Source: Candidatus Nitrosopumilus sp.
GTDB taxonomy: Archaea; Thermoproteota; Nitrososphaeria; Nitrososphaerales; Nitrosopumilaceae
Assembly (NCBI GenBank): GCA_021268355.1
Contig: JAJETY010000010.1
Span: forward strand, 1-41,106
Reading direction: 5' to 3'
DNA: 41,106 nt
The translations under genes were made by a program, and so were the position numbers. A model generated the notes under the pieces. It had not been told where the DNA came from. It searched no databases and worked only from the letters and a program-made list of their open reading frames with translations. This document shows positions 1 to 41,106 of this stretch, piece by piece (position 1 is the stretch's first letter; every line of letters starts with the position of its first letter).

Positions 1-1209
1 AATATGTGCTGAAAAAGGAAGTGCACCAGTGGCTCCAGGTGAATTATAATTTAGTATGTGAAATGATGACTCTTCTTCAAGTAAAATAACGTCTGGTTCA
101 AATTTACCTTTATCATTGATCACTGACGAGCGAATTCCCGCTGTTCCTTTTTCAGTAATTTTTTCCGCATCAATCTTTGGCAAAAATCTTCTTACTCTAT
201 CTACCATTGCTGATTTTGACATTGATGATTGAATCTCACTCATTGCAAGTTCTTGAAACTGTTTGTCAAAGATTGCTTTTCTTGCACCTGAGCCAATCAT
301 CTCCAACATCTTTGGAAGGAAAGTCTTGAAATTCTCTGTTTTGTCGTATCCATATGGACTAAAAACTGGAACTGCATTGGGTCCAATCTCACATCTTCCA
401 TCTACTCTAATTATCCAATGTGGATCCAAGAATGGATAGTCTGGAAATTCAGGTACTGAGTAGATACTAGTCTTTGTTAGATTGTTATATTGACTTGGTG
501 CTTTCCAATATTCTCCACGAAAATGAACATCCGTTAGTTTTTTCCCAACTCCAACATCATGTGCGATGTCAACTGCTTCTCCGCCTGCCGCATTGATTAC
601 AAATTTTGCAAAAATTTCTTTTTCTTTATTTAATGTAATTTTCCACTTGTGATTTTCTTTTTTTATATCAGTTACTTTAGCATCTAAAAGAAAATTCGTT
701 CCACTCTCTTTGCTATCTTTCATCAATGCTTCGGTGTATGTTGAATAATCCGCAGATCCATCTCTGTGAACATAAAGAGCTGCTTCGCATTTTATCTCTG
801 GTTCAATCTTTTTCATCTCCTCTTTGTTTAACAACTCGATATCTTTTTCCTCTAAACCATTTTGCTTTCCCCATTTGAGATATTTCTCCAAAACTTTGAT
901 TCCCTTTTTGTCTAATGCAACTTCTATGACTCCATCTTTTTTGAACGGTAAATTATGTAACTTGGAATACTCTTCCCACATCTCAAATCCATGAAATGCT
1001 GCTTTTGCAAACAGCTTTTTCTTTTCAGGATTGTAAAGGTATGGTGCATGTACCTTTCCTGTATTTCTTCCACTAGTGTGGAAGGCTACATTTTGAGCTT
1101 GCTCTATCACTGCAATTTTTTTTGACTTGTTTAGGCTGGATAGAAAATACGATATTGATGTACCAAGAATCCCTCCACCAATAATCACTACATCAAAACT
1201 CTGTGCCAA
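1..1209 (-). CDS. FAD-dependent oxidoreductase, L-2-hydroxyglutarate oxidase-like (3' end cut off)
   Basis: About 403 codons are visible and the reading frame is still open at base 1, so the C-terminus lies outside the window. The chosen start is a TTG at 1209. It gives an N-terminus reading FDVVIIGGGILG, the GxGxxG dinucleotide-binding motif of the DAO/glycine-oxidase superfamily, followed by an acidic residue in IAVIEQ that would bind the adenosine ribose. The motifs AFHTSGRNTGKVHAPYLY and the later FPDYPFLDPHW resemble LhgO (YgaF), which oxidises L-2-hydroxyglutarate to 2-oxoglutarate and passes electrons to the membrane quinone pool. The neighbouring D-2-hydroxyacid dehydrogenase and 2-oxoacid:ferredoxin oxidoreductase fit a 2-hydroxy/2-oxoacid theme, but that link is inference. 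Another DAO-family substrate cannot be excluded. Confidence 0.8.
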   Translation of the reverse strand, partial: MAQSFDVVIIGGGILGTSISYFLSSLNKSKKIAVIEQAQNVAFHTSGRNTGKVHAPYLYNPEKKKLFAKAAFHGFEMWEEYSKLHNLPFKKDGVIEVALDKKGIKVLEKYLKWGKQNGLEEKDIELLNKEEMKKIEPEIKCEAALYVHRDGSADYSTYTEALMKDSKESGTNFLLDAKVTDIKKENHKWKITLNKEKEIFAKFVINAAGGEAVDIAHDVGVGKKLTDVHFRGEYWKAPSQYNNLTKTSIYSVPEFPDYPFLDPHWIIRVDGRCEIGPNAVPVFSPYGYDKTENFKTFLPKMLEMIGSGARKAIFDKQFQELAMSEIQSSMSKSAMVDRVRRFLPKIDAEKITEKGTAGIRSSVINDKGKFEPDVILLEEESSFHILNYNSPGATGALPFSAHI

Positions 1210-1231
1210 CTATTTTCGATTTATTTTCATT

Positions 1232-1579
1232 ATGCTTGATAATAAATGGAATCTATCACAATCAAGGTTAATATCTAATAAAATTCAAAATCAATTTGTG
1301 TTACCTGATCAGTGTTCTGTCACCAAGGAGGGAAAACAATGCCCTAGTCCACCCGAATTCATTGTGTCGATTGTAGATGGCAAAGATGAGTATATGGTAG
1401 GTGTTACATGCGGGAGACACAAGCAGATTGTTTCTGGAAAGATTACATTTTTGCAAAAAGAAGGTAAAATACATGCTGGAAATGTGACATTCTCTGAAGT
1501 CAAGGCAGTAGGAACCGACTGTATTCACGGCGACGAAGACGATTTTATTCAAATCGACATGAATCGAAGTAAAAATTGA
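1232..1579 (+). CDS. Small conserved-looking protein of unknown function with Cys/His pairs
   Basis: The product is 115 aa. A longer reading to 1127 would run back into the oppositely oriented oxidoreductase, so ATG 1232 is preferred; it leaves a 22-bp divergent gap to the TTG at 1209. The sequence shows a first cysteine pair (DQCSVTKEGKQCPSPPEF) and a later CGRHK, giving C-x7-C and C-x2-H. That could form a small zinc site holding a beta-rich fold, but this is inference. The C-terminus is acidic (GDEDDF). I do not recognise the family. The next gene starts 24 bp downstream on the same strand. Confidence 0.6.
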   Translation: MLDNKWNLSQSRLISNKIQNQFVLPDQCSVTKEGKQCPSPPEFIVSIVDGKDEYMVGVTCGRHKQIVSGKITFLQKEGKIHAGNVTFSEVKAVGTDCIHGDEDDFIQIDMNRSKN

Positions 1580-1602
1580 AATAATTTCTAATCTTTGTGA
1601 AT

Positions 1603-1977
1603 ATGTTGCTTTTAGAATTACTCTCAGAAATTGTAAAAATTGATGATGTCTTGTTCATTGTTAAGAGTGAAGGTGCTACGAGTGAAGTTAGAAGTCCTCT
1701 TAGCATCAGACAAAAGGAAAAATGGATTACTATGGGTGAAAATGATGGTCCAGCACACATGCATGTTGATTCAGAATTGATACGTTCTGCAGAATTTGTA
1801 AAAGAGGAAAAACCAGAAAGAACAAGTTTTAGTGTAAGGTTCTACAATAAAGACGGCGACAGGGTGCTAGCTGCATTTTTTACAAAGATGTATGATGATT
1901 CTAAAACATTAGTTTCATCAAGAGAAAAAATGTATGACGATCTGAACCAAAAGTTTTCGTCTAAAATTAATTTTTAA
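1603..1977 (+). CDS. ChuX/HutX-like heme-utilisation fold protein (tentative)
   Basis: The product is 124 aa from ATG 1603; a GTG two codons earlier (1597) is an alternative start. The central part, GPAHMHVDSELIRSAEFV followed by RFYNKDGDRVLAAFFTKMYD, resembles the repeat unit of the HemS/ChuX/HutX superfamily. In that family a W/H-x-HV segment is followed by a strand-rich region ending in an FxDxxGxxxxxxF hairpin. Members bind heme or carry it within the cytoplasm. The HMH motif could supply a heme ligand. There is no signal peptide or membrane segment. Assignment rests on pattern likeness only, so the fold is moderately likely and heme binding unproven. A strong hairpin follows the stop codon. 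Confidence 0.45.
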   Translation: MLLLELLSEIVKIDDVLFIVKSEGATSEVRSPLSIRQKEKWITMGENDGPAHMHVDSELIRSAEFVKEEKPERTSFSVRFYNKDGDRVLAAFFTKMYDDSKTLVSSREKMYDDLNQKFSSKINF

Positions 1978-1983
1978 AAAAAA

Positions 1984-2004
1984 CCTTGTCTGAAAAAGAC
2001 AAGG
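1984..2004. terminator. Hairpin between convergent genes, possible bidirectional terminator
   Basis: A perfect 8-bp stem, CCTTGTCT with AGACAAGG, encloses the loop GAAAA. It starts 6 bp after the stop of the ChuX-like gene and is flanked by A-rich DNA on both sides, giving U-tracts on the minus strand. It lies between that gene and a possible short minus-strand reading frame. Archaeal termination usually depends on T-tracts rather than hairpins, so the structure may instead stabilise a transcript end. Confidence 0.45.
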
Positions 2005-2014
2005 AGAAAAAATA

Positions 2015-2101
2015 TTATTCTTGAGATTTCTTCTTCTTTTCTTTTTCAGATTGTAGTTTAGCTAATTCTAATTCTTCGTTAGTATGTTTGAATTTTTTCA
2101 A
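2015..2101 (-). CDS. Possible 28-aa lysine/glutamate-rich micro-protein
   Basis: A TTG-initiated frame encodes a highly charged, probably helical peptide that begins KKFKHTNEELELAKLQSEKE and ends with a lysine run and SQE. It lies in the gap between the ChuX-like gene and the 2-hydroxyacid dehydrogenase. It could be a separate small gene. No Shine-Dalgarno site or clear TATA box is visible, and the peptide is too short for composition to prove coding. Confidence 0.3.
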   Translation of the reverse strand: MKKFKHTNEELELAKLQSEKEKKKKSQE

Positions 2102-2170
2102 TCTGATTATTATTTACCGATTAGATATAAAAACTCCACATTTCTTTTGATGGTAACTTATGCGTGAAAC

Positions 2171-3154
2171 TTAGTATCCAACTGAGTAGATCGGCTTTTT
2201 TCCATTCATTCCTAAATTGAGATTTTTTACTGTAATTTGGGCCATTTTAACTCGGGTCTCTTTAGTTGAACTTCCTACATGTGGTGCCAAAACCACATTT
2301 TGTAATTTTACTAGTGGGTGACTTTTTCCTATCGGCTCTTTTTCAAACACATCTAATCCTGCACCAGATATGATCCCTCTCTTTAATGCTGTAACTAGAT
2401 CTTTTTCATTAACCACTTTTCCTCTTGATGTGTTTATCAAAAATGATTTTTTTTTCATTTTTTTGAATGTCTTCATGTTGAACATCTTCTCTGTCTCACT
2501 TGTATGTGGAACATGAATTGAAATCACGTCACTCTGAGAAATCAATCTCTCAAATGAGACATATTTTACTCCTAATGATCTCTCTTTTGATTTTGAAATT
2601 GGTTTTCTGTTGTGATAAATAATTTTCATATCAAATGCTTTGGCTCTTTTTGCAAGAGTCATTCCAATTCTTCCTAATCCTAAAACTCCAAGTGTTTTTC
2701 CCTGAAGATCCACTCCAACGTAATCATGTGCACCATAGATTACTTTCCACATTCCATCCCGAATAATCCTGTCCCCTTCTGAAACTCTTCTTAGGACGTC
2801 AAGTAATAATGAAAAAGCTAAATCCGCAGTTGCGTCTGTCAAAACTTCCGGCGTGTATCCCACTCTGATCTTCTTTTCTTTTGCATACTCTGTATCAATA
2901 TGATCAAAACCTACACTGTATGTACTGATTACTTTGAGATTTTGAGCCAAGTCAATTGTTTCCTTGTTGATTACATCATATGGAAAACAGATCAATCCAT
3001 CTGCGTCTTTAATTTTTGATCGTAATTTTGTTTGAGGAATTGGAATCTTTCCAGTATGAACTTCGACTTGATATTTTTTCTTTAATTCCTTTAAAGCAAA
3101 ATCATGAAGTGTCCTTGTTAGAAACACTTTCTTTCTCATAATCATGAGACTCAT
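2171..3154 (-). CDS. D-isomer-specific 2-hydroxyacid dehydrogenase (glyoxylate/hydroxypyruvate reductase-like)
   Basis: This is a 327-aa NAD(P)-dependent oxidoreductase that interconverts a 2-oxoacid and its D-2-hydroxyacid, for example glyoxylate and glycolate. The Rossmann motif GVLGLGRIG lies near residue 158. The catalytic set is present: Arg in NTSRGKVV, Glu in LDVFEKEP, and His in LAPHVGSST. Length matches GyaR-type enzymes (about 330 aa). Three start codons lie close together (ATG 3154, 3145, 3139). The TATA-like element at 3164-3175 sits only about 15 bp from the first, so 3145 or 3139 (MRKKVFL) is a more natural leaderless start. Substrate is not readable; D-3-phosphoglycerate dehydrogenase is less likely because no ACT domain is present. 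Confidence 0.88.
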   Translation of the reverse strand: MSLMIMRKKVFLTRTLHDFALKELKKKYQVEVHTGKIPIPQTKLRSKIKDADGLICFPYDVINKETIDLAQNLKVISTYSVGFDHIDTEYAKEKKIRVGYTPEVLTDATADLAFSLLLDVLRRVSEGDRIIRDGMWKVIYGAHDYVGVDLQGKTLGVLGLGRIGMTLAKRAKAFDMKIIYHNRKPISKSKERSLGVKYVSFERLISQSDVISIHVPHTSETEKMFNMKTFKKMKKKSFLINTSRGKVVNEKDLVTALKRGIISGAGLDVFEKEPIGKSHPLVKLQNVVLAPHVGSSTKETRVKMAQITVKNLNLGMNGKKPIYSVGY

Positions 3155-3163
3155 CTCAAACCA

Positions 3164-3175
3164 TTTATACTATTT
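3164..3175. promoter_or_regulatory. Shared TATA-like element of a divergent gene pair
   Basis: TTTATACTATTT, read as AAATAGTATAAA on the minus strand, lies between the dehydrogenase gene (minus) and the 50-aa Cys-rich gene (plus). It is about 22 bp from the plus-strand ATG at 3191 and 25-30 bp from the inner minus-strand ATGs at 3145 and 3139. It may therefore serve both directions. No other TATA candidate is visible in this short gap. Confidence 0.45.
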
Positions 3176-3190
3176 TTTTGTAAAAACTTC

Positions 3191-3343
3191 ATGTCTTCTG
3201 AAGTAAAAGAGGAGGAGGAAGAAGAATTCGCAATTTGCGTAGAATGTGGGAATTCTATTGAAAAATGCGTTTGTGTATGTCCTTATTGCGGTGAGAGAGA
3301 CAAATGTAAATGTGCATTATTTGATGCGGCAACTGGAGGATGA
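3191..3343 (+). CDS. 50-aa Cys-rich zinc-ribbon micro-protein
   Basis: An acidic N-terminus (VKEEEEEEF) is followed by a cysteine-dense core, CVECGNSIEKCVCVCPYCGE and then CKC. This gives CxxC knuckles plus CxC units, nine cysteines in 50 residues, so it should bind one or two zinc ions. The gene is only 48 bp upstream of the 2-oxoacid:ferredoxin oxidoreductase alpha gene on the same strand. Cotranscription is possible, but any role as a redox or assembly partner is only inference. The glycine-rich end ATGG is followed by TGA. It is too small for most automatic annotation. Confidence 0.7.
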   Translation: MSSEVKEEEEEEFAICVECGNSIEKCVCVCPYCGERDKCKCALFDAATGG

Positions 3344-3391
3344 TAATTTGACAAATCTAACTATTACTATTCATATTTTAGGTGACTTGCC

Positions 3392-5302
3392 ATGAGTTCA
3401 ACTGATTTTACTTGGCTAATTGGAGGACCACAGGGAAGCGGTGTTGAATCTGGTGCAAATATCTTTTCTAGAGTCTGTGCTGAGATGGGTTATCAGGTAT
3501 TTGGAAAGAGAGAATTTTATTCCAACATTAAAGGAGAGCACAGTTACTTCGCAGTAAGAGTTTCAGATAAAAAAATTCATTCAAATGTCAATGATGTAAC
3601 ATTGATGGCATCATTTGATGCTGAAACAATTTTCCGTCACTATAAAGAAGTCATTTCTGGTGGTGGAATTATTTATGATGCAGATCTTGAAGATACAACT
3701 ACTGATAAAGTACACACACTTGATCCACCATTTAGAGAAAGACTGCACAAAGAATTAGAATCAAAGAACAAACCATTTTCCATTGCAGGTGTTTTAGAAA
3801 TTGCAAAAGAAAATGGTGTCAAGTTATTCCCTGTTTCATTCAAATCTATTCTTGAAACTCTTGCAGAAGAAACTGAGAATCCTCGTCTCAAAGGATTAAT
3901 TCGAATGTATAATGTGATTGGTGTCTCTTTGTCACTTGGTTTGGTCAAAATGCCTCCCGACTCTTTACAAAAAACTATTGGAACAATCTTTTCAAAGAAA
4001 AAAGAGATTGCAAAAATTAACCAACAAGCTGCAAACTATTCTTATAATTATTCTACTGCAAAGTTTGAGGGATTTGATTATTCCTTAACTGGAATTGAGA
4101 AAGAACCTGGAACTCTTTTGGTACAGGGATTTCAAGGAACAGCATTAGGAAAAATGGCATGCGGTTGTAGAGTGCAACCATACTATCCAATCACCCCAGC
4201 TTCAGACGAATCAGTATTCTTGGAATCAAATGAGATTTTAGAAGTGATTGATGACCGCCCTGGCTCCACTGCAGTTATTCAAACTGAGGATGAGATTTGT
4301 GCAATGGGAATGACTATTGGGAGTGCATTGACTGGGACACGTTCTGCTACCTGTACCTCTGGTCCTGGATTTGCCCTGATGACTGAGATGCTAGGCTGGG
4401 CAGGAATTAATGAGGTTCCTGTAGTAATTACAAACTATCAGAGAAGTGGACCATCTACTGGTTTGCCAACTCGCCACGGACAAGATGATTTACTATTTTC
4501 AGTTTTTGCAGGACATGGTGACTTTCCAAAAATTGTTTATGCCTCAGGTGATGTTGAAGAAAGTTTCTATGATACCGGAAATATTTTCAATTATGCTGAT
4601 GTCTTTCAAGTTCCAGTAATTCATTTGATGGATAAATTCATCGCCAGTTCTGTTGTAACATGCAAGAGATTTGATCCTTCTAAGATTTCAATTAACAGAG
4701 GAAAACTCTTAGACAAGGTTGAAGGCGAATATGAAAGATTTGCATTAACTGATGATGGTGTATCTCCTCGATCTAGATTAGGTCTTGACAATGGAATTTT
4801 CTGGAATACTGGAGATGAGTCCGATGAAAAAGGTCACATCACTGAAGATCCAATACTTCGCGTCAAGATGATGGATAAGAGAATGTCACGCCTTGATTTG
4901 ATTCTAAAAGAAATTCCAGATGTTGAAAAGGCCGTCTCTTTTGGAGTTGAAGATATGACTGTAATTACTTGGGGCTCTTCGAAGGGACCTGTACTTGACG
5001 CAATTGAAATGCTCAAAAAAGAAGGAATCTCTATTGGATTGGTTCAGGTAAAACTCTTACACCCATTCCCTGCTGATTATGTTTCATCTTTACTTAAAGA
5101 CACAAAGACAATCATTGATGTTGAAGCAAATCATTCTGGACAACTAGGAAAACTGTTTAAGCAAAATGTACCTAGAGATATTGATTATTTTATCTTAAAA
5201 TATACTGGAAGAGCAATGACTAGTACTGAAATTTATGATTCACTCAAGAAAATTGTTGAAAACAAGGCAGAGAAGAGGGAGGTTTTGATGCATGGCGCTT
5301 AA
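3392..5302 (+). CDS. korA: 2-oxoacid:ferredoxin oxidoreductase, fused gamma-alpha subunit
   Basis: This 636-aa subunit belongs to the enzyme that converts a 2-oxoacid plus CoA to acyl-CoA and CO2 while reducing ferredoxin; it also runs in reverse. The N-terminal gamma domain begins with [18 protein letters not shown]. The central alpha part has YYPITPASD and the ThDP-enzyme pyrimidine-domain segment [13 protein letters not shown], followed by [16 protein letters not shown]. The C-terminal transketolase-like domain has [10 protein letters not shown]. The fused gamma-alpha layout is typical of archaeal two-subunit enzymes acting on 2-oxoglutarate or broadly on 2-oxoacids. The beta gene follows with an 11-nt overlap. 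Whether pyruvate or 2-oxoglutarate is preferred cannot be read from sequence. Confidence 0.93.
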
Positions 5303-6254
5303 GATGGCAGACTACAAAACAGACGTCCATAATGACTGGTGTCCTGGGTGTGGCGACTTTGGTATTGTTAATGCTATTCAAATGGCACTCGCTGAAATGG
5401 GTCTTCAAAGAGACAAAACTGCAATCTTTTCTGGAATAGGTTGCTCTGGTAAAACATCTCATTACATCAATACATATGGTGTACACACTTTGCACGGAAG
5501 AGTCCTTACCTTTGCTCAAGGTGCAAAAATTGCAAATCCTGAGATGACTGTTGTTGCAGTTGGTGGAGATGGTGACGGATTAGGAATTGGCGCAGGTCAT
5601 TTTGTTGCAGCTGGAAGACGTAATCTAAACATGACATACATCATCTTTGATAATGGTGTTTATGGATTAACAAAAGGACAAGCATCCCCTACATTGAAAC
5701 TTGGTGAACAAACAAAATCACTACCATCTCCAAACACAAACTATAACGTCAATCCAATTGGTTTGGCAGTAGCAAGTGGATTCACATTTGTAGCTCGTGG
5801 TTATTCTTATGATGTTAGACACCTTAAGGACTTGATTATTCAAGCAGTCAATCACAAAGGTTTGTCATTCTTGGATGTTTTACAACCATGTCCCACATAC
5901 AATGATCTTAACACAAGAGATTGGTATGCGGGAACTGATTTAATGGATGAAGCTCAAAAGAGACATTCAAGAATTTACAAACTAGAAGATACTGGTTATG
6001 ATCCTGTGGTGCATTATAATGAAGAATCTGAAGTAAATGAAAAACTGACACAGTCTTTAATCAAATCACTTGAATGGGGAAACAAGATACCTATTGGTGT
6101 ATTCTACAAAAATGAAATCATAACTCCTTACACGCATAGACTAAGAGATAAAATTCCAAATTATCTGGAAAACCCTCCTGCAAAACAAAACATCTCAAAA
6201 AATGGAGTGTCCAACACTGACATCTCTCAAATTCTAGATTCTCTTGAAGTCTAA
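5292..6254 (+). CDS. korB: 2-oxoacid:ferredoxin oxidoreductase beta subunit
   Basis: The 320-aa ThDP-binding subunit starts [10 protein letters not shown], the CxxC that helps hold a [4Fe-4S] cluster, and continues with [11 protein letters not shown] and [13 protein letters not shown]. The ThDP/magnesium motif [14 protein letters not shown] ends with [11 protein letters not shown], and later a conserved [10 protein letters not shown] appears. All expected beta-subunit elements are present and length is normal. ATG 5292 overlaps korA by 11 nt; ATG 5304 (MADYKTD) would remove the overlap and is equally plausible. With korA it forms a complete two-gene enzyme that supplies or consumes low-potential ferredoxin. 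Confidence 0.93.
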
Positions 6255-6302
6255 TTTCATCAAAACCAAACAGGTTAAAACCAAGTTCTGTACAAGTGAT
6301 AT

Positions 6303-6743
6303 TTGCATTTGAATATCAATGAAGCAAATTCTATTTTCCGAAAATCCATCATAAAGGGATTCTTTGAGCCTCAACTGGTGAATTTGGATTTCAAAAAGTC
6401 ATCCGAAAAACATCCTACCATAAGTGATGACGGTCTCATGCAATCCGACTTACTCCACATCTTCTTTGATGTAGAAACAGGTGCAGATTATCCTGATGGT
6501 GATGAATGGTTTATTGTGGATTTATTATTCCCTCATGATGTCAAACTTCCTGACAACCTAATAGGAACTGATTATTTTACAACTCTTTCAGTAGATGAAG
6601 ATAAGACCTATTGGCATCACCGTGAACTAATCCGCTACAAATATGGAAAATCTAAGAAACTTGATAGCGCATTAGAGTTCTTAGAATCAAAATACAAAGA
6701 ACTTCACGAACTACTTGAACCACTACAAAAAGATCTCAAGTAA
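6303..6743 (+). CDS. Hypothetical protein
   Basis: This 146-aa soluble acidic protein reads from TTG 6303; a second TTG two codons on is equally possible. The middle contains DLLHIFFDVETGADYPDGDEW and VDLLFPHDVKLPDNLIGTDYF, suggesting mixed alpha/beta structure. The C-terminal 30 residues look like an amphipathic helix (LDSALEFLESKYKELHELLEPLQ). I do not recognise a family. It lies about 50 bp after korB and its end overlaps the next, convergent gene by 8 bp. Confidence 0.6.
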   Translation: MHLNINEANSIFRKSIIKGFFEPQLVNLDFKKSSEKHPTISDDGLMQSDLLHIFFDVETGADYPDGDEWFIVDLLFPHDVKLPDNLIGTDYFTTLSVDEDKTYWHHRELIRYKYGKSKKLDSALEFLESKYKELHELLEPLQKDLK

Positions 6744-7269
6744 CTTCTTTCCAGACATTGCCTTTAAAGGCAAACTGTTTTTGTGAAGATGCTGCAGAAT
6801 TTAATCTCCATCTTACTGATTTTGAATCAAATTTGTAATAAACTTCTGTTATCTCCGATGGAATTTTTTCTGGATCAAGATGATATGGTAACAACTCTAA
6901 AACACTATCAATTTTTTCTATAGCGTTATCAAACCACTGTTTATCTTCTGTGTCTATAGTGAATCCTATTTTTGGCTTGCCTGAAAAATTAATCACAATC
7001 TTTATTGCGTTACCGCTACCCCTTCTTCTTTTCATCTCTTTGAATACTGCCTTGACTTTCTCCCAGCGTTTGAAATCAAACCACTGGAAAAATGCATCAT
7101 TGAATGTAAGTGGAATGTCTACATCTAGAAAACTTACATAATCATCATCATCTGCATCTATCTCCTCTTGGATTATTGTAAAATGTGAATTGAGAAATCC
7201 ATACAAAACTTCAATCTCCCAAGGGGAAATTCCGTAATATCGTAATGTCGTCTTCAGACTTTCAGCCAA
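6736..7269 (-). CDS. Hypothetical protein
   Basis: The product is 177 aa from TTG 7269. It contains a very acidic run (EEIDADDDDY), a basic patch (FKEMKRRRGSGNAIKIVINF) and two Trp/Phe-rich stretches (FFQWFDFKRWEKV; KQWFDNAIEKIDSVLELLPYHLDP). No signal peptide or membrane segment is seen. The strand-turn-strand INFSGKPKIGFTIDTED suggests a compact alpha/beta domain. I do not recognise the family. It is divergent from the next gene (57 bp gap). Confidence 0.6.
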   Translation of the reverse strand: MAESLKTTLRYYGISPWEIEVLYGFLNSHFTIIQEEIDADDDDYVSFLDVDIPLTFNDAFFQWFDFKRWEKVKAVFKEMKRRRGSGNAIKIVINFSGKPKIGFTIDTEDKQWFDNAIEKIDSVLELLPYHLDPEKIPSEITEVYYKFDSKSVRWRLNSAASSQKQFAFKGNVWKEVT

Positions 7270-7326
7270 TAACTACTACTCTCTAAAATTGTAATTAAAG
7301 CTTCAACATGCCAAAACTAGAATAAA

Positions 7327-7698
7327 TTGACCTCAAAATTAAAATTAGATGGAGAGAAAATCCTCCTAGATATGAAAAAAGAGTATGTAGTAAGAAGTAT
7401 TGATGCTGCTCCTGATGGCGCACCCTATGTCATTGTATCATTATCTTCTGTAAAGGATCTCAAAGAAGGAACACAAAATCCACAATCACCTTTTGGAAGT
7501 CCAAAAGTTATGGGATTCTCAAACATGAATGATATGATGAAAGACCTTAACAAAATGCTATCCGGAATGGGTGGAATGGGGATGCAAGGTGGCGTTACTC
7601 AACTAAAACTTGAGATGCATGAATACAAAGACATGGGGCTATCTGTTGGAGATAAAGTATTTCTGGAATTGAGTAAAGCCGAATCTCTTGGCGTATAA
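7327..7698 (+). CDS. Hypothetical protein with methionine/glycine-rich linker
   Basis: The product is 123 aa from TTG 7327. Two beta-rich segments (ILLDMKKEYVVRSIDAAPDG and TQLKLEMHEYKDMGLSVGDKV) flank a flexible linker rich in Met, Gly and Asn around residues 62-90. The C-terminal phrase LSVGDKVFLELSK looks like an OB- or SH3-like barrel edge. No known catalytic motif is visible and I do not recognise the family. Its stop lies 1 bp from the end of the convergent next gene. Confidence 0.6.
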   Translation: MTSKLKLDGEKILLDMKKEYVVRSIDAAPDGAPYVIVSLSSVKDLKEGTQNPQSPFGSPKVMGFSNMNDMMKDLNKMLSGMGGMGMQGGVTQLKLEMHEYKDMGLSVGDKVFLELSKAESLGV

Positions 7699-7699
7699 C

Positions 7700-8269
7700 C
7701 TAGAGTATCGTGTTGAAATATTTCCAACCATAAAATGCAGCAACAGTTCCAATAACAAATAACATTGGTTTCCAAGCAAATACTGGAAGTGCTGGAGTTG
7801 CGAGTTTTACTTTATAATTATCTACAATTGCATGAACATTCTTCTTAATTTTGTCATGCCAGATACTATACTCAACTTGATATTTTTTTAGAATCTCTTC
7901 TACCTCATAAACAACTGGAGTTCTTTGGGAAAACAAATGTTGCAGATAATCTCTAGATACCTCAACTTCTGCATGTATTCCGATTAATCCTTTTTTCAAG
8001 TCTACCATTCTGACATGCATCTCCCAAGGTTTCTTTAGTTTCAAATTAAGACCATTTCCTATTTGGTCAGGTTGCTTGTGTTCAAATTTCACTTTGGTGA
8101 ATCCTTCTTGAGTGAAAATCTTCATCATTTCATCAAAACTCTTCTTTACAACCACATGAAGCTGTTCCACTCCTTCTTTACTATCAACATCTATCTTGTG
8201 TTTTAATCCGTCAAGAAATGATACTGTCTTTGGATATGTTGTGAGATATTCCAATATTTTTGTGGACAA
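7700..8269 (-). CDS. Hypothetical tail-anchored membrane protein
   Basis: This 189-aa protein reads from TTG 8269. Residues 1-160 are soluble, with alternating strands and helices (EQLHVVVKKSFDEMMKIFTQEG; HVRMVDLKKGLIGIHAEVEVSRD). A single hydrophobic segment near the C-terminus, PMLFVIGTVAAFYGWKYF, looks like a tail anchor placing the domain in the cytoplasm. The stretch before it is basic, which fits the positive-inside rule. The family is not recognised. cofE lies 31 bp upstream on the same strand, so the two may be cotranscribed. Confidence 0.65.
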   Translation of the reverse strand: MSTKILEYLTTYPKTVSFLDGLKHKIDVDSKEGVEQLHVVVKKSFDEMMKIFTQEGFTKVKFEHKQPDQIGNGLNLKLKKPWEMHVRMVDLKKGLIGIHAEVEVSRDYLQHLFSQRTPVVYEVEEILKKYQVEYSIWHDKIKKNVHAIVDNYKVKLATPALPVFAWKPMLFVIGTVAAFYGWKYFNTIL

Positions 8270-8299
8270 AAAACCTCTATTTAAAGCAGAACAACTATG

Positions 8300-9076
8300 C
8301 TAATTTTTTGGAGGGTTTGATAGACCTCTGACATATACACATTGGTCAGGATCTATTGCCATCTCTGATGATTGTATTTTTCTATCTGTAAGAGTTGCAC
8401 CAGAGTTTCTAACTATTGCAAATGGTTTTGATTCTGCACCTTCACCCATCTTGTGATTTGCAATTGTTGCTAAATTATCTACAACTGCCTGAAATGTAAC
8501 TTTGAGAGGATTCCCGTCAAGATCTTTTTTAGACCTCATATCTAAAACTGGTTCAATTCCCGCACATGCAATAGCGACCCCTGACGTACCTACTCTAGCA
8601 GGCATCAACCTACTATCTACAAGAATCACTCCCACATGAATTGACAATTTCAAAAATATTTTTCTTCTTAACTGCTCAGCAACAAGATAGGGATTTTCTG
8701 GATAAAGAATCACATTACCTTTCTTTGCATTTGATTTGTCAATTCCTGCATTAGGTGCCATGATGTTATCTGAAGATGTGATGACGAATCCTCCTATTCC
8801 CCCAAAAATTTTATCTGATTCTCTAATTACAACTTCGGCAATTTCTGGTTTTAGTTGGTATTTTTTTGAAACTTCTAATCCCTCATCTGAAATTCGAATA
8901 TTCTCAAGATCCACAATTCTTCCTTGAGAGTTTGAGATGTATTTTGTTGAAATTACTAAGACATCTCCGTCTTCTAGATTGGTATCATTTTTTTCTAATG
9001 TCTTCAAAAATACCTCAAAAACATCAAATTTTCCATTCATCCTATCTGCTAAAAGCGGTAAAACTGTTAATTGCAT
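8300..9076 (-). CDS. cofE: Coenzyme F420-0:L-glutamate ligase
   Basis: This 258-aa enzyme adds L-glutamate to F420-0 using GTP, making the polyglutamate tail of the deazaflavin cofactor F420. Family landmarks are present: the N-terminal LEDGDVLVISTKYISNSQGR, the metal/GTP-binding NAGIDKSNAKKG, and HVGVILVDSRLMPARVGTSG followed by AIACAGIEPVLD. Length matches single-domain archaeal CofE (about 250 aa); the nitroreductase-like extension of actinobacterial FbiB is absent. F420 is known in ammonia-oxidising archaea. ATG 9076 opens the gene; the gap to the divergent leuC-like gene is about 70 bp. Confidence 0.92.
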   Translation of the reverse strand: MQLTVLPLLADRMNGKFDVFEVFLKTLEKNDTNLEDGDVLVISTKYISNSQGRIVDLENIRISDEGLEVSKKYQLKPEIAEVVIRESDKIFGGIGGFVITSSDNIMAPNAGIDKSNAKKGNVILYPENPYLVAEQLRRKIFLKLSIHVGVILVDSRLMPARVGTSGVAIACAGIEPVLDMRSKKDLDGNPLKVTFQAVVDNLATIANHKMGEGAESKPFAIVRNSGATLTDRKIQSSEMAIDPDQCVYVRGLSNPPKN

Positions 9077-9133
9077 ACCTCTATTGACACTCTTTTTCTT
9101 TTTTATTGTTCTGAAAAGCTTTTAATCTGTAAA

Positions 9134-9140
9134 AGAGAGG
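9134..9140 (+). promoter_or_regulatory. Possible Shine-Dalgarno site that decides the start of the first leuC-like gene
   Basis: The purine run AGAGAGG is followed about 9 nt later by ATG 9150, and 3 nt later by an in-frame TTG at 9144. The spacing favours ATG 9150 as the true start. Such a site is unusual here, where most first genes look leaderless. Confidence 0.4.
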
Positions 9141-9149
9141 TTTTTGATT

Positions 9150-10418
9150 ATGAACATTGTAGAGAAGATTCTTGCTCGTGCTTCAGGAAAATCACAAGTT
9201 GCTCCTGACGATGTAGTTTTTGCAAAGGTCGACAAAGTAATGGTTCATGATGTTTCTGGACCTGGAGTTATCAAAGTATTTGACAAATTAAAAAACAAAG
9301 GTGTTGACGTAAGCAAACTCTGGGATCCTACAAAGGTATGGGTAGCAGAAGATCACTTTGTTCCATCTGCTGAAAAAATTTCCGCTGAAAATATTGTCAA
9401 ATTATCAAACTTTACAAAAAACTATGGAATTGAAAAGCATTTCAAGTATGGAATGGGTCAATATGGAATTTGCCACACATTGTCCCACGAAGAGGCTTTG
9501 GTAATGCCTGGTGATGTCTATGTTGGAGGTGATTCTCATACAAATACCACTGGTGCACTTGGAGCATTTGCATGTGGACTGGGACATACTGATATTGCAT
9601 ATGTTTTACTTAATGGACAAATCTGGTTTAAAGTTCCAGAAACTGATTATTTCAAACTGAACGGAAAACTCCCAGACCATGTAATGGCAAAGGATTTGAT
9701 CTTGAAAATTATTGGTGATATTGGAACTGATGGAGGAAACTATAGAACAATGCAGTTTGGAGGTTCTGGAATTGACGAGATGTCTGTTGAAAGCAGATTA
9801 ACATTATGTAACATGACAACTGAAGCAGGAGCAAAGAATGGAATTGTTGAAGCAGACCAAAAGGTAGTTGATTATCTTTCTAGTAGAGGTGCAACAAACG
9901 CCAAAGTATTTCGAGGAGATGATGATGCACAATATGCCAATGTCTATGAATATGAAGCATCAGAAATGGAACCTCTAGTAGCAAAACCATTCTCTCCTGA
10001 AAATATTTCAGTAGTTAGAGAAGCACCATCTGTGGACCTAGACAAATCCTACATTGGTTCTTGTACTGGTGCAAAATATGAAGACTTGGAAGCAGCAGCA
10101 AAAATTCTCAAAGGAAAAACCGTGAAGATTAGAACAGAAGTTTTACCTGCATCTATCTCAATTTATAAACGCGCAATGGAAAACGGATTACTTTCGATTT
10201 TCTTGGATGCTGGTGTTACTGTAGGACCACCAACATGTGGTGCTTGTTGCGGTGCACACATGGGTGTGTTGGCAAAAAATGAAATCTGCATTAGTACCAC
10301 AAACAGAAACTTCCCTGGAAGAATGGGTCATGTAGAGTCAGAGACCTATCTCTCTTCGCCAATGGTTGCCGCAGCATCTGCAATAACTGGAAAAATCACT
10401 GATCCGAGGGACTTGTAA
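9150..10418 (+). CDS. leuC: Archaeal-type aconitase-family dehydratase large subunit (3-isopropylmalate or homoaconitate)
   Basis: The 422-aa large subunit carries the [4Fe-4S] cluster that isomerises a 2-hydroxy tricarboxylate. Cluster cysteines are visible in SCTGAKYEDLE and CGACCGAHMG. Substrate- and cluster-site motifs include GDSHTNTTGALGAFACGLGHTD, and the C-terminal NRNFPGRMGHVES is typical. The short length is that of the archaeal HACN/IPMI group, distinct from the 471-aa bacterial-type copy two genes downstream. Its stop overlaps the start of the small subunit by one base. Ammonia-oxidising archaea make leucine and, through the LysW carrier route, lysine, so one of the two pairs could be homoaconitase; which is which is inference. 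Confidence 0.88.
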   Translation: MNIVEKILARASGKSQVAPDDVVFAKVDKVMVHDVSGPGVIKVFDKLKNKGVDVSKLWDPTKVWVAEDHFVPSAEKISAENIVKLSNFTKNYGIEKHFKYGMGQYGICHTLSHEEALVMPGDVYVGGDSHTNTTGALGAFACGLGHTDIAYVLLNGQIWFKVPETDYFKLNGKLPDHVMAKDLILKIIGDIGTDGGNYRTMQFGGSGIDEMSVESRLTLCNMTTEAGAKNGIVEADQKVVDYLSSRGATNAKVFRGDDDAQYANVYEYEASEMEPLVAKPFSPENISVVREAPSVDLDKSYIGSCTGAKYEDLEAAAKILKGKTVKIRTEVLPASISIYKRAMENGLLSIFLDAGVTVGPPTCGACCGAHMGVLAKNEICISTTNRNFPGRMGHVESETYLSSPMVAAASAITGKITDPRDL

Positions 10419-10900
10419 TGAAAGGTAATGTCATAAAATACGAAAGAGACAACATCGATACTGATGTAATCATTCCTGGTCAATATCTCAAAGTTCATGA
10501 TTATGCTGAACTTGCTACTCATGCTATGGAAGGACTGGATCCTGACTTTCATTCCAAAGTAAAGGAAGGCGATTTCATTCTATCTGGAAAGAATTTTGGT
10601 TGCGGTTCATCACGTGAACATGCTCCTATCGCATTGTCTCACTCTGGAATCAAGGCCGTACTAGCTTTATCTTTTGCCCGAATCTTTTACAGAAATTCTG
10701 TTGACGGTGCATTCTTACTACCAATTGAAATTGAAGAAGATGCATACAATGGAATATCCGAAGGTGATGAGATTGACATTGATGTTAGCAAAAATGAAAT
10801 CAAGAATCTAACAAAAAATAAGACATACAAAATGAAACCATTCTCGGAAATTATTGGAAAAATAATTGAAGCCGGCGGTCTTTTCAATTACAAACCATAG
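10418..10900 (+). CDS. leuD: Archaeal-type dehydratase small subunit (LeuD/HacB family)
   Basis: This 160-aa swivel-domain subunit closes over the substrate in the partner large subunit. It shows the small-subunit signatures [18 protein letters not shown] and [17 protein letters not shown], with the latter's arginine contacting substrate. Residues after GQYL are the loop known to separate isopropylmalate from homoaconitate specificity in archaeal enzymes. Here it reads YLKV, which does not by itself settle the substrate. The gene overlaps the large subunit by one base (TAATG) and is followed 8 bp later by a second large-subunit gene. Confidence 0.88.
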
Positions 10901-10908
10901 GATTCAAA

Positions 10909-12324
10909 ATGGGAAAAACACTTTTTGAAAAAATCTGGGATGCACATGTTGTAGTCGGAAAAGAATCTGGTCCATCTTTAATCTACATTGACAGACATTT
11001 GGTACATGAGGTAACCTCTCCACAAGCATTTGATGGTCTTAGAATGAACAACAGAAAGGTTCGAAGACCAGATCTCACAATTGCAACAATGGATCACAAC
11101 GTCCCCACTACTGATAGGGGACTACCAATTTTGGATCAAACATCTTCAATACAGATTCAAACATTAGAAAAAAACTGCCAAGATTTTGGAATCAAATTAT
11201 TTGATATCAATAGTCCTAACCAGGGCATAGTTCACGTAATTGGTCCTCAACTTGGAATTACCTTGCCCGGTTCAACTATTGTTTGCGGTGATAGTCATAC
11301 CTCTACCCATGGTGCATTTGGGGCTCTGGCATTTGGAATAGGAACAAGCGAGGTTGAACATGTCTTAGCATCTCAAACTCTGTGGCTTGAAAAACCAAAA
11401 CCATTTGAAATTAGGGTTGAAGGAAAAAGAAAGAACCCTCATGCAGTTACTGCAAAAGACATTGTACTCTCAATCATCAAACACATTGGAACTGGTGGTG
11501 GGACTGGAACCGTAATTGAATATCGCGGTGAAGGTATAGAGGACCTCTCTATGGAACAGAGAATGACCATATGCAACATGTCTATTGAGGCAGGTGCCCG
11601 TGCAGGGTTGATTGCACCTGATGAGAAGACCTATGATTATCTAAGAGGAAGACAATACACTCCAAAAAACTATGAATCTCTAGTTGAATACTGGAGAGAA
11701 AATCTAAAGACCGACGATGATGCAAAATTTGAAAAGCAATTCACATTACACATTGATGACATTGCTCCTCAAGTTAGCTGGGGTACAAATCCTGGTATGA
11801 CATGTGATGTCACTGAAACCGTTCCAACACCTGATGAGTTTTCAAAAGGTGATCCTAACCAAAAGAAAGGTGCAGAAAAAGCACTTGACTATATGGACCT
11901 AAAATCCGGAACTCCTATTGAAGAAATCAAAATTGATAGAGTTTTCATTGGTTCCTGTACAAATGCCAGACTTGAAGATCTAATTGAAGCATCCAAAGTT
12001 ATCAAAGGACAAAAAGTTTCACCAGATGTTCGTGCAATGGTTGTACCTGGTTCACAAATGGTAAAAAAACAAGCAGAGGAAATGGGTCTTGATAAAATTT
12101 TCACTGATGCAAATTTTGAATGGAGAGAAGCAGGATGTAGCATGTGTCTTGGAATGAATCCTGATATTTTATCACCTGGTGAGAGATGCGCAAGTACTTC
12201 AAACAGAAACTTTGAAGGAAGACAGGGTGCAGGAGGAAGAACTCATCTAGTTAGTCCTGTAATGGCCGCGGCTGCTGCAATTAATGGACATTTTGTTGAT
12301 GTAAGGAAGATGGATTTGAGTTAG
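10909..12324 (+). CDS. leuC: 3-isopropylmalate dehydratase large subunit, bacterial type
   Basis: This 471-aa protein matches bacterial LeuC in length and order. The start reads [12 protein letters not shown], followed by [19 protein letters not shown] and [20 protein letters not shown]. The cluster-binding [10 protein letters not shown] lies before [12 protein letters not shown]. The final segment [20 protein letters not shown] is also typical. It catalyses conversion of 2-isopropylmalate to 3-isopropylmalate in leucine synthesis together with the next gene. It is 8 bp behind the archaeal-type small subunit, so one mRNA probably carries all four subunits. The bacterial-type architecture suggests ancient transfer, though codon use does not look foreign by eye. 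Confidence 0.92.
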
Positions 12325-12325
12325 T

Positions 12326-12910
12326 ATGGAACCATTTAAGAAAACTACTAGCATCATAACACCGCTTGACAAAGTTAATGTGGACACTGACCAAATTGTT
12401 CCAAAACAATTTCTAAAACTGGTACAAAAGTCAGGGTTTGGAAAGTTCCTATTCTTTAACTGGAGATATGATGAAAATGAAAATCCAAAATCTGATTTTG
12501 TACTAAATGACTCCAAGTATGATGATTCACAAATCCTGGTTGCAGGTGACAATTTTGGTTGTGGCTCTAGCCGAGAACATGCAGTATGGGCACTCCAGGA
12601 CTATGGGTTTTCAGTGATTATTGCTCCTTCCTTTGCTGACATCTTCTTTAGTAACTGCTTCAAAAATGGAATTTTGCCAATCTCTTTGGACCAAAAAATT
12701 GTAGAGAGACTTCAACAAGAATCAGAACCCATTGAAGTTGATCTGGAAAATCAAATCATCAAAACCTCTTCTGAAGATATACCCTTTGAGATTGACTCTC
12801 ACAAAAAGAAAATTCTCTTAGAAGGACTGGATGATATCGCTCAAACCTATCAATTCGAAGATAAAATTTCTGAATTTGAAAAACAGTCTATAATCCCATC
12901 TGTTTTATGA
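12326..12910 (+). CDS. leuD: 3-isopropylmalate dehydratase small subunit, bacterial type
   Basis: The 194-aa partner of the bacterial-type LeuC is 1 bp downstream of it. Diagnostic segments are VNVDTDQIVPKQFLKLVQKSGFG, FFNWRYDE, and [22 protein letters not shown]. The last includes the substrate-binding Ser-Arg pair. FADIFFSNCFKNGILPI is also typical of bacterial LeuD, as is the length near 195 aa. Its last 23 bp overlap the 3' end of the convergent nucleotidyltransferase gene, so the two transcripts should be antisense to each other there. Confidence 0.92.
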   Translation: MEPFKKTTSIITPLDKVNVDTDQIVPKQFLKLVQKSGFGKFLFFNWRYDENENPKSDFVLNDSKYDDSQILVAGDNFGCGSSREHAVWALQDYGFSVIIAPSFADIFFSNCFKNGILPISLDQKIVERLQQESEPIEVDLENQIIKTSSEDIPFEIDSHKKKILLEGLDDIAQTYQFEDKISEFEKQSIIPSVL

Positions 12911-13607
12911 TATTTTTTACAGTCTTTTGATTTCTTTCCAAGTATGAAGGAGATTCTGCATCTATCCATTCATTATTTCCAATGTCAAAAGCACTAATCT
13001 TTCCCTCTGTTGATAACTGCTGTAAAATATCAAAAGATAGATTGATCTCTTTTTGCTTCTTCTTTGCCTTTATTCTTTGAATGATTTCTTTTCCTAGCAT
13101 GTAGATTCCCAAACATTCTGATAATTGTAATTCCATTATGGGCTTTTCTTTGAATTCTTTGATAATCCCGTCTTCCACTTTTGCAAATCCAGTTTCTTCT
13201 TTTCTCTTTGTTCTAGTTGCAATACATGCAAAACTTTTCTTTTTTGTAAACGTCTCTTTCATCTTTCTGAGATCTATGGCACACAAATTATCTACAAACC
13301 ACAAAACAAATTCCGATTCACCTTTGAGTTTCTTTTCAATGTGTAGTAAGTCTCCTCCCGTTCCACTTTGTGAATCTTGAACAAAAGATATGTTTTTTTG
13401 ATTTCCGTAATAGTTCTTGATTTGTCCTCCTAACCCATTAAAATCTGAAATAATGATGATTTCTTTAATGAAATTGAATTTCTGCAGATATTTGATGACA
13501 TAATCTATGACTGGCTTTCCGTCAATTGGAGTCATTGCTTTTGGAAAGAATTCTGTATATGGCTTGCCTCGTGTACCTTTGCCACCAGCTAAAATTATTG
13601 CCTTCAC
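12888..13607 (-). CDS. Sugar-phosphate nucleotidyltransferase
   Basis: This 239-aa protein has an NTP-transferase fold that activates a sugar phosphate to an NDP-sugar. The N-terminal signature is MKAIILAGGKGTRGKPYT followed by FPKAMTPIDGKPVIDY, giving the GGxGTR loop and the catalytic PK lysine. A metal-site Asp lies in LWFVDNLCAIDL. There is no left-handed beta-helix C-terminal domain, so it resembles short glucose-1-phosphate thymidylyl- or mannose-1-phosphate guanylyl-type enzymes. The usual RLxPLT is RGKPYT here, which is mildly unusual. It starts 3 bp after rps9 on the same strand and is probably cotranscribed with the ribosomal genes. Confidence 0.82.
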   Translation of the reverse strand: MKAIILAGGKGTRGKPYTEFFPKAMTPIDGKPVIDYVIKYLQKFNFIKEIIIISDFNGLGGQIKNYYGNQKNISFVQDSQSGTGGDLLHIEKKLKGESEFVLWFVDNLCAIDLRKMKETFTKKKSFACIATRTKRKEETGFAKVEDGIIKEFKEKPIMELQLSECLGIYMLGKEIIQRIKAKKKQKEINLSFDILQQLSTEGKISAFDIGNNEWIDAESPSYLERNQKTVKNIIKQMGL

Positions 13608-13610
13608 AGT

Positions 13611-14060
13611 CTAACGGTATGATTTTTGCTTTCTTCTTCTTGCGCCAGGTCCGCCGAACTTCTTTGGTTCTTTTCGTCTGGCATCACCGCTGATTAGATA
13701 CTTGTCATAATCTGTGATTCTTTTTCTAAGGTCTTCTCTGGTTGATTTTGGGAATGGATGATCTTTTGGATCTTTCTTTGACTTGGTCCATCCTGTTAGT
13801 GCTCTAGAGATTGCAGTTGCAACAGCACTTGCTTGTCCCATGAAACCTCCTCCTCTTACCCTTACAGAGATATCGATTTTGTCTCTCAAATCACCAGTAA
13901 TTTCGAGTGGTGCTAAAATTACTTCACGTGCCGTTTCTTGCGGAATCATTTCAACTGGTACGTTGTTAATTCTAACTTTACCTTGCCCTTTAGTAATGTA
14001 AACATGTGCACTAGATGTCTTTCTAGTTGCAAAATAGATTTCAGTTTTTGGCGTTGTCAT
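13611..14060 (-). CDS. rps9: Ribosomal protein uS9
   Basis: The product is 149 aa. It has YFATRKTSSAHVYITKGQGKVRIN near the start and VRGGGFMGQASAVATAISRAL in the middle. The C-terminus ends in GGPGARRRKQKSYR, the universal basic tail whose final Tyr-Arg reaches toward P-site tRNA. It overlaps rpl13 by 4 bp. In many archaea rpoN and rpoK come next, but here a nucleotidyltransferase does. Confidence 0.95.
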   Translation of the reverse strand: MTTPKTEIYFATRKTSSAHVYITKGQGKVRINNVPVEMIPQETAREVILAPLEITGDLRDKIDISVRVRGGGFMGQASAVATAISRALTGWTKSKKDPKDHPFPKSTREDLRKRITDYDKYLISGDARRKEPKKFGGPGARRRKQKSYR

Positions 14061-14521
14061 TCAGTCCACCCTATTACTCTGCACAATTCTCCCATTGTGG
14101 TATAATTTGATGCAGATTTTTTAATTTTTGCTTTTTCAAACTGAATCTTCTCAAATGATTTTAATTCTTTTGGAGAACCAATGTATGCTCTCAATCTCTT
14201 AATTGACTCTTTACCTGATGGTTTTCTATCGTGTGGAAGCATTTGACGAATCATTTTTGAAATGATTGTATCTGGTCTTCTATAGTGTACAGGTCCGTGT
14301 TTTGGATTGATGATGCTGTTAATCTCTAAAAATTCTCTATATTCTTTAATTAGATTTGTTCTTGTTCCACTGTACATTATTTTCTCACAGTTTACAATTG
14401 AAACCCTGTGTCCTTGTTTTAGTAATTTTGCAACATTTGATGAGAGTCTACCTGCAATGTGATCAGTTGCATCAACTACTATTGGTCTGTCAGTTCTGAC
14501 AACTATTTCTTGACTAGCCAA
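14057..14521 (-). CDS. rpl13: Ribosomal protein uL13
   Basis: The 154-aa large-subunit protein starts at TTG 14521, inside the end of rpl18e (8-bp overlap). Features are VVDATDHIAGRLSSNVAKLLKQGHRV, the conserved N-terminal strand-helix of L13. It also has the archaeal HYRRPDTIISKMIRQMLPHDR and LRAYIGSP. The gene lies in the standard archaeal order rpo3-rpl18e-rpl13-rps9. Confidence 0.95.
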   Translation of the reverse strand: MASQEIVVRTDRPIVVDATDHIAGRLSSNVAKLLKQGHRVSIVNCEKIMYSGTRTNLIKEYREFLEINSIINPKHGPVHYRRPDTIISKMIRQMLPHDRKPSGKESIKRLRAYIGSPKELKSFEKIQFEKAKIKKSASNYTTMGELCRVIGWTE

Positions 14522-14861
14522 GTAACACGACTCCTTTTCCGGTTGGGTTTTGCTCTATTAATTCTGAAAAAGTGATTATTTTTCCACCGTTTTCAAGAAC
14601 TTTGGTTGCTGCTGAATTTGAAATTGAAAATGAACATAATGTGATTTTGTGAGGTACATTGCCTGTTCCCAGAATCTTGCCTGGAAAAACAACAGTATCG
14701 TTTTCTTTTGTTAATTTGGCGATTTTATTCAAGTTAATGTCTCTTCTAGCAATAGATGGCTTTAATGCATATTCTGCTAGTTTTGCCCAAATTGGAGCAT
14801 CATTTTTTGTTGATGCTGACTTGAGATCTTTTGCCATGCGAATAACTACTTGACTAGTCAT
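14514..14861 (-). CDS. rpl18e: Ribosomal protein eL18 (L18e)
   Basis: This is a 115-aa archaeal/eukaryotic-type large-subunit protein. Conserved parts are the helix ASTKNDAPIWAKLAEYALKP with the following ARRDINLNKIAK, and VVFPGKILGTGNV. The full start at ATG 14861 fits family length better than the internal ATG 14837. A TATA-like site lies 25-30 bp upstream, so this gene probably has its own leaderless promoter within the rpo3 cluster. Confidence 0.95.
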   Translation of the reverse strand: MTSQVVIRMAKDLKSASTKNDAPIWAKLAEYALKPSIARRDINLNKIAKLTKENDTVVFPGKILGTGNVPHKITLCSFSISNSAATKVLENGGKIITFSELIEQNPTGKGVVLLG

Positions 14862-14885
14862 GTGAATAATGCGGTTTAAAACCCA

Positions 14886-14893
14886 AATATAAC
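14886..14893 (-). promoter_or_regulatory. TATA-like box upstream of rpl18e
   Basis: On the minus strand the sequence reads GTTATATT, centred about 28 bp before the rpl18e ATG. That is the distance expected for a leaderless archaeal transcript. It lies in the 43-bp gap after rpo3 and suggests an internal promoter for the ribosomal genes. Confidence 0.4.
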
Positions 14894-14904
14894 GTATATG
14901 CTTC

Positions 14905-15570
14905 TTATTCGCTAATTTGGTTGATTGTGTCTTTAAATTCGACCAATCTATTACCTACTTCCTCTACTCCTGATAAAATGATCTGTTCAGGATTGAGTGC
15001 ACCTGTTGATTCTACAGTTAGAATTCTTTCATCTTCCTTGTCTGTTTCAGTCAGCATTGAGATATTTGCAGAATTCCACTTTGCGTGCTCTGTTCCACGA
15101 CCGAGTCTGGCATAGCACTCAACTTTGATTCTTTGTCCAGGGGCAAGTTCTACAATAGGAATTTTATCTGAAATTGGAGTGATCGAGTCATCTTCAGAAG
15201 ATAGTTCATTTGAAAGAACTGTCCTTGTGACATCTGAATCACCTGAATCTAAAACTAACATTACTTTACAATTTGAACACCCCGTCTCACTTTGACAATC
15301 ACATTTTGATGGCTCATTGAATCTACTCAAGTCTGTTTTGAGTGGAATTAGACCTAATCTATGTGCCAACCCCTCATCTGGTAACACTGATGAATTTTCT
15401 ATGATATCCACCGTATCAATTGCAAAGACTGGGACTCCGTTAAGACATACACGTCTCAGGGCATTGGCGTATTGCAATGGTACACCCTTTAGCTTTAAAG
15501 CTATTTTTTGATTATCTTTGCTAATTACTTCTAAGGATGACAAATCTTGAAGAAAATCTTCAAAGTCCAC
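14905..15570 (-). CDS. rpo3: DNA-directed RNA polymerase subunit Rpo3 (RpoD)
   Basis: The 221-aa alpha-like subunit starts assembly of archaeal RNA polymerase with Rpo11, Rpo10 and Rpo12. It has LKGVPLQYANALRRVCLNGVP and LPDEGLAHRLGLIPL, the dimerisation-domain signatures, and ends with the helix EVGNRLVEFKDTINQI. Four cysteines, spaced C-x-C-x5-C-x2-C around residues 89-99, sit in the extra domain that holds an Fe-S cluster in some archaea. The start is GTG 15570. Upstream on the same strand lies a decayed histidine kinase, not the usual S13-S4-S11 genes. Confidence 0.94.
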   Translation of the reverse strand: MDFEDFLQDLSSLEVISKDNQKIALKLKGVPLQYANALRRVCLNGVPVFAIDTVDIIENSSVLPDEGLAHRLGLIPLKTDLSRFNEPSKCDCQSETGCSNCKVMLVLDSGDSDVTRTVLSNELSSEDDSITPISDKIPIVELAPGQRIKVECYARLGRGTEHAKWNSANISMLTETDKEDERILTVESTGALNPEQIILSGVEEVGNRLVEFKDTINQISE

Positions 15571-15628
15571 ATAAAAATCTAGCTAGTTTTGGATATGAAG
15601 CGCTAATCAGTATCCGAATGAAAACGAA

Positions 15629-17273
15629 TCATTTCTTTGGCAACTTGATAATGAATCTAGTAGGATGAGTCTTGGCATGAATCTCTCCTCCGTGCCTTTC
15701 AATGATCTGCTTACAGCTAATTAAACCCAATCCAGTTCCCTCTTGTTTTGTTGTATAGAGAAATTCAAAAATTTGCTCCACTTGAGAATCCTCTAAAAAG
15801 TCTGCAGTCCTCAAAAACAATTCCTAGAAAATCTTTATCATCACTAACTGTAATTAGGATTTCTCCTTCCTTCTTATTTATTGCCTGAATTGCATTTATG
15901 ATCAAATTCTTAAACACAACTTCAAGTTGATATGAATCAGCTAAAATACAGTGATCTTGGCCAGTCACATTCACTATGATATTTTTAGGAATTTTAACTT
16001 CTTTTATGGAATTGGAAATACATTCCTTTACACTAGTCTCTTTTCTCTCCATTGGTACATCTCTAATGAAATCCAAAACATTGTCTACTTGATGAGAAAT
16101 CCTGTTCACATTTTTTTGAATGATATCTAATTTCTTAGAACTTGTTTCGTCATCCTTGACGTTTTTGTATTCTCTTAGTAGGTTCGCACTCATCAGAATG
16201 TTTGATAAAGGATTTCTAATATCGTGAGCTAATCTGCCTGTAAGTTCTCCTACCAACTCCAATTTCTCTTTTTTAAGAATTTTATTCGATAGTTGAATAT
16301 TTTTTGTGATCAAAAAGGTAACAACCATAAACACAATACTCATTCCATAACTAAGTAATCCTATCCACGCTACTTCAAAATGTCCAGTTCGTTCTGAATC
16401 TCCTTCAAAAGTTAATATCAAATTTCTATTTGCAACGGAAATAGTTTTCATTTCATAAAATTTTTTTTCTCCTTGCAACGGTTGCAAATCTAATGAATCA
16501 AAAAAAAAAACATTCTCTGCCATTTTCTCACCATCGTAGATTTGGAAATGTATGTGACTTAGATGTTCCAAATTTTCTAAATCTAAAATTCCTTCAACAA
16601 AGTCATTCATTCTAAACACATATGAGTTAAATCCAAAAAGTTCACCATACTCACTAGTGGCATTATCGGATTTGTACAAAGGCACAAGCATCAGAAAACC
16701 ATTCTGAATGTCTTCATCCTTCTCTTGAACTAGTATGATTTTTCTAGAGATTGTTGGGTCTTTTGTCTGCATCGACTTTTCTGTTGCTTCTTGTCTTATC
16801 TTTTCAGAAGAAATATCGTATCCTATGGCACGTTGGTTTCTGTCATTCATGGGATGCAAAAAAATCACTGGAAAATACTCTGATCTTTCTCCTTTTGGGT
16901 AGATCCTAAAATCTAATCCTCTCTCTTTCCATTCTTGATTGATTTCATTTTTTCTAATTTCATCTCTAACATACTCGTTGAATCCGACTCCTTGAATTTC
17001 TGGAAATCTCTATTCCAATCTCTGCGAATCAAAAAATCTCTTAAACTCTCCTTCTTCAACTTTTTCAGAACTTTCAAAGAATCCCTTAAAACCAAGCAAT
17101 ACCTGCGTATGTATTTCAAATTTGTCTTGAATTTTGACAGCAACAATGTTTGTAAAATCTCGAAATCTCTCTTGTTCTATTTATTCTGCTTCACTAATAG
17201 CAAGTTCAATAATTACTGTCGATACTAACAAAGAAATCCCTAAAACTAACCATGGAATCTTATCAATTTTCAT
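15629..17273 (-). pseudogene. Decayed CHASE-domain sensor histidine kinase (two stops, one frameshift)
   Basis: From ATG 17273 one frame encodes an N-terminal membrane segment, a CHASE-type extracellular domain (FPEIQGVGFNEYV at its core), a second membrane segment (LLSYGMSIVFMVVTFLI), and a HisKA helix with the phosphoacceptor in GRLAHDIRNPLSN. The HATPase N-box region NLIINAIQAINKKEG follows. This frame is broken by TAA at 17181-17183 (codon 31) and TAG at 17010-17012 (codon 88, apparently an old Trp). Near 15795-15805 the G1-box region (GIVFED) loses frame; reading resumes one base over with VEQIFEFLYTTKQEGTGLGL and finishes at 15629. The longest intact piece (16868-15765) lacks the first membrane segment, most of the sensor and the end of the ATPase domain, so a working kinase is unlikely. 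Confidence 0.88.
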
Positions 17274-17385
17274 TGTTCCTCAACTTGACTTTGGCTTGTT
17301 TTTTATTAACTTTGAAAAACATTCACTTTCTTTCATGATTATTTTAGGTTGAGATAAATACCAATATTCTATACATATTCTAGAA

Positions 17386-18072
17386 ATGGCCGATGTAACA
17401 GTTGCGAGATTCTCTTTTGAAGGAGAGAAATTTGAGATATTGGTAAAACCGGATCCCGCACTAGAGTACAAGATGGGAAAGAAAAAAGATATTTCAGCAA
17501 TTTTGGTTTCAGATGAAATCTATACTGATTCTGGAAAAGGCACAAAACCATCAACTGAGAAATTACTCAAAGCTTTCAAGACCGAAGACCAAACAGAGAT
17601 TGCCCAAATAATTATGCAAAAAGGTGATCTTAATCTTACAACTGATCAAAGACGAAAAATGATTGAAGATAAGAAAAAACAGATTGTGGCATACATTGCA
17701 AAGACCTATGTCGATCCTAAAACTCACTTGCCTCATCCACCTTTGAGAGTTGAGCAAGCAATGAAAGATGGACGAGTTTCAGTTGATCCTCAAAAAAGTG
17801 TCGATGAACAAGTTAAAGATATTGTAGAAAAACTTCGTTCAATAATTGCTCTAAAATCAGAAAATCTACAATTGGAGATTCTTGTCCCCGCACAATATGC
17901 TTCACAGTCATATGCTGTTCTCAAGTCAGTAGGTTCTCTGAAAAAAGAAGAATGGCAAAATAACGGTTCTCTAAAAGCAATACTTGAAATACCCGCTGGA
18001 GCAAGGCCAAACGTGATAGACAAATTAGGTTCTATAACCAAGGGTTCTGCATCAGTGGAGGTAATTCATTAA
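17386..18072 (+). CDS. sdo1: Ribosome maturation protein SBDS (Sdo1)
   Basis: This 228-aa archaeal SBDS homologue in eukaryotes helps release eIF6 during 60S maturation. The N-terminal domain has ARFSFEGEKFEILVKPDPALEYK and DKKKQIVAYIAKTYVDPKT, typical of the family. The central LPHPPLRVEQAM is a signature segment, and the C-terminal ferredoxin-like domain ends in GSITKGSASVEVIH. It heads the exosome superoperon; its stop overlaps the rrp4 start by one base (TAATG). An AT-rich TATA-like element (AGATAAATAC, 17352-17361) lies about 29 bp before ATG, so this is probably the operon promoter. Confidence 0.95.
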   Translation: MADVTVARFSFEGEKFEILVKPDPALEYKMGKKKDISAILVSDEIYTDSGKGTKPSTEKLLKAFKTEDQTEIAQIIMQKGDLNLTTDQRRKMIEDKKKQIVAYIAKTYVDPKTHLPHPPLRVEQAMKDGRVSVDPQKSVDEQVKDIVEKLRSIIALKSENLQLEILVPAQYASQSYAVLKSVGSLKKEEWQNNGSLKAILEIPAGARPNVIDKLGSITKGSASVEVIH

Positions 18073-18752
18073 TGGCAGACAAGAGAAAATATGTAATTCC
18101 TGGAGATGTAATAACTACAGGACCTTTTAGACCTGAACAAAATGTAATTTTAGATGGAAATAAAATAATTTCAACCACCATTGGTATTTCAGAAATTTAT
18201 GATGACTCTGTTCGTGTAATCCCACTTACCGGAAAATACATTCCAAAAATTAATGACCTTGTCATTGGCAAAGTGAATTCTCACACTTCTCTATCGTGGG
18301 AATTGGACATCAATTCATGTTATGTTGGATTTTTACCAGCCCAAGACGTCTTTGGACGTGACTTTTCTGCTCATGCAGATGAACTTTCTACTAAACTCCG
18401 AACAGGAGACCTTGTCGCTGCAAGAATTGCTAACTTTGACAGAACCAGAGATCCCCTAGTAACTATCGCTGATAGAGACTTGGGAAAGATTGACTCTGGC
18501 GACTTGATGCAAATTTCTCCAAGCAAGGTACCACGCCTAATTGGCAAGAAAGGTAGTATGATTCAGATGATTGAAGAGGCTACTGATGCTGCCGTTACAA
18601 TTGGCCAAAATGGCTGGGTTGTGGTCTCATGCGAATCCCCAGAGGGATTATTAAAGGCTAAAAAAGCAATTCAAATGGTTAATGAGCAAGCACATGTTGC
18701 AAATTTGACTGATCAAGTGAAAGAAATGTTAGATAAAAAAGGTGAATCATAA
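18072..18752 (+). CDS. rrp4: Exosome RNA-binding cap subunit Rrp4
   Basis: The 226-aa protein has the Rrp4 layout: N-terminal beta domain (VIPGDVITTG), S1 domain (LVIGKVNSHTSLSWELDIN), and a KH domain with the atypical GxxG loop seen in RLIGKKGSMIQMIEEAT. It caps the Rrp41-Rrp42 ring and feeds RNA into it. The stop overlaps the rrp41 start by one base. Length is normal for archaeal Rrp4. Confidence 0.96.
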   Translation: MADKRKYVIPGDVITTGPFRPEQNVILDGNKIISTTIGISEIYDDSVRVIPLTGKYIPKINDLVIGKVNSHTSLSWELDINSCYVGFLPAQDVFGRDFSAHADELSTKLRTGDLVAARIANFDRTRDPLVTIADRDLGKIDSGDLMQISPSKVPRLIGKKGSMIQMIEEATDAAVTIGQNGWVVVSCESPEGLLKAKKAIQMVNEQAHVANLTDQVKEMLDKKGES

Positions 18753-19486
18753 TGGGCGGAAGAGAAGCAACTATGGTCCTAATGGACGAAAATGGAAAAC
18801 GTTGCGATGGACGTACAGTTGATGAACCACGTCGTATTATGATTAAAGCTGGTGGACTCAAAAACGCTGATGGTTCATCCTATATTGAATTTGGAGATAA
18901 CAAAATTCTAGTTGGAGTATTTGGTCCAAGAGATGTTCATCCAAAACACATGTCTAATACTGACACTGGTATTTTGAGAGTTAGATATCACATGGAACCC
19001 TTCTCTGTTGGTGAGAGAAAGAATCCTGCTCCATCAAGAAGAGAGATTGAAATTTCCAAAGTTATCAAAGAAGCATTAGAGCCAGCAGTTATGTTAGAAA
19101 AATTCCCACGTACTGCTGTTGATGTATTTATCGAAGTTCTACAAGCAGACGGTGGAACTAGATGTGCAGCACTTACTGCAGCTTCTGTTGCTTTAGCTGA
19201 TGCAGGAATTCCAATGAGGGACATGGTTGCAGCAATTGCCGCTGGCAAAGTCGCAGATACTGTAATTCTTGATGTCAACAATGAAGAAGACCAAGCAGGT
19301 CAAGCAGACATGCCAATTGGTTACATGCCAAATCTTGAAAAAATTACATTATTACAATTAGACGGTGTATTGACTCCTGAAGAATACAAGAAATGTATTC
19401 AAGTTGGAGTCGATGGTTGCAAATTAGTTTATGAATTACAAAAGAAAGCACTCAATGACAAATACTTTGGAAACAAGGGAGATTAG
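18752..19486 (+). CDS. rrp41: Exosome catalytic subunit Rrp41
   Basis: The 244-aa RNase PH-fold subunit degrades RNA from the 3' end using phosphate and can add tails in reverse. It shows CDGRTVDEPRRI, the RNA-binding RREIEISKVI, and the phosphate/catalytic region DVNNEEDQAGQADMPIGYMP with the acidic residues expected of the active subunit. It is preceded by Rrp4 and followed after 2 bp by Rrp42, the standard exosome order. Confidence 0.96.
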   Translation: MGGREATMVLMDENGKRCDGRTVDEPRRIMIKAGGLKNADGSSYIEFGDNKILVGVFGPRDVHPKHMSNTDTGILRVRYHMEPFSVGERKNPAPSRREIEISKVIKEALEPAVMLEKFPRTAVDVFIEVLQADGGTRCAALTAASVALADAGIPMRDMVAAIAAGKVADTVILDVNNEEDQAGQADMPIGYMPNLEKITLLQLDGVLTPEEYKKCIQVGVDGCKLVYELQKKALNDKYFGNKGD

Positions 19487-19488
19487 AA

Positions 19489-20307
19489 ATGACATCAAGC
19501 ACAGTTATAGATGAACTAAAGAAAAATCAAATTCTTGAATTACTAGAACAAGGAAAAAGAGTTGATGGAAGAGCTCTTGATGAAGCAAGAGAAATTTCTA
19601 TTGAAACTAATGCAATTCCAAAAGCAAATGGCTCTGCTAGAGTTCGATTAGGTGACACTGAAGTCGTTTGTGGTGTTAAAATCCAACCTGACAGACCTTT
19701 CCCAGACACCGGTGACAAAGGACTATTCATTTGTACTGCTGAACTATTACCTTTATCACACCCTACAGTCGAAACTGGACCTCCTGGACCTGAAGTAATT
19801 GAATTAGCCAGAGTCGTAGATAGAGGAATTAGAGAAAGTCACATGATTGACGTTTCCCAATTGGTAATAGAAAAAGACAAATCAGTAATTGGTGTTTTTG
19901 CAGACAATGTCGTTGTTGATTATGATGGTAATCTCTTTGATGCATGTTCATACGCTGCAACAGCCGCATTGCTTTCTTCAAAAAGTCCAAAATGGAATTG
20001 GGTAGATGATGCACCAGCACTCGTTGAAGGTGAGGAAGTCAGTGTTCCAATCACTACAATCCCAGTATCTGTAACTATGGGCAAAATTGGAAAACACATC
20101 ATTGTTGATCCTAACGGTGATGAATGGGCAAGTATGGATGCAAGAATTACAATTACAACTGATTCTAATGGAAACATCTGTGCTTTACAAAAAGGCGGAG
20201 ATGATGGATTCACACTAGATGAAATTGTCCAATGTGGAGAAATATCTGTCAGAGTAGGCACAAAAATAAGAGAAAAATTAAAAGCAGCTCAACAAGGAGG
20301 TCAATAA
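19489..20307 (+). CDS. rrp42: Exosome non-catalytic subunit Rrp42
   Basis: The 272-aa RNase PH-fold partner has KRVDGRALDEAREISIETNAIP and LGDTEVVCGVKIQPDRPFPDTG at the start. A pseudo-active site lies around VVVDYDGNLFDACSYAATAALLS. It forms the hexameric ring with Rrp41 and contributes RNA-binding arginines while lacking catalysis itself. Length matches archaeal Rrp42 (about 270 aa). The next gene starts 1 bp later. Confidence 0.96.
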   Translation: MTSSTVIDELKKNQILELLEQGKRVDGRALDEAREISIETNAIPKANGSARVRLGDTEVVCGVKIQPDRPFPDTGDKGLFICTAELLPLSHPTVETGPPGPEVIELARVVDRGIRESHMIDVSQLVIEKDKSVIGVFADNVVVDYDGNLFDACSYAATAALLSSKSPKWNWVDDAPALVEGEEVSVPITTIPVSVTMGKIGKHIIVDPNGDEWASMDARITITTDSNGNICALQKGGDDGFTLDEIVQCGEISVRVGTKIREKLKAAQQGGQ

Positions 20308-20308
20308 A

Positions 20309-20521
20309 ATGGCAAAGGGTAAGAAATCTCTAAAAGGTCTTGGGGCAAGATACGGAATTAAAATTAGAAAACAATACACCAAAGTTCATCTTCAATTAAA
20401 AGAAAAACGAGCATGTCCTGAATGTGGTTCTAAAACATTTGGTAGAGATGCAGTAGGAATTTGGTCTTGTAAAAAATGCAGCTTCAAAATAGCTGGAACC
20501 GCATATGACGTTAAAGTTTAG
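20309..20521 (+). CDS. rpl37ae: Ribosomal protein eL43 (L37Ae)
   Basis: The 70-aa zinc-binding large-subunit protein carries CPECGSKTFGRDAVGIWSCK and the following KC, giving the C-x2-C...C-x2-C zinc ribbon. The basic start GKKSLKGLGARYGIKIRK is typical. Its last 17 bp encode the start of pcc1 in another frame, which suggests translational coupling. Confidence 0.94.
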   Translation: MAKGKKSLKGLGARYGIKIRKQYTKVHLQLKEKRACPECGSKTFGRDAVGIWSCKKCSFKIAGTAYDVKV

Positions 20522-20750
20522 TGCAAAAATTACAGTTGATGCAAAAGACAAAACAAAAGCAATTTTTGATTCAGTTAATACTGACAATGAATTTTATCCG
20601 GAGAATCCCGTAAAGACCGAAATCAAACTAGACAAAAAAATGGTAATTTCTGTAGAGTCTGATCATCTTCCTCATATGCGAGCAAATCTCAACTCTACTC
20701 TAAGATTGATTCAAGCAAGTTATGATACCATAGAATCGGTAAAGATATAA
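20505..20750 (+). CDS. pcc1: KEOPS complex subunit Pcc1
   Basis: This is an 81-aa dimerising subunit of the KEOPS complex, which makes the t6A modification on tRNAs decoding ANN codons. The beta-strand LKFSAKITVDAKDKTKAIFD and helix ESDHLPHMRANLNSTLRLIQ match the family, as do length and position inside the exosome superoperon. The start ATG 20505 lies within the end of rpl37ae; no other in-frame start fits. Confidence 0.88.
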   Translation: MTLKFSAKITVDAKDKTKAIFDSVNTDNEFYPENPVKTEIKLDKKMVISVESDHLPHMRANLNSTLRLIQASYDTIESVKI

Positions 20751-20773
20751 TGAAACAAAAGTTGTGATAATTT

Positions 20774-21163
20774 ATGTCAGCAGGACAAATGCCTCCATGG
20801 CTTCAAGAACAATTAATGAAACTACAACAGTCTCAACAAAACCTACAGTCCATCATGACTCAAAAACAACATCTAGAGATGGAAAAGGCCGAAACTGAAA
20901 AAGCACTTGAAGAACTAAAGAAAGTGGGAGATGCTGATGCAGTTTACAAACAAGCAGGAACCGTCTTACTAAAATCAACAAAAAAAGATTTGATTGATGA
21001 ACTCGAAGAAAAACAAGAATTGGCAAAAACACGTGCAACCGTTCTAGAAAAACAAGAGACTCGTGTTAAAGAGGCACTCAAAGAACAAGAAACAAAGATT
21101 ACAGAAATGATGAAGGGTGGTTCTCCAGATGCACCAAAATCAGAAGATAATCCTAGAAAATAA
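20774..21163 (+). CDS. pfdB: Prefoldin beta subunit
   Basis: This is a 129-aa chaperone subunit that forms a hexamer with the alpha subunit and passes unfolded protein to the thermosome. Two long coiled-coil helices (WLQEQLMKLQQSQQNLQSIM and DELEEKQELAKTRATVLEKQ) flank the beta hairpin AVYKQAGTVLLKSTKKDLI, the characteristic prefoldin pattern. It closes the superoperon, 23 bp after pcc1. Confidence 0.93.
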   Translation: MSAGQMPPWLQEQLMKLQQSQQNLQSIMTQKQHLEMEKAETEKALEELKKVGDADAVYKQAGTVLLKSTKKDLIDELEEKQELAKTRATVLEKQETRVKEALKEQETKITEMMKGGSPDAPKSEDNPRK

Positions 21164-21214
21164 TTCAAAAACTATTTTCATACAAGATATTAACAAATCA
21201 TTTCAAAGATATTT

Positions 21215-21901
21215 GTGAAATTAGAAAATCTTCGAATTATTGTTGATGAGAGAGAACGCAAAAGTGGAATCCCTGAACTTCTAAAATCCGTAGGTCTTAA
21301 TCTGGAGATGAAGACTCTTCCAATTGGCGATTACATCGTAGCTCCTGAGACTGTTGTTGAGCGAAAAAGCATTCGTGATTTGATGGCATCTGTTTTTGAT
21401 GGTAGGTTGTTTGATCAATGTACTAGACTAAAAGAGCACTTTGAAAACCCTATTGTTTTGATGGAAGGAAATGTTGATGAAATTGAAGAAATCACCGAAA
21501 ATCCTTTGATATTTTATGGTGCAATTTCTACTGTTGTTCTTGATTTTAAAATACCTGTAATACCCACTCCCAGCGCAACACATACTGCAAAACTGTTGGT
21601 ATCGATGTGTTCTAGAAAAGACGCTCCCAAAGGACCCTATCTCAAAAAAATAAAAAAATCATCTGATTTGGAACGTCAACAACTATCTGTTCTTTGCAGT
21701 CTTCCTGGTGTGGGTGAAAAATTTGCAATTCGTATGCTTGAAAAATTTGGAACTCCTTTGAAGGTTTTTGCAGCAACAACTTCAGAGCTTGCAAAAGTTG
21801 AAGGTCTAGGGGAAGCAAGAGCTAAGAAGATAAAAAAAACTCTAGACTCCAAAAGCAAGTATCTCAAAAAAACAAATCAAAAAACTCTTCATGATTCCTA
21901 G
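21215..21901 (+). CDS. XPF/ERCC4-family structure-specific endonuclease
   Basis: The product is 228 aa from GTG 21215. The ERCC4 nuclease domain carries IIVDERERKSGIP, GDYIV and the catalytic VERKSIRDLMASVFDGRLFD. The C-terminal part has two helix-hairpin-helix motifs, SLPGVGEKFAIRMLEKFG and VEGLGEARAKKI, which bind branched DNA. There is no helicase domain, so this is the short crenarchaeal/thaumarchaeal XPF form, usually dependent on PCNA, not Hef. The very end is lysine-rich; I see no clear PIP box. Confidence 0.92.
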   Translation: MKLENLRIIVDERERKSGIPELLKSVGLNLEMKTLPIGDYIVAPETVVERKSIRDLMASVFDGRLFDQCTRLKEHFENPIVLMEGNVDEIEEITENPLIFYGAISTVVLDFKIPVIPTPSATHTAKLLVSMCSRKDAPKGPYLKKIKKSSDLERQQLSVLCSLPGVGEKFAIRMLEKFGTPLKVFAATTSELAKVEGLGEARAKKIKKTLDSKSKYLKKTNQKTLHDS

Positions 21902-21982
21902 TCAAACAGAATTTCAATTCTTTGAAAACAAATTTTTACAAATCAGAATGGTATATACAAAATTAGAGCAAGAAAACATTTG

Positions 21983-22474
21983 ATGTCAGAAACGATTGAA
22001 TCACTAGTTAATTATGGACAAACGTTGATGAATCTAGGAAATCCAAAAGATGCTTTAGTAATCTATAATAAAATTCTTGAACAAGATCCTGATCACATAA
22101 TTGCACTTATGAAATCTGGTCACATCTTGGGACAACTAGCAAGATATGATCAAGCAATTATCCAATACAACAAAGTGCTTTCTTTAGAAAATAATCTCCT
22201 TGCCTTGCTTAACAAGGGGTTGGCCCACCATTATCTGGGTGAATTGGAAACTGCTTTGGATTGTTATGATAAAGTTTTGAAAGAAAAACCAAATAACCCT
22301 ACCACACTTTACAACAAGGCATCATCTTTGATTAAATCTGGAAAAATTCAAGAGGGAATCAAAATTTTGTCAGAGGTAATCAAGTTGGATTTTTCATTTA
22401 AGGAAAAAGCAAAGTATGATGTTGAATTTGAAAACATTCGAAAACTCAATGAATTCAAACAAATCACAGTTTGA
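21983..22474 (+). CDS. TPR-repeat protein
   Basis: The 163-aa protein is made of about four tetratricopeptide units, for example NPKDALVIYNKILEQDPDH, YDQAIIQYNKVLSLENN and LETALDCYDKVLKEKPNN. This is a protein-interaction scaffold with no enzymatic motif. ATG 21983 is preferred to the adjacent TTG 21980. The gene converges on nob1 with a 20-bp gap. The partner cannot be inferred. Confidence 0.85.
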   Translation: MSETIESLVNYGQTLMNLGNPKDALVIYNKILEQDPDHIIALMKSGHILGQLARYDQAIIQYNKVLSLENNLLALLNKGLAHHYLGELETALDCYDKVLKEKPNNPTTLYNKASSLIKSGKIQEGIKILSEVIKLDFSFKEKAKYDVEFENIRKLNEFKQITV

Positions 22475-22494
22475 TTATGATTGTAATTCCAGAG

Positions 22495-22974
22495 TTAATC
22501 TTTGAGCAATTTTCTTTTTAGCGGAGTACCACAGATTGGACATTCATTTCCACTTGAATGGTTGGTTCTACATCCAGGGCAATAATGAACCCACTTTCCA
22601 ACATCTTTGATTCCCTGAGTCATAATTGGTGAAATTTTCAAGCCTAGATTTCTTGCAACATTTGAAATAGCAAAATCATCACTAATTATCTCTCCTTGAA
22701 GTTCAATGCACAATGCAATTACTGACAAATCTTGCTTTGATAATTGCTGATAATCCCCCGTATTCTTTGCAGCATCTACTGCAGCCTTTGTTGATTCTGC
22801 ATCAGGCTCTCTAATCTTTAGTCTGTTTGTCTCAAGTAGCGTTCCTAATGCATCATGATTTTTCTTAATGTGTTTGATTTCATCATAGACTTGTGATGTT
22901 GTATAGCAATCATTGGATGATCTAAAAGGAACACCTGCATAAAACGCACTAGCATCTAAAATTCTAAAATCCAA
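22495..22974 (-). CDS. nob1: rRNA maturation endonuclease Nob1
   Basis: The 159-aa protein has a PIN nuclease domain followed by a zinc ribbon. Acidic metal-binding residues are visible in ILDASAFY, SKQDLSVIAL and ISDDFAISNVA. The C-terminal ribbon is CPGCRTNHSSGNECPICGTP. Nob1 cuts the 3' end of pre-16S rRNA. The TTG start at 22974 overlaps the NAD kinase gene by 11 bp, so the two are probably cotranscribed. Confidence 0.92.
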   Translation of the reverse strand: MDFRILDASAFYAGVPFRSSNDCYTTSQVYDEIKHIKKNHDALGTLLETNRLKIREPDAESTKAAVDAAKNTGDYQQLSKQDLSVIALCIELQGEIISDDFAISNVARNLGLKISPIMTQGIKDVGKWVHYCPGCRTNHSSGNECPICGTPLKRKLLKD

Positions 22975-23800
22975 GCTTACTCATTTGTCTTAATCCACGT
23001 TTTTTCAATCTGATAAATACTGCAGGTTTACTGTATTTCTTAATAATTATTGGTTCCTCAAACCCTGCAGTTTTTACAACTTGTGCATCCATTACAATGT
23101 TGCAATCATGAGAACTGATAATCTCAATCTTTTCATCTGGAACTACAATTGACGCAAGTCTATACACTGGAGCCACTGGAGTAATTATCAACACATCTAA
23201 ACTCTCATGCAAAATTGGTCCGCCCAATGAATAAGAGTGACCCGTAGAACCACTTGGAGTTGCGACAATCACTCCATCCATCTTTTGTTTAACTGTGTCA
23301 TTCTGGAATTTAATTTCAATTTCTGCAGTTTTTGTTAAATTTGCTCTGTTAATCAAAATCTCATTTAGTGCTGGTGGGAATTCCTTTCCTCCACAGGATG
23401 CAACTACTCTGGTTCTCTTATCTAAGAAAAATTTGTCCTTTTGAATTTCGGTTAATGCTTCATCAATCTCTTCAATTGTAATTTCAGCTAAAATTCCTCT
23501 GTTCCCCCCCACGTTTATTGTCAAAATTGGTGTTTCATTATCTAAATTTCTAAAAACCCTAAGCGTTGTTCCATCTCCACCTAAAGTAACAATCAGATCC
23601 AGCTTTACTTTTTTTAATTCCTCCAATGTCTCAATCTGCTTTGCACCTTCAACCTGAATTGGTGAAATTGTGTATACCTTGGATTTTCTAGCAAGTAATT
23701 TTTTTGCAACATCCGTTGCGGCTTTTTCAGAATCCTTGTTTCCTACCTTGCTTACTACTGCAACATTTTGAAGTTTCAACCAGTTTTCTAGAAATATCAT
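22964..23800 (-). CDS. nadK: NAD kinase
   Basis: This 278-aa enzyme phosphorylates NAD to NADP. The signature TLGGDGTTLRVFR lies near residue 73, followed by NVGGNRGILAEI. The NAD-binding loop PALNEILINR and glycine-rich TPSGSTGHSYSLGGPI are also present. Length is normal. The first residues MIFLENWLKLQ are slightly longer than the core fold, so a later start is possible. Confidence 0.94.
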   Translation of the reverse strand: MIFLENWLKLQNVAVVSKVGNKDSEKAATDVAKKLLARKSKVYTISPIQVEGAKQIETLEELKKVKLDLIVTLGGDGTTLRVFRNLDNETPILTINVGGNRGILAEITIEEIDEALTEIQKDKFFLDKRTRVVASCGGKEFPPALNEILINRANLTKTAEIEIKFQNDTVKQKMDGVIVATPSGSTGHSYSLGGPILHESLDVLIITPVAPVYRLASIVVPDEKIEIISSHDCNIVMDAQVVKTAGFEEPIIIKKYSKPAVFIRLKKRGLRQMSKLGF

Positions 23801-23861
23801 TTATTTAAAAATGATATTTTTTGGAAAAACAATTAAGTATCAAAGCGGTTTCGACTAATAC

Positions 23862-24707
23862 ATGAGTTACGCACATCCAGAAGTATTAGTTGATACAGAA
23901 TGGGTTTCACAAAATCCCCCAAATGAAAGTAGAAAATTAGTTGAAGTCGATTATGATCCAGTGAATGGATATCAGAAAGGTCACATTAACGGTGCCAGTC
24001 TAATCTGGTGGAAACGTGACATCAATGATCCAGTTACAAGAGACATCATCTCCAAAAAACAATTTGAAAAGTTGATGGCTAAAAATGGAATCACCAAAGA
24101 TGATGAAGTAATTCTTTATGGTGACTTTAACAATTGGTTTGCAGCATTTGTTTTCTGGGTTTTCAAAATCTATGGACATGAAAATCTAAAGATCATGAAT
24201 GGTGGCAGAAAAAAATGGGAATTAGAAAATAGAACTTATACCACTGATGAACCACAATTTGCTTCAGTTACGTATCAAGCACAACCTCCAGATGAAGGAT
24301 TACGTGCATATCTATTTGATGTGAGCCGTGCACTTGGAAAAGAAGACACAGTAATGGTTGATGTAAGATCTCCTGCAGAATTTTCCGGAGAAATAACTGC
24401 ACCACCAGAGTATCCAATGGAACATGCACAAAGAGGTGGACACATTCCTCATGCAAACAACATTCCATGGGCAACTGCAGTCAATGACGCTGATGGAACT
24501 TTCAAAACAGTTGAAGAACTAAAACAAAATTACGAGCCAAAAGGAGTTACACCTGACAAGGATGTAATTTGTTATTGTAGAATTGGAGAACGTTCTTCAC
24601 ACAGCTGGTTTGTTCTAAAGTACCTACTTGGATATCCAAAGGTTCGAAACTATGATGGTTCTTGGACTGAATGGGGAAACATGATAGGAAACCCAGTGGA
24701 AAAATAA
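23862..24707 (+). CDS. Two-domain rhodanese (thiosulfate/3-mercaptopyruvate sulfurtransferase family)
   Basis: The 281-aa protein has tandem rhodanese domains. The C-terminal one has VMVDVRSPAEFSG and the active loop VICYCRIGERSSHSWF, with the persulfide-forming Cys at the start of CRIGERSS. The N-terminal domain has EVDYDPVNGYQKGHINGA but its equivalent loop reads LYGDFNNWFA with no Cys, so it is the usual inactive structural half. It transfers sulfane sulfur from thiosulfate or a similar donor. The following small gene starts 1 bp after the stop. Confidence 0.9.
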   Translation: MSYAHPEVLVDTEWVSQNPPNESRKLVEVDYDPVNGYQKGHINGASLIWWKRDINDPVTRDIISKKQFEKLMAKNGITKDDEVILYGDFNNWFAAFVFWVFKIYGHENLKIMNGGRKKWELENRTYTTDEPQFASVTYQAQPPDEGLRAYLFDVSRALGKEDTVMVDVRSPAEFSGEITAPPEYPMEHAQRGGHIPHANNIPWATAVNDADGTFKTVEELKQNYEPKGVTPDKDVICYCRIGERSSHSWFVLKYLLGYPKVRNYDGSWTEWGNMIGNPVEK

Positions 24708-24708
24708 A

Positions 24709-25020
24709 TTGCTACTAGATCTCCCTGTTTTAAAGAAGGGATCTTTTTATTTTATCAAAGATTCTGAAACCGATCTTGTCATGGAAGACAAAACTAAGAG
24801 AGGCCTTACTGTCAAAGAAACATCAATTGATGAAAAACTCAATGTAACTGCCGACAAAGGAATGATCCACGATATGGATGGAATAGGTCATTGGGTTCCA
24901 ATTAGGTGGTATTTTCCAAAGGATTCCTTCAATCTAGAAGCAGTTACAATCCATGCTGAAGCAATGGAAAAAAAATACACCGAACTTAGGGAACTTACAT
25001 GTCCCGATGACAACGACTGA
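24709..25020 (+). CDS. Hypothetical protein linked to the rhodanese gene
   Basis: The product is 103 aa from TTG 24709. It is a soluble protein with beta-strand character (KGSFYFIKDSETDLVMEDK, KLNVTADKGMIHDMDGIGHW) and an acidic helical tail ending in CPDDND. The FxFIKDSET and HWVPIRWYFP segments are distinctive, but I do not recognise the family. Near-abutment with the rhodanese gene suggests cotranscription; any sulfur role is inference. Confidence 0.65.
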   Translation: MLLDLPVLKKGSFYFIKDSETDLVMEDKTKRGLTVKETSIDEKLNVTADKGMIHDMDGIGHWVPIRWYFPKDSFNLEAVTIHAEAMEKKYTELRELTCPDDND

Positions 25021-25025
25021 TAACC

Positions 25026-25035
25026 TTTTTAAATA
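25026..25035 (+). promoter_or_regulatory. TATA box of the Fe-S protein gene
   Basis: TTTTTAAATA is centred 26 bp before ATG 25057, the spacing of a leaderless archaeal promoter. No ribosome-binding site precedes the ATG, which supports that reading. Confidence 0.55.
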
Positions 25036-25056
25036 AAATCGATTCACAAAATTCAG

Positions 25057-26004
25057 ATGTCCTTACTTCTCAAAGATCGAGTTTGGTCAATGGAAGCCCC
25101 AACTGCAAAGCGTGGAGTCTATCCATTACATGGATTCAAACTTGGATTGTATAGATTACCAATTAACCTTGAAGATCCTAATGATATAAAATCAGTTCAT
25201 GACGGTCTCAAAAAGGCATTTGAGATGGACAAGTATGCAGACAGAGTTTTTGCAACTTACCGTTGGAAAGAACAAAACATGAATGATCCTGATGCAAAAG
25301 GATACGAGGAAGTTGAATTATCGGTTACAGTTGAAATTGTCACTGGCGAAGTTGTCGATATCATTTATCAGATTTTCCCAATTGAGAAATTTGGTGACCC
25401 AAACTGGGTTAAAGATTATAGAAAGAAAGCTGACCATTTTGCAAAAATGGTTATTGACACTATTTTACGAAACACAATCTTGGCAGACAAGATGATTTCT
25501 TATTTTGTAAAGACAGAAAAAATTTCTGAAGTTGCAGCAATTCAAAAACTCGAAGAACTTACTCCACTTGCAAAGATTGTTCTTGGAGCAAAACCAAAAC
25601 CAGTAGAAGCAACTGAAGAAGCAGAAACAGAAGACGAAGGTGAAATTGAAATTCCAGATGGTGCAAAACCTGGACCAATTGATGTTGAATACAAGCAAAA
25701 GATGAAAGCATCTACGCCATACGAAGCACCAGAACACACAATCAAAACTTGGGGTAGAAAAGGTACAGGTAACGGAATCATGGGTGTTTGGGGAGAATTT
25801 GTTTCTGTAGATTATGATATTTGTGTTGCAGATGGTGGATGTATTGAAGCCTGTCCAGTTGGTGTCTATGAATGGTTTGACACTCCAGGAAATCCTGCAT
25901 CTGACAAGAAACCCCTAATGTCAAAAGAACCAGATTGTATCTTCTGTCTTGCATGTGAAGGTGTTTGTCCACCACAAGCTATCAAGATCTTTGAACAAAA
26001 ATAG
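25057..26004 (+). CDS. Zinc-ferredoxin-like Fe-S protein with a long N-terminal domain
   Basis: The product is 315 aa. The last 80 residues match Sulfolobus-type zinc ferredoxin: a first cluster motif CVADGGCIEACPVGVYEW, a spacer WFDTPGNPASDKKP, and a second motif CIFCLACEGVCPPQAI. Together they would hold a [3Fe-4S]/[4Fe-4S] or two [4Fe-4S] clusters. Residues 1-190 form a separate domain of unknown function, joined by an acidic Pro/Glu linker (VEATEEAETEDEGEIEIPDG). It has no membrane segment, so it is a cytoplasmic electron carrier or donor. It has its own TATA box. It could serve the nearby ferredoxin-dependent enzymes, but nothing in the sequence proves the partner. Confidence 0.88.
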   Translation: MSLLLKDRVWSMEAPTAKRGVYPLHGFKLGLYRLPINLEDPNDIKSVHDGLKKAFEMDKYADRVFATYRWKEQNMNDPDAKGYEEVELSVTVEIVTGEVVDIIYQIFPIEKFGDPNWVKDYRKKADHFAKMVIDTILRNTILADKMISYFVKTEKISEVAAIQKLEELTPLAKIVLGAKPKPVEATEEAETEDEGEIEIPDGAKPGPIDVEYKQKMKASTPYEAPEHTIKTWGRKGTGNGIMGVWGEFVSVDYDICVADGGCIEACPVGVYEWFDTPGNPASDKKPLMSKEPDCIFCLACEGVCPPQAIKIFEQK

Positions 26005-26020
26005 TCGTAATCTGTCGCAA

Positions 26021-26028
26021 GTATAAAT
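26021..26028 (+). promoter_or_regulatory. TATA-like box of the GT2 gene
   Basis: GTATAAAT lies about 35 bp before ATG 26059, which would leave a leader of roughly 8-10 nt. A purine-rich stretch (AGGGAAA) precedes the ATG. Confidence 0.45.
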
Positions 26029-26058
26029 AGCGAATAGTGATTTTCAGAGCTAGGGAAA

Positions 26059-28131
26059 ATGTCATTCAACCCTTTCACGCAATTGGTTTTTGATTTGTTC
26101 ATTCTATCTGCAATTATAATTACTGCATATACTTGCAATTTCTACTATCTTGCATTTCTGTCTAGAAAAAGAAAGGATGCCTTGGAAACTACTGATTGGG
26201 GTACTCCTACAGTTACAATACAATTACCGATATACAACGAAAAGTATGTCGCAAAAAGATTAGTTGACTCTGTCTGTAATCTCGATTACCCTCAAGACAA
26301 AATGCGAATTATGGTTTTAGATGATTCAGATGATGACACTGTTGAACTTTTGGCAAACACTGTTGATGATTACAAAAAGAAAGGTTTCCAAATTGAACAT
26401 GTGCGAAGAGGAACTAGAAAAGGGTACAAGGCAGGAGCACTAAAGTATGCAATGGAGTCAACTGACACAGAACTTGTAGCTATCTTTGATGCTGACTTTA
26501 TCCCTCCAACATGGTTTCTCAAACGTGCAATTCCTCATTTTGCAAAATCAAACATTGGTCTTGTACAATGTAGATGGGGACACGTCAATGAGAATTACTC
26601 TGCAATCACTCAAGCACAAGCTCTAAGTCTTGATTTCCATTTTCTAATTGAACAAAAAGCAAAGAGTAACTCCCATCTTTTCATGAACTTTAATGGCACT
26701 GCTGGAATCTGGAAACGTGACTGCATTGAAGATGCTGGTGGATGGCATACAGCAACTCTTGTTGAAGACCTCGACTTGAGCTACAGAGCCCAGATGAAAG
26801 GATGGAAATGTGTTTTCTTGCCTGACATTGTCGTTGATGCAGAACTCCCAGTACAGATGAATGCTGCAAAAAGACAGCAATTCCGTTGGGCTAAAGGTTC
26901 TATCCAATGTGCAATAAAACTACTTACTGACATTGCAATTAAAAGAAAAATTGCAATTGAAGCAAAGATCCAAGCCTTCATTCAACTTACTCGTCACGTT
27001 GTTTATCCATTAATGCTAATCCAATTTCTTGCATTGCCAATATTACTTGCAGGACAGGTAAATCTCTACGTGATTAGTTTTCTTCCTGCAATAACTATTG
27101 CCACATATCTTGCAATGGGTCCTGGTGCATACATCATGATTATTCAAAGCATGTATCAAAAATCGTGGAAATCTAAAGCAAAGATACTGCCTGCATTACT
27201 TATCTACAATGCTGGAATGTCTGTTAACAACACCGTTGCAGTATTTGATGCGATTCTGGGTAAAAAGAATGAGTTTCTAAGAACTCCCAAGTACGGTGTT
27301 CTCAAGAAAAAAGATGACTGGAAAGACAATGCATACAATTTACCTTTCTCCCAAGTAACACTTCTTGAAATTTTCTTTGGGGTCTATGGAATGTTGGGAA
27401 TTTTTATCTCCATCTTCTCAAACAATCCTATCTTTGTTCCAATCATTGCACTCCAAACAATTGGATTCTTTTACATTGCTTATCTGAGCCTCTCTCATAC
27501 TAGATTTAAAAGAAATAAATCAAGTGTCACCCGCGTAATGACCAAGAAAGAGAAGATGGCAAATAGAGTTTACAAACTTTCCATGGTTGGGATTGTAGGA
27601 ATAATTGTTTTTGGAGGATTCATGGCAATTTACGGGTACAGTGTAGATATTTACCCTCTAGATAGAATCAGGGGAAATTTGGATGGAATAATTGGTTCGT
27701 CTGATCCTGATGCAATTCGTGCTCATCTAATAGCAATTCAAGATGATATGGATGGAATCATGGCAAATGATCTAATTCCAGAGAAAACAAATGCTGATGG
27801 TGAACTCATTTCCAAGAACCCTGTATGGATATTTTCTACAGAATCTACAAACTTTGTTCGAATTCAAGATAATTTAGATACAATGCTTGCAAGCGTTGAT
27901 AAAATTTCCACCGTTCCAAAAGATAGTTCTGCTTACCATACTGGAATGATGGATGTAAGTGATAGGGCCCTTTTAATTAAAACCAACATTATGGATGCAA
28001 CTCCATACATGTATGTCAGCGTTGCAAATCTTATGTTTACTACAGTTTGGATTGCTGCACTATTGGGAATCTTTGCAGCATTAAAGAGAAAGAAAGAACA
28101 ACTCAAAGAAGCCGATGAAGTCGGTATCTAA
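26059..28131 (+). CDS. Membrane processive GT2 glycosyltransferase with an extracytoplasmic C-terminal insert
   Basis: The product is 690 aa. One membrane helix near residues 10-34 precedes a cytoplasmic GT2 catalytic domain. It has the cellulose/hyaluronan-synthase signature: DDSDDD (88-93), DADF (144-147), the catalytic base region LVEDLDL (about 234-240), and QQFRW (273-277). Several helices follow (about 310-370 and 430-490). After another helix (MVGIVGIIVFGGFMAIYGY) comes about 120 residues outside the membrane, then a last helix (VANLMFTTVWIAALLGIF). It probably makes and exports a beta-linked polysaccharide; the sugar is unknown. Its stop overlaps the convergent coiled-coil gene by 4 bp. 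Confidence 0.9.
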   Translation: MSFNPFTQLVFDLFILSAIIITAYTCNFYYLAFLSRKRKDALETTDWGTPTVTIQLPIYNEKYVAKRLVDSVCNLDYPQDKMRIMVLDDSDDDTVELLANTVDDYKKKGFQIEHVRRGTRKGYKAGALKYAMESTDTELVAIFDADFIPPTWFLKRAIPHFAKSNIGLVQCRWGHVNENYSAITQAQALSLDFHFLIEQKAKSNSHLFMNFNGTAGIWKRDCIEDAGGWHTATLVEDLDLSYRAQMKGWKCVFLPDIVVDAELPVQMNAAKRQQFRWAKGSIQCAIKLLTDIAIKRKIAIEAKIQAFIQLTRHVVYPLMLIQFLALPILLAGQVNLYVISFLPAITIATYLAMGPGAYIMIIQSMYQKSWKSKAKILPALLIYNAGMSVNNTVAVFDAILGKKNEFLRTPKYGVLKKKDDWKDNAYNLPFSQVTLLEIFFGVYGMLGIFISIFSNNPIFVPIIALQTIGFFYIAYLSLSHTRFKRNKSSVTRVMTKKEKMANRVYKLSMVGIVGIIVFGGFMAIYGYSVDIYPLDRIRGNLDGIIGSSDPDAIRAHLIAIQDDMDGIMANDLIPEKTNADGELISKNPVWIFSTESTNFVRIQDNLDTMLASVDKISTVPKDSSAYHTGMMDVSDRALLIKTNIMDATPYMYVSVANLMFTTVWIAALLGIFAALKRKKEQLKEADEVGI

Positions 28132-29657
28132 GGAATATTCAGATCTTTTCTAATTTCATCAACAGCTCTAATTCCATAAATGTCTCTGATCTGTGGAACT
28201 CTGACTGACTCTCTTAACATGTCTCGACCAATTGCATTGGTCAAAATTGAATACACATCACTGAATCTTATCTCCCATTTGTCTGCACAATCAAGAATCT
28301 TACTTACTGCCCACTGTCTTACTTCATGTGGTAGTGGAATTTTCTCTCCAGATTCAATTGAAATTTTATCAAATAGATTTACAATTTCTGCAGTGGATTC
28401 TGCCATCTTCTCAAGATCTTTTGCATCACCATATTTTGATTCAGCATTCATTCTGATGTTTGATTGATATTCTGATAACTTTAGCAATGCCATCATCTCT
28501 TTTGATGAATCCTCAGAGGATTTGTTAGATACATCTCTGACTGACTGCATCTCATTGAATAACTTCTCAGTCTTTTGATGGAACTCTGCGGATGCAGCAT
28601 CTTGTCTTTTAATCATATCAGAGGCAGAAGAGATTTTTTCCTCTATGCTGTTTGTTTTATCAAATACATTTTCTTTAAACTCAGCAAAGTCTTTTTGTAC
28701 TGATTTGAGGCCTTCACCCACAAATGCCGTCGAATCTGCTCTGTGAGCAAGGGCACCTATCTCAGTTTCAATCCTATCTATCTTTCCTGCCAATTCTTTT
28801 ATTGACTCTAGACTTGCATTATCCACAGAATTTGCCTTTGACGCAATTGTCTCAAATTGCTGTTTTAGGCCGTCAATAACCCCTCCAAGAGAATCAATCT
28901 TTGATGCCTTGGTTGAGATGGCATCGATTGTGACTTTGATTGCCTCCAATTCTGAATTGATGTTGGAACTTTCTGATATTCCATCTGTAATTTTTGAGAA
29001 TTCTTGTTTTAGACTCTCAATAATCTGTGAACCAGTTTCAAGCTTTGCTGTCTTTCCTGAAACCTCCTCAATTGAGTTCTTTAGTTTATCAATTTCAAAA
29101 CCAATTTCCAAAAATGAATCTGTCTTTCCTGAAACTTTTCTAAGATCATCTCTTACCTCATCTATTCTTTGAGCAATTTTGATAATCATCTGTGAATTAT
29201 TTCTAATGGAATTCATACTGTCTTCTACTTGTTGCGAAATTTCATGAGGTTTTGATAATTTTTGTTCCTCGGAAATTCTGTTAATCTCCTCTTGCAATTT
29301 TGCAGTTTGATTGTTAATCTTAGATACAAGGTCTGATTGAGTTCTTACTTGGTTAAGACCTGCATACAACTTTTGTGTATCGTCTTCAATTATGTTAAGT
29401 TGCTTTGATTGTTTTTGAATATGCTCCAAAGCAGAAGTTAAGGAATCAATCATTCCCTTCATCGAAATTAGAACTTTCTGATTCTCTCCGAAAATCTTTG
29501 ACATTACTTTAATCTCTTTTTGTAATGCCTTGTTGGAATCTGAAACAGATGCAACTTTTTTTAGTAAAATTGATGGACTGGGCTCTCTTTTTACAACTTT
29601 TTTAGTTTCTTTTTTTGCTTTAGTACTAGTTTTTTTGTTTCCAATTTTTGTAGCCAT
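28128..29657 (-). CDS. Long coiled-coil protein with a conserved-looking C-terminal domain
   Basis: The product is 509 aa. A lysine-rich start (KKTSTKAKKETKKVVKREP) leads into about 350 residues of heptad-type sequence with recurring units (VSGKTDSFLEIGFEIDKLKN, ISTKASKIDSLGGVIDGLKQ, IASKANSVDN). These recall the repeats of chemoreceptor signalling or septum-type coiled coils. The last 100 residues form a compact helical domain (PLPHEVRQWAVSKILDCADK, then FSDVYSILTNAIGRDMLRES). No signal peptide or membrane segment is seen. A cytoskeletal, chromosome or surface-scaffold role is possible; I do not recognise the family. Confidence 0.8.
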   Translation of the reverse strand: MATKIGNKKTSTKAKKETKKVVKREPSPSILLKKVASVSDSNKALQKEIKVMSKIFGENQKVLISMKGMIDSLTSALEHIQKQSKQLNIIEDDTQKLYAGLNQVRTQSDLVSKINNQTAKLQEEINRISEEQKLSKPHEISQQVEDSMNSIRNNSQMIIKIAQRIDEVRDDLRKVSGKTDSFLEIGFEIDKLKNSIEEVSGKTAKLETGSQIIESLKQEFSKITDGISESSNINSELEAIKVTIDAISTKASKIDSLGGVIDGLKQQFETIASKANSVDNASLESIKELAGKIDRIETEIGALAHRADSTAFVGEGLKSVQKDFAEFKENVFDKTNSIEEKISSASDMIKRQDAASAEFHQKTEKLFNEMQSVRDVSNKSSEDSSKEMMALLKLSEYQSNIRMNAESKYGDAKDLEKMAESTAEIVNLFDKISIESGEKIPLPHEVRQWAVSKILDCADKWEIRFSDVYSILTNAIGRDMLRESVRVPQIRDIYGIRAVDEIRKDLNIP

Positions 29658-29718
29658 ATCATTTGGATTAAAAATTTAATGATAAAAAAGTTAGGTCTAA
29701 AATAAAAAATGTAAAGAG

Positions 29719-29826
29719 TTACTTGTTTACAACTTCTGGTTCATGAAGTAACTCGTGAAAGGTCTTTTCAGCTAAACCATTTGCTGTCTCGATGAAACCT
29801 CTTGTACAATATTCACATTGAATCAT
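29719..29826 (-). CDS. 35-aa CxxC...HxxxH micro-protein (C2H2 zinc-finger-like)
   Basis: ATG 29826 opens a 35-residue protein starting MIQCEYCTRGF and ending in TFHELLHEPEVVNK. Two cysteines (4 and 7) and two histidines (24 and 28) are placed like a classical C2H2 finger, with a slightly long loop. The start codon directly abuts an 11-bp-arm palindrome, and AT-rich TATTAAT lies about 27 bp upstream, so the gene looks leaderless and controlled. The encoded zinc finger could be a DNA-binding regulator or a partner protein. It is too small for routine gene callers. Confidence 0.65.
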   Translation of the reverse strand: MIQCEYCTRGFIETANGLAEKTFHELLHEPEVVNK

Positions 29827-29851
29827 ATAGTACGGTATGGTACCGTACTAT
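29827..29851. promoter_or_regulatory. 25-bp palindrome, probable operator of the zinc-finger micro-protein
   Basis: Arms ATAGTACGGTA and TACCGTACTAT are perfect reverse complements around a TGG spacer. The site lies between the likely TATA element (about 29850-29857, minus strand) and the ATG at 29826, where a bound protein would block initiation. The 3-nt spacer and position favour a dimeric repressor site over a terminator. The regulator is unknown. Confidence 0.6.
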
Positions 29852-29977
29852 TAATAAGAAGGTAATGACAACGTAACCAATTATGCAGTCAGATACCCCA
29901 GGTCATATCTCTACATCTCATTCAGTTGACCTAATCATCACTCTGCATTTTTACTATAGTTGATTGGCATAAAGAGA

Positions 29978-30091
29978 TTAACATTTACGATTTACTAGCC
30001 TCAAAATTTCAATCTCTGAATGACCCTTTTCATTACATTTGATGTTCATTTGATTATCATTTTGTAATTTTTTGAGAGAAATTTTTTCCAT
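29978..30091 (-). CDS. Possible 37-aa small protein
   Basis: An ATG-initiated minus-strand frame encodes MEKISLKKLQNDNQMNIKCN followed by EKGHSEIEILRLVNRKC, a charged peptide with two Cys and one His. It lies in the gap before the antiporter gene and is divergent from it (38 bp apart). No well-placed TATA box is visible on the minus strand, so the coding call is weak. The rest of the gap (29852-29977) shows nothing clear apart from a 26-codon plus-strand frame at 29883 that I do not call. Confidence 0.3.
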   Translation of the reverse strand: MEKISLKKLQNDNQMNIKCNEKGHSEIEILRLVNRKC

Positions 30092-30104
30092 CAGTAACTA
30101 TTTT

Positions 30105-30120
30105 TAAACAAATTTGTTTA
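30105..30120. promoter_or_regulatory. 16-bp perfect palindrome in the antiporter promoter
   Basis: TAAACAAATTTGTTTA is a perfect palindrome. It overlaps the end of the TATA-like run TATTTTTAAA (about 30099-30108) and ends 8 bp before the ATG at 30129. A site spanning TATA box to start codon of a leaderless gene is well placed for repression. AT-rich palindromes can occur by chance, so the operator role is inference. Confidence 0.45.
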
Positions 30121-30128
30121 CAACTAAT

Positions 30129-31454
30129 ATGCAAGATATTCCACTTCAGCTAAATCCTAGTGGAATTCAAAACTCACTAAACAACACAGTTTCCAATTTG
30201 ATTGAAAAGATTACTCCTGAACTTCCCCATACTACATTTGTAACAGATTTGGCATTTATCATGATTATTGGTGCCGTAGTTACTTTGGCATTTTTCAAAA
30301 TTAAACAACCCTTGATCATTGGATATCTCTTTGCAGGGATGTTGATTGGACCCTTGTCTCCTTTTTGGTCTTGGGTACTTCCAGAAGGCGGTCCCTCATC
30401 CGATGTGTTAGAAGGTGTTGGAATTTTATCTGACATATCTGCATTGAATCTTTTTGCCGAGATTGGCGTGATTTTACTATTGTTTGTTATTGGAATTGAA
30501 TTTCCTTATGCAAAAATTCGAAGTATTGGAAGAGTTGCTGTAGGTGTTGGAACCATTGGACTGTTCTCTACATTAGGTGTTGTATTTTACACTGCGACAG
30601 CTTTAGGTCTTGAATTTATGGATGCCCTATTCATTGCTGCGGCACTATCCATCTCCAGTACTGCAATCATTGTAAAGATTTTAGAAGATATGGGAAGGAT
30701 CAAAAAGGAATCTTCAATTCTTGTATTGGGAATTTTGATTGTTGAAGACGTTATCGCAGTTATTCTGATTTCTTCACTACAATCTATTGCATTGGTGGGA
30801 ACCGTTTCAATTGAATCTATAATTGTGGTTGTTTTAGTTGCAACCGGATTAATTGTTGGAACATTTACTGTTGGAACCAAAGTCATTCCTCCACTGATAG
30901 ATAGAGTGGCAGCCGCAGAACACCGTGAAATTCTATTGCTTAGCGTTCTTGGTGTCTGTTTTGGATATGCCCTATTTGCAAATATTGTGGGATTGTCAGT
31001 TGCAATTGGTGCCTTTTTGGCAGGTGTCTTAGTGGCTGAATCAAAATCTGCAGAGGTGGCCAAACTTCTTTCTAGCCCAATCAAGGACATGTTTGTTGCA
31101 ATATTCTTTATTTCCGTAGGAGCACTGATGGACGTCTCCCAACTTGAAAATTACATATGGATTGCATTAGCATTGATTGCAGTTGCCACTGGAATGAAAT
31201 TTGGCGGAAACATGATTGGAAATATCATATTCAGACAAAAACGTAGCAAATCACTTCGCTCAGCATTTACTTTGGGTGCTCCCAGGGGTGAATTCTCTAT
31301 CGTAATCGTAAAGGCGGGTGTTGATATTGGTGCTGTCAGCTCTTTCTTGTTCCCTTTGATAGGTATTATCTCAATCATCACTGCATTTCTATCTCCATTC
31401 TTAGTCAAAGCTGGAGACCATGTCGTACACAAATTAGAAAAAGAAAATGTCTGA
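30129..31454 (+). CDS. CPA2-family cation/proton antiporter
   Basis: This 441-aa membrane protein has about 12-13 hydrophobic segments. Family landmarks are KIKQPLIIGYLFAGMLIGP, LLLFVIGIEFPYAKIRSIG, the discontinuous-helix region AALSISSTAIIVKILEDMGR, and LVLGILIVEDVIAVILISSL with an Glu-Asp pair at the ion-binding site. AFLAGVLVAESKSAEVAKLL also fits. There is no C-terminal RCK/TrkA domain, so it resembles NapA/KefB-core proteins exchanging Na+ or K+ for H+. ATG 30129 is chosen over TTG 30114 because the TATA-like element lies about 25 bp upstream of the ATG. The next gene overlaps by 8 bp. Confidence 0.88.
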   Translation: MQDIPLQLNPSGIQNSLNNTVSNLIEKITPELPHTTFVTDLAFIMIIGAVVTLAFFKIKQPLIIGYLFAGMLIGPLSPFWSWVLPEGGPSSDVLEGVGILSDISALNLFAEIGVILLLFVIGIEFPYAKIRSIGRVAVGVGTIGLFSTLGVVFYTATALGLEFMDALFIAAALSISSTAIIVKILEDMGRIKKESSILVLGILIVEDVIAVILISSLQSIALVGTVSIESIIVVVLVATGLIVGTFTVGTKVIPPLIDRVAAAEHREILLLSVLGVCFGYALFANIVGLSVAIGAFLAGVLVAESKSAEVAKLLSSPIKDMFVAIFFISVGALMDVSQLENYIWIALALIAVATGMKFGGNMIGNIIFRQKRSKSLRSAFTLGAPRGEFSIVIVKAGVDIGAVSSFLFPLIGIISIITAFLSPFLVKAGDHVVHKLEKENV

Positions 31455-31875
31455 TGAAGTAAAACGAATGCTAGAACAAGTTCACCCTGGAATCACTACA
31501 TTTGATTTTGAAGGACGAGATACACCCTGCATAATTCTTGACCCAAAAAAGTATGAAAACATTAGAGCCAAAGTTGATGCACAACCATTTTCTGTAAACA
31601 CAGACCTGAATATTCTTCAAGATGGAATGGGAAATGTCTTTGTTGAAGTTGTACTTACTTTTTCAATTGGAAATGTTTCTGAAAAGTTTCTTGTAAATGC
31701 GAAAACTGATTTGAAATTTTTTGAAACTCTTGCAAACACTTCAATGATTGTTCTAAATTCCCCTGAATCTCAGTTTGGGGAAGACAACGTAATTGCAATT
31801 CAATTACCACGACCTGAAAAAGCTCATGATGCTCTTGAAATCATAAAATCTGCTCTAATTCCTAGAAATCAATAG
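31447..31875 (+). CDS. Hypothetical protein coupled to the antiporter gene
   Basis: This is a 142-aa soluble protein. Segments include CIILDPKKYENIRAKVDAQP, DGMGNVFVEVVLTFSIGNVS and NVIAIQLPRPEKAHDALEII, suggesting an alpha/beta fold. The start overlaps the antiporter by 8 bp, so translation is likely coupled and the product might assist or regulate transport. I do not recognise the family. Its stop is 5 bp from the 3' end of the convergent tRNA-Gly. Confidence 0.65.
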   Translation: MSDEVKRMLEQVHPGITTFDFEGRDTPCIILDPKKYENIRAKVDAQPFSVNTDLNILQDGMGNVFVEVVLTFSIGNVSEKFLVNAKTDLKFFETLANTSMIVLNSPESQFGEDNVIAIQLPRPEKAHDALEIIKSALIPRNQ

Positions 31876-31879
31876 ATGG

Positions 31880-31953
31880 TGCAGTTACCGGGATTTGAAC
31901 CCGGGTCACGTACTTGGCAAGCACGAGTACTAACCAGACTGTACTATAACTGC
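31880..31953 (-). tRNA. tRNA-Gly (anticodon GCC)
   Basis: The minus strand folds as a complete cloverleaf. The acceptor stem is GCAGTTA with TAACTGC and discriminator A. The anticodon stem CGTGC/GTACG holds the loop TTGCCAA, anticodon GCC. The T-arm has CCGGG TTCAAAT CCCGG. No intron is present and no CCA is encoded. A TATA-like site lies upstream at about 31978-31985. Confidence 0.95.
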
Positions 31954-31977
31954 AACAAACCTAAAGGCTGAATTTGG

Positions 31978-31985
31978 ATATTAAA
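31978..31985 (-). promoter_or_regulatory. TATA-like box of tRNA-Gly
   Basis: On the minus strand the sequence reads TTTAATATCC, about 25-30 bp upstream of the tRNA 5' end. The same short gap also contains GTTTTTAACTAT on the plus strand, suitably placed for the leaderless gene at 32017, so two divergent promoters nearly touch here. Confidence 0.45.
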
Positions 31986-32016
31986 CTGTTTTTAACTATT
32001 CTAACGCTGAAAAGTT

Positions 32017-32280
32017 ATGGATGAAGTCATTCTAAAAAAGATAAACGAAAAAATTCAAGAAACCATTTCCAACAAAGATGAAATCAAACAATTGATTTCC
32101 CTTTTGTCAACTATCGATAATTCAAAATCTTTTGCTCTGGGAATAATTATCGGAAGAATCTATAATGCATTTTACTATCAATCAAAACGAATTTTGAATA
32201 GAGATCCAACAAAATCTGAATTTGAAGAATTTTTAGAATTTATTCAAAACAAGAAATCTGATTTGGAAAATCTATGGTGA
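32017..32280 (+). CDS. Small helical protein of unknown function
   Basis: This 87-aa all-helical-looking protein starts EVILKKINEKIQETISNKDE, has a middle segment SFALGIIIGRIYNAFYYQSK, and ends with an acidic helix. The middle stretch is only weakly hydrophobic, so a membrane span is doubtful. ATG 32017 fits a leaderless transcript. Its last 9 bp overlap the convergent uL16 gene. The family is not recognised. Confidence 0.6.
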   Translation: MDEVILKKINEKIQETISNKDEIKQLISLLSTIDNSKSFALGIIIGRIYNAFYYQSKRILNRDPTKSEFEEFLEFIQNKKSDLENLW

Positions 32281-32781
32281 TAGTTTATTCCAATCTAGGA
32301 CTTTGATTAATGGTGTTCCTGGAAGTTTTACACATGCACTCTTGAGTGCTTTCTTTGCAGCTGCAAGGTGATTGTCTCCATTAACATAAAGTTCCATGAT
32401 GCATTGTCCTTCTTGTACTCTTGCACCTAAACTGGTTGCCTTTCCCCATGCTCTTCTCATTCCCTCTGAAATTCTGTCTGCACCTGCAGTTGCAATCTGT
32501 TTGTTCTCTCTTAGCATGTTATGTGGGTAAATTCTAAGTCTTGAATAATATCCTGATTCACCAGTTGTCTTTTCTAGTGTTTTGTTAGCAGCCAACCTTG
32601 TTGATTCTATTGCCATGTGTCTCAACTGCATTTTCTCATTGATACACAATTGAACACAATATTGGTAAGTTCCTCTTTTACCACCTTGAAATTTTGCGAT
32701 TTTGATTTGTGGCTTACCTTTGATGTACTTTCTTCTGGTAAATACCTGACCGTTTCCATCTCTGTAATTGGCACCGTGCAT
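32272..32781 (-). CDS. rpl10e: Ribosomal protein uL16 (archaeal L10e)
   Basis: This 169-aa large-subunit protein lies near the peptidyl-transferase centre and A-site tRNA. It starts MHGANYRDGNGQVFTRRKYI. Further matches are YSRLRIYPHNMLRENKQIAT, AGADRISEGMRRAWGKATSL and GARVQEGQCIMELYV, with the start of the A-site loop in between. A TATA-like TTAAAATATG lies about 25 bp upstream on the minus strand, so the gene is probably monocistronic and leaderless. Confidence 0.95.
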   Translation of the reverse strand: MHGANYRDGNGQVFTRRKYIKGKPQIKIAKFQGGKRGTYQYCVQLCINEKMQLRHMAIESTRLAANKTLEKTTGESGYYSRLRIYPHNMLRENKQIATAGADRISEGMRRAWGKATSLGARVQEGQCIMELYVNGDNHLAAAKKALKSACVKLPGTPLIKVLDWNKLSP

Positions 32782-32847
32782 GATAATGATAACGCCTGAA
32801 CGCCCATATTTTAACGGTTAGAAGACATTCGTTCCTATTTTCCAATG

Positions 32848-32854
32848 CTTATAT
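32848..32854 (+). promoter_or_regulatory. TATA box that decides the endA start
   Basis: CTTATAT is centred 30 bp before ATG 32881. It overlaps the in-frame ATG at 32845, which cannot then be transcribed as a start. This favours the shorter protein. Confidence 0.5.
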
Positions 32855-32880
32855 GGAAATCATTTGGTTTTCTTTTCATC

Positions 32881-33444
32881 ATGGAAGAGACCCTATTGGT
32901 AAAAGGCGTGTTGATTTCAGATCAAGCCTGTATTTCGGAGAAAAACATGATTCATGAACTTGAACTCAAAGGCTATGGTGAAATTGAGAGAGAAAAATTG
33001 TTTCTCAAACAATTTGAAACCCTCTATCTTCTTTACACTAACAAACTGATCCTCAGAAAAGGAAAAAAACAAATCGATTTTGATTTCTTCATGAATACTT
33101 GTCAGATGACTGATCCTGAAATTCTTACTAAATTTTTGATATACCGTGATCTTAGAAACAGAGGCTATGTTGTAAAAGATGGATTTGGATTTGGTTCTGA
33201 TTTTAGAGTTTATGAAAGGGGCCATTTTGGTGAAAAAGGCGCAAAATTTCTCATATTTGGTCTCAATGAAGGGCAGCAAGAAAAGATGGGGAATCTGCAA
33301 AAAAAGATTCAAGAAATCACTCAGATGGGAAAGGAACCAATTATTGCAGTTATTGAACGTCGCGGTGAAGTAATTTATTACAAAATTAACAAAATGAACT
33401 TTTATGAAAATAAAGCAAGATTGGAAGAATCATTTAATCTTTGA
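32881..33444 (+). CDS. endA: tRNA-intron endonuclease (EndA family) with altered catalytic His position
   Basis: The 187-aa protein cuts the bulge-helix-bulge of intron-containing tRNAs. The N-terminal half (LFLKQFETLYLLYTNKLIL) and C-terminal catalytic half (YRDLRNRGYVVKDGFGFGSD, then FRVYERG) follow EndA. Of the triad, Tyr111 (in RVY) and Lys151 (in QMGKEPIIAV) are present. The His expected about 10 residues after Tyr is Ala121 in GEKGAKFLIF; the only nearby His is 115. It may be an active variant, or a structural partner of a second EndA encoded elsewhere. Its end overlaps the convergent PLD-like gene by 11 bp. Confidence 0.85.
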   Translation: MEETLLVKGVLISDQACISEKNMIHELELKGYGEIEREKLFLKQFETLYLLYTNKLILRKGKKQIDFDFFMNTCQMTDPEILTKFLIYRDLRNRGYVVKDGFGFGSDFRVYERGHFGEKGAKFLIFGLNEGQQEKMGNLQKKIQEITQMGKEPIIAVIERRGEVIYYKINKMNFYENKARLEESFNL

Positions 33445-34102
33445 AAATCCAGTCTGAAGAATATTTTAACAGATTTGTTTCTTCTGCATACATGAAATCA
33501 TAAACTTCCAGATGTTTTGTTTTGTTCTCCCAAAGCTCCTCAAAGTCCTTTGTCTTTCTTTCAACTCGTGATCTGTCATTCCATGAAGTAAACACATCAA
33601 CTGACTCAAAGTCTCTTGTCTGTGTAGAAAATGATTCCTTTGACGTACCAGTAAATGCAACTGCATCATCTTTGTCATCTCTGAAAACCCCTATTCTCTC
33701 TGAAAATGAATCTGCCACTTGCTCAGAATTTGGAATTGCAATCTTTAACTCGATTTGTCCTTTATTGACAATGTTCTGCAATTTCTGAATCTTGGAATCT
33801 TTGATGAACTTTCCCTCAAATGATTTTGTGTATTTTTCAGAGAAGAGTTTTGTAAACAAGTTAAGATCCTCTGTTTTGAATCTGTGACCTGTAACCATTC
33901 TCAGCTTTGCCTTACCAATTGCAAAATTGTCAAAGGCTAAAGCAATTGTGGCCAAAGTCTGAATTGATAAAAAGTCAACACATCTGTCATACTCTATGCA
34001 ATGACTAAGACATGGAAAGAAGAATTCTGCTACTATGTCATCTTTGTCCGAACGATATTCTTCCTTCAGATCTAAGTCTCTTAATCCCACCAGTATCCAC
34101 AA
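33434..34102 (-). CDS. Stand-alone PLD-like domain protein with degenerate HKD motif
   Basis: The product is 222 aa from TTG 34102. The pattern QIELKIAIPNSEQ, SERIGVFRDDKDDAVAFTGT, NDRSRVERKTKDFEELWENK, and LEVYDF resembles the phospholipase-D-like module found at the front of some DNA/RNA helicases. The active H-x-K is replaced by Ser134-Glu-Arg136. No helicase follows on this strand, so it is either a free-standing non-catalytic domain or a remnant of a longer gene. Binding to nucleic acid is inference. Confidence 0.6.
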   Translation of the reverse strand: MWILVGLRDLDLKEEYRSDKDDIVAEFFFPCLSHCIEYDRCVDFLSIQTLATIALAFDNFAIGKAKLRMVTGHRFKTEDLNLFTKLFSEKYTKSFEGKFIKDSKIQKLQNIVNKGQIELKIAIPNSEQVADSFSERIGVFRDDKDDAVAFTGTSKESFSTQTRDFESVDVFTSWNDRSRVERKTKDFEELWENKTKHLEVYDFMYAEETNLLKYSSDWIFKD

Positions 34103-34144
34103 ATGAATTTGTTATTTAAAGAATCAATTTTTGAAAAATCAAAG

Positions 34145-34219
34145 TGCTCCCACCGGGATTTGAACCCGGGTCACAGCCTTGAGAGGGCTGTATGCTTAAC
34201 CGGACTACACTATGGGAGC
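34145..34219 (-). tRNA. tRNA-Glu (anticodon CTC)
   Basis: The minus strand forms a cloverleaf. The acceptor stem is GCTCCCA with TGGGAGC and discriminator A. The anticodon stem CAGCC/GGCTG carries the loop CTCTCAA, anticodon CTC for GAG codons. The T-arm has CCGGG TTCAAAT CCCGG. There is no intron and no encoded CCA. Confidence 0.95.
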
Positions 34220-34329
34220 TTAATCCAAAAAACCCAAGTCTCAATTTAAAGGAAAGGTTTTGACTTTACATGAATTTGTTAAACTTTGTGAGTTTGGTCA
34301 TTTATAGAAAATATTGTAGATGATTTCAC

Positions 34330-35211
34330 ATGGATTTCCAAACAATTCCAGATAAACTTGGTTTATCTGATTTTCCTATTGCCTTGGGTGGTTGTAAAGT
34401 ATATGAAAATTCCTTTGATTCTTGCGGATATGATGTTGTAATCTTTGATGATAAGGATACCCCAAACGAAATCAAATCTCTTGATGGAGATGTTTTTGTT
34501 GTTCATCATGGAACCTTTTCTGAAACAAATTCCAAGAAACTATTGCAGTACGCCGATCTTCAAATTCTCAAAGATGATTCTTGGGAACTACGTATGTTTC
34601 TATCAAAAATCAAAGAAAAACAGAAATCACTGTTTTCAGATTTTGCAAAAAATTCTTTGATAGAATCATTGTTTTGTTGCCAAAAGACAAAAGAGTCCAT
34701 AAAAAACTCTGATGATTTTGCCTCCTGTTGGCAAAAGTGTGCTGCATTTTATTTGGCAGATGCAATTGTTTCTCTTAACAATAAAAGATTGGGTCCAACA
34801 CATATTCTTGAATCATTAAGGAAATTTCCAAAAAACTCCATAAACGAGCATATCTCTATAGTTACTCAGACAGTAGGTATAGAGAGGGCGACTCTAGTCT
34901 TACTTGAAAGAATGGTAAAATCAACAATTGGTTTTTCTGATATGATTGAAAAGAACAACCATTCCCAAATAATCCAGCAAAAACATGACTATTTTATTAA
35001 AAACTCGATGATTTCTGATTGCTATTTTTACCTGGGATATATCAACAAGGAGAATTTCATCAAAATCAAAAATACTCTGAACCGGAATCATGATCTTATC
35101 CACGTACTAAAAACTGCATTTGACATTGAGGCTGACTCTAATGTTTTATTACAACAGGCTGATCTTATTCAAAACTCTTGCAATACCTTACTTACTGCCG
35201 ACTTTGAATGA
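34330..35211 (+). CDS. Hypothetical protein
   Basis: The product is 293 aa. The N-terminal third looks alpha/beta (FPIALGGCKVYENSFDSCGY, DVVIFDDKDTPNEI, DVFVVHHGTFSETNSKKLLQ). The rest is mainly helical (FASCWQKCAAFYLADAIVSL, THILESLRKF, IERATLVLLERMVKSTIGF). The end is a helix with several Cys and Asn. The opening resembles a nucleotidyl- or phosphate-binding fold only loosely. I do not recognise the family; the gene stands alone between tRNA-Glu and the Cys-rich small gene. Confidence 0.65.
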   Translation: MDFQTIPDKLGLSDFPIALGGCKVYENSFDSCGYDVVIFDDKDTPNEIKSLDGDVFVVHHGTFSETNSKKLLQYADLQILKDDSWELRMFLSKIKEKQKSLFSDFAKNSLIESLFCCQKTKESIKNSDDFASCWQKCAAFYLADAIVSLNNKRLGPTHILESLRKFPKNSINEHISIVTQTVGIERATLVLLERMVKSTIGFSDMIEKNNHSQIIQQKHDYFIKNSMISDCYFYLGYINKENFIKIKNTLNRNHDLIHVLKTAFDIEADSNVLLQQADLIQNSCNTLLTADFE

Positions 35212-35234
35212 AGTTTTACGTCTATCCGCTAACC

Positions 35235-35243
35235 TTTTAAAAT
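35235..35243 (+). promoter_or_regulatory. TATA box of the metallothionein-like gene
   Basis: TTTTAAAAT is centred 25 bp before ATG 35264, fitting a leaderless transcript. It supports the 47-codon frame as a real gene. Confidence 0.55.
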
Positions 35244-35263
35244 AAGTAAGAATATGACTTGTC

Positions 35264-35407
35264 ATGACAGATCAAGCATGTGGATGCGAAGCTGATAGCG
35301 GCGATCCAGAATATGCATGTGATTGTGCAATGCAAGGTCACTGCATCTGTAGCGCAGATTGCCAATGCAATACTGACGTTTGTAAAGAAGCTACTAAAGA
35401 CATGTAA
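35264..35407 (+). CDS. Metallothionein-like 47-aa Cys-rich protein
   Basis: The product has nine cysteines in 47 residues, arranged as four C-x-C units (CGC, CDC, CIC, CQC) and a final single Cys, with one His just before CIC. The core reads YACDCAMQGHCICSADCQCN. This spacing is that of small metal-sequestering proteins such as bacterial metallothioneins; binding of Zn, Cu or Cd in thiolate clusters is inference. No signal peptide is present, so it acts in the cytoplasm. The promoter is well placed. An overlapping frame in the other phase at 35280 is not coding. Confidence 0.7.
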   Translation: MTDQACGCEADSGDPEYACDCAMQGHCICSADCQCNTDVCKEATKDM

Positions 35408-35442
35408 TTGGATTATTCCAATTTTTTCTTTTATTTTTAAAA

Positions 35443-35610
35443 TTAATCTTCGTCGTCTTCGAATCCCCAGGATTTGACCAATTCTTTTTGGAATTTGTCA
35501 TTTTGTTTTGAATCTAGGGCATATCCGCAATTCTTGTGTGTCGGTACAACATTCATTCCATCTAACTTGAATTCAACTTCGTACAAGTGTACTTTTGAAC
35601 AATCACACAT
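35443..35610 (-). CDS. 55-aa small protein with Cys/His residues
   Basis: ATG 35610 opens MCDCSKVHLYEVEFKLDGMN followed by VVPTHKNCGYALD and a C-terminal helix ending in WGFEDDED. Three cysteines (2, 4, 28) and two histidines could hold a metal. It converges on the metallothionein-like gene, with stops 36 bp apart and a T-rich spacer between that could terminate both. I do not recognise the family, but composition and the acidic end look like a real thaumarchaeal protein. Confidence 0.55.
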   Translation of the reverse strand: MCDCSKVHLYEVEFKLDGMNVVPTHKNCGYALDSKQNDKFQKELVKSWGFEDDED

Positions 35611-35702
35611 GTCTATTCATTCTCAGAATTTTCCTCTATATTTGCTTATTTGAAGCAAGTTGAATAAGGTTTAACTATCTCTCATGACAATTTTTTTTAG
35701 AT

Positions 35703-37187
35703 TTGAATAAACTGCTTATCCTTCCAATTCTCGCAACTCTGATTTTGGGAATGATGATGATCCCATCTGCATTTGCACAATTTCAATCTGGAGGTGTGGA
35801 TAAACCCGGAACATGGTATGTGGGTGAGGGTCTGAAACAAGGTGATTATTTTTCATATGATATGTGTCATGTTGATTACAAAGAATGTGCTCAATTTGGT
35901 CTTGATATGTGGATTAAAGGAGACAAACAAGTTGGTAGTGAAACCAAATGGTTAGCTGAAGTTGTAGTGTATGATGGTAACAAGGTAATCGTTGGAGAAA
36001 TGGAGTTGGGAAAGATTGCCCCTGAACCAACTGGAGGAAGTCAAGAACTAGGTGTCTATAGAGGTGCATTCAAGTCTTCAGTTGCATGGTTGTCTGCATT
36101 TGCTACAGCTGATTCTGATTCAGGCGGAAAAGGACCAAAAGCATTTTCTGCCAAATCTTGGGGAAAGATTGGAAACATTGGTGGAGAACAAGTACTTCCA
36201 ATGAAAATTGAAACAATTACCATTTCCTCTGGAACTTGGGAGACTGTACAAGTTGGATGGCGTACTGGTGGATATACAAGCAAAGTTTGGATAGTAGATG
36301 AATTTCCATTCCCAGTCAAAGCTCACACACTAACTCACGTATCTGAGGGAATTCCTCCTGCAGAGTACAAATTTGAATTACTTGATTACAAAGAGAATGT
36401 CTCTTCAACTCCTTTCTCAGGAATTGTATCAACTGTTGATACTTTTTCAGCTCAAGGATGTGACACTGATTTTGAAAGAGATATTTCCGTAAAGAAACCT
36501 ACAAACAATTTTGATTACCAAATTCACGCATTTTATGGACCTGAAGATCCAGTCCAGGGATGTGAGATGCAATGGCTCATTAAATTCATCAGCAAATTCG
36601 ATGATACTGAATTTTTGAACCAAGTCCAATTTGATTTTCTAGTAGTAGATGATAATTTGACTCCACTACGTTCCATTGCTCAGGAAGAAGGAAGACAATT
36701 TCTCTATTCCCCATCTGGTCAATACATACTTGATATGATAGTCAAAGAAAAACCTGGAAATGCAAATTATGTTATCTGGGTTTACGGATTGTCTCCTGAA
36801 GGAATCATCCCTTCAACTGCTTCAGACTATCTGAAAATACCTGTTACTATCTTTGCTGGAGAACAAAGTTCTTCTGTGACTACTCCTATAATTCCCCCAG
36901 TTACCAGTCCACCTCAAAAAATCCCTGAATGGATTAAGAATAATGCTGGATGGTGGGCAGATGGCGCAATTGATGACAACTCCTTTGTTCAAGGAATTCA
37001 ATTCCTGATTAAAGAAGGAATCATGCAAATTCCTCCTACTGCACAAGGTTCTGGCTCTTCCAATGAGATTCCATCATGGATTAAGAATAATGCTGGATGG
37101 TGGGCAGATGGCGCAATTGATGACAACTCCTTTGTTCAAGGAATTCAATTCCTGATTAAAGAAGGAATCATGACCATTTCCTCATAA
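35703..37187 (+). CDS. Secreted/surface protein with C-terminal tandem WIKNNAGWWADG-type repeats
   Basis: The 494-aa protein starts at TTG 35703 with a signal peptide (LLILPILATLILGMMMIPSAFA, cleavage likely before QFQSGG). Residues 30-390 form a beta-rich extracellular region with few cysteines. The end carries two identical-looking 33-residue repeats (WIKNNAGWWADGAIDDNSFV plus GIQFLIKEGIM), joined by a Pro/Thr/Ser linker. I know this repeat from many exported proteins of ammonia-oxidising archaea, where it may attach to the cell surface; that role is unproven. At the DNA level the two copies share 97 identical bases. Confidence 0.85.
   Translation: MNKLLILPILATLILGMMMIPSAFAQFQSGGVDKPGTWYVGEGLKQGDYFSYDMCHVDYKECAQFGLDMWIKGDKQVGSETKWLAEVVVYDGNKVIVGEMELGKIAPEPTGGSQELGVYRGAFKSSVAWLSAFATADSDSGGKGPKAFSAKSWGKIGNIGGEQVLPMKIETITISSGTWETVQVGWRTGGYTSKVWIVDEFPFPVKAHTLTHVSEGIPPAEYKFELLDYKENVSSTPFSGIVSTVDTFSAQGCDTDFERDISVKKPTNNFDYQIHAFYGPEDPVQGCEMQWLIKFISKFDDTEFLNQVQFDFLVVDDNLTPLRSIAQEEGRQFLYSPSGQYILDMIVKEKPGNANYVIWVYGLSPEGIIPSTASDYLKIPVTIFAGEQSSSVTTPIIPPVTSPPQKIPEWIKNNAGWWADGAIDDNSFVQGIQFLIKEGIMQIPPTAQGSGSSNEIPSWIKNNAGWWADGAIDDNSFVQGIQFLIKEGIMTISS
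36929..37172 (+). repeat. Two perfect 97-bp direct repeats within the secreted protein gene
   Basis: Bases 36929-37025 and 37076-37172 are identical, with an offset of 147 bp (49 codons), so the frame is kept. Identity at every third base, not only at the protein level, points to a recent duplication or gene conversion. Such a repeat could shrink or expand by slippage or recombination. Confidence 0.9.
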
Positions 37188-37233
37188 TTGTCTACATTCA
37201 AATTGTGATTATCTGAGAACGTGTTGAAGTAAA

Positions 37234-37593
37234 ATGGTCGGTCTTTTCAAACATCCTAAAAGAAACATCCGAAAATTAATCAAACAAGGTGATTACGAAA
37301 AAGCCATTCAACTTGGAAAAAGCTTGGAATCTGAATATTCTGATGATCATGACTTTATGTTCATTATGGGCAGTGTTTACTTTTTAGTCGATAACCCAAA
37401 AAACGCATTACCGTATTTTGAAAAAGCATTCAAACTAAATCAAAACGATGTTGAAATGCTCAGACTCAAAACCAATGTGCACTTGGCTTTGGAGCAAAAA
37501 GATGAAGCTATCAATTGCTGTGAACATATTCTGAGAATTGATCCAAAGAATCATGAAGCTCATGATTTACTTGATCAACTAGAAAGTCTGTAA
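37234..37593 (+). CDS. Small TPR-repeat protein
   Basis: The product is 119 aa. A basic start (KHPKRNIRKLIKQGDYEKAI) leads into about three TPR units, such as NPKNALPYFEKAFKLNQND and KDEAINCCEHILRIDPKNH. It is a protein-binding scaffold without enzymatic residues. It follows the secreted protein by 46 bp and may share its transcript, but its lack of a signal peptide puts it in the cytoplasm. Confidence 0.8.
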   Translation: MVGLFKHPKRNIRKLIKQGDYEKAIQLGKSLESEYSDDHDFMFIMGSVYFLVDNPKNALPYFEKAFKLNQNDVEMLRLKTNVHLALEQKDEAINCCEHILRIDPKNHEAHDLLDQLESL

Positions 37594-37595
37594 AA

Positions 37596-38075
37596 TTACT
37601 CCTTCTTTTTCATCTGGTACGCATTTTCCATCAACCAGTCACAAAATGCTGTAACTTTATCATCAAACTCTGTCCAAATATGCACAGAGTGAGGCAAAAT
37701 GTCTATCTTCCAGTTTTCTCCAAAGACTCGTACTCCCTCTTTGTTCTCATACATGTAAGCGTCTTCAGTTTGAACGTCTCCTAAAATCTCTAATGCTTTT
37801 TGTTTGATTTGTTCTCTGTCTATCGGAAATCTCTTTCTCTCATAATCCACAATCAAACTTAAATCTCTCTTTCCATACATATCAAATTCTTCAATTCTTC
37901 CTTCCTTTGGAAAATTTACCACAAGTTTGATGTTGTATTCTTTACCCACCTCTTTTCCAATCTCCACAATTCTGGTATACCCCATTCCTGGATTTTTCTT
38001 AAGTAGAAATCTAATCTGCGCCAGGTCTTTCTTCAATGCATTTTGAAGATCCAAAATGAGCTCAGAAAATATCAT
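37596..38075 (-). CDS. Hypothetical protein
   Basis: This 159-aa soluble protein has a charged helical N-terminus (LQNALKKDLAQIRFLLKKNP), then alternating strands and helices (YNIKLVVNFPKEGRIEEFDM; SVHIWTEFDDKVTAFCDWL). A middle segment, VDYERKRFPIDREQIKQKAL, is strongly basic. I do not recognise it. It converges on the TPR gene with a 2-bp gap. Confidence 0.6.
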   Translation of the reverse strand: MIFSELILDLQNALKKDLAQIRFLLKKNPGMGYTRIVEIGKEVGKEYNIKLVVNFPKEGRIEEFDMYGKRDLSLIVDYERKRFPIDREQIKQKALEILGDVQTEDAYMYENKEGVRVFGENWKIDILPHSVHIWTEFDDKVTAFCDWLMENAYQMKKKE

Positions 38076-38571
38076 GATTTATTTGAAAACAAATTCCTAT
38101 TATAATCATTAATACGCTGATTCTCTTTTTACCATTAAAGAAATAACCAAACTCTGAAAATTCTAAAAAAACTCAGTCTGCTGTGTTAAAGGCTCTATGG
38201 GGAGTGATGAGTCTTTTTCAAAGCTAGACTGCTTAATTTGATTATCTGCAATAACAGGTTATTGGCCAGATACCAAATTTTGTTTTTTTGCTTTTTTTGC
38301 TTTTGGTTTCATTTTTTCACCGAGTAACAGTATGATGTCAAATAATTAAGGAGTGAATGAGTTGATTTATTTCAGAATTAATGCAACTGCTAACTGAGTT
38401 AATTATCTGAAAGTGATTTTTTTGAAATAGAAACTCTTACAGGTCTACACGAATGAAGAGGGGTTAACTAAAGATCTAGTTGCAACAAAATTTGTTTTCT
38501 CATTTACATGCTTGACTGGTCACTAATTTTCCTAGATTGGTTTTTTTAGAACTTTTTTGTTGGTTTAGAGT
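38076..38571. other. About 500-bp intergenic region without a convincing gene
   Basis: This is the longest gap in the window. It holds a 7-bp inverted repeat CAATAAC-AG-GTTATTG (38249-38264) and long T-tracts at 38280-38320 that on the minus strand encode only a 17-codon lysine-rich frame (38259-38312), which I do not call. AT-rich runs upstream of 38572 could promote that gene. A small RNA is possible given the size in such a compact genome, but no recognisable fold or family motif is seen. Confidence 0.4.
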
Positions 38572-39213
38572 ATGGCGATGCCTACTGATGAATCCATGAG
38601 AATCGGAGATGAATCTGAAAGAACCACCGATGTCAACTCTTACCAGAGAACCTGTATGGACTTTATCGAAGACATCTCTCATGATTATGAAGCATGGGTT
38701 GACTATTACAAATTGCCTGAAGATGAAGACAAAAGACGAAGAGAAGGCATTAGAGCAACCATTACCAAAACTAACACCTGGATTGCTAAAGTTGCAACAT
38801 CCATTCCTGCCATTGATGTAGTGATGAATGATGGTATTCAAAAGATGGCTGAATCTACTGCAGGAAAACCCCTAGAAATCGGAGTTTTTGTAAACAAGAC
38901 CCCAAGCTATACTGAAGCAAAACCTGGAGTCATTGATGTTAACATAAAGGCAAGTGGTAGAGAGGGAAGAAAAGTCAAACTGGGATATCATTTCAAAGAT
39001 GATAGATTCAGAATAGAATCTACCTGCGGTGCATATATTGATGAAACAAATCTTCCACTAGATGAATTTGACTTTATGGACATTCATCTAAAGATTCATG
39101 CAGAAAATGCAAAACAACGAGATGTAATTTCATTTACTGTAACAATCTATGAGATGGAAAATGATGTTGAAATGGAAAAACGAGGTCTTAGTACCATAAT
39201 TCACATTGTCTGA
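38572..39213 (+). CDS. Hypothetical protein
   Basis: The 213-aa soluble protein begins AMPTDESMRIGDESERTTDV. It has a helical region rich in acidic and basic residues (MDFIEDISHDYEAWVDYYKL), then a beta-rich second half (LEIGVFVNKTPSYTEAKPGV; IDVNIKASGREGRKVKLGYH). The C-terminal part resembles an immunoglobulin-like or jelly-roll sandwich, judged only by strand pattern. No signal peptide. It ends 5 bp from the convergent beta-propeller gene. The family is not recognised. Confidence 0.65.
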   Translation: MAMPTDESMRIGDESERTTDVNSYQRTCMDFIEDISHDYEAWVDYYKLPEDEDKRRREGIRATITKTNTWIAKVATSIPAIDVVMNDGIQKMAESTAGKPLEIGVFVNKTPSYTEAKPGVIDVNIKASGREGRKVKLGYHFKDDRFRIESTCGAYIDETNLPLDEFDFMDIHLKIHAENAKQRDVISFTVTIYEMENDVEMEKRGLSTIIHIV

Positions 39214-39218
39214 AAGTC

Positions 39219-41106
39219 TTATCTTACTGGTTCTAATTCCATAACTGGCTCTTCCATATAGTCAATGAACTTGCCAGTATTTTCAAGTTTGATTGAGTTA
39301 ATTTCTTCTAATCCTTCAAACGAGTTCATCTTTAGATATCCTTGTGATGCTGTATACAATACATCATCAATGTAAAATGTTCTTGCATCGTTCATTCCAT
39401 AGTATCTCCAATCACTATCAGAGTGTGTGATTGTTCCCTTTGACTCAAATCCATTTTCTTTGTTTAGATCAAAGACGTAAAATCCACTCCATCTGTTATA
39501 GTCAGGTGCAAATATCTTGGAGCTAGTAAGATCATCTAGACTTTTAGCATCAGCACTGATTGGAATGGATAGAACGTTTCTAGTTTTATCAAAGAAAAAT
39601 GCCTTGTGATTGTACAATGATTCAGACTGAGTTGAACTATCTCCAATTATGTAATCATCTACAACTTTGGGACTCGTAACGTCTGCCACATTGAATAAAG
39701 CGATCTTTACTCCTAGTTGCTGGACTCTGTCATTATCTGTCAATTTTGTATCTCTTCCAATTCCAATGATGTGTTCTTCATCATATGGGTGCAAATAATT
39801 TGAAAATCCCGGAATCTTTAGTTCTCCTAGAATCTTTGGGGTGTCTGAAGATAAGTCAATTACAAAGAAAGGATCAATTTGCTCAAATGTGACCAAGTAA
39901 AGTCTGTCTCCCATGAATCTAGAAGAGAAAATACTCTCATCAGGTGCAATGTCATCCAATCCTCCGACAATGTTTAGTTGTTCATCTAAAACATAAACTG
40001 CATTTGAGCGAACCATTCCCTCATGTTGAATATAATATTCTGTAGTGGTCGCAACTCTGAATCTGTCTCCTGATTCATCCATTGAGAATTGATTGAGCAG
40101 TCTTCCAGGAACTGTTCCCTTTGCAACGTACTCTATCTCGTCTTGGTTTATGGAAATTTTATGAATGATTGTTTTTCTGGTGTCTTCCTGAATTTTTACA
40201 TCATACTCGTTTAGCGCATCTCTAATCTTTTCAAACAACTCGTCTTTCTCTTTTTTGTCCATCTCGTTGTATGAATTTTGCATAATTTCTGAGATCCTTA
40301 TCCATTGTTCTGATGCACTCAAAGATGAATCACTTTGAATTGATTTAATTTCATCTTGAATGCTATTTGGTAATAGTGGAACAATTACATCATAGAATCT
40401 ATCTCGTGAAGAGTTTTCATAAAATCCAAATGGCAAGTTCTGTTGATACGTGAGATAGAAGTTATTCTCAGAGACATAAAATGAACCCGTATATCCCATC
40501 AAGAAAGTCTCAGAGTTTATTGTATCTCCAAAAACATCAATTGCAGTTATTGTACTAAAGTTTGAAAACTCTTCAACATTGTCAAAGTAAAATGCTTCTG
40601 GTGTCATAATTCTCACAGAGTCCTCCATGATTACTGGTAGTCTTGGGTGCTGGTAATTGATGTGATTATTTGTAACAAAGTATGCATAGTCGCCAATCAT
40701 TCGTGCATCCCTGAAATGTCCGTCAATGGAATAGTCCTTGAGAATCTTTGGATTCTCTTTGTCTGAAACATCTACAATTAATGCATGAGTCACCGGATTG
40801 TATGATTGTCTTGGAATAAAGTCAAATTGTGGAATTATTTCCTCATCTGATTGTCCGTTGTAAAATATTACCAGTCGGTCATCGTTGAGGAACATATTAT
40901 GGATGTACTGTGATTCAATGTCAAGGGCAATTTTGAGAATTAATTTTGCATCTTCTGCTGGATATGCATCGATGATTGATAATGTGTTTCTTGAAACAAT
41001 GTAGACATATTTTGAATCATTTTTGAGATAGTCTGGCTCATCAACGTTTTCCACTTGAACATTGGTTGTTGAATAATCACTCCCACCTTGTACTTTGGAT
41101 GAACCA
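39219..41106 (-). CDS. Secreted beta-propeller domain protein (5' end cut off)
   Basis: About 628 codons are visible and the frame is open to base 41106, so the N-terminus with its presumed signal peptide lies outside. The first visible part, DYSTTNVQVENVDEPDYLKN, is the hallmark of the exported beta-propeller family that I recall as Pfam Beta_propel, where VQVxGVDExD opens the first blade. Repeated blade-like units such as NPKILKDYSIDGHFRDARMI and GDRLYLVTFEQIDPFFVIDL follow. Residues just after the middle form a helical insert (EQWIRISEIMQNSYNEMDKK). It is probably a surface or exported protein; ligand or function is unknown. The GTG at 41054 is not the true start. Confidence 0.82.
   Translation of the reverse strand, partial: GSSKVQGGSDYSTTNVQVENVDEPDYLKNDSKYVYIVSRNTLSIIDAYPAEDAKLILKIALDIESQYIHNMFLNDDRLVIFYNGQSDEEIIPQFDFIPRQSYNPVTHALIVDVSDKENPKILKDYSIDGHFRDARMIGDYAYFVTNNHINYQHPRLPVIMEDSVRIMTPEAFYFDNVEEFSNFSTITAIDVFGDTINSETFLMGYTGSFYVSENNFYLTYQQNLPFGFYENSSRDRFYDVIVPLLPNSIQDEIKSIQSDSSLSASEQWIRISEIMQNSYNEMDKKEKDELFEKIRDALNEYDVKIQEDTRKTIIHKISINQDEIEYVAKGTVPGRLLNQFSMDESGDRFRVATTTEYYIQHEGMVRSNAVYVLDEQLNIVGGLDDIAPDESIFSSRFMGDRLYLVTFEQIDPFFVIDLSSDTPKILGELKIPGFSNYLHPYDEEHIIGIGRDTKLTDNDRVQQLGVKIALFNVADVTSPKVVDDYIIGDSSTQSESLYNHKAFFFDKTRNVLSIPISADAKSLDDLTSSKIFAPDYNRWSGFYVFDLNKENGFESKGTITHSDSDWRYYGMNDARTFYIDDVLYTASQGYLKMNSFEGLEEINSIKLENTGKFIDYMEEPVMELEPVR

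Follow-up and report, generated by a model that had tools for sequence, protein, structure and literature searches.

The locus described here raises the question of whether a 35-codon gene and the palindrome at its start codon form a self-contained unit, or whether the palindrome is a binding site that serves other genes as well. The window analysed (the whole stretch of 41,106 nt, from a Candidatus Nitrosopumilus sp. contig) carries the gene, here named zf35, and the features listed in Table 1. A preliminary description made from the sequence had read gene and palindrome as a candidate for a small, tightly repressed, zinc-responsive and possibly self-controlled unit.

Table 1. Features of the zf35 locus (positions in the window) and operator targets (contig and positions in the window's own genome).
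Feature	Position	Strand	Remarks
zf35, micro zinc-finger gene, 35 aa	29719..29826	minus	ORF, conservation; Cys4-Cys7...His24-His28
Palindrome, 25 bp	29827..29851		Operator core TACNGTA-N3-TACNGTA at 29831-29847
TATA box of zf35, TATTAATA	29849..29856	minus	-30 to -23 from ATG; 3-bp overlap with palindrome edge
Second conserved dyad, GGTTAC-N6-ATTACC (gene strand)	29861..29878		Upstream of zf35 TATA box, -52 to -35
Coiled-coil protein gene, 509 aa	28128..29657	minus	Directly downstream of zf35
Probable C/D-box guide RNA	29883..29948	minus	Upstream neighbour of zf35, outside the regulon claim; C box 29935-29941, D box 29889-29892
Operator target A: zf35, then coiled-coil gene	C58:29831
Operator target B: radA	C44:5088-5104
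Operator target C: ~62-aa zinc protein with CxxC and CxxH	C15:62689-62705
Operator target D: 114-aa winged-helix protein	C7:664-680
Operator target E: 128-aa protein			Some genomes

The zf35 ORF translates into MIQCEYCTRGFIETANGLAEKTFHELLHEPEVVNK. A search of 61 genomes identified it with 79–100% identity in 31 genomes of the genus (the window's own included), and a profile run against 400 genomes from the order detected the protein in about 203 genomes of the family Nitrosopumilaceae; outside the family, the profile matched in four genomes only, with E-values around 0.001–0.007. Disruption of the frame in close strains was looked for, and the frame was intact in 30 genomes of the genus, with 27 protein rows free of indels. 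In the 30-genome alignment the variable columns numbered 10, 9 and 29 at codon positions one, two and three, respectively; third positions are thus about three times more variable than the others, indicating a protein under selection. Residues M1, C4, C7, F11, G17, H24 and H28 were invariant in 36 diverse rows. The gene is therefore real and, as had been supposed, easy to overlook in relatives on account of its size.

Zf35 has no family of its own in Pfam or NCBIfam. A zf-C2H2 match was obtained for only one of 27 members (E 0.14), below the Pfam gathering cut-off. Matches to Fer2_2 and XdhC (E 0.002–0.03), also below cut-off, reflected a merely local resemblance over IQCxYCTxGF, and this kinship was discarded. 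The metal-free AlphaFold2 (AF2) model (pLDDT 92.4) predicts a beta-beta-alpha arrangement, with short strands at residues 2–3 and 10–11 and a helix at 15–26; Foldseek and VIA-align comparisons of this very small model (only 35 residues) returned no useful match. The Cys2-His2 set and the predicted fold are those of a C2H2 zinc finger (Pfam zf-C2H2), but the classical spacing is C-x2-4-C-x12-H-x3-5-H while that of zf35 is CxxC-x16-HxxxH, the x16 between Cys7 and His24 being kept throughout the aligned family. On the model, zf35 would thus be a C2H2-like finger with an unusually long x16 loop. The invariant Cys/His set suggests metal binding at most, and the proposed zinc response found no support. 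Very small one-domain zinc proteins are also known from haloarchaea, namely the zinc-finger micro-proteins (PMC6562870, PMC11241148) and Brz of Halobacterium salinarum (PMC2253796), some of which are reported to have links with regulation or stress adaptation. The Haloferax micro-proteins are described there as having two C(P)XCG motifs, unlike the single CxxC-x16-HxxxH of the 35-aa zf35.

The palindrome reads ATAGTACGGTA-TGG-TACCGTACTAT, two 11-nt arms, 100% complementary, around a 3-nt spacer. The perfect arms had been described correctly, but the single base said to separate the palindrome from the start codon does not exist: it abuts the ATG with no base between. It is the only repeat in the window with 11-nt arms and a 3-nt spacer; when spacers of 0–8 nt are pooled, two repeats are observed against 0.3 expected in a first-order Markov sequence. 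The palindrome by itself is therefore only mildly unusual, and it is its conservation that secures it. Information content in 121 distinct regions upstream of zf35 is about 1.1–1.8 bits per position for the TATA box and most of the arms (1.4–1.75 bits for TATA positions -29 to -23), 0.6–1.2 bits for the spacer and 0.75 bits for the right half-site's middle base. A lack of arm conservation in relatives had been put forward as a refuting condition, and it was not observed; the placement between TATA box and start codon was borne out in these regions. The pattern TAGTACNGTANNNTACNGTACTA matched 87 stretches in 84,980 species genomes, 86 of which were the zf35 locus, with the ATG one base past the 23-mer (named genomes include Nitrosopumilus, Nitrosarchaeum and other Thaumarchaeota); the remaining one was a chance match in a Saprospiraceae record. 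No copy was found in viral contigs, and the window's own genome has a single full palindrome. Gene, palindrome, TATA box and spacing are thus conserved throughout the Nitrosopumilaceae, and the distance from TATA box to ATG fits the geometry of a leaderless start. In the zf35 promoters of a few species (L004, L036 and L107) the three-base spacer is inverted, reading TGG for CCA on the gene strand, and strand switching at the palindrome might be the origin of this inversion.

The coiled-coil gene adjoins zf35 in 27 of 30 loci spanning the family, and probably shares its operon and promoter. It was not found in genera g33 and g35, where zf35 persists, or in one truncated g27 locus. Upstream of the TATA box lies a second dyad (general form GGTTAC-N6-RTNACC), centred about 30 bp, or three helical turns, from the operator centre; its outer triplets GGT/ACC carry 1.4–1.7 bits in the 121 regions, and it is repeated in tandem in L145 and L039. 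As a regulon motif it was rejected: genome matches to GGTTAY-N6-RTAACC were fewer than those to the reversed control. It may thus be peculiar to the zf35 promoter, which would imply a further regulator there. Beyond it, a strongly conserved element with C box GTGATGA, D' CTGA, a C'-like ATGTAGA, D box CTGA and a closing stem TGCAG/CTGCA is probably a C/D-box guide RNA; its putative D guide, ACCTGGGGTAT, is near-invariant across much of the family, and several C/D-box Rfam families match the element at E 0.2–3, below the gathering score.

Within the palindrome, the operator core consists of two TACNGTA heptamers repeated at 10 bp, one helical turn apart. Each heptamer is itself a 7-bp palindrome, so the dyad does not fix the number of bound subunits, and the 25-bp palindrome is better read as tandem heptamers with symmetric flanks. 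A 20-base pattern with fixed middle bases had one copy in the window's own genome, a result that would have spoken for control by zf35 alone; once the middle base was left free, the sites of a regulon appeared. In 14 genomes from seven genera the core TACNGTA-N3-TACNGTA occurs in 55 exact copies, against four for the reversed pattern, with 3–5 copies per genome. All but one of the 55 lie at the starts of the five target genes of Table 1 (one, L200, was assigned to radA by eye). The sole exact core elsewhere (G237:C1:120849-120865, L228) has an uncharacterised protein of about 157 aa as its nearest frame. Variants with a 4-nt spacer occur at the ∼62-aa zinc-protein gene in G062 and at the winged-helix gene in G123 and G194. 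The identity of radA, the archaeal RecA/Rad51, is secure (Pfam Rad51, 3.6e-87; NCBIfam RadA, 3.7e-151).

The radA site recurs in most genera of the family. Elsewhere in the order, 18 genomes from other families lacked the core, and the radA upstream regions that could be read in six loci of such families had no such site. In g27 and g31, zf35 and radA retain about one half-site each. Genome G268 of g31 has two radA copies (L302, L309), each preceded by identical overlapping half-sites TACCGTACAGTA; the winged-helix gene was not found in this genome. A small family-wide regulon with a shared TACNGTA operator almost certainly exists in the Nitrosopumilaceae. In it, zf35, with the coiled-coil gene, is a regulated member rather than the operator's only target, so the unit is not self-contained as first described. 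Neither the operator nor the zf35 protein sequence was found in the literature searched, nor was any thaumarchaeal radA regulon.

The position of the core differs among the targets. In the zf35, radA and winged-helix promoters it occupies the gap from TATA box to ATG, stopping 4 bases short of the ATG in zf35 and reaching it in the other two. A protein sitting there would obstruct RNA polymerase at the start site, as a repressor acting on a leaderless gene should. The winged-helix promoter often has a third, imperfect heptamer (e.g. TAAGGTA) 10 bp further upstream. At the ∼62-aa zinc-protein gene, whose divergent neighbour we take to be anthranilate-synthase-like, the core immediately precedes TTTATA, over the BRE position. 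Judged from these positions, the protein bound at the operator is likely a repressor, with the caution that activator operators can look alike and that the site of the ∼62-aa gene is upstream of its TATA box.

An operator shared among several genes calls for a common trans-acting regulator, which makes self-control by zf35 a minority hypothesis. The candidate we favour is the 114-aa protein. Residues 39–114 of its model match RosR, MarR, PadR and Sso10a structures (Z 11–12.5), the best being 6ez1 (VIA-align; Z 12.5 over 79 residues, 2.2 Å, 14% identity); residues 41–110 have a mean pLDDT of 87–94. The model thus points to a RosR/PadR/MarR-like winged-helix fold. Curated models score it below their cut-offs (the best, Pfam DUF7347, with 17.3 against 27.6 bits; HTH_45, 13.9 against 25.5). 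Fold apart, it differs from Halobacterium RosR and other archaeal PadR/MarR-like regulators in its 14% identity, its gene context and its low-confidence N-terminus. Of 26 family genomes tested, 21 have a single copy of the gene; it was not found in g27 or g31, and outside the family it had one weak match. Absence of the gene and decay of the operator to about a half-site coincide in two lineages only. The operator stands on its own promoter wherever that promoter is readable, with a 4-nt spacer in some genera. That this protein binds the operator as its regulator is, on these circumstantial grounds, somewhat the better bet.

The same observations have to be weighed against other readings of the site. 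Were transcription to begin upstream of the palindrome, its arms would form a stable stem, and the palindrome might function as a 5′-terminal hairpin of the mRNA. However, the middle bases of the half-sites are unpaired in 32 of the 121 distinct zf35 regions, a lack of covariation expected of a DNA site rather than of an RNA stem. At the ∼62-aa gene they are usually G:G (7 of 12). The latter gene has its element on the upstream side of the TATA box; at zf35, a leaderless start is to be expected from the distance to the TATA box. The unpaired bases and the upstream-of-TATA site leave the hairpin next to no credence, and it was discarded. Self-repression, in which a zf35 dimer would bind its own palindrome and sense zinc, is very unlikely. 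In its favour, the full 23-bp form of the site, the strongest one, goes one-to-one with zf35, and zf35 has a predicted finger fold, but the core also stands on four other promoters, and g27 and g31 retain zf35 with only about one half-site of the dyad left. A single zinc finger recognises some 3–4 bp, and that of zf35 would be too small for two 7-bp elements without strong oligomerisation.

A further alternative keeps the regulon and changes the binder: another factor, perhaps an activator, would act at the operator and the winged-helix gene would be merely a target. Autoregulation by the winged-helix protein is argued from position alone, and in some genomes the operator is flanked by an HTH/B12-like protein (Pfam B12-binding_2, 24.6 bits against a cut-off of 23); an unlinked protein is also conceivable. 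In L192 (1974-1996), L206 and L237 the operator lies between the 128-aa gene and a divergent gene for this 297-aa protein, which combines an ArsR-like HTH with a B12-binding-like region and is possibly a cobalamin-sensing regulator. On the other hand, the 128-aa gene of one genus (G061, L257) keeps an operator with a single mismatch although this neighbour is missing, and the winged-helix gene has the operator at every readable promoter. This alternative is unlikely. The reading we consider probable is that of a small undescribed regulon around radA, with the winged-helix protein as its likeliest repressor and zf35 as one target.

In such a regulon, the winged-helix protein would bind the tandem TACNGTA operators and would autoregulate through the one on its own promoter. 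On the operators of zf35, radA and its own gene it would block RNA polymerase at the start site; over the BRE of the ∼62-aa gene it would block TFB. Its release would let RadA, the two small zinc proteins and the coiled-coil protein rise together, a joint rise that would resemble a response to DNA damage or replication stress. No peptidase domain was found in the winged-helix protein by Pfam and NCBIfam scans, so release would need another step, in which the small zinc proteins might be partners. A response of the regulon to DNA damage is a tentative suggestion from the gene content, and a cell-cycle regulon is another possible role. The fullest version, a LexA-independent SOS-like regulon in which the winged-helix autorepressor controls radA, the coiled-coil protein and the two micro zinc proteins, with zf35 as the sensor or antirepressor by which it is released when DNA is damaged or replication is under stress, would be rather speculative.

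The arrangement resembles the bacterial SOS system (LexA/RecA) in that recombinase and an autoregulated DNA-binding protein both have an operator over or next to the start sites of their genes, and in that the regulon centres on recombination. It differs in that the candidate lacks the LexA S24 peptidase domain, the operator is another one and the basal machinery is archaeal. The SOS layout of a common operator on recombinase and regulator genes is present if the winged-helix protein is, as we infer, the regulator. The Deinococcus RDR regulon is also comparable. It has a LexA-independent conserved motif on the promoters of radiation-induced genes, the repressor DdrO and a zinc protein, the protease IrrE, with a part in the response (PMC5552922, PMC7907104). 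The organism and the machinery are different, however, and no DdrO- or IrrE-like domain was found in the scanned regulon members.

A clear LexA homologue is lacking in archaea, and in Sulfolobus the repair genes were not clearly induced by UV; an SOS-type response that does without LexA has been left open (PMC2246294). Whether archaea coordinate recombination in an SOS-like manner without LexA is thus an old question. The operator on radA and on a likely repressor gene suggests an undescribed SOS-like control circuit. A defined operator, a candidate repressor and a set of targets, conserved throughout an abundant family of ammonia oxidisers, open this question to direct testing, and they give a gene of only 35 aa, near the lower limit of gene calling, its first functional context.
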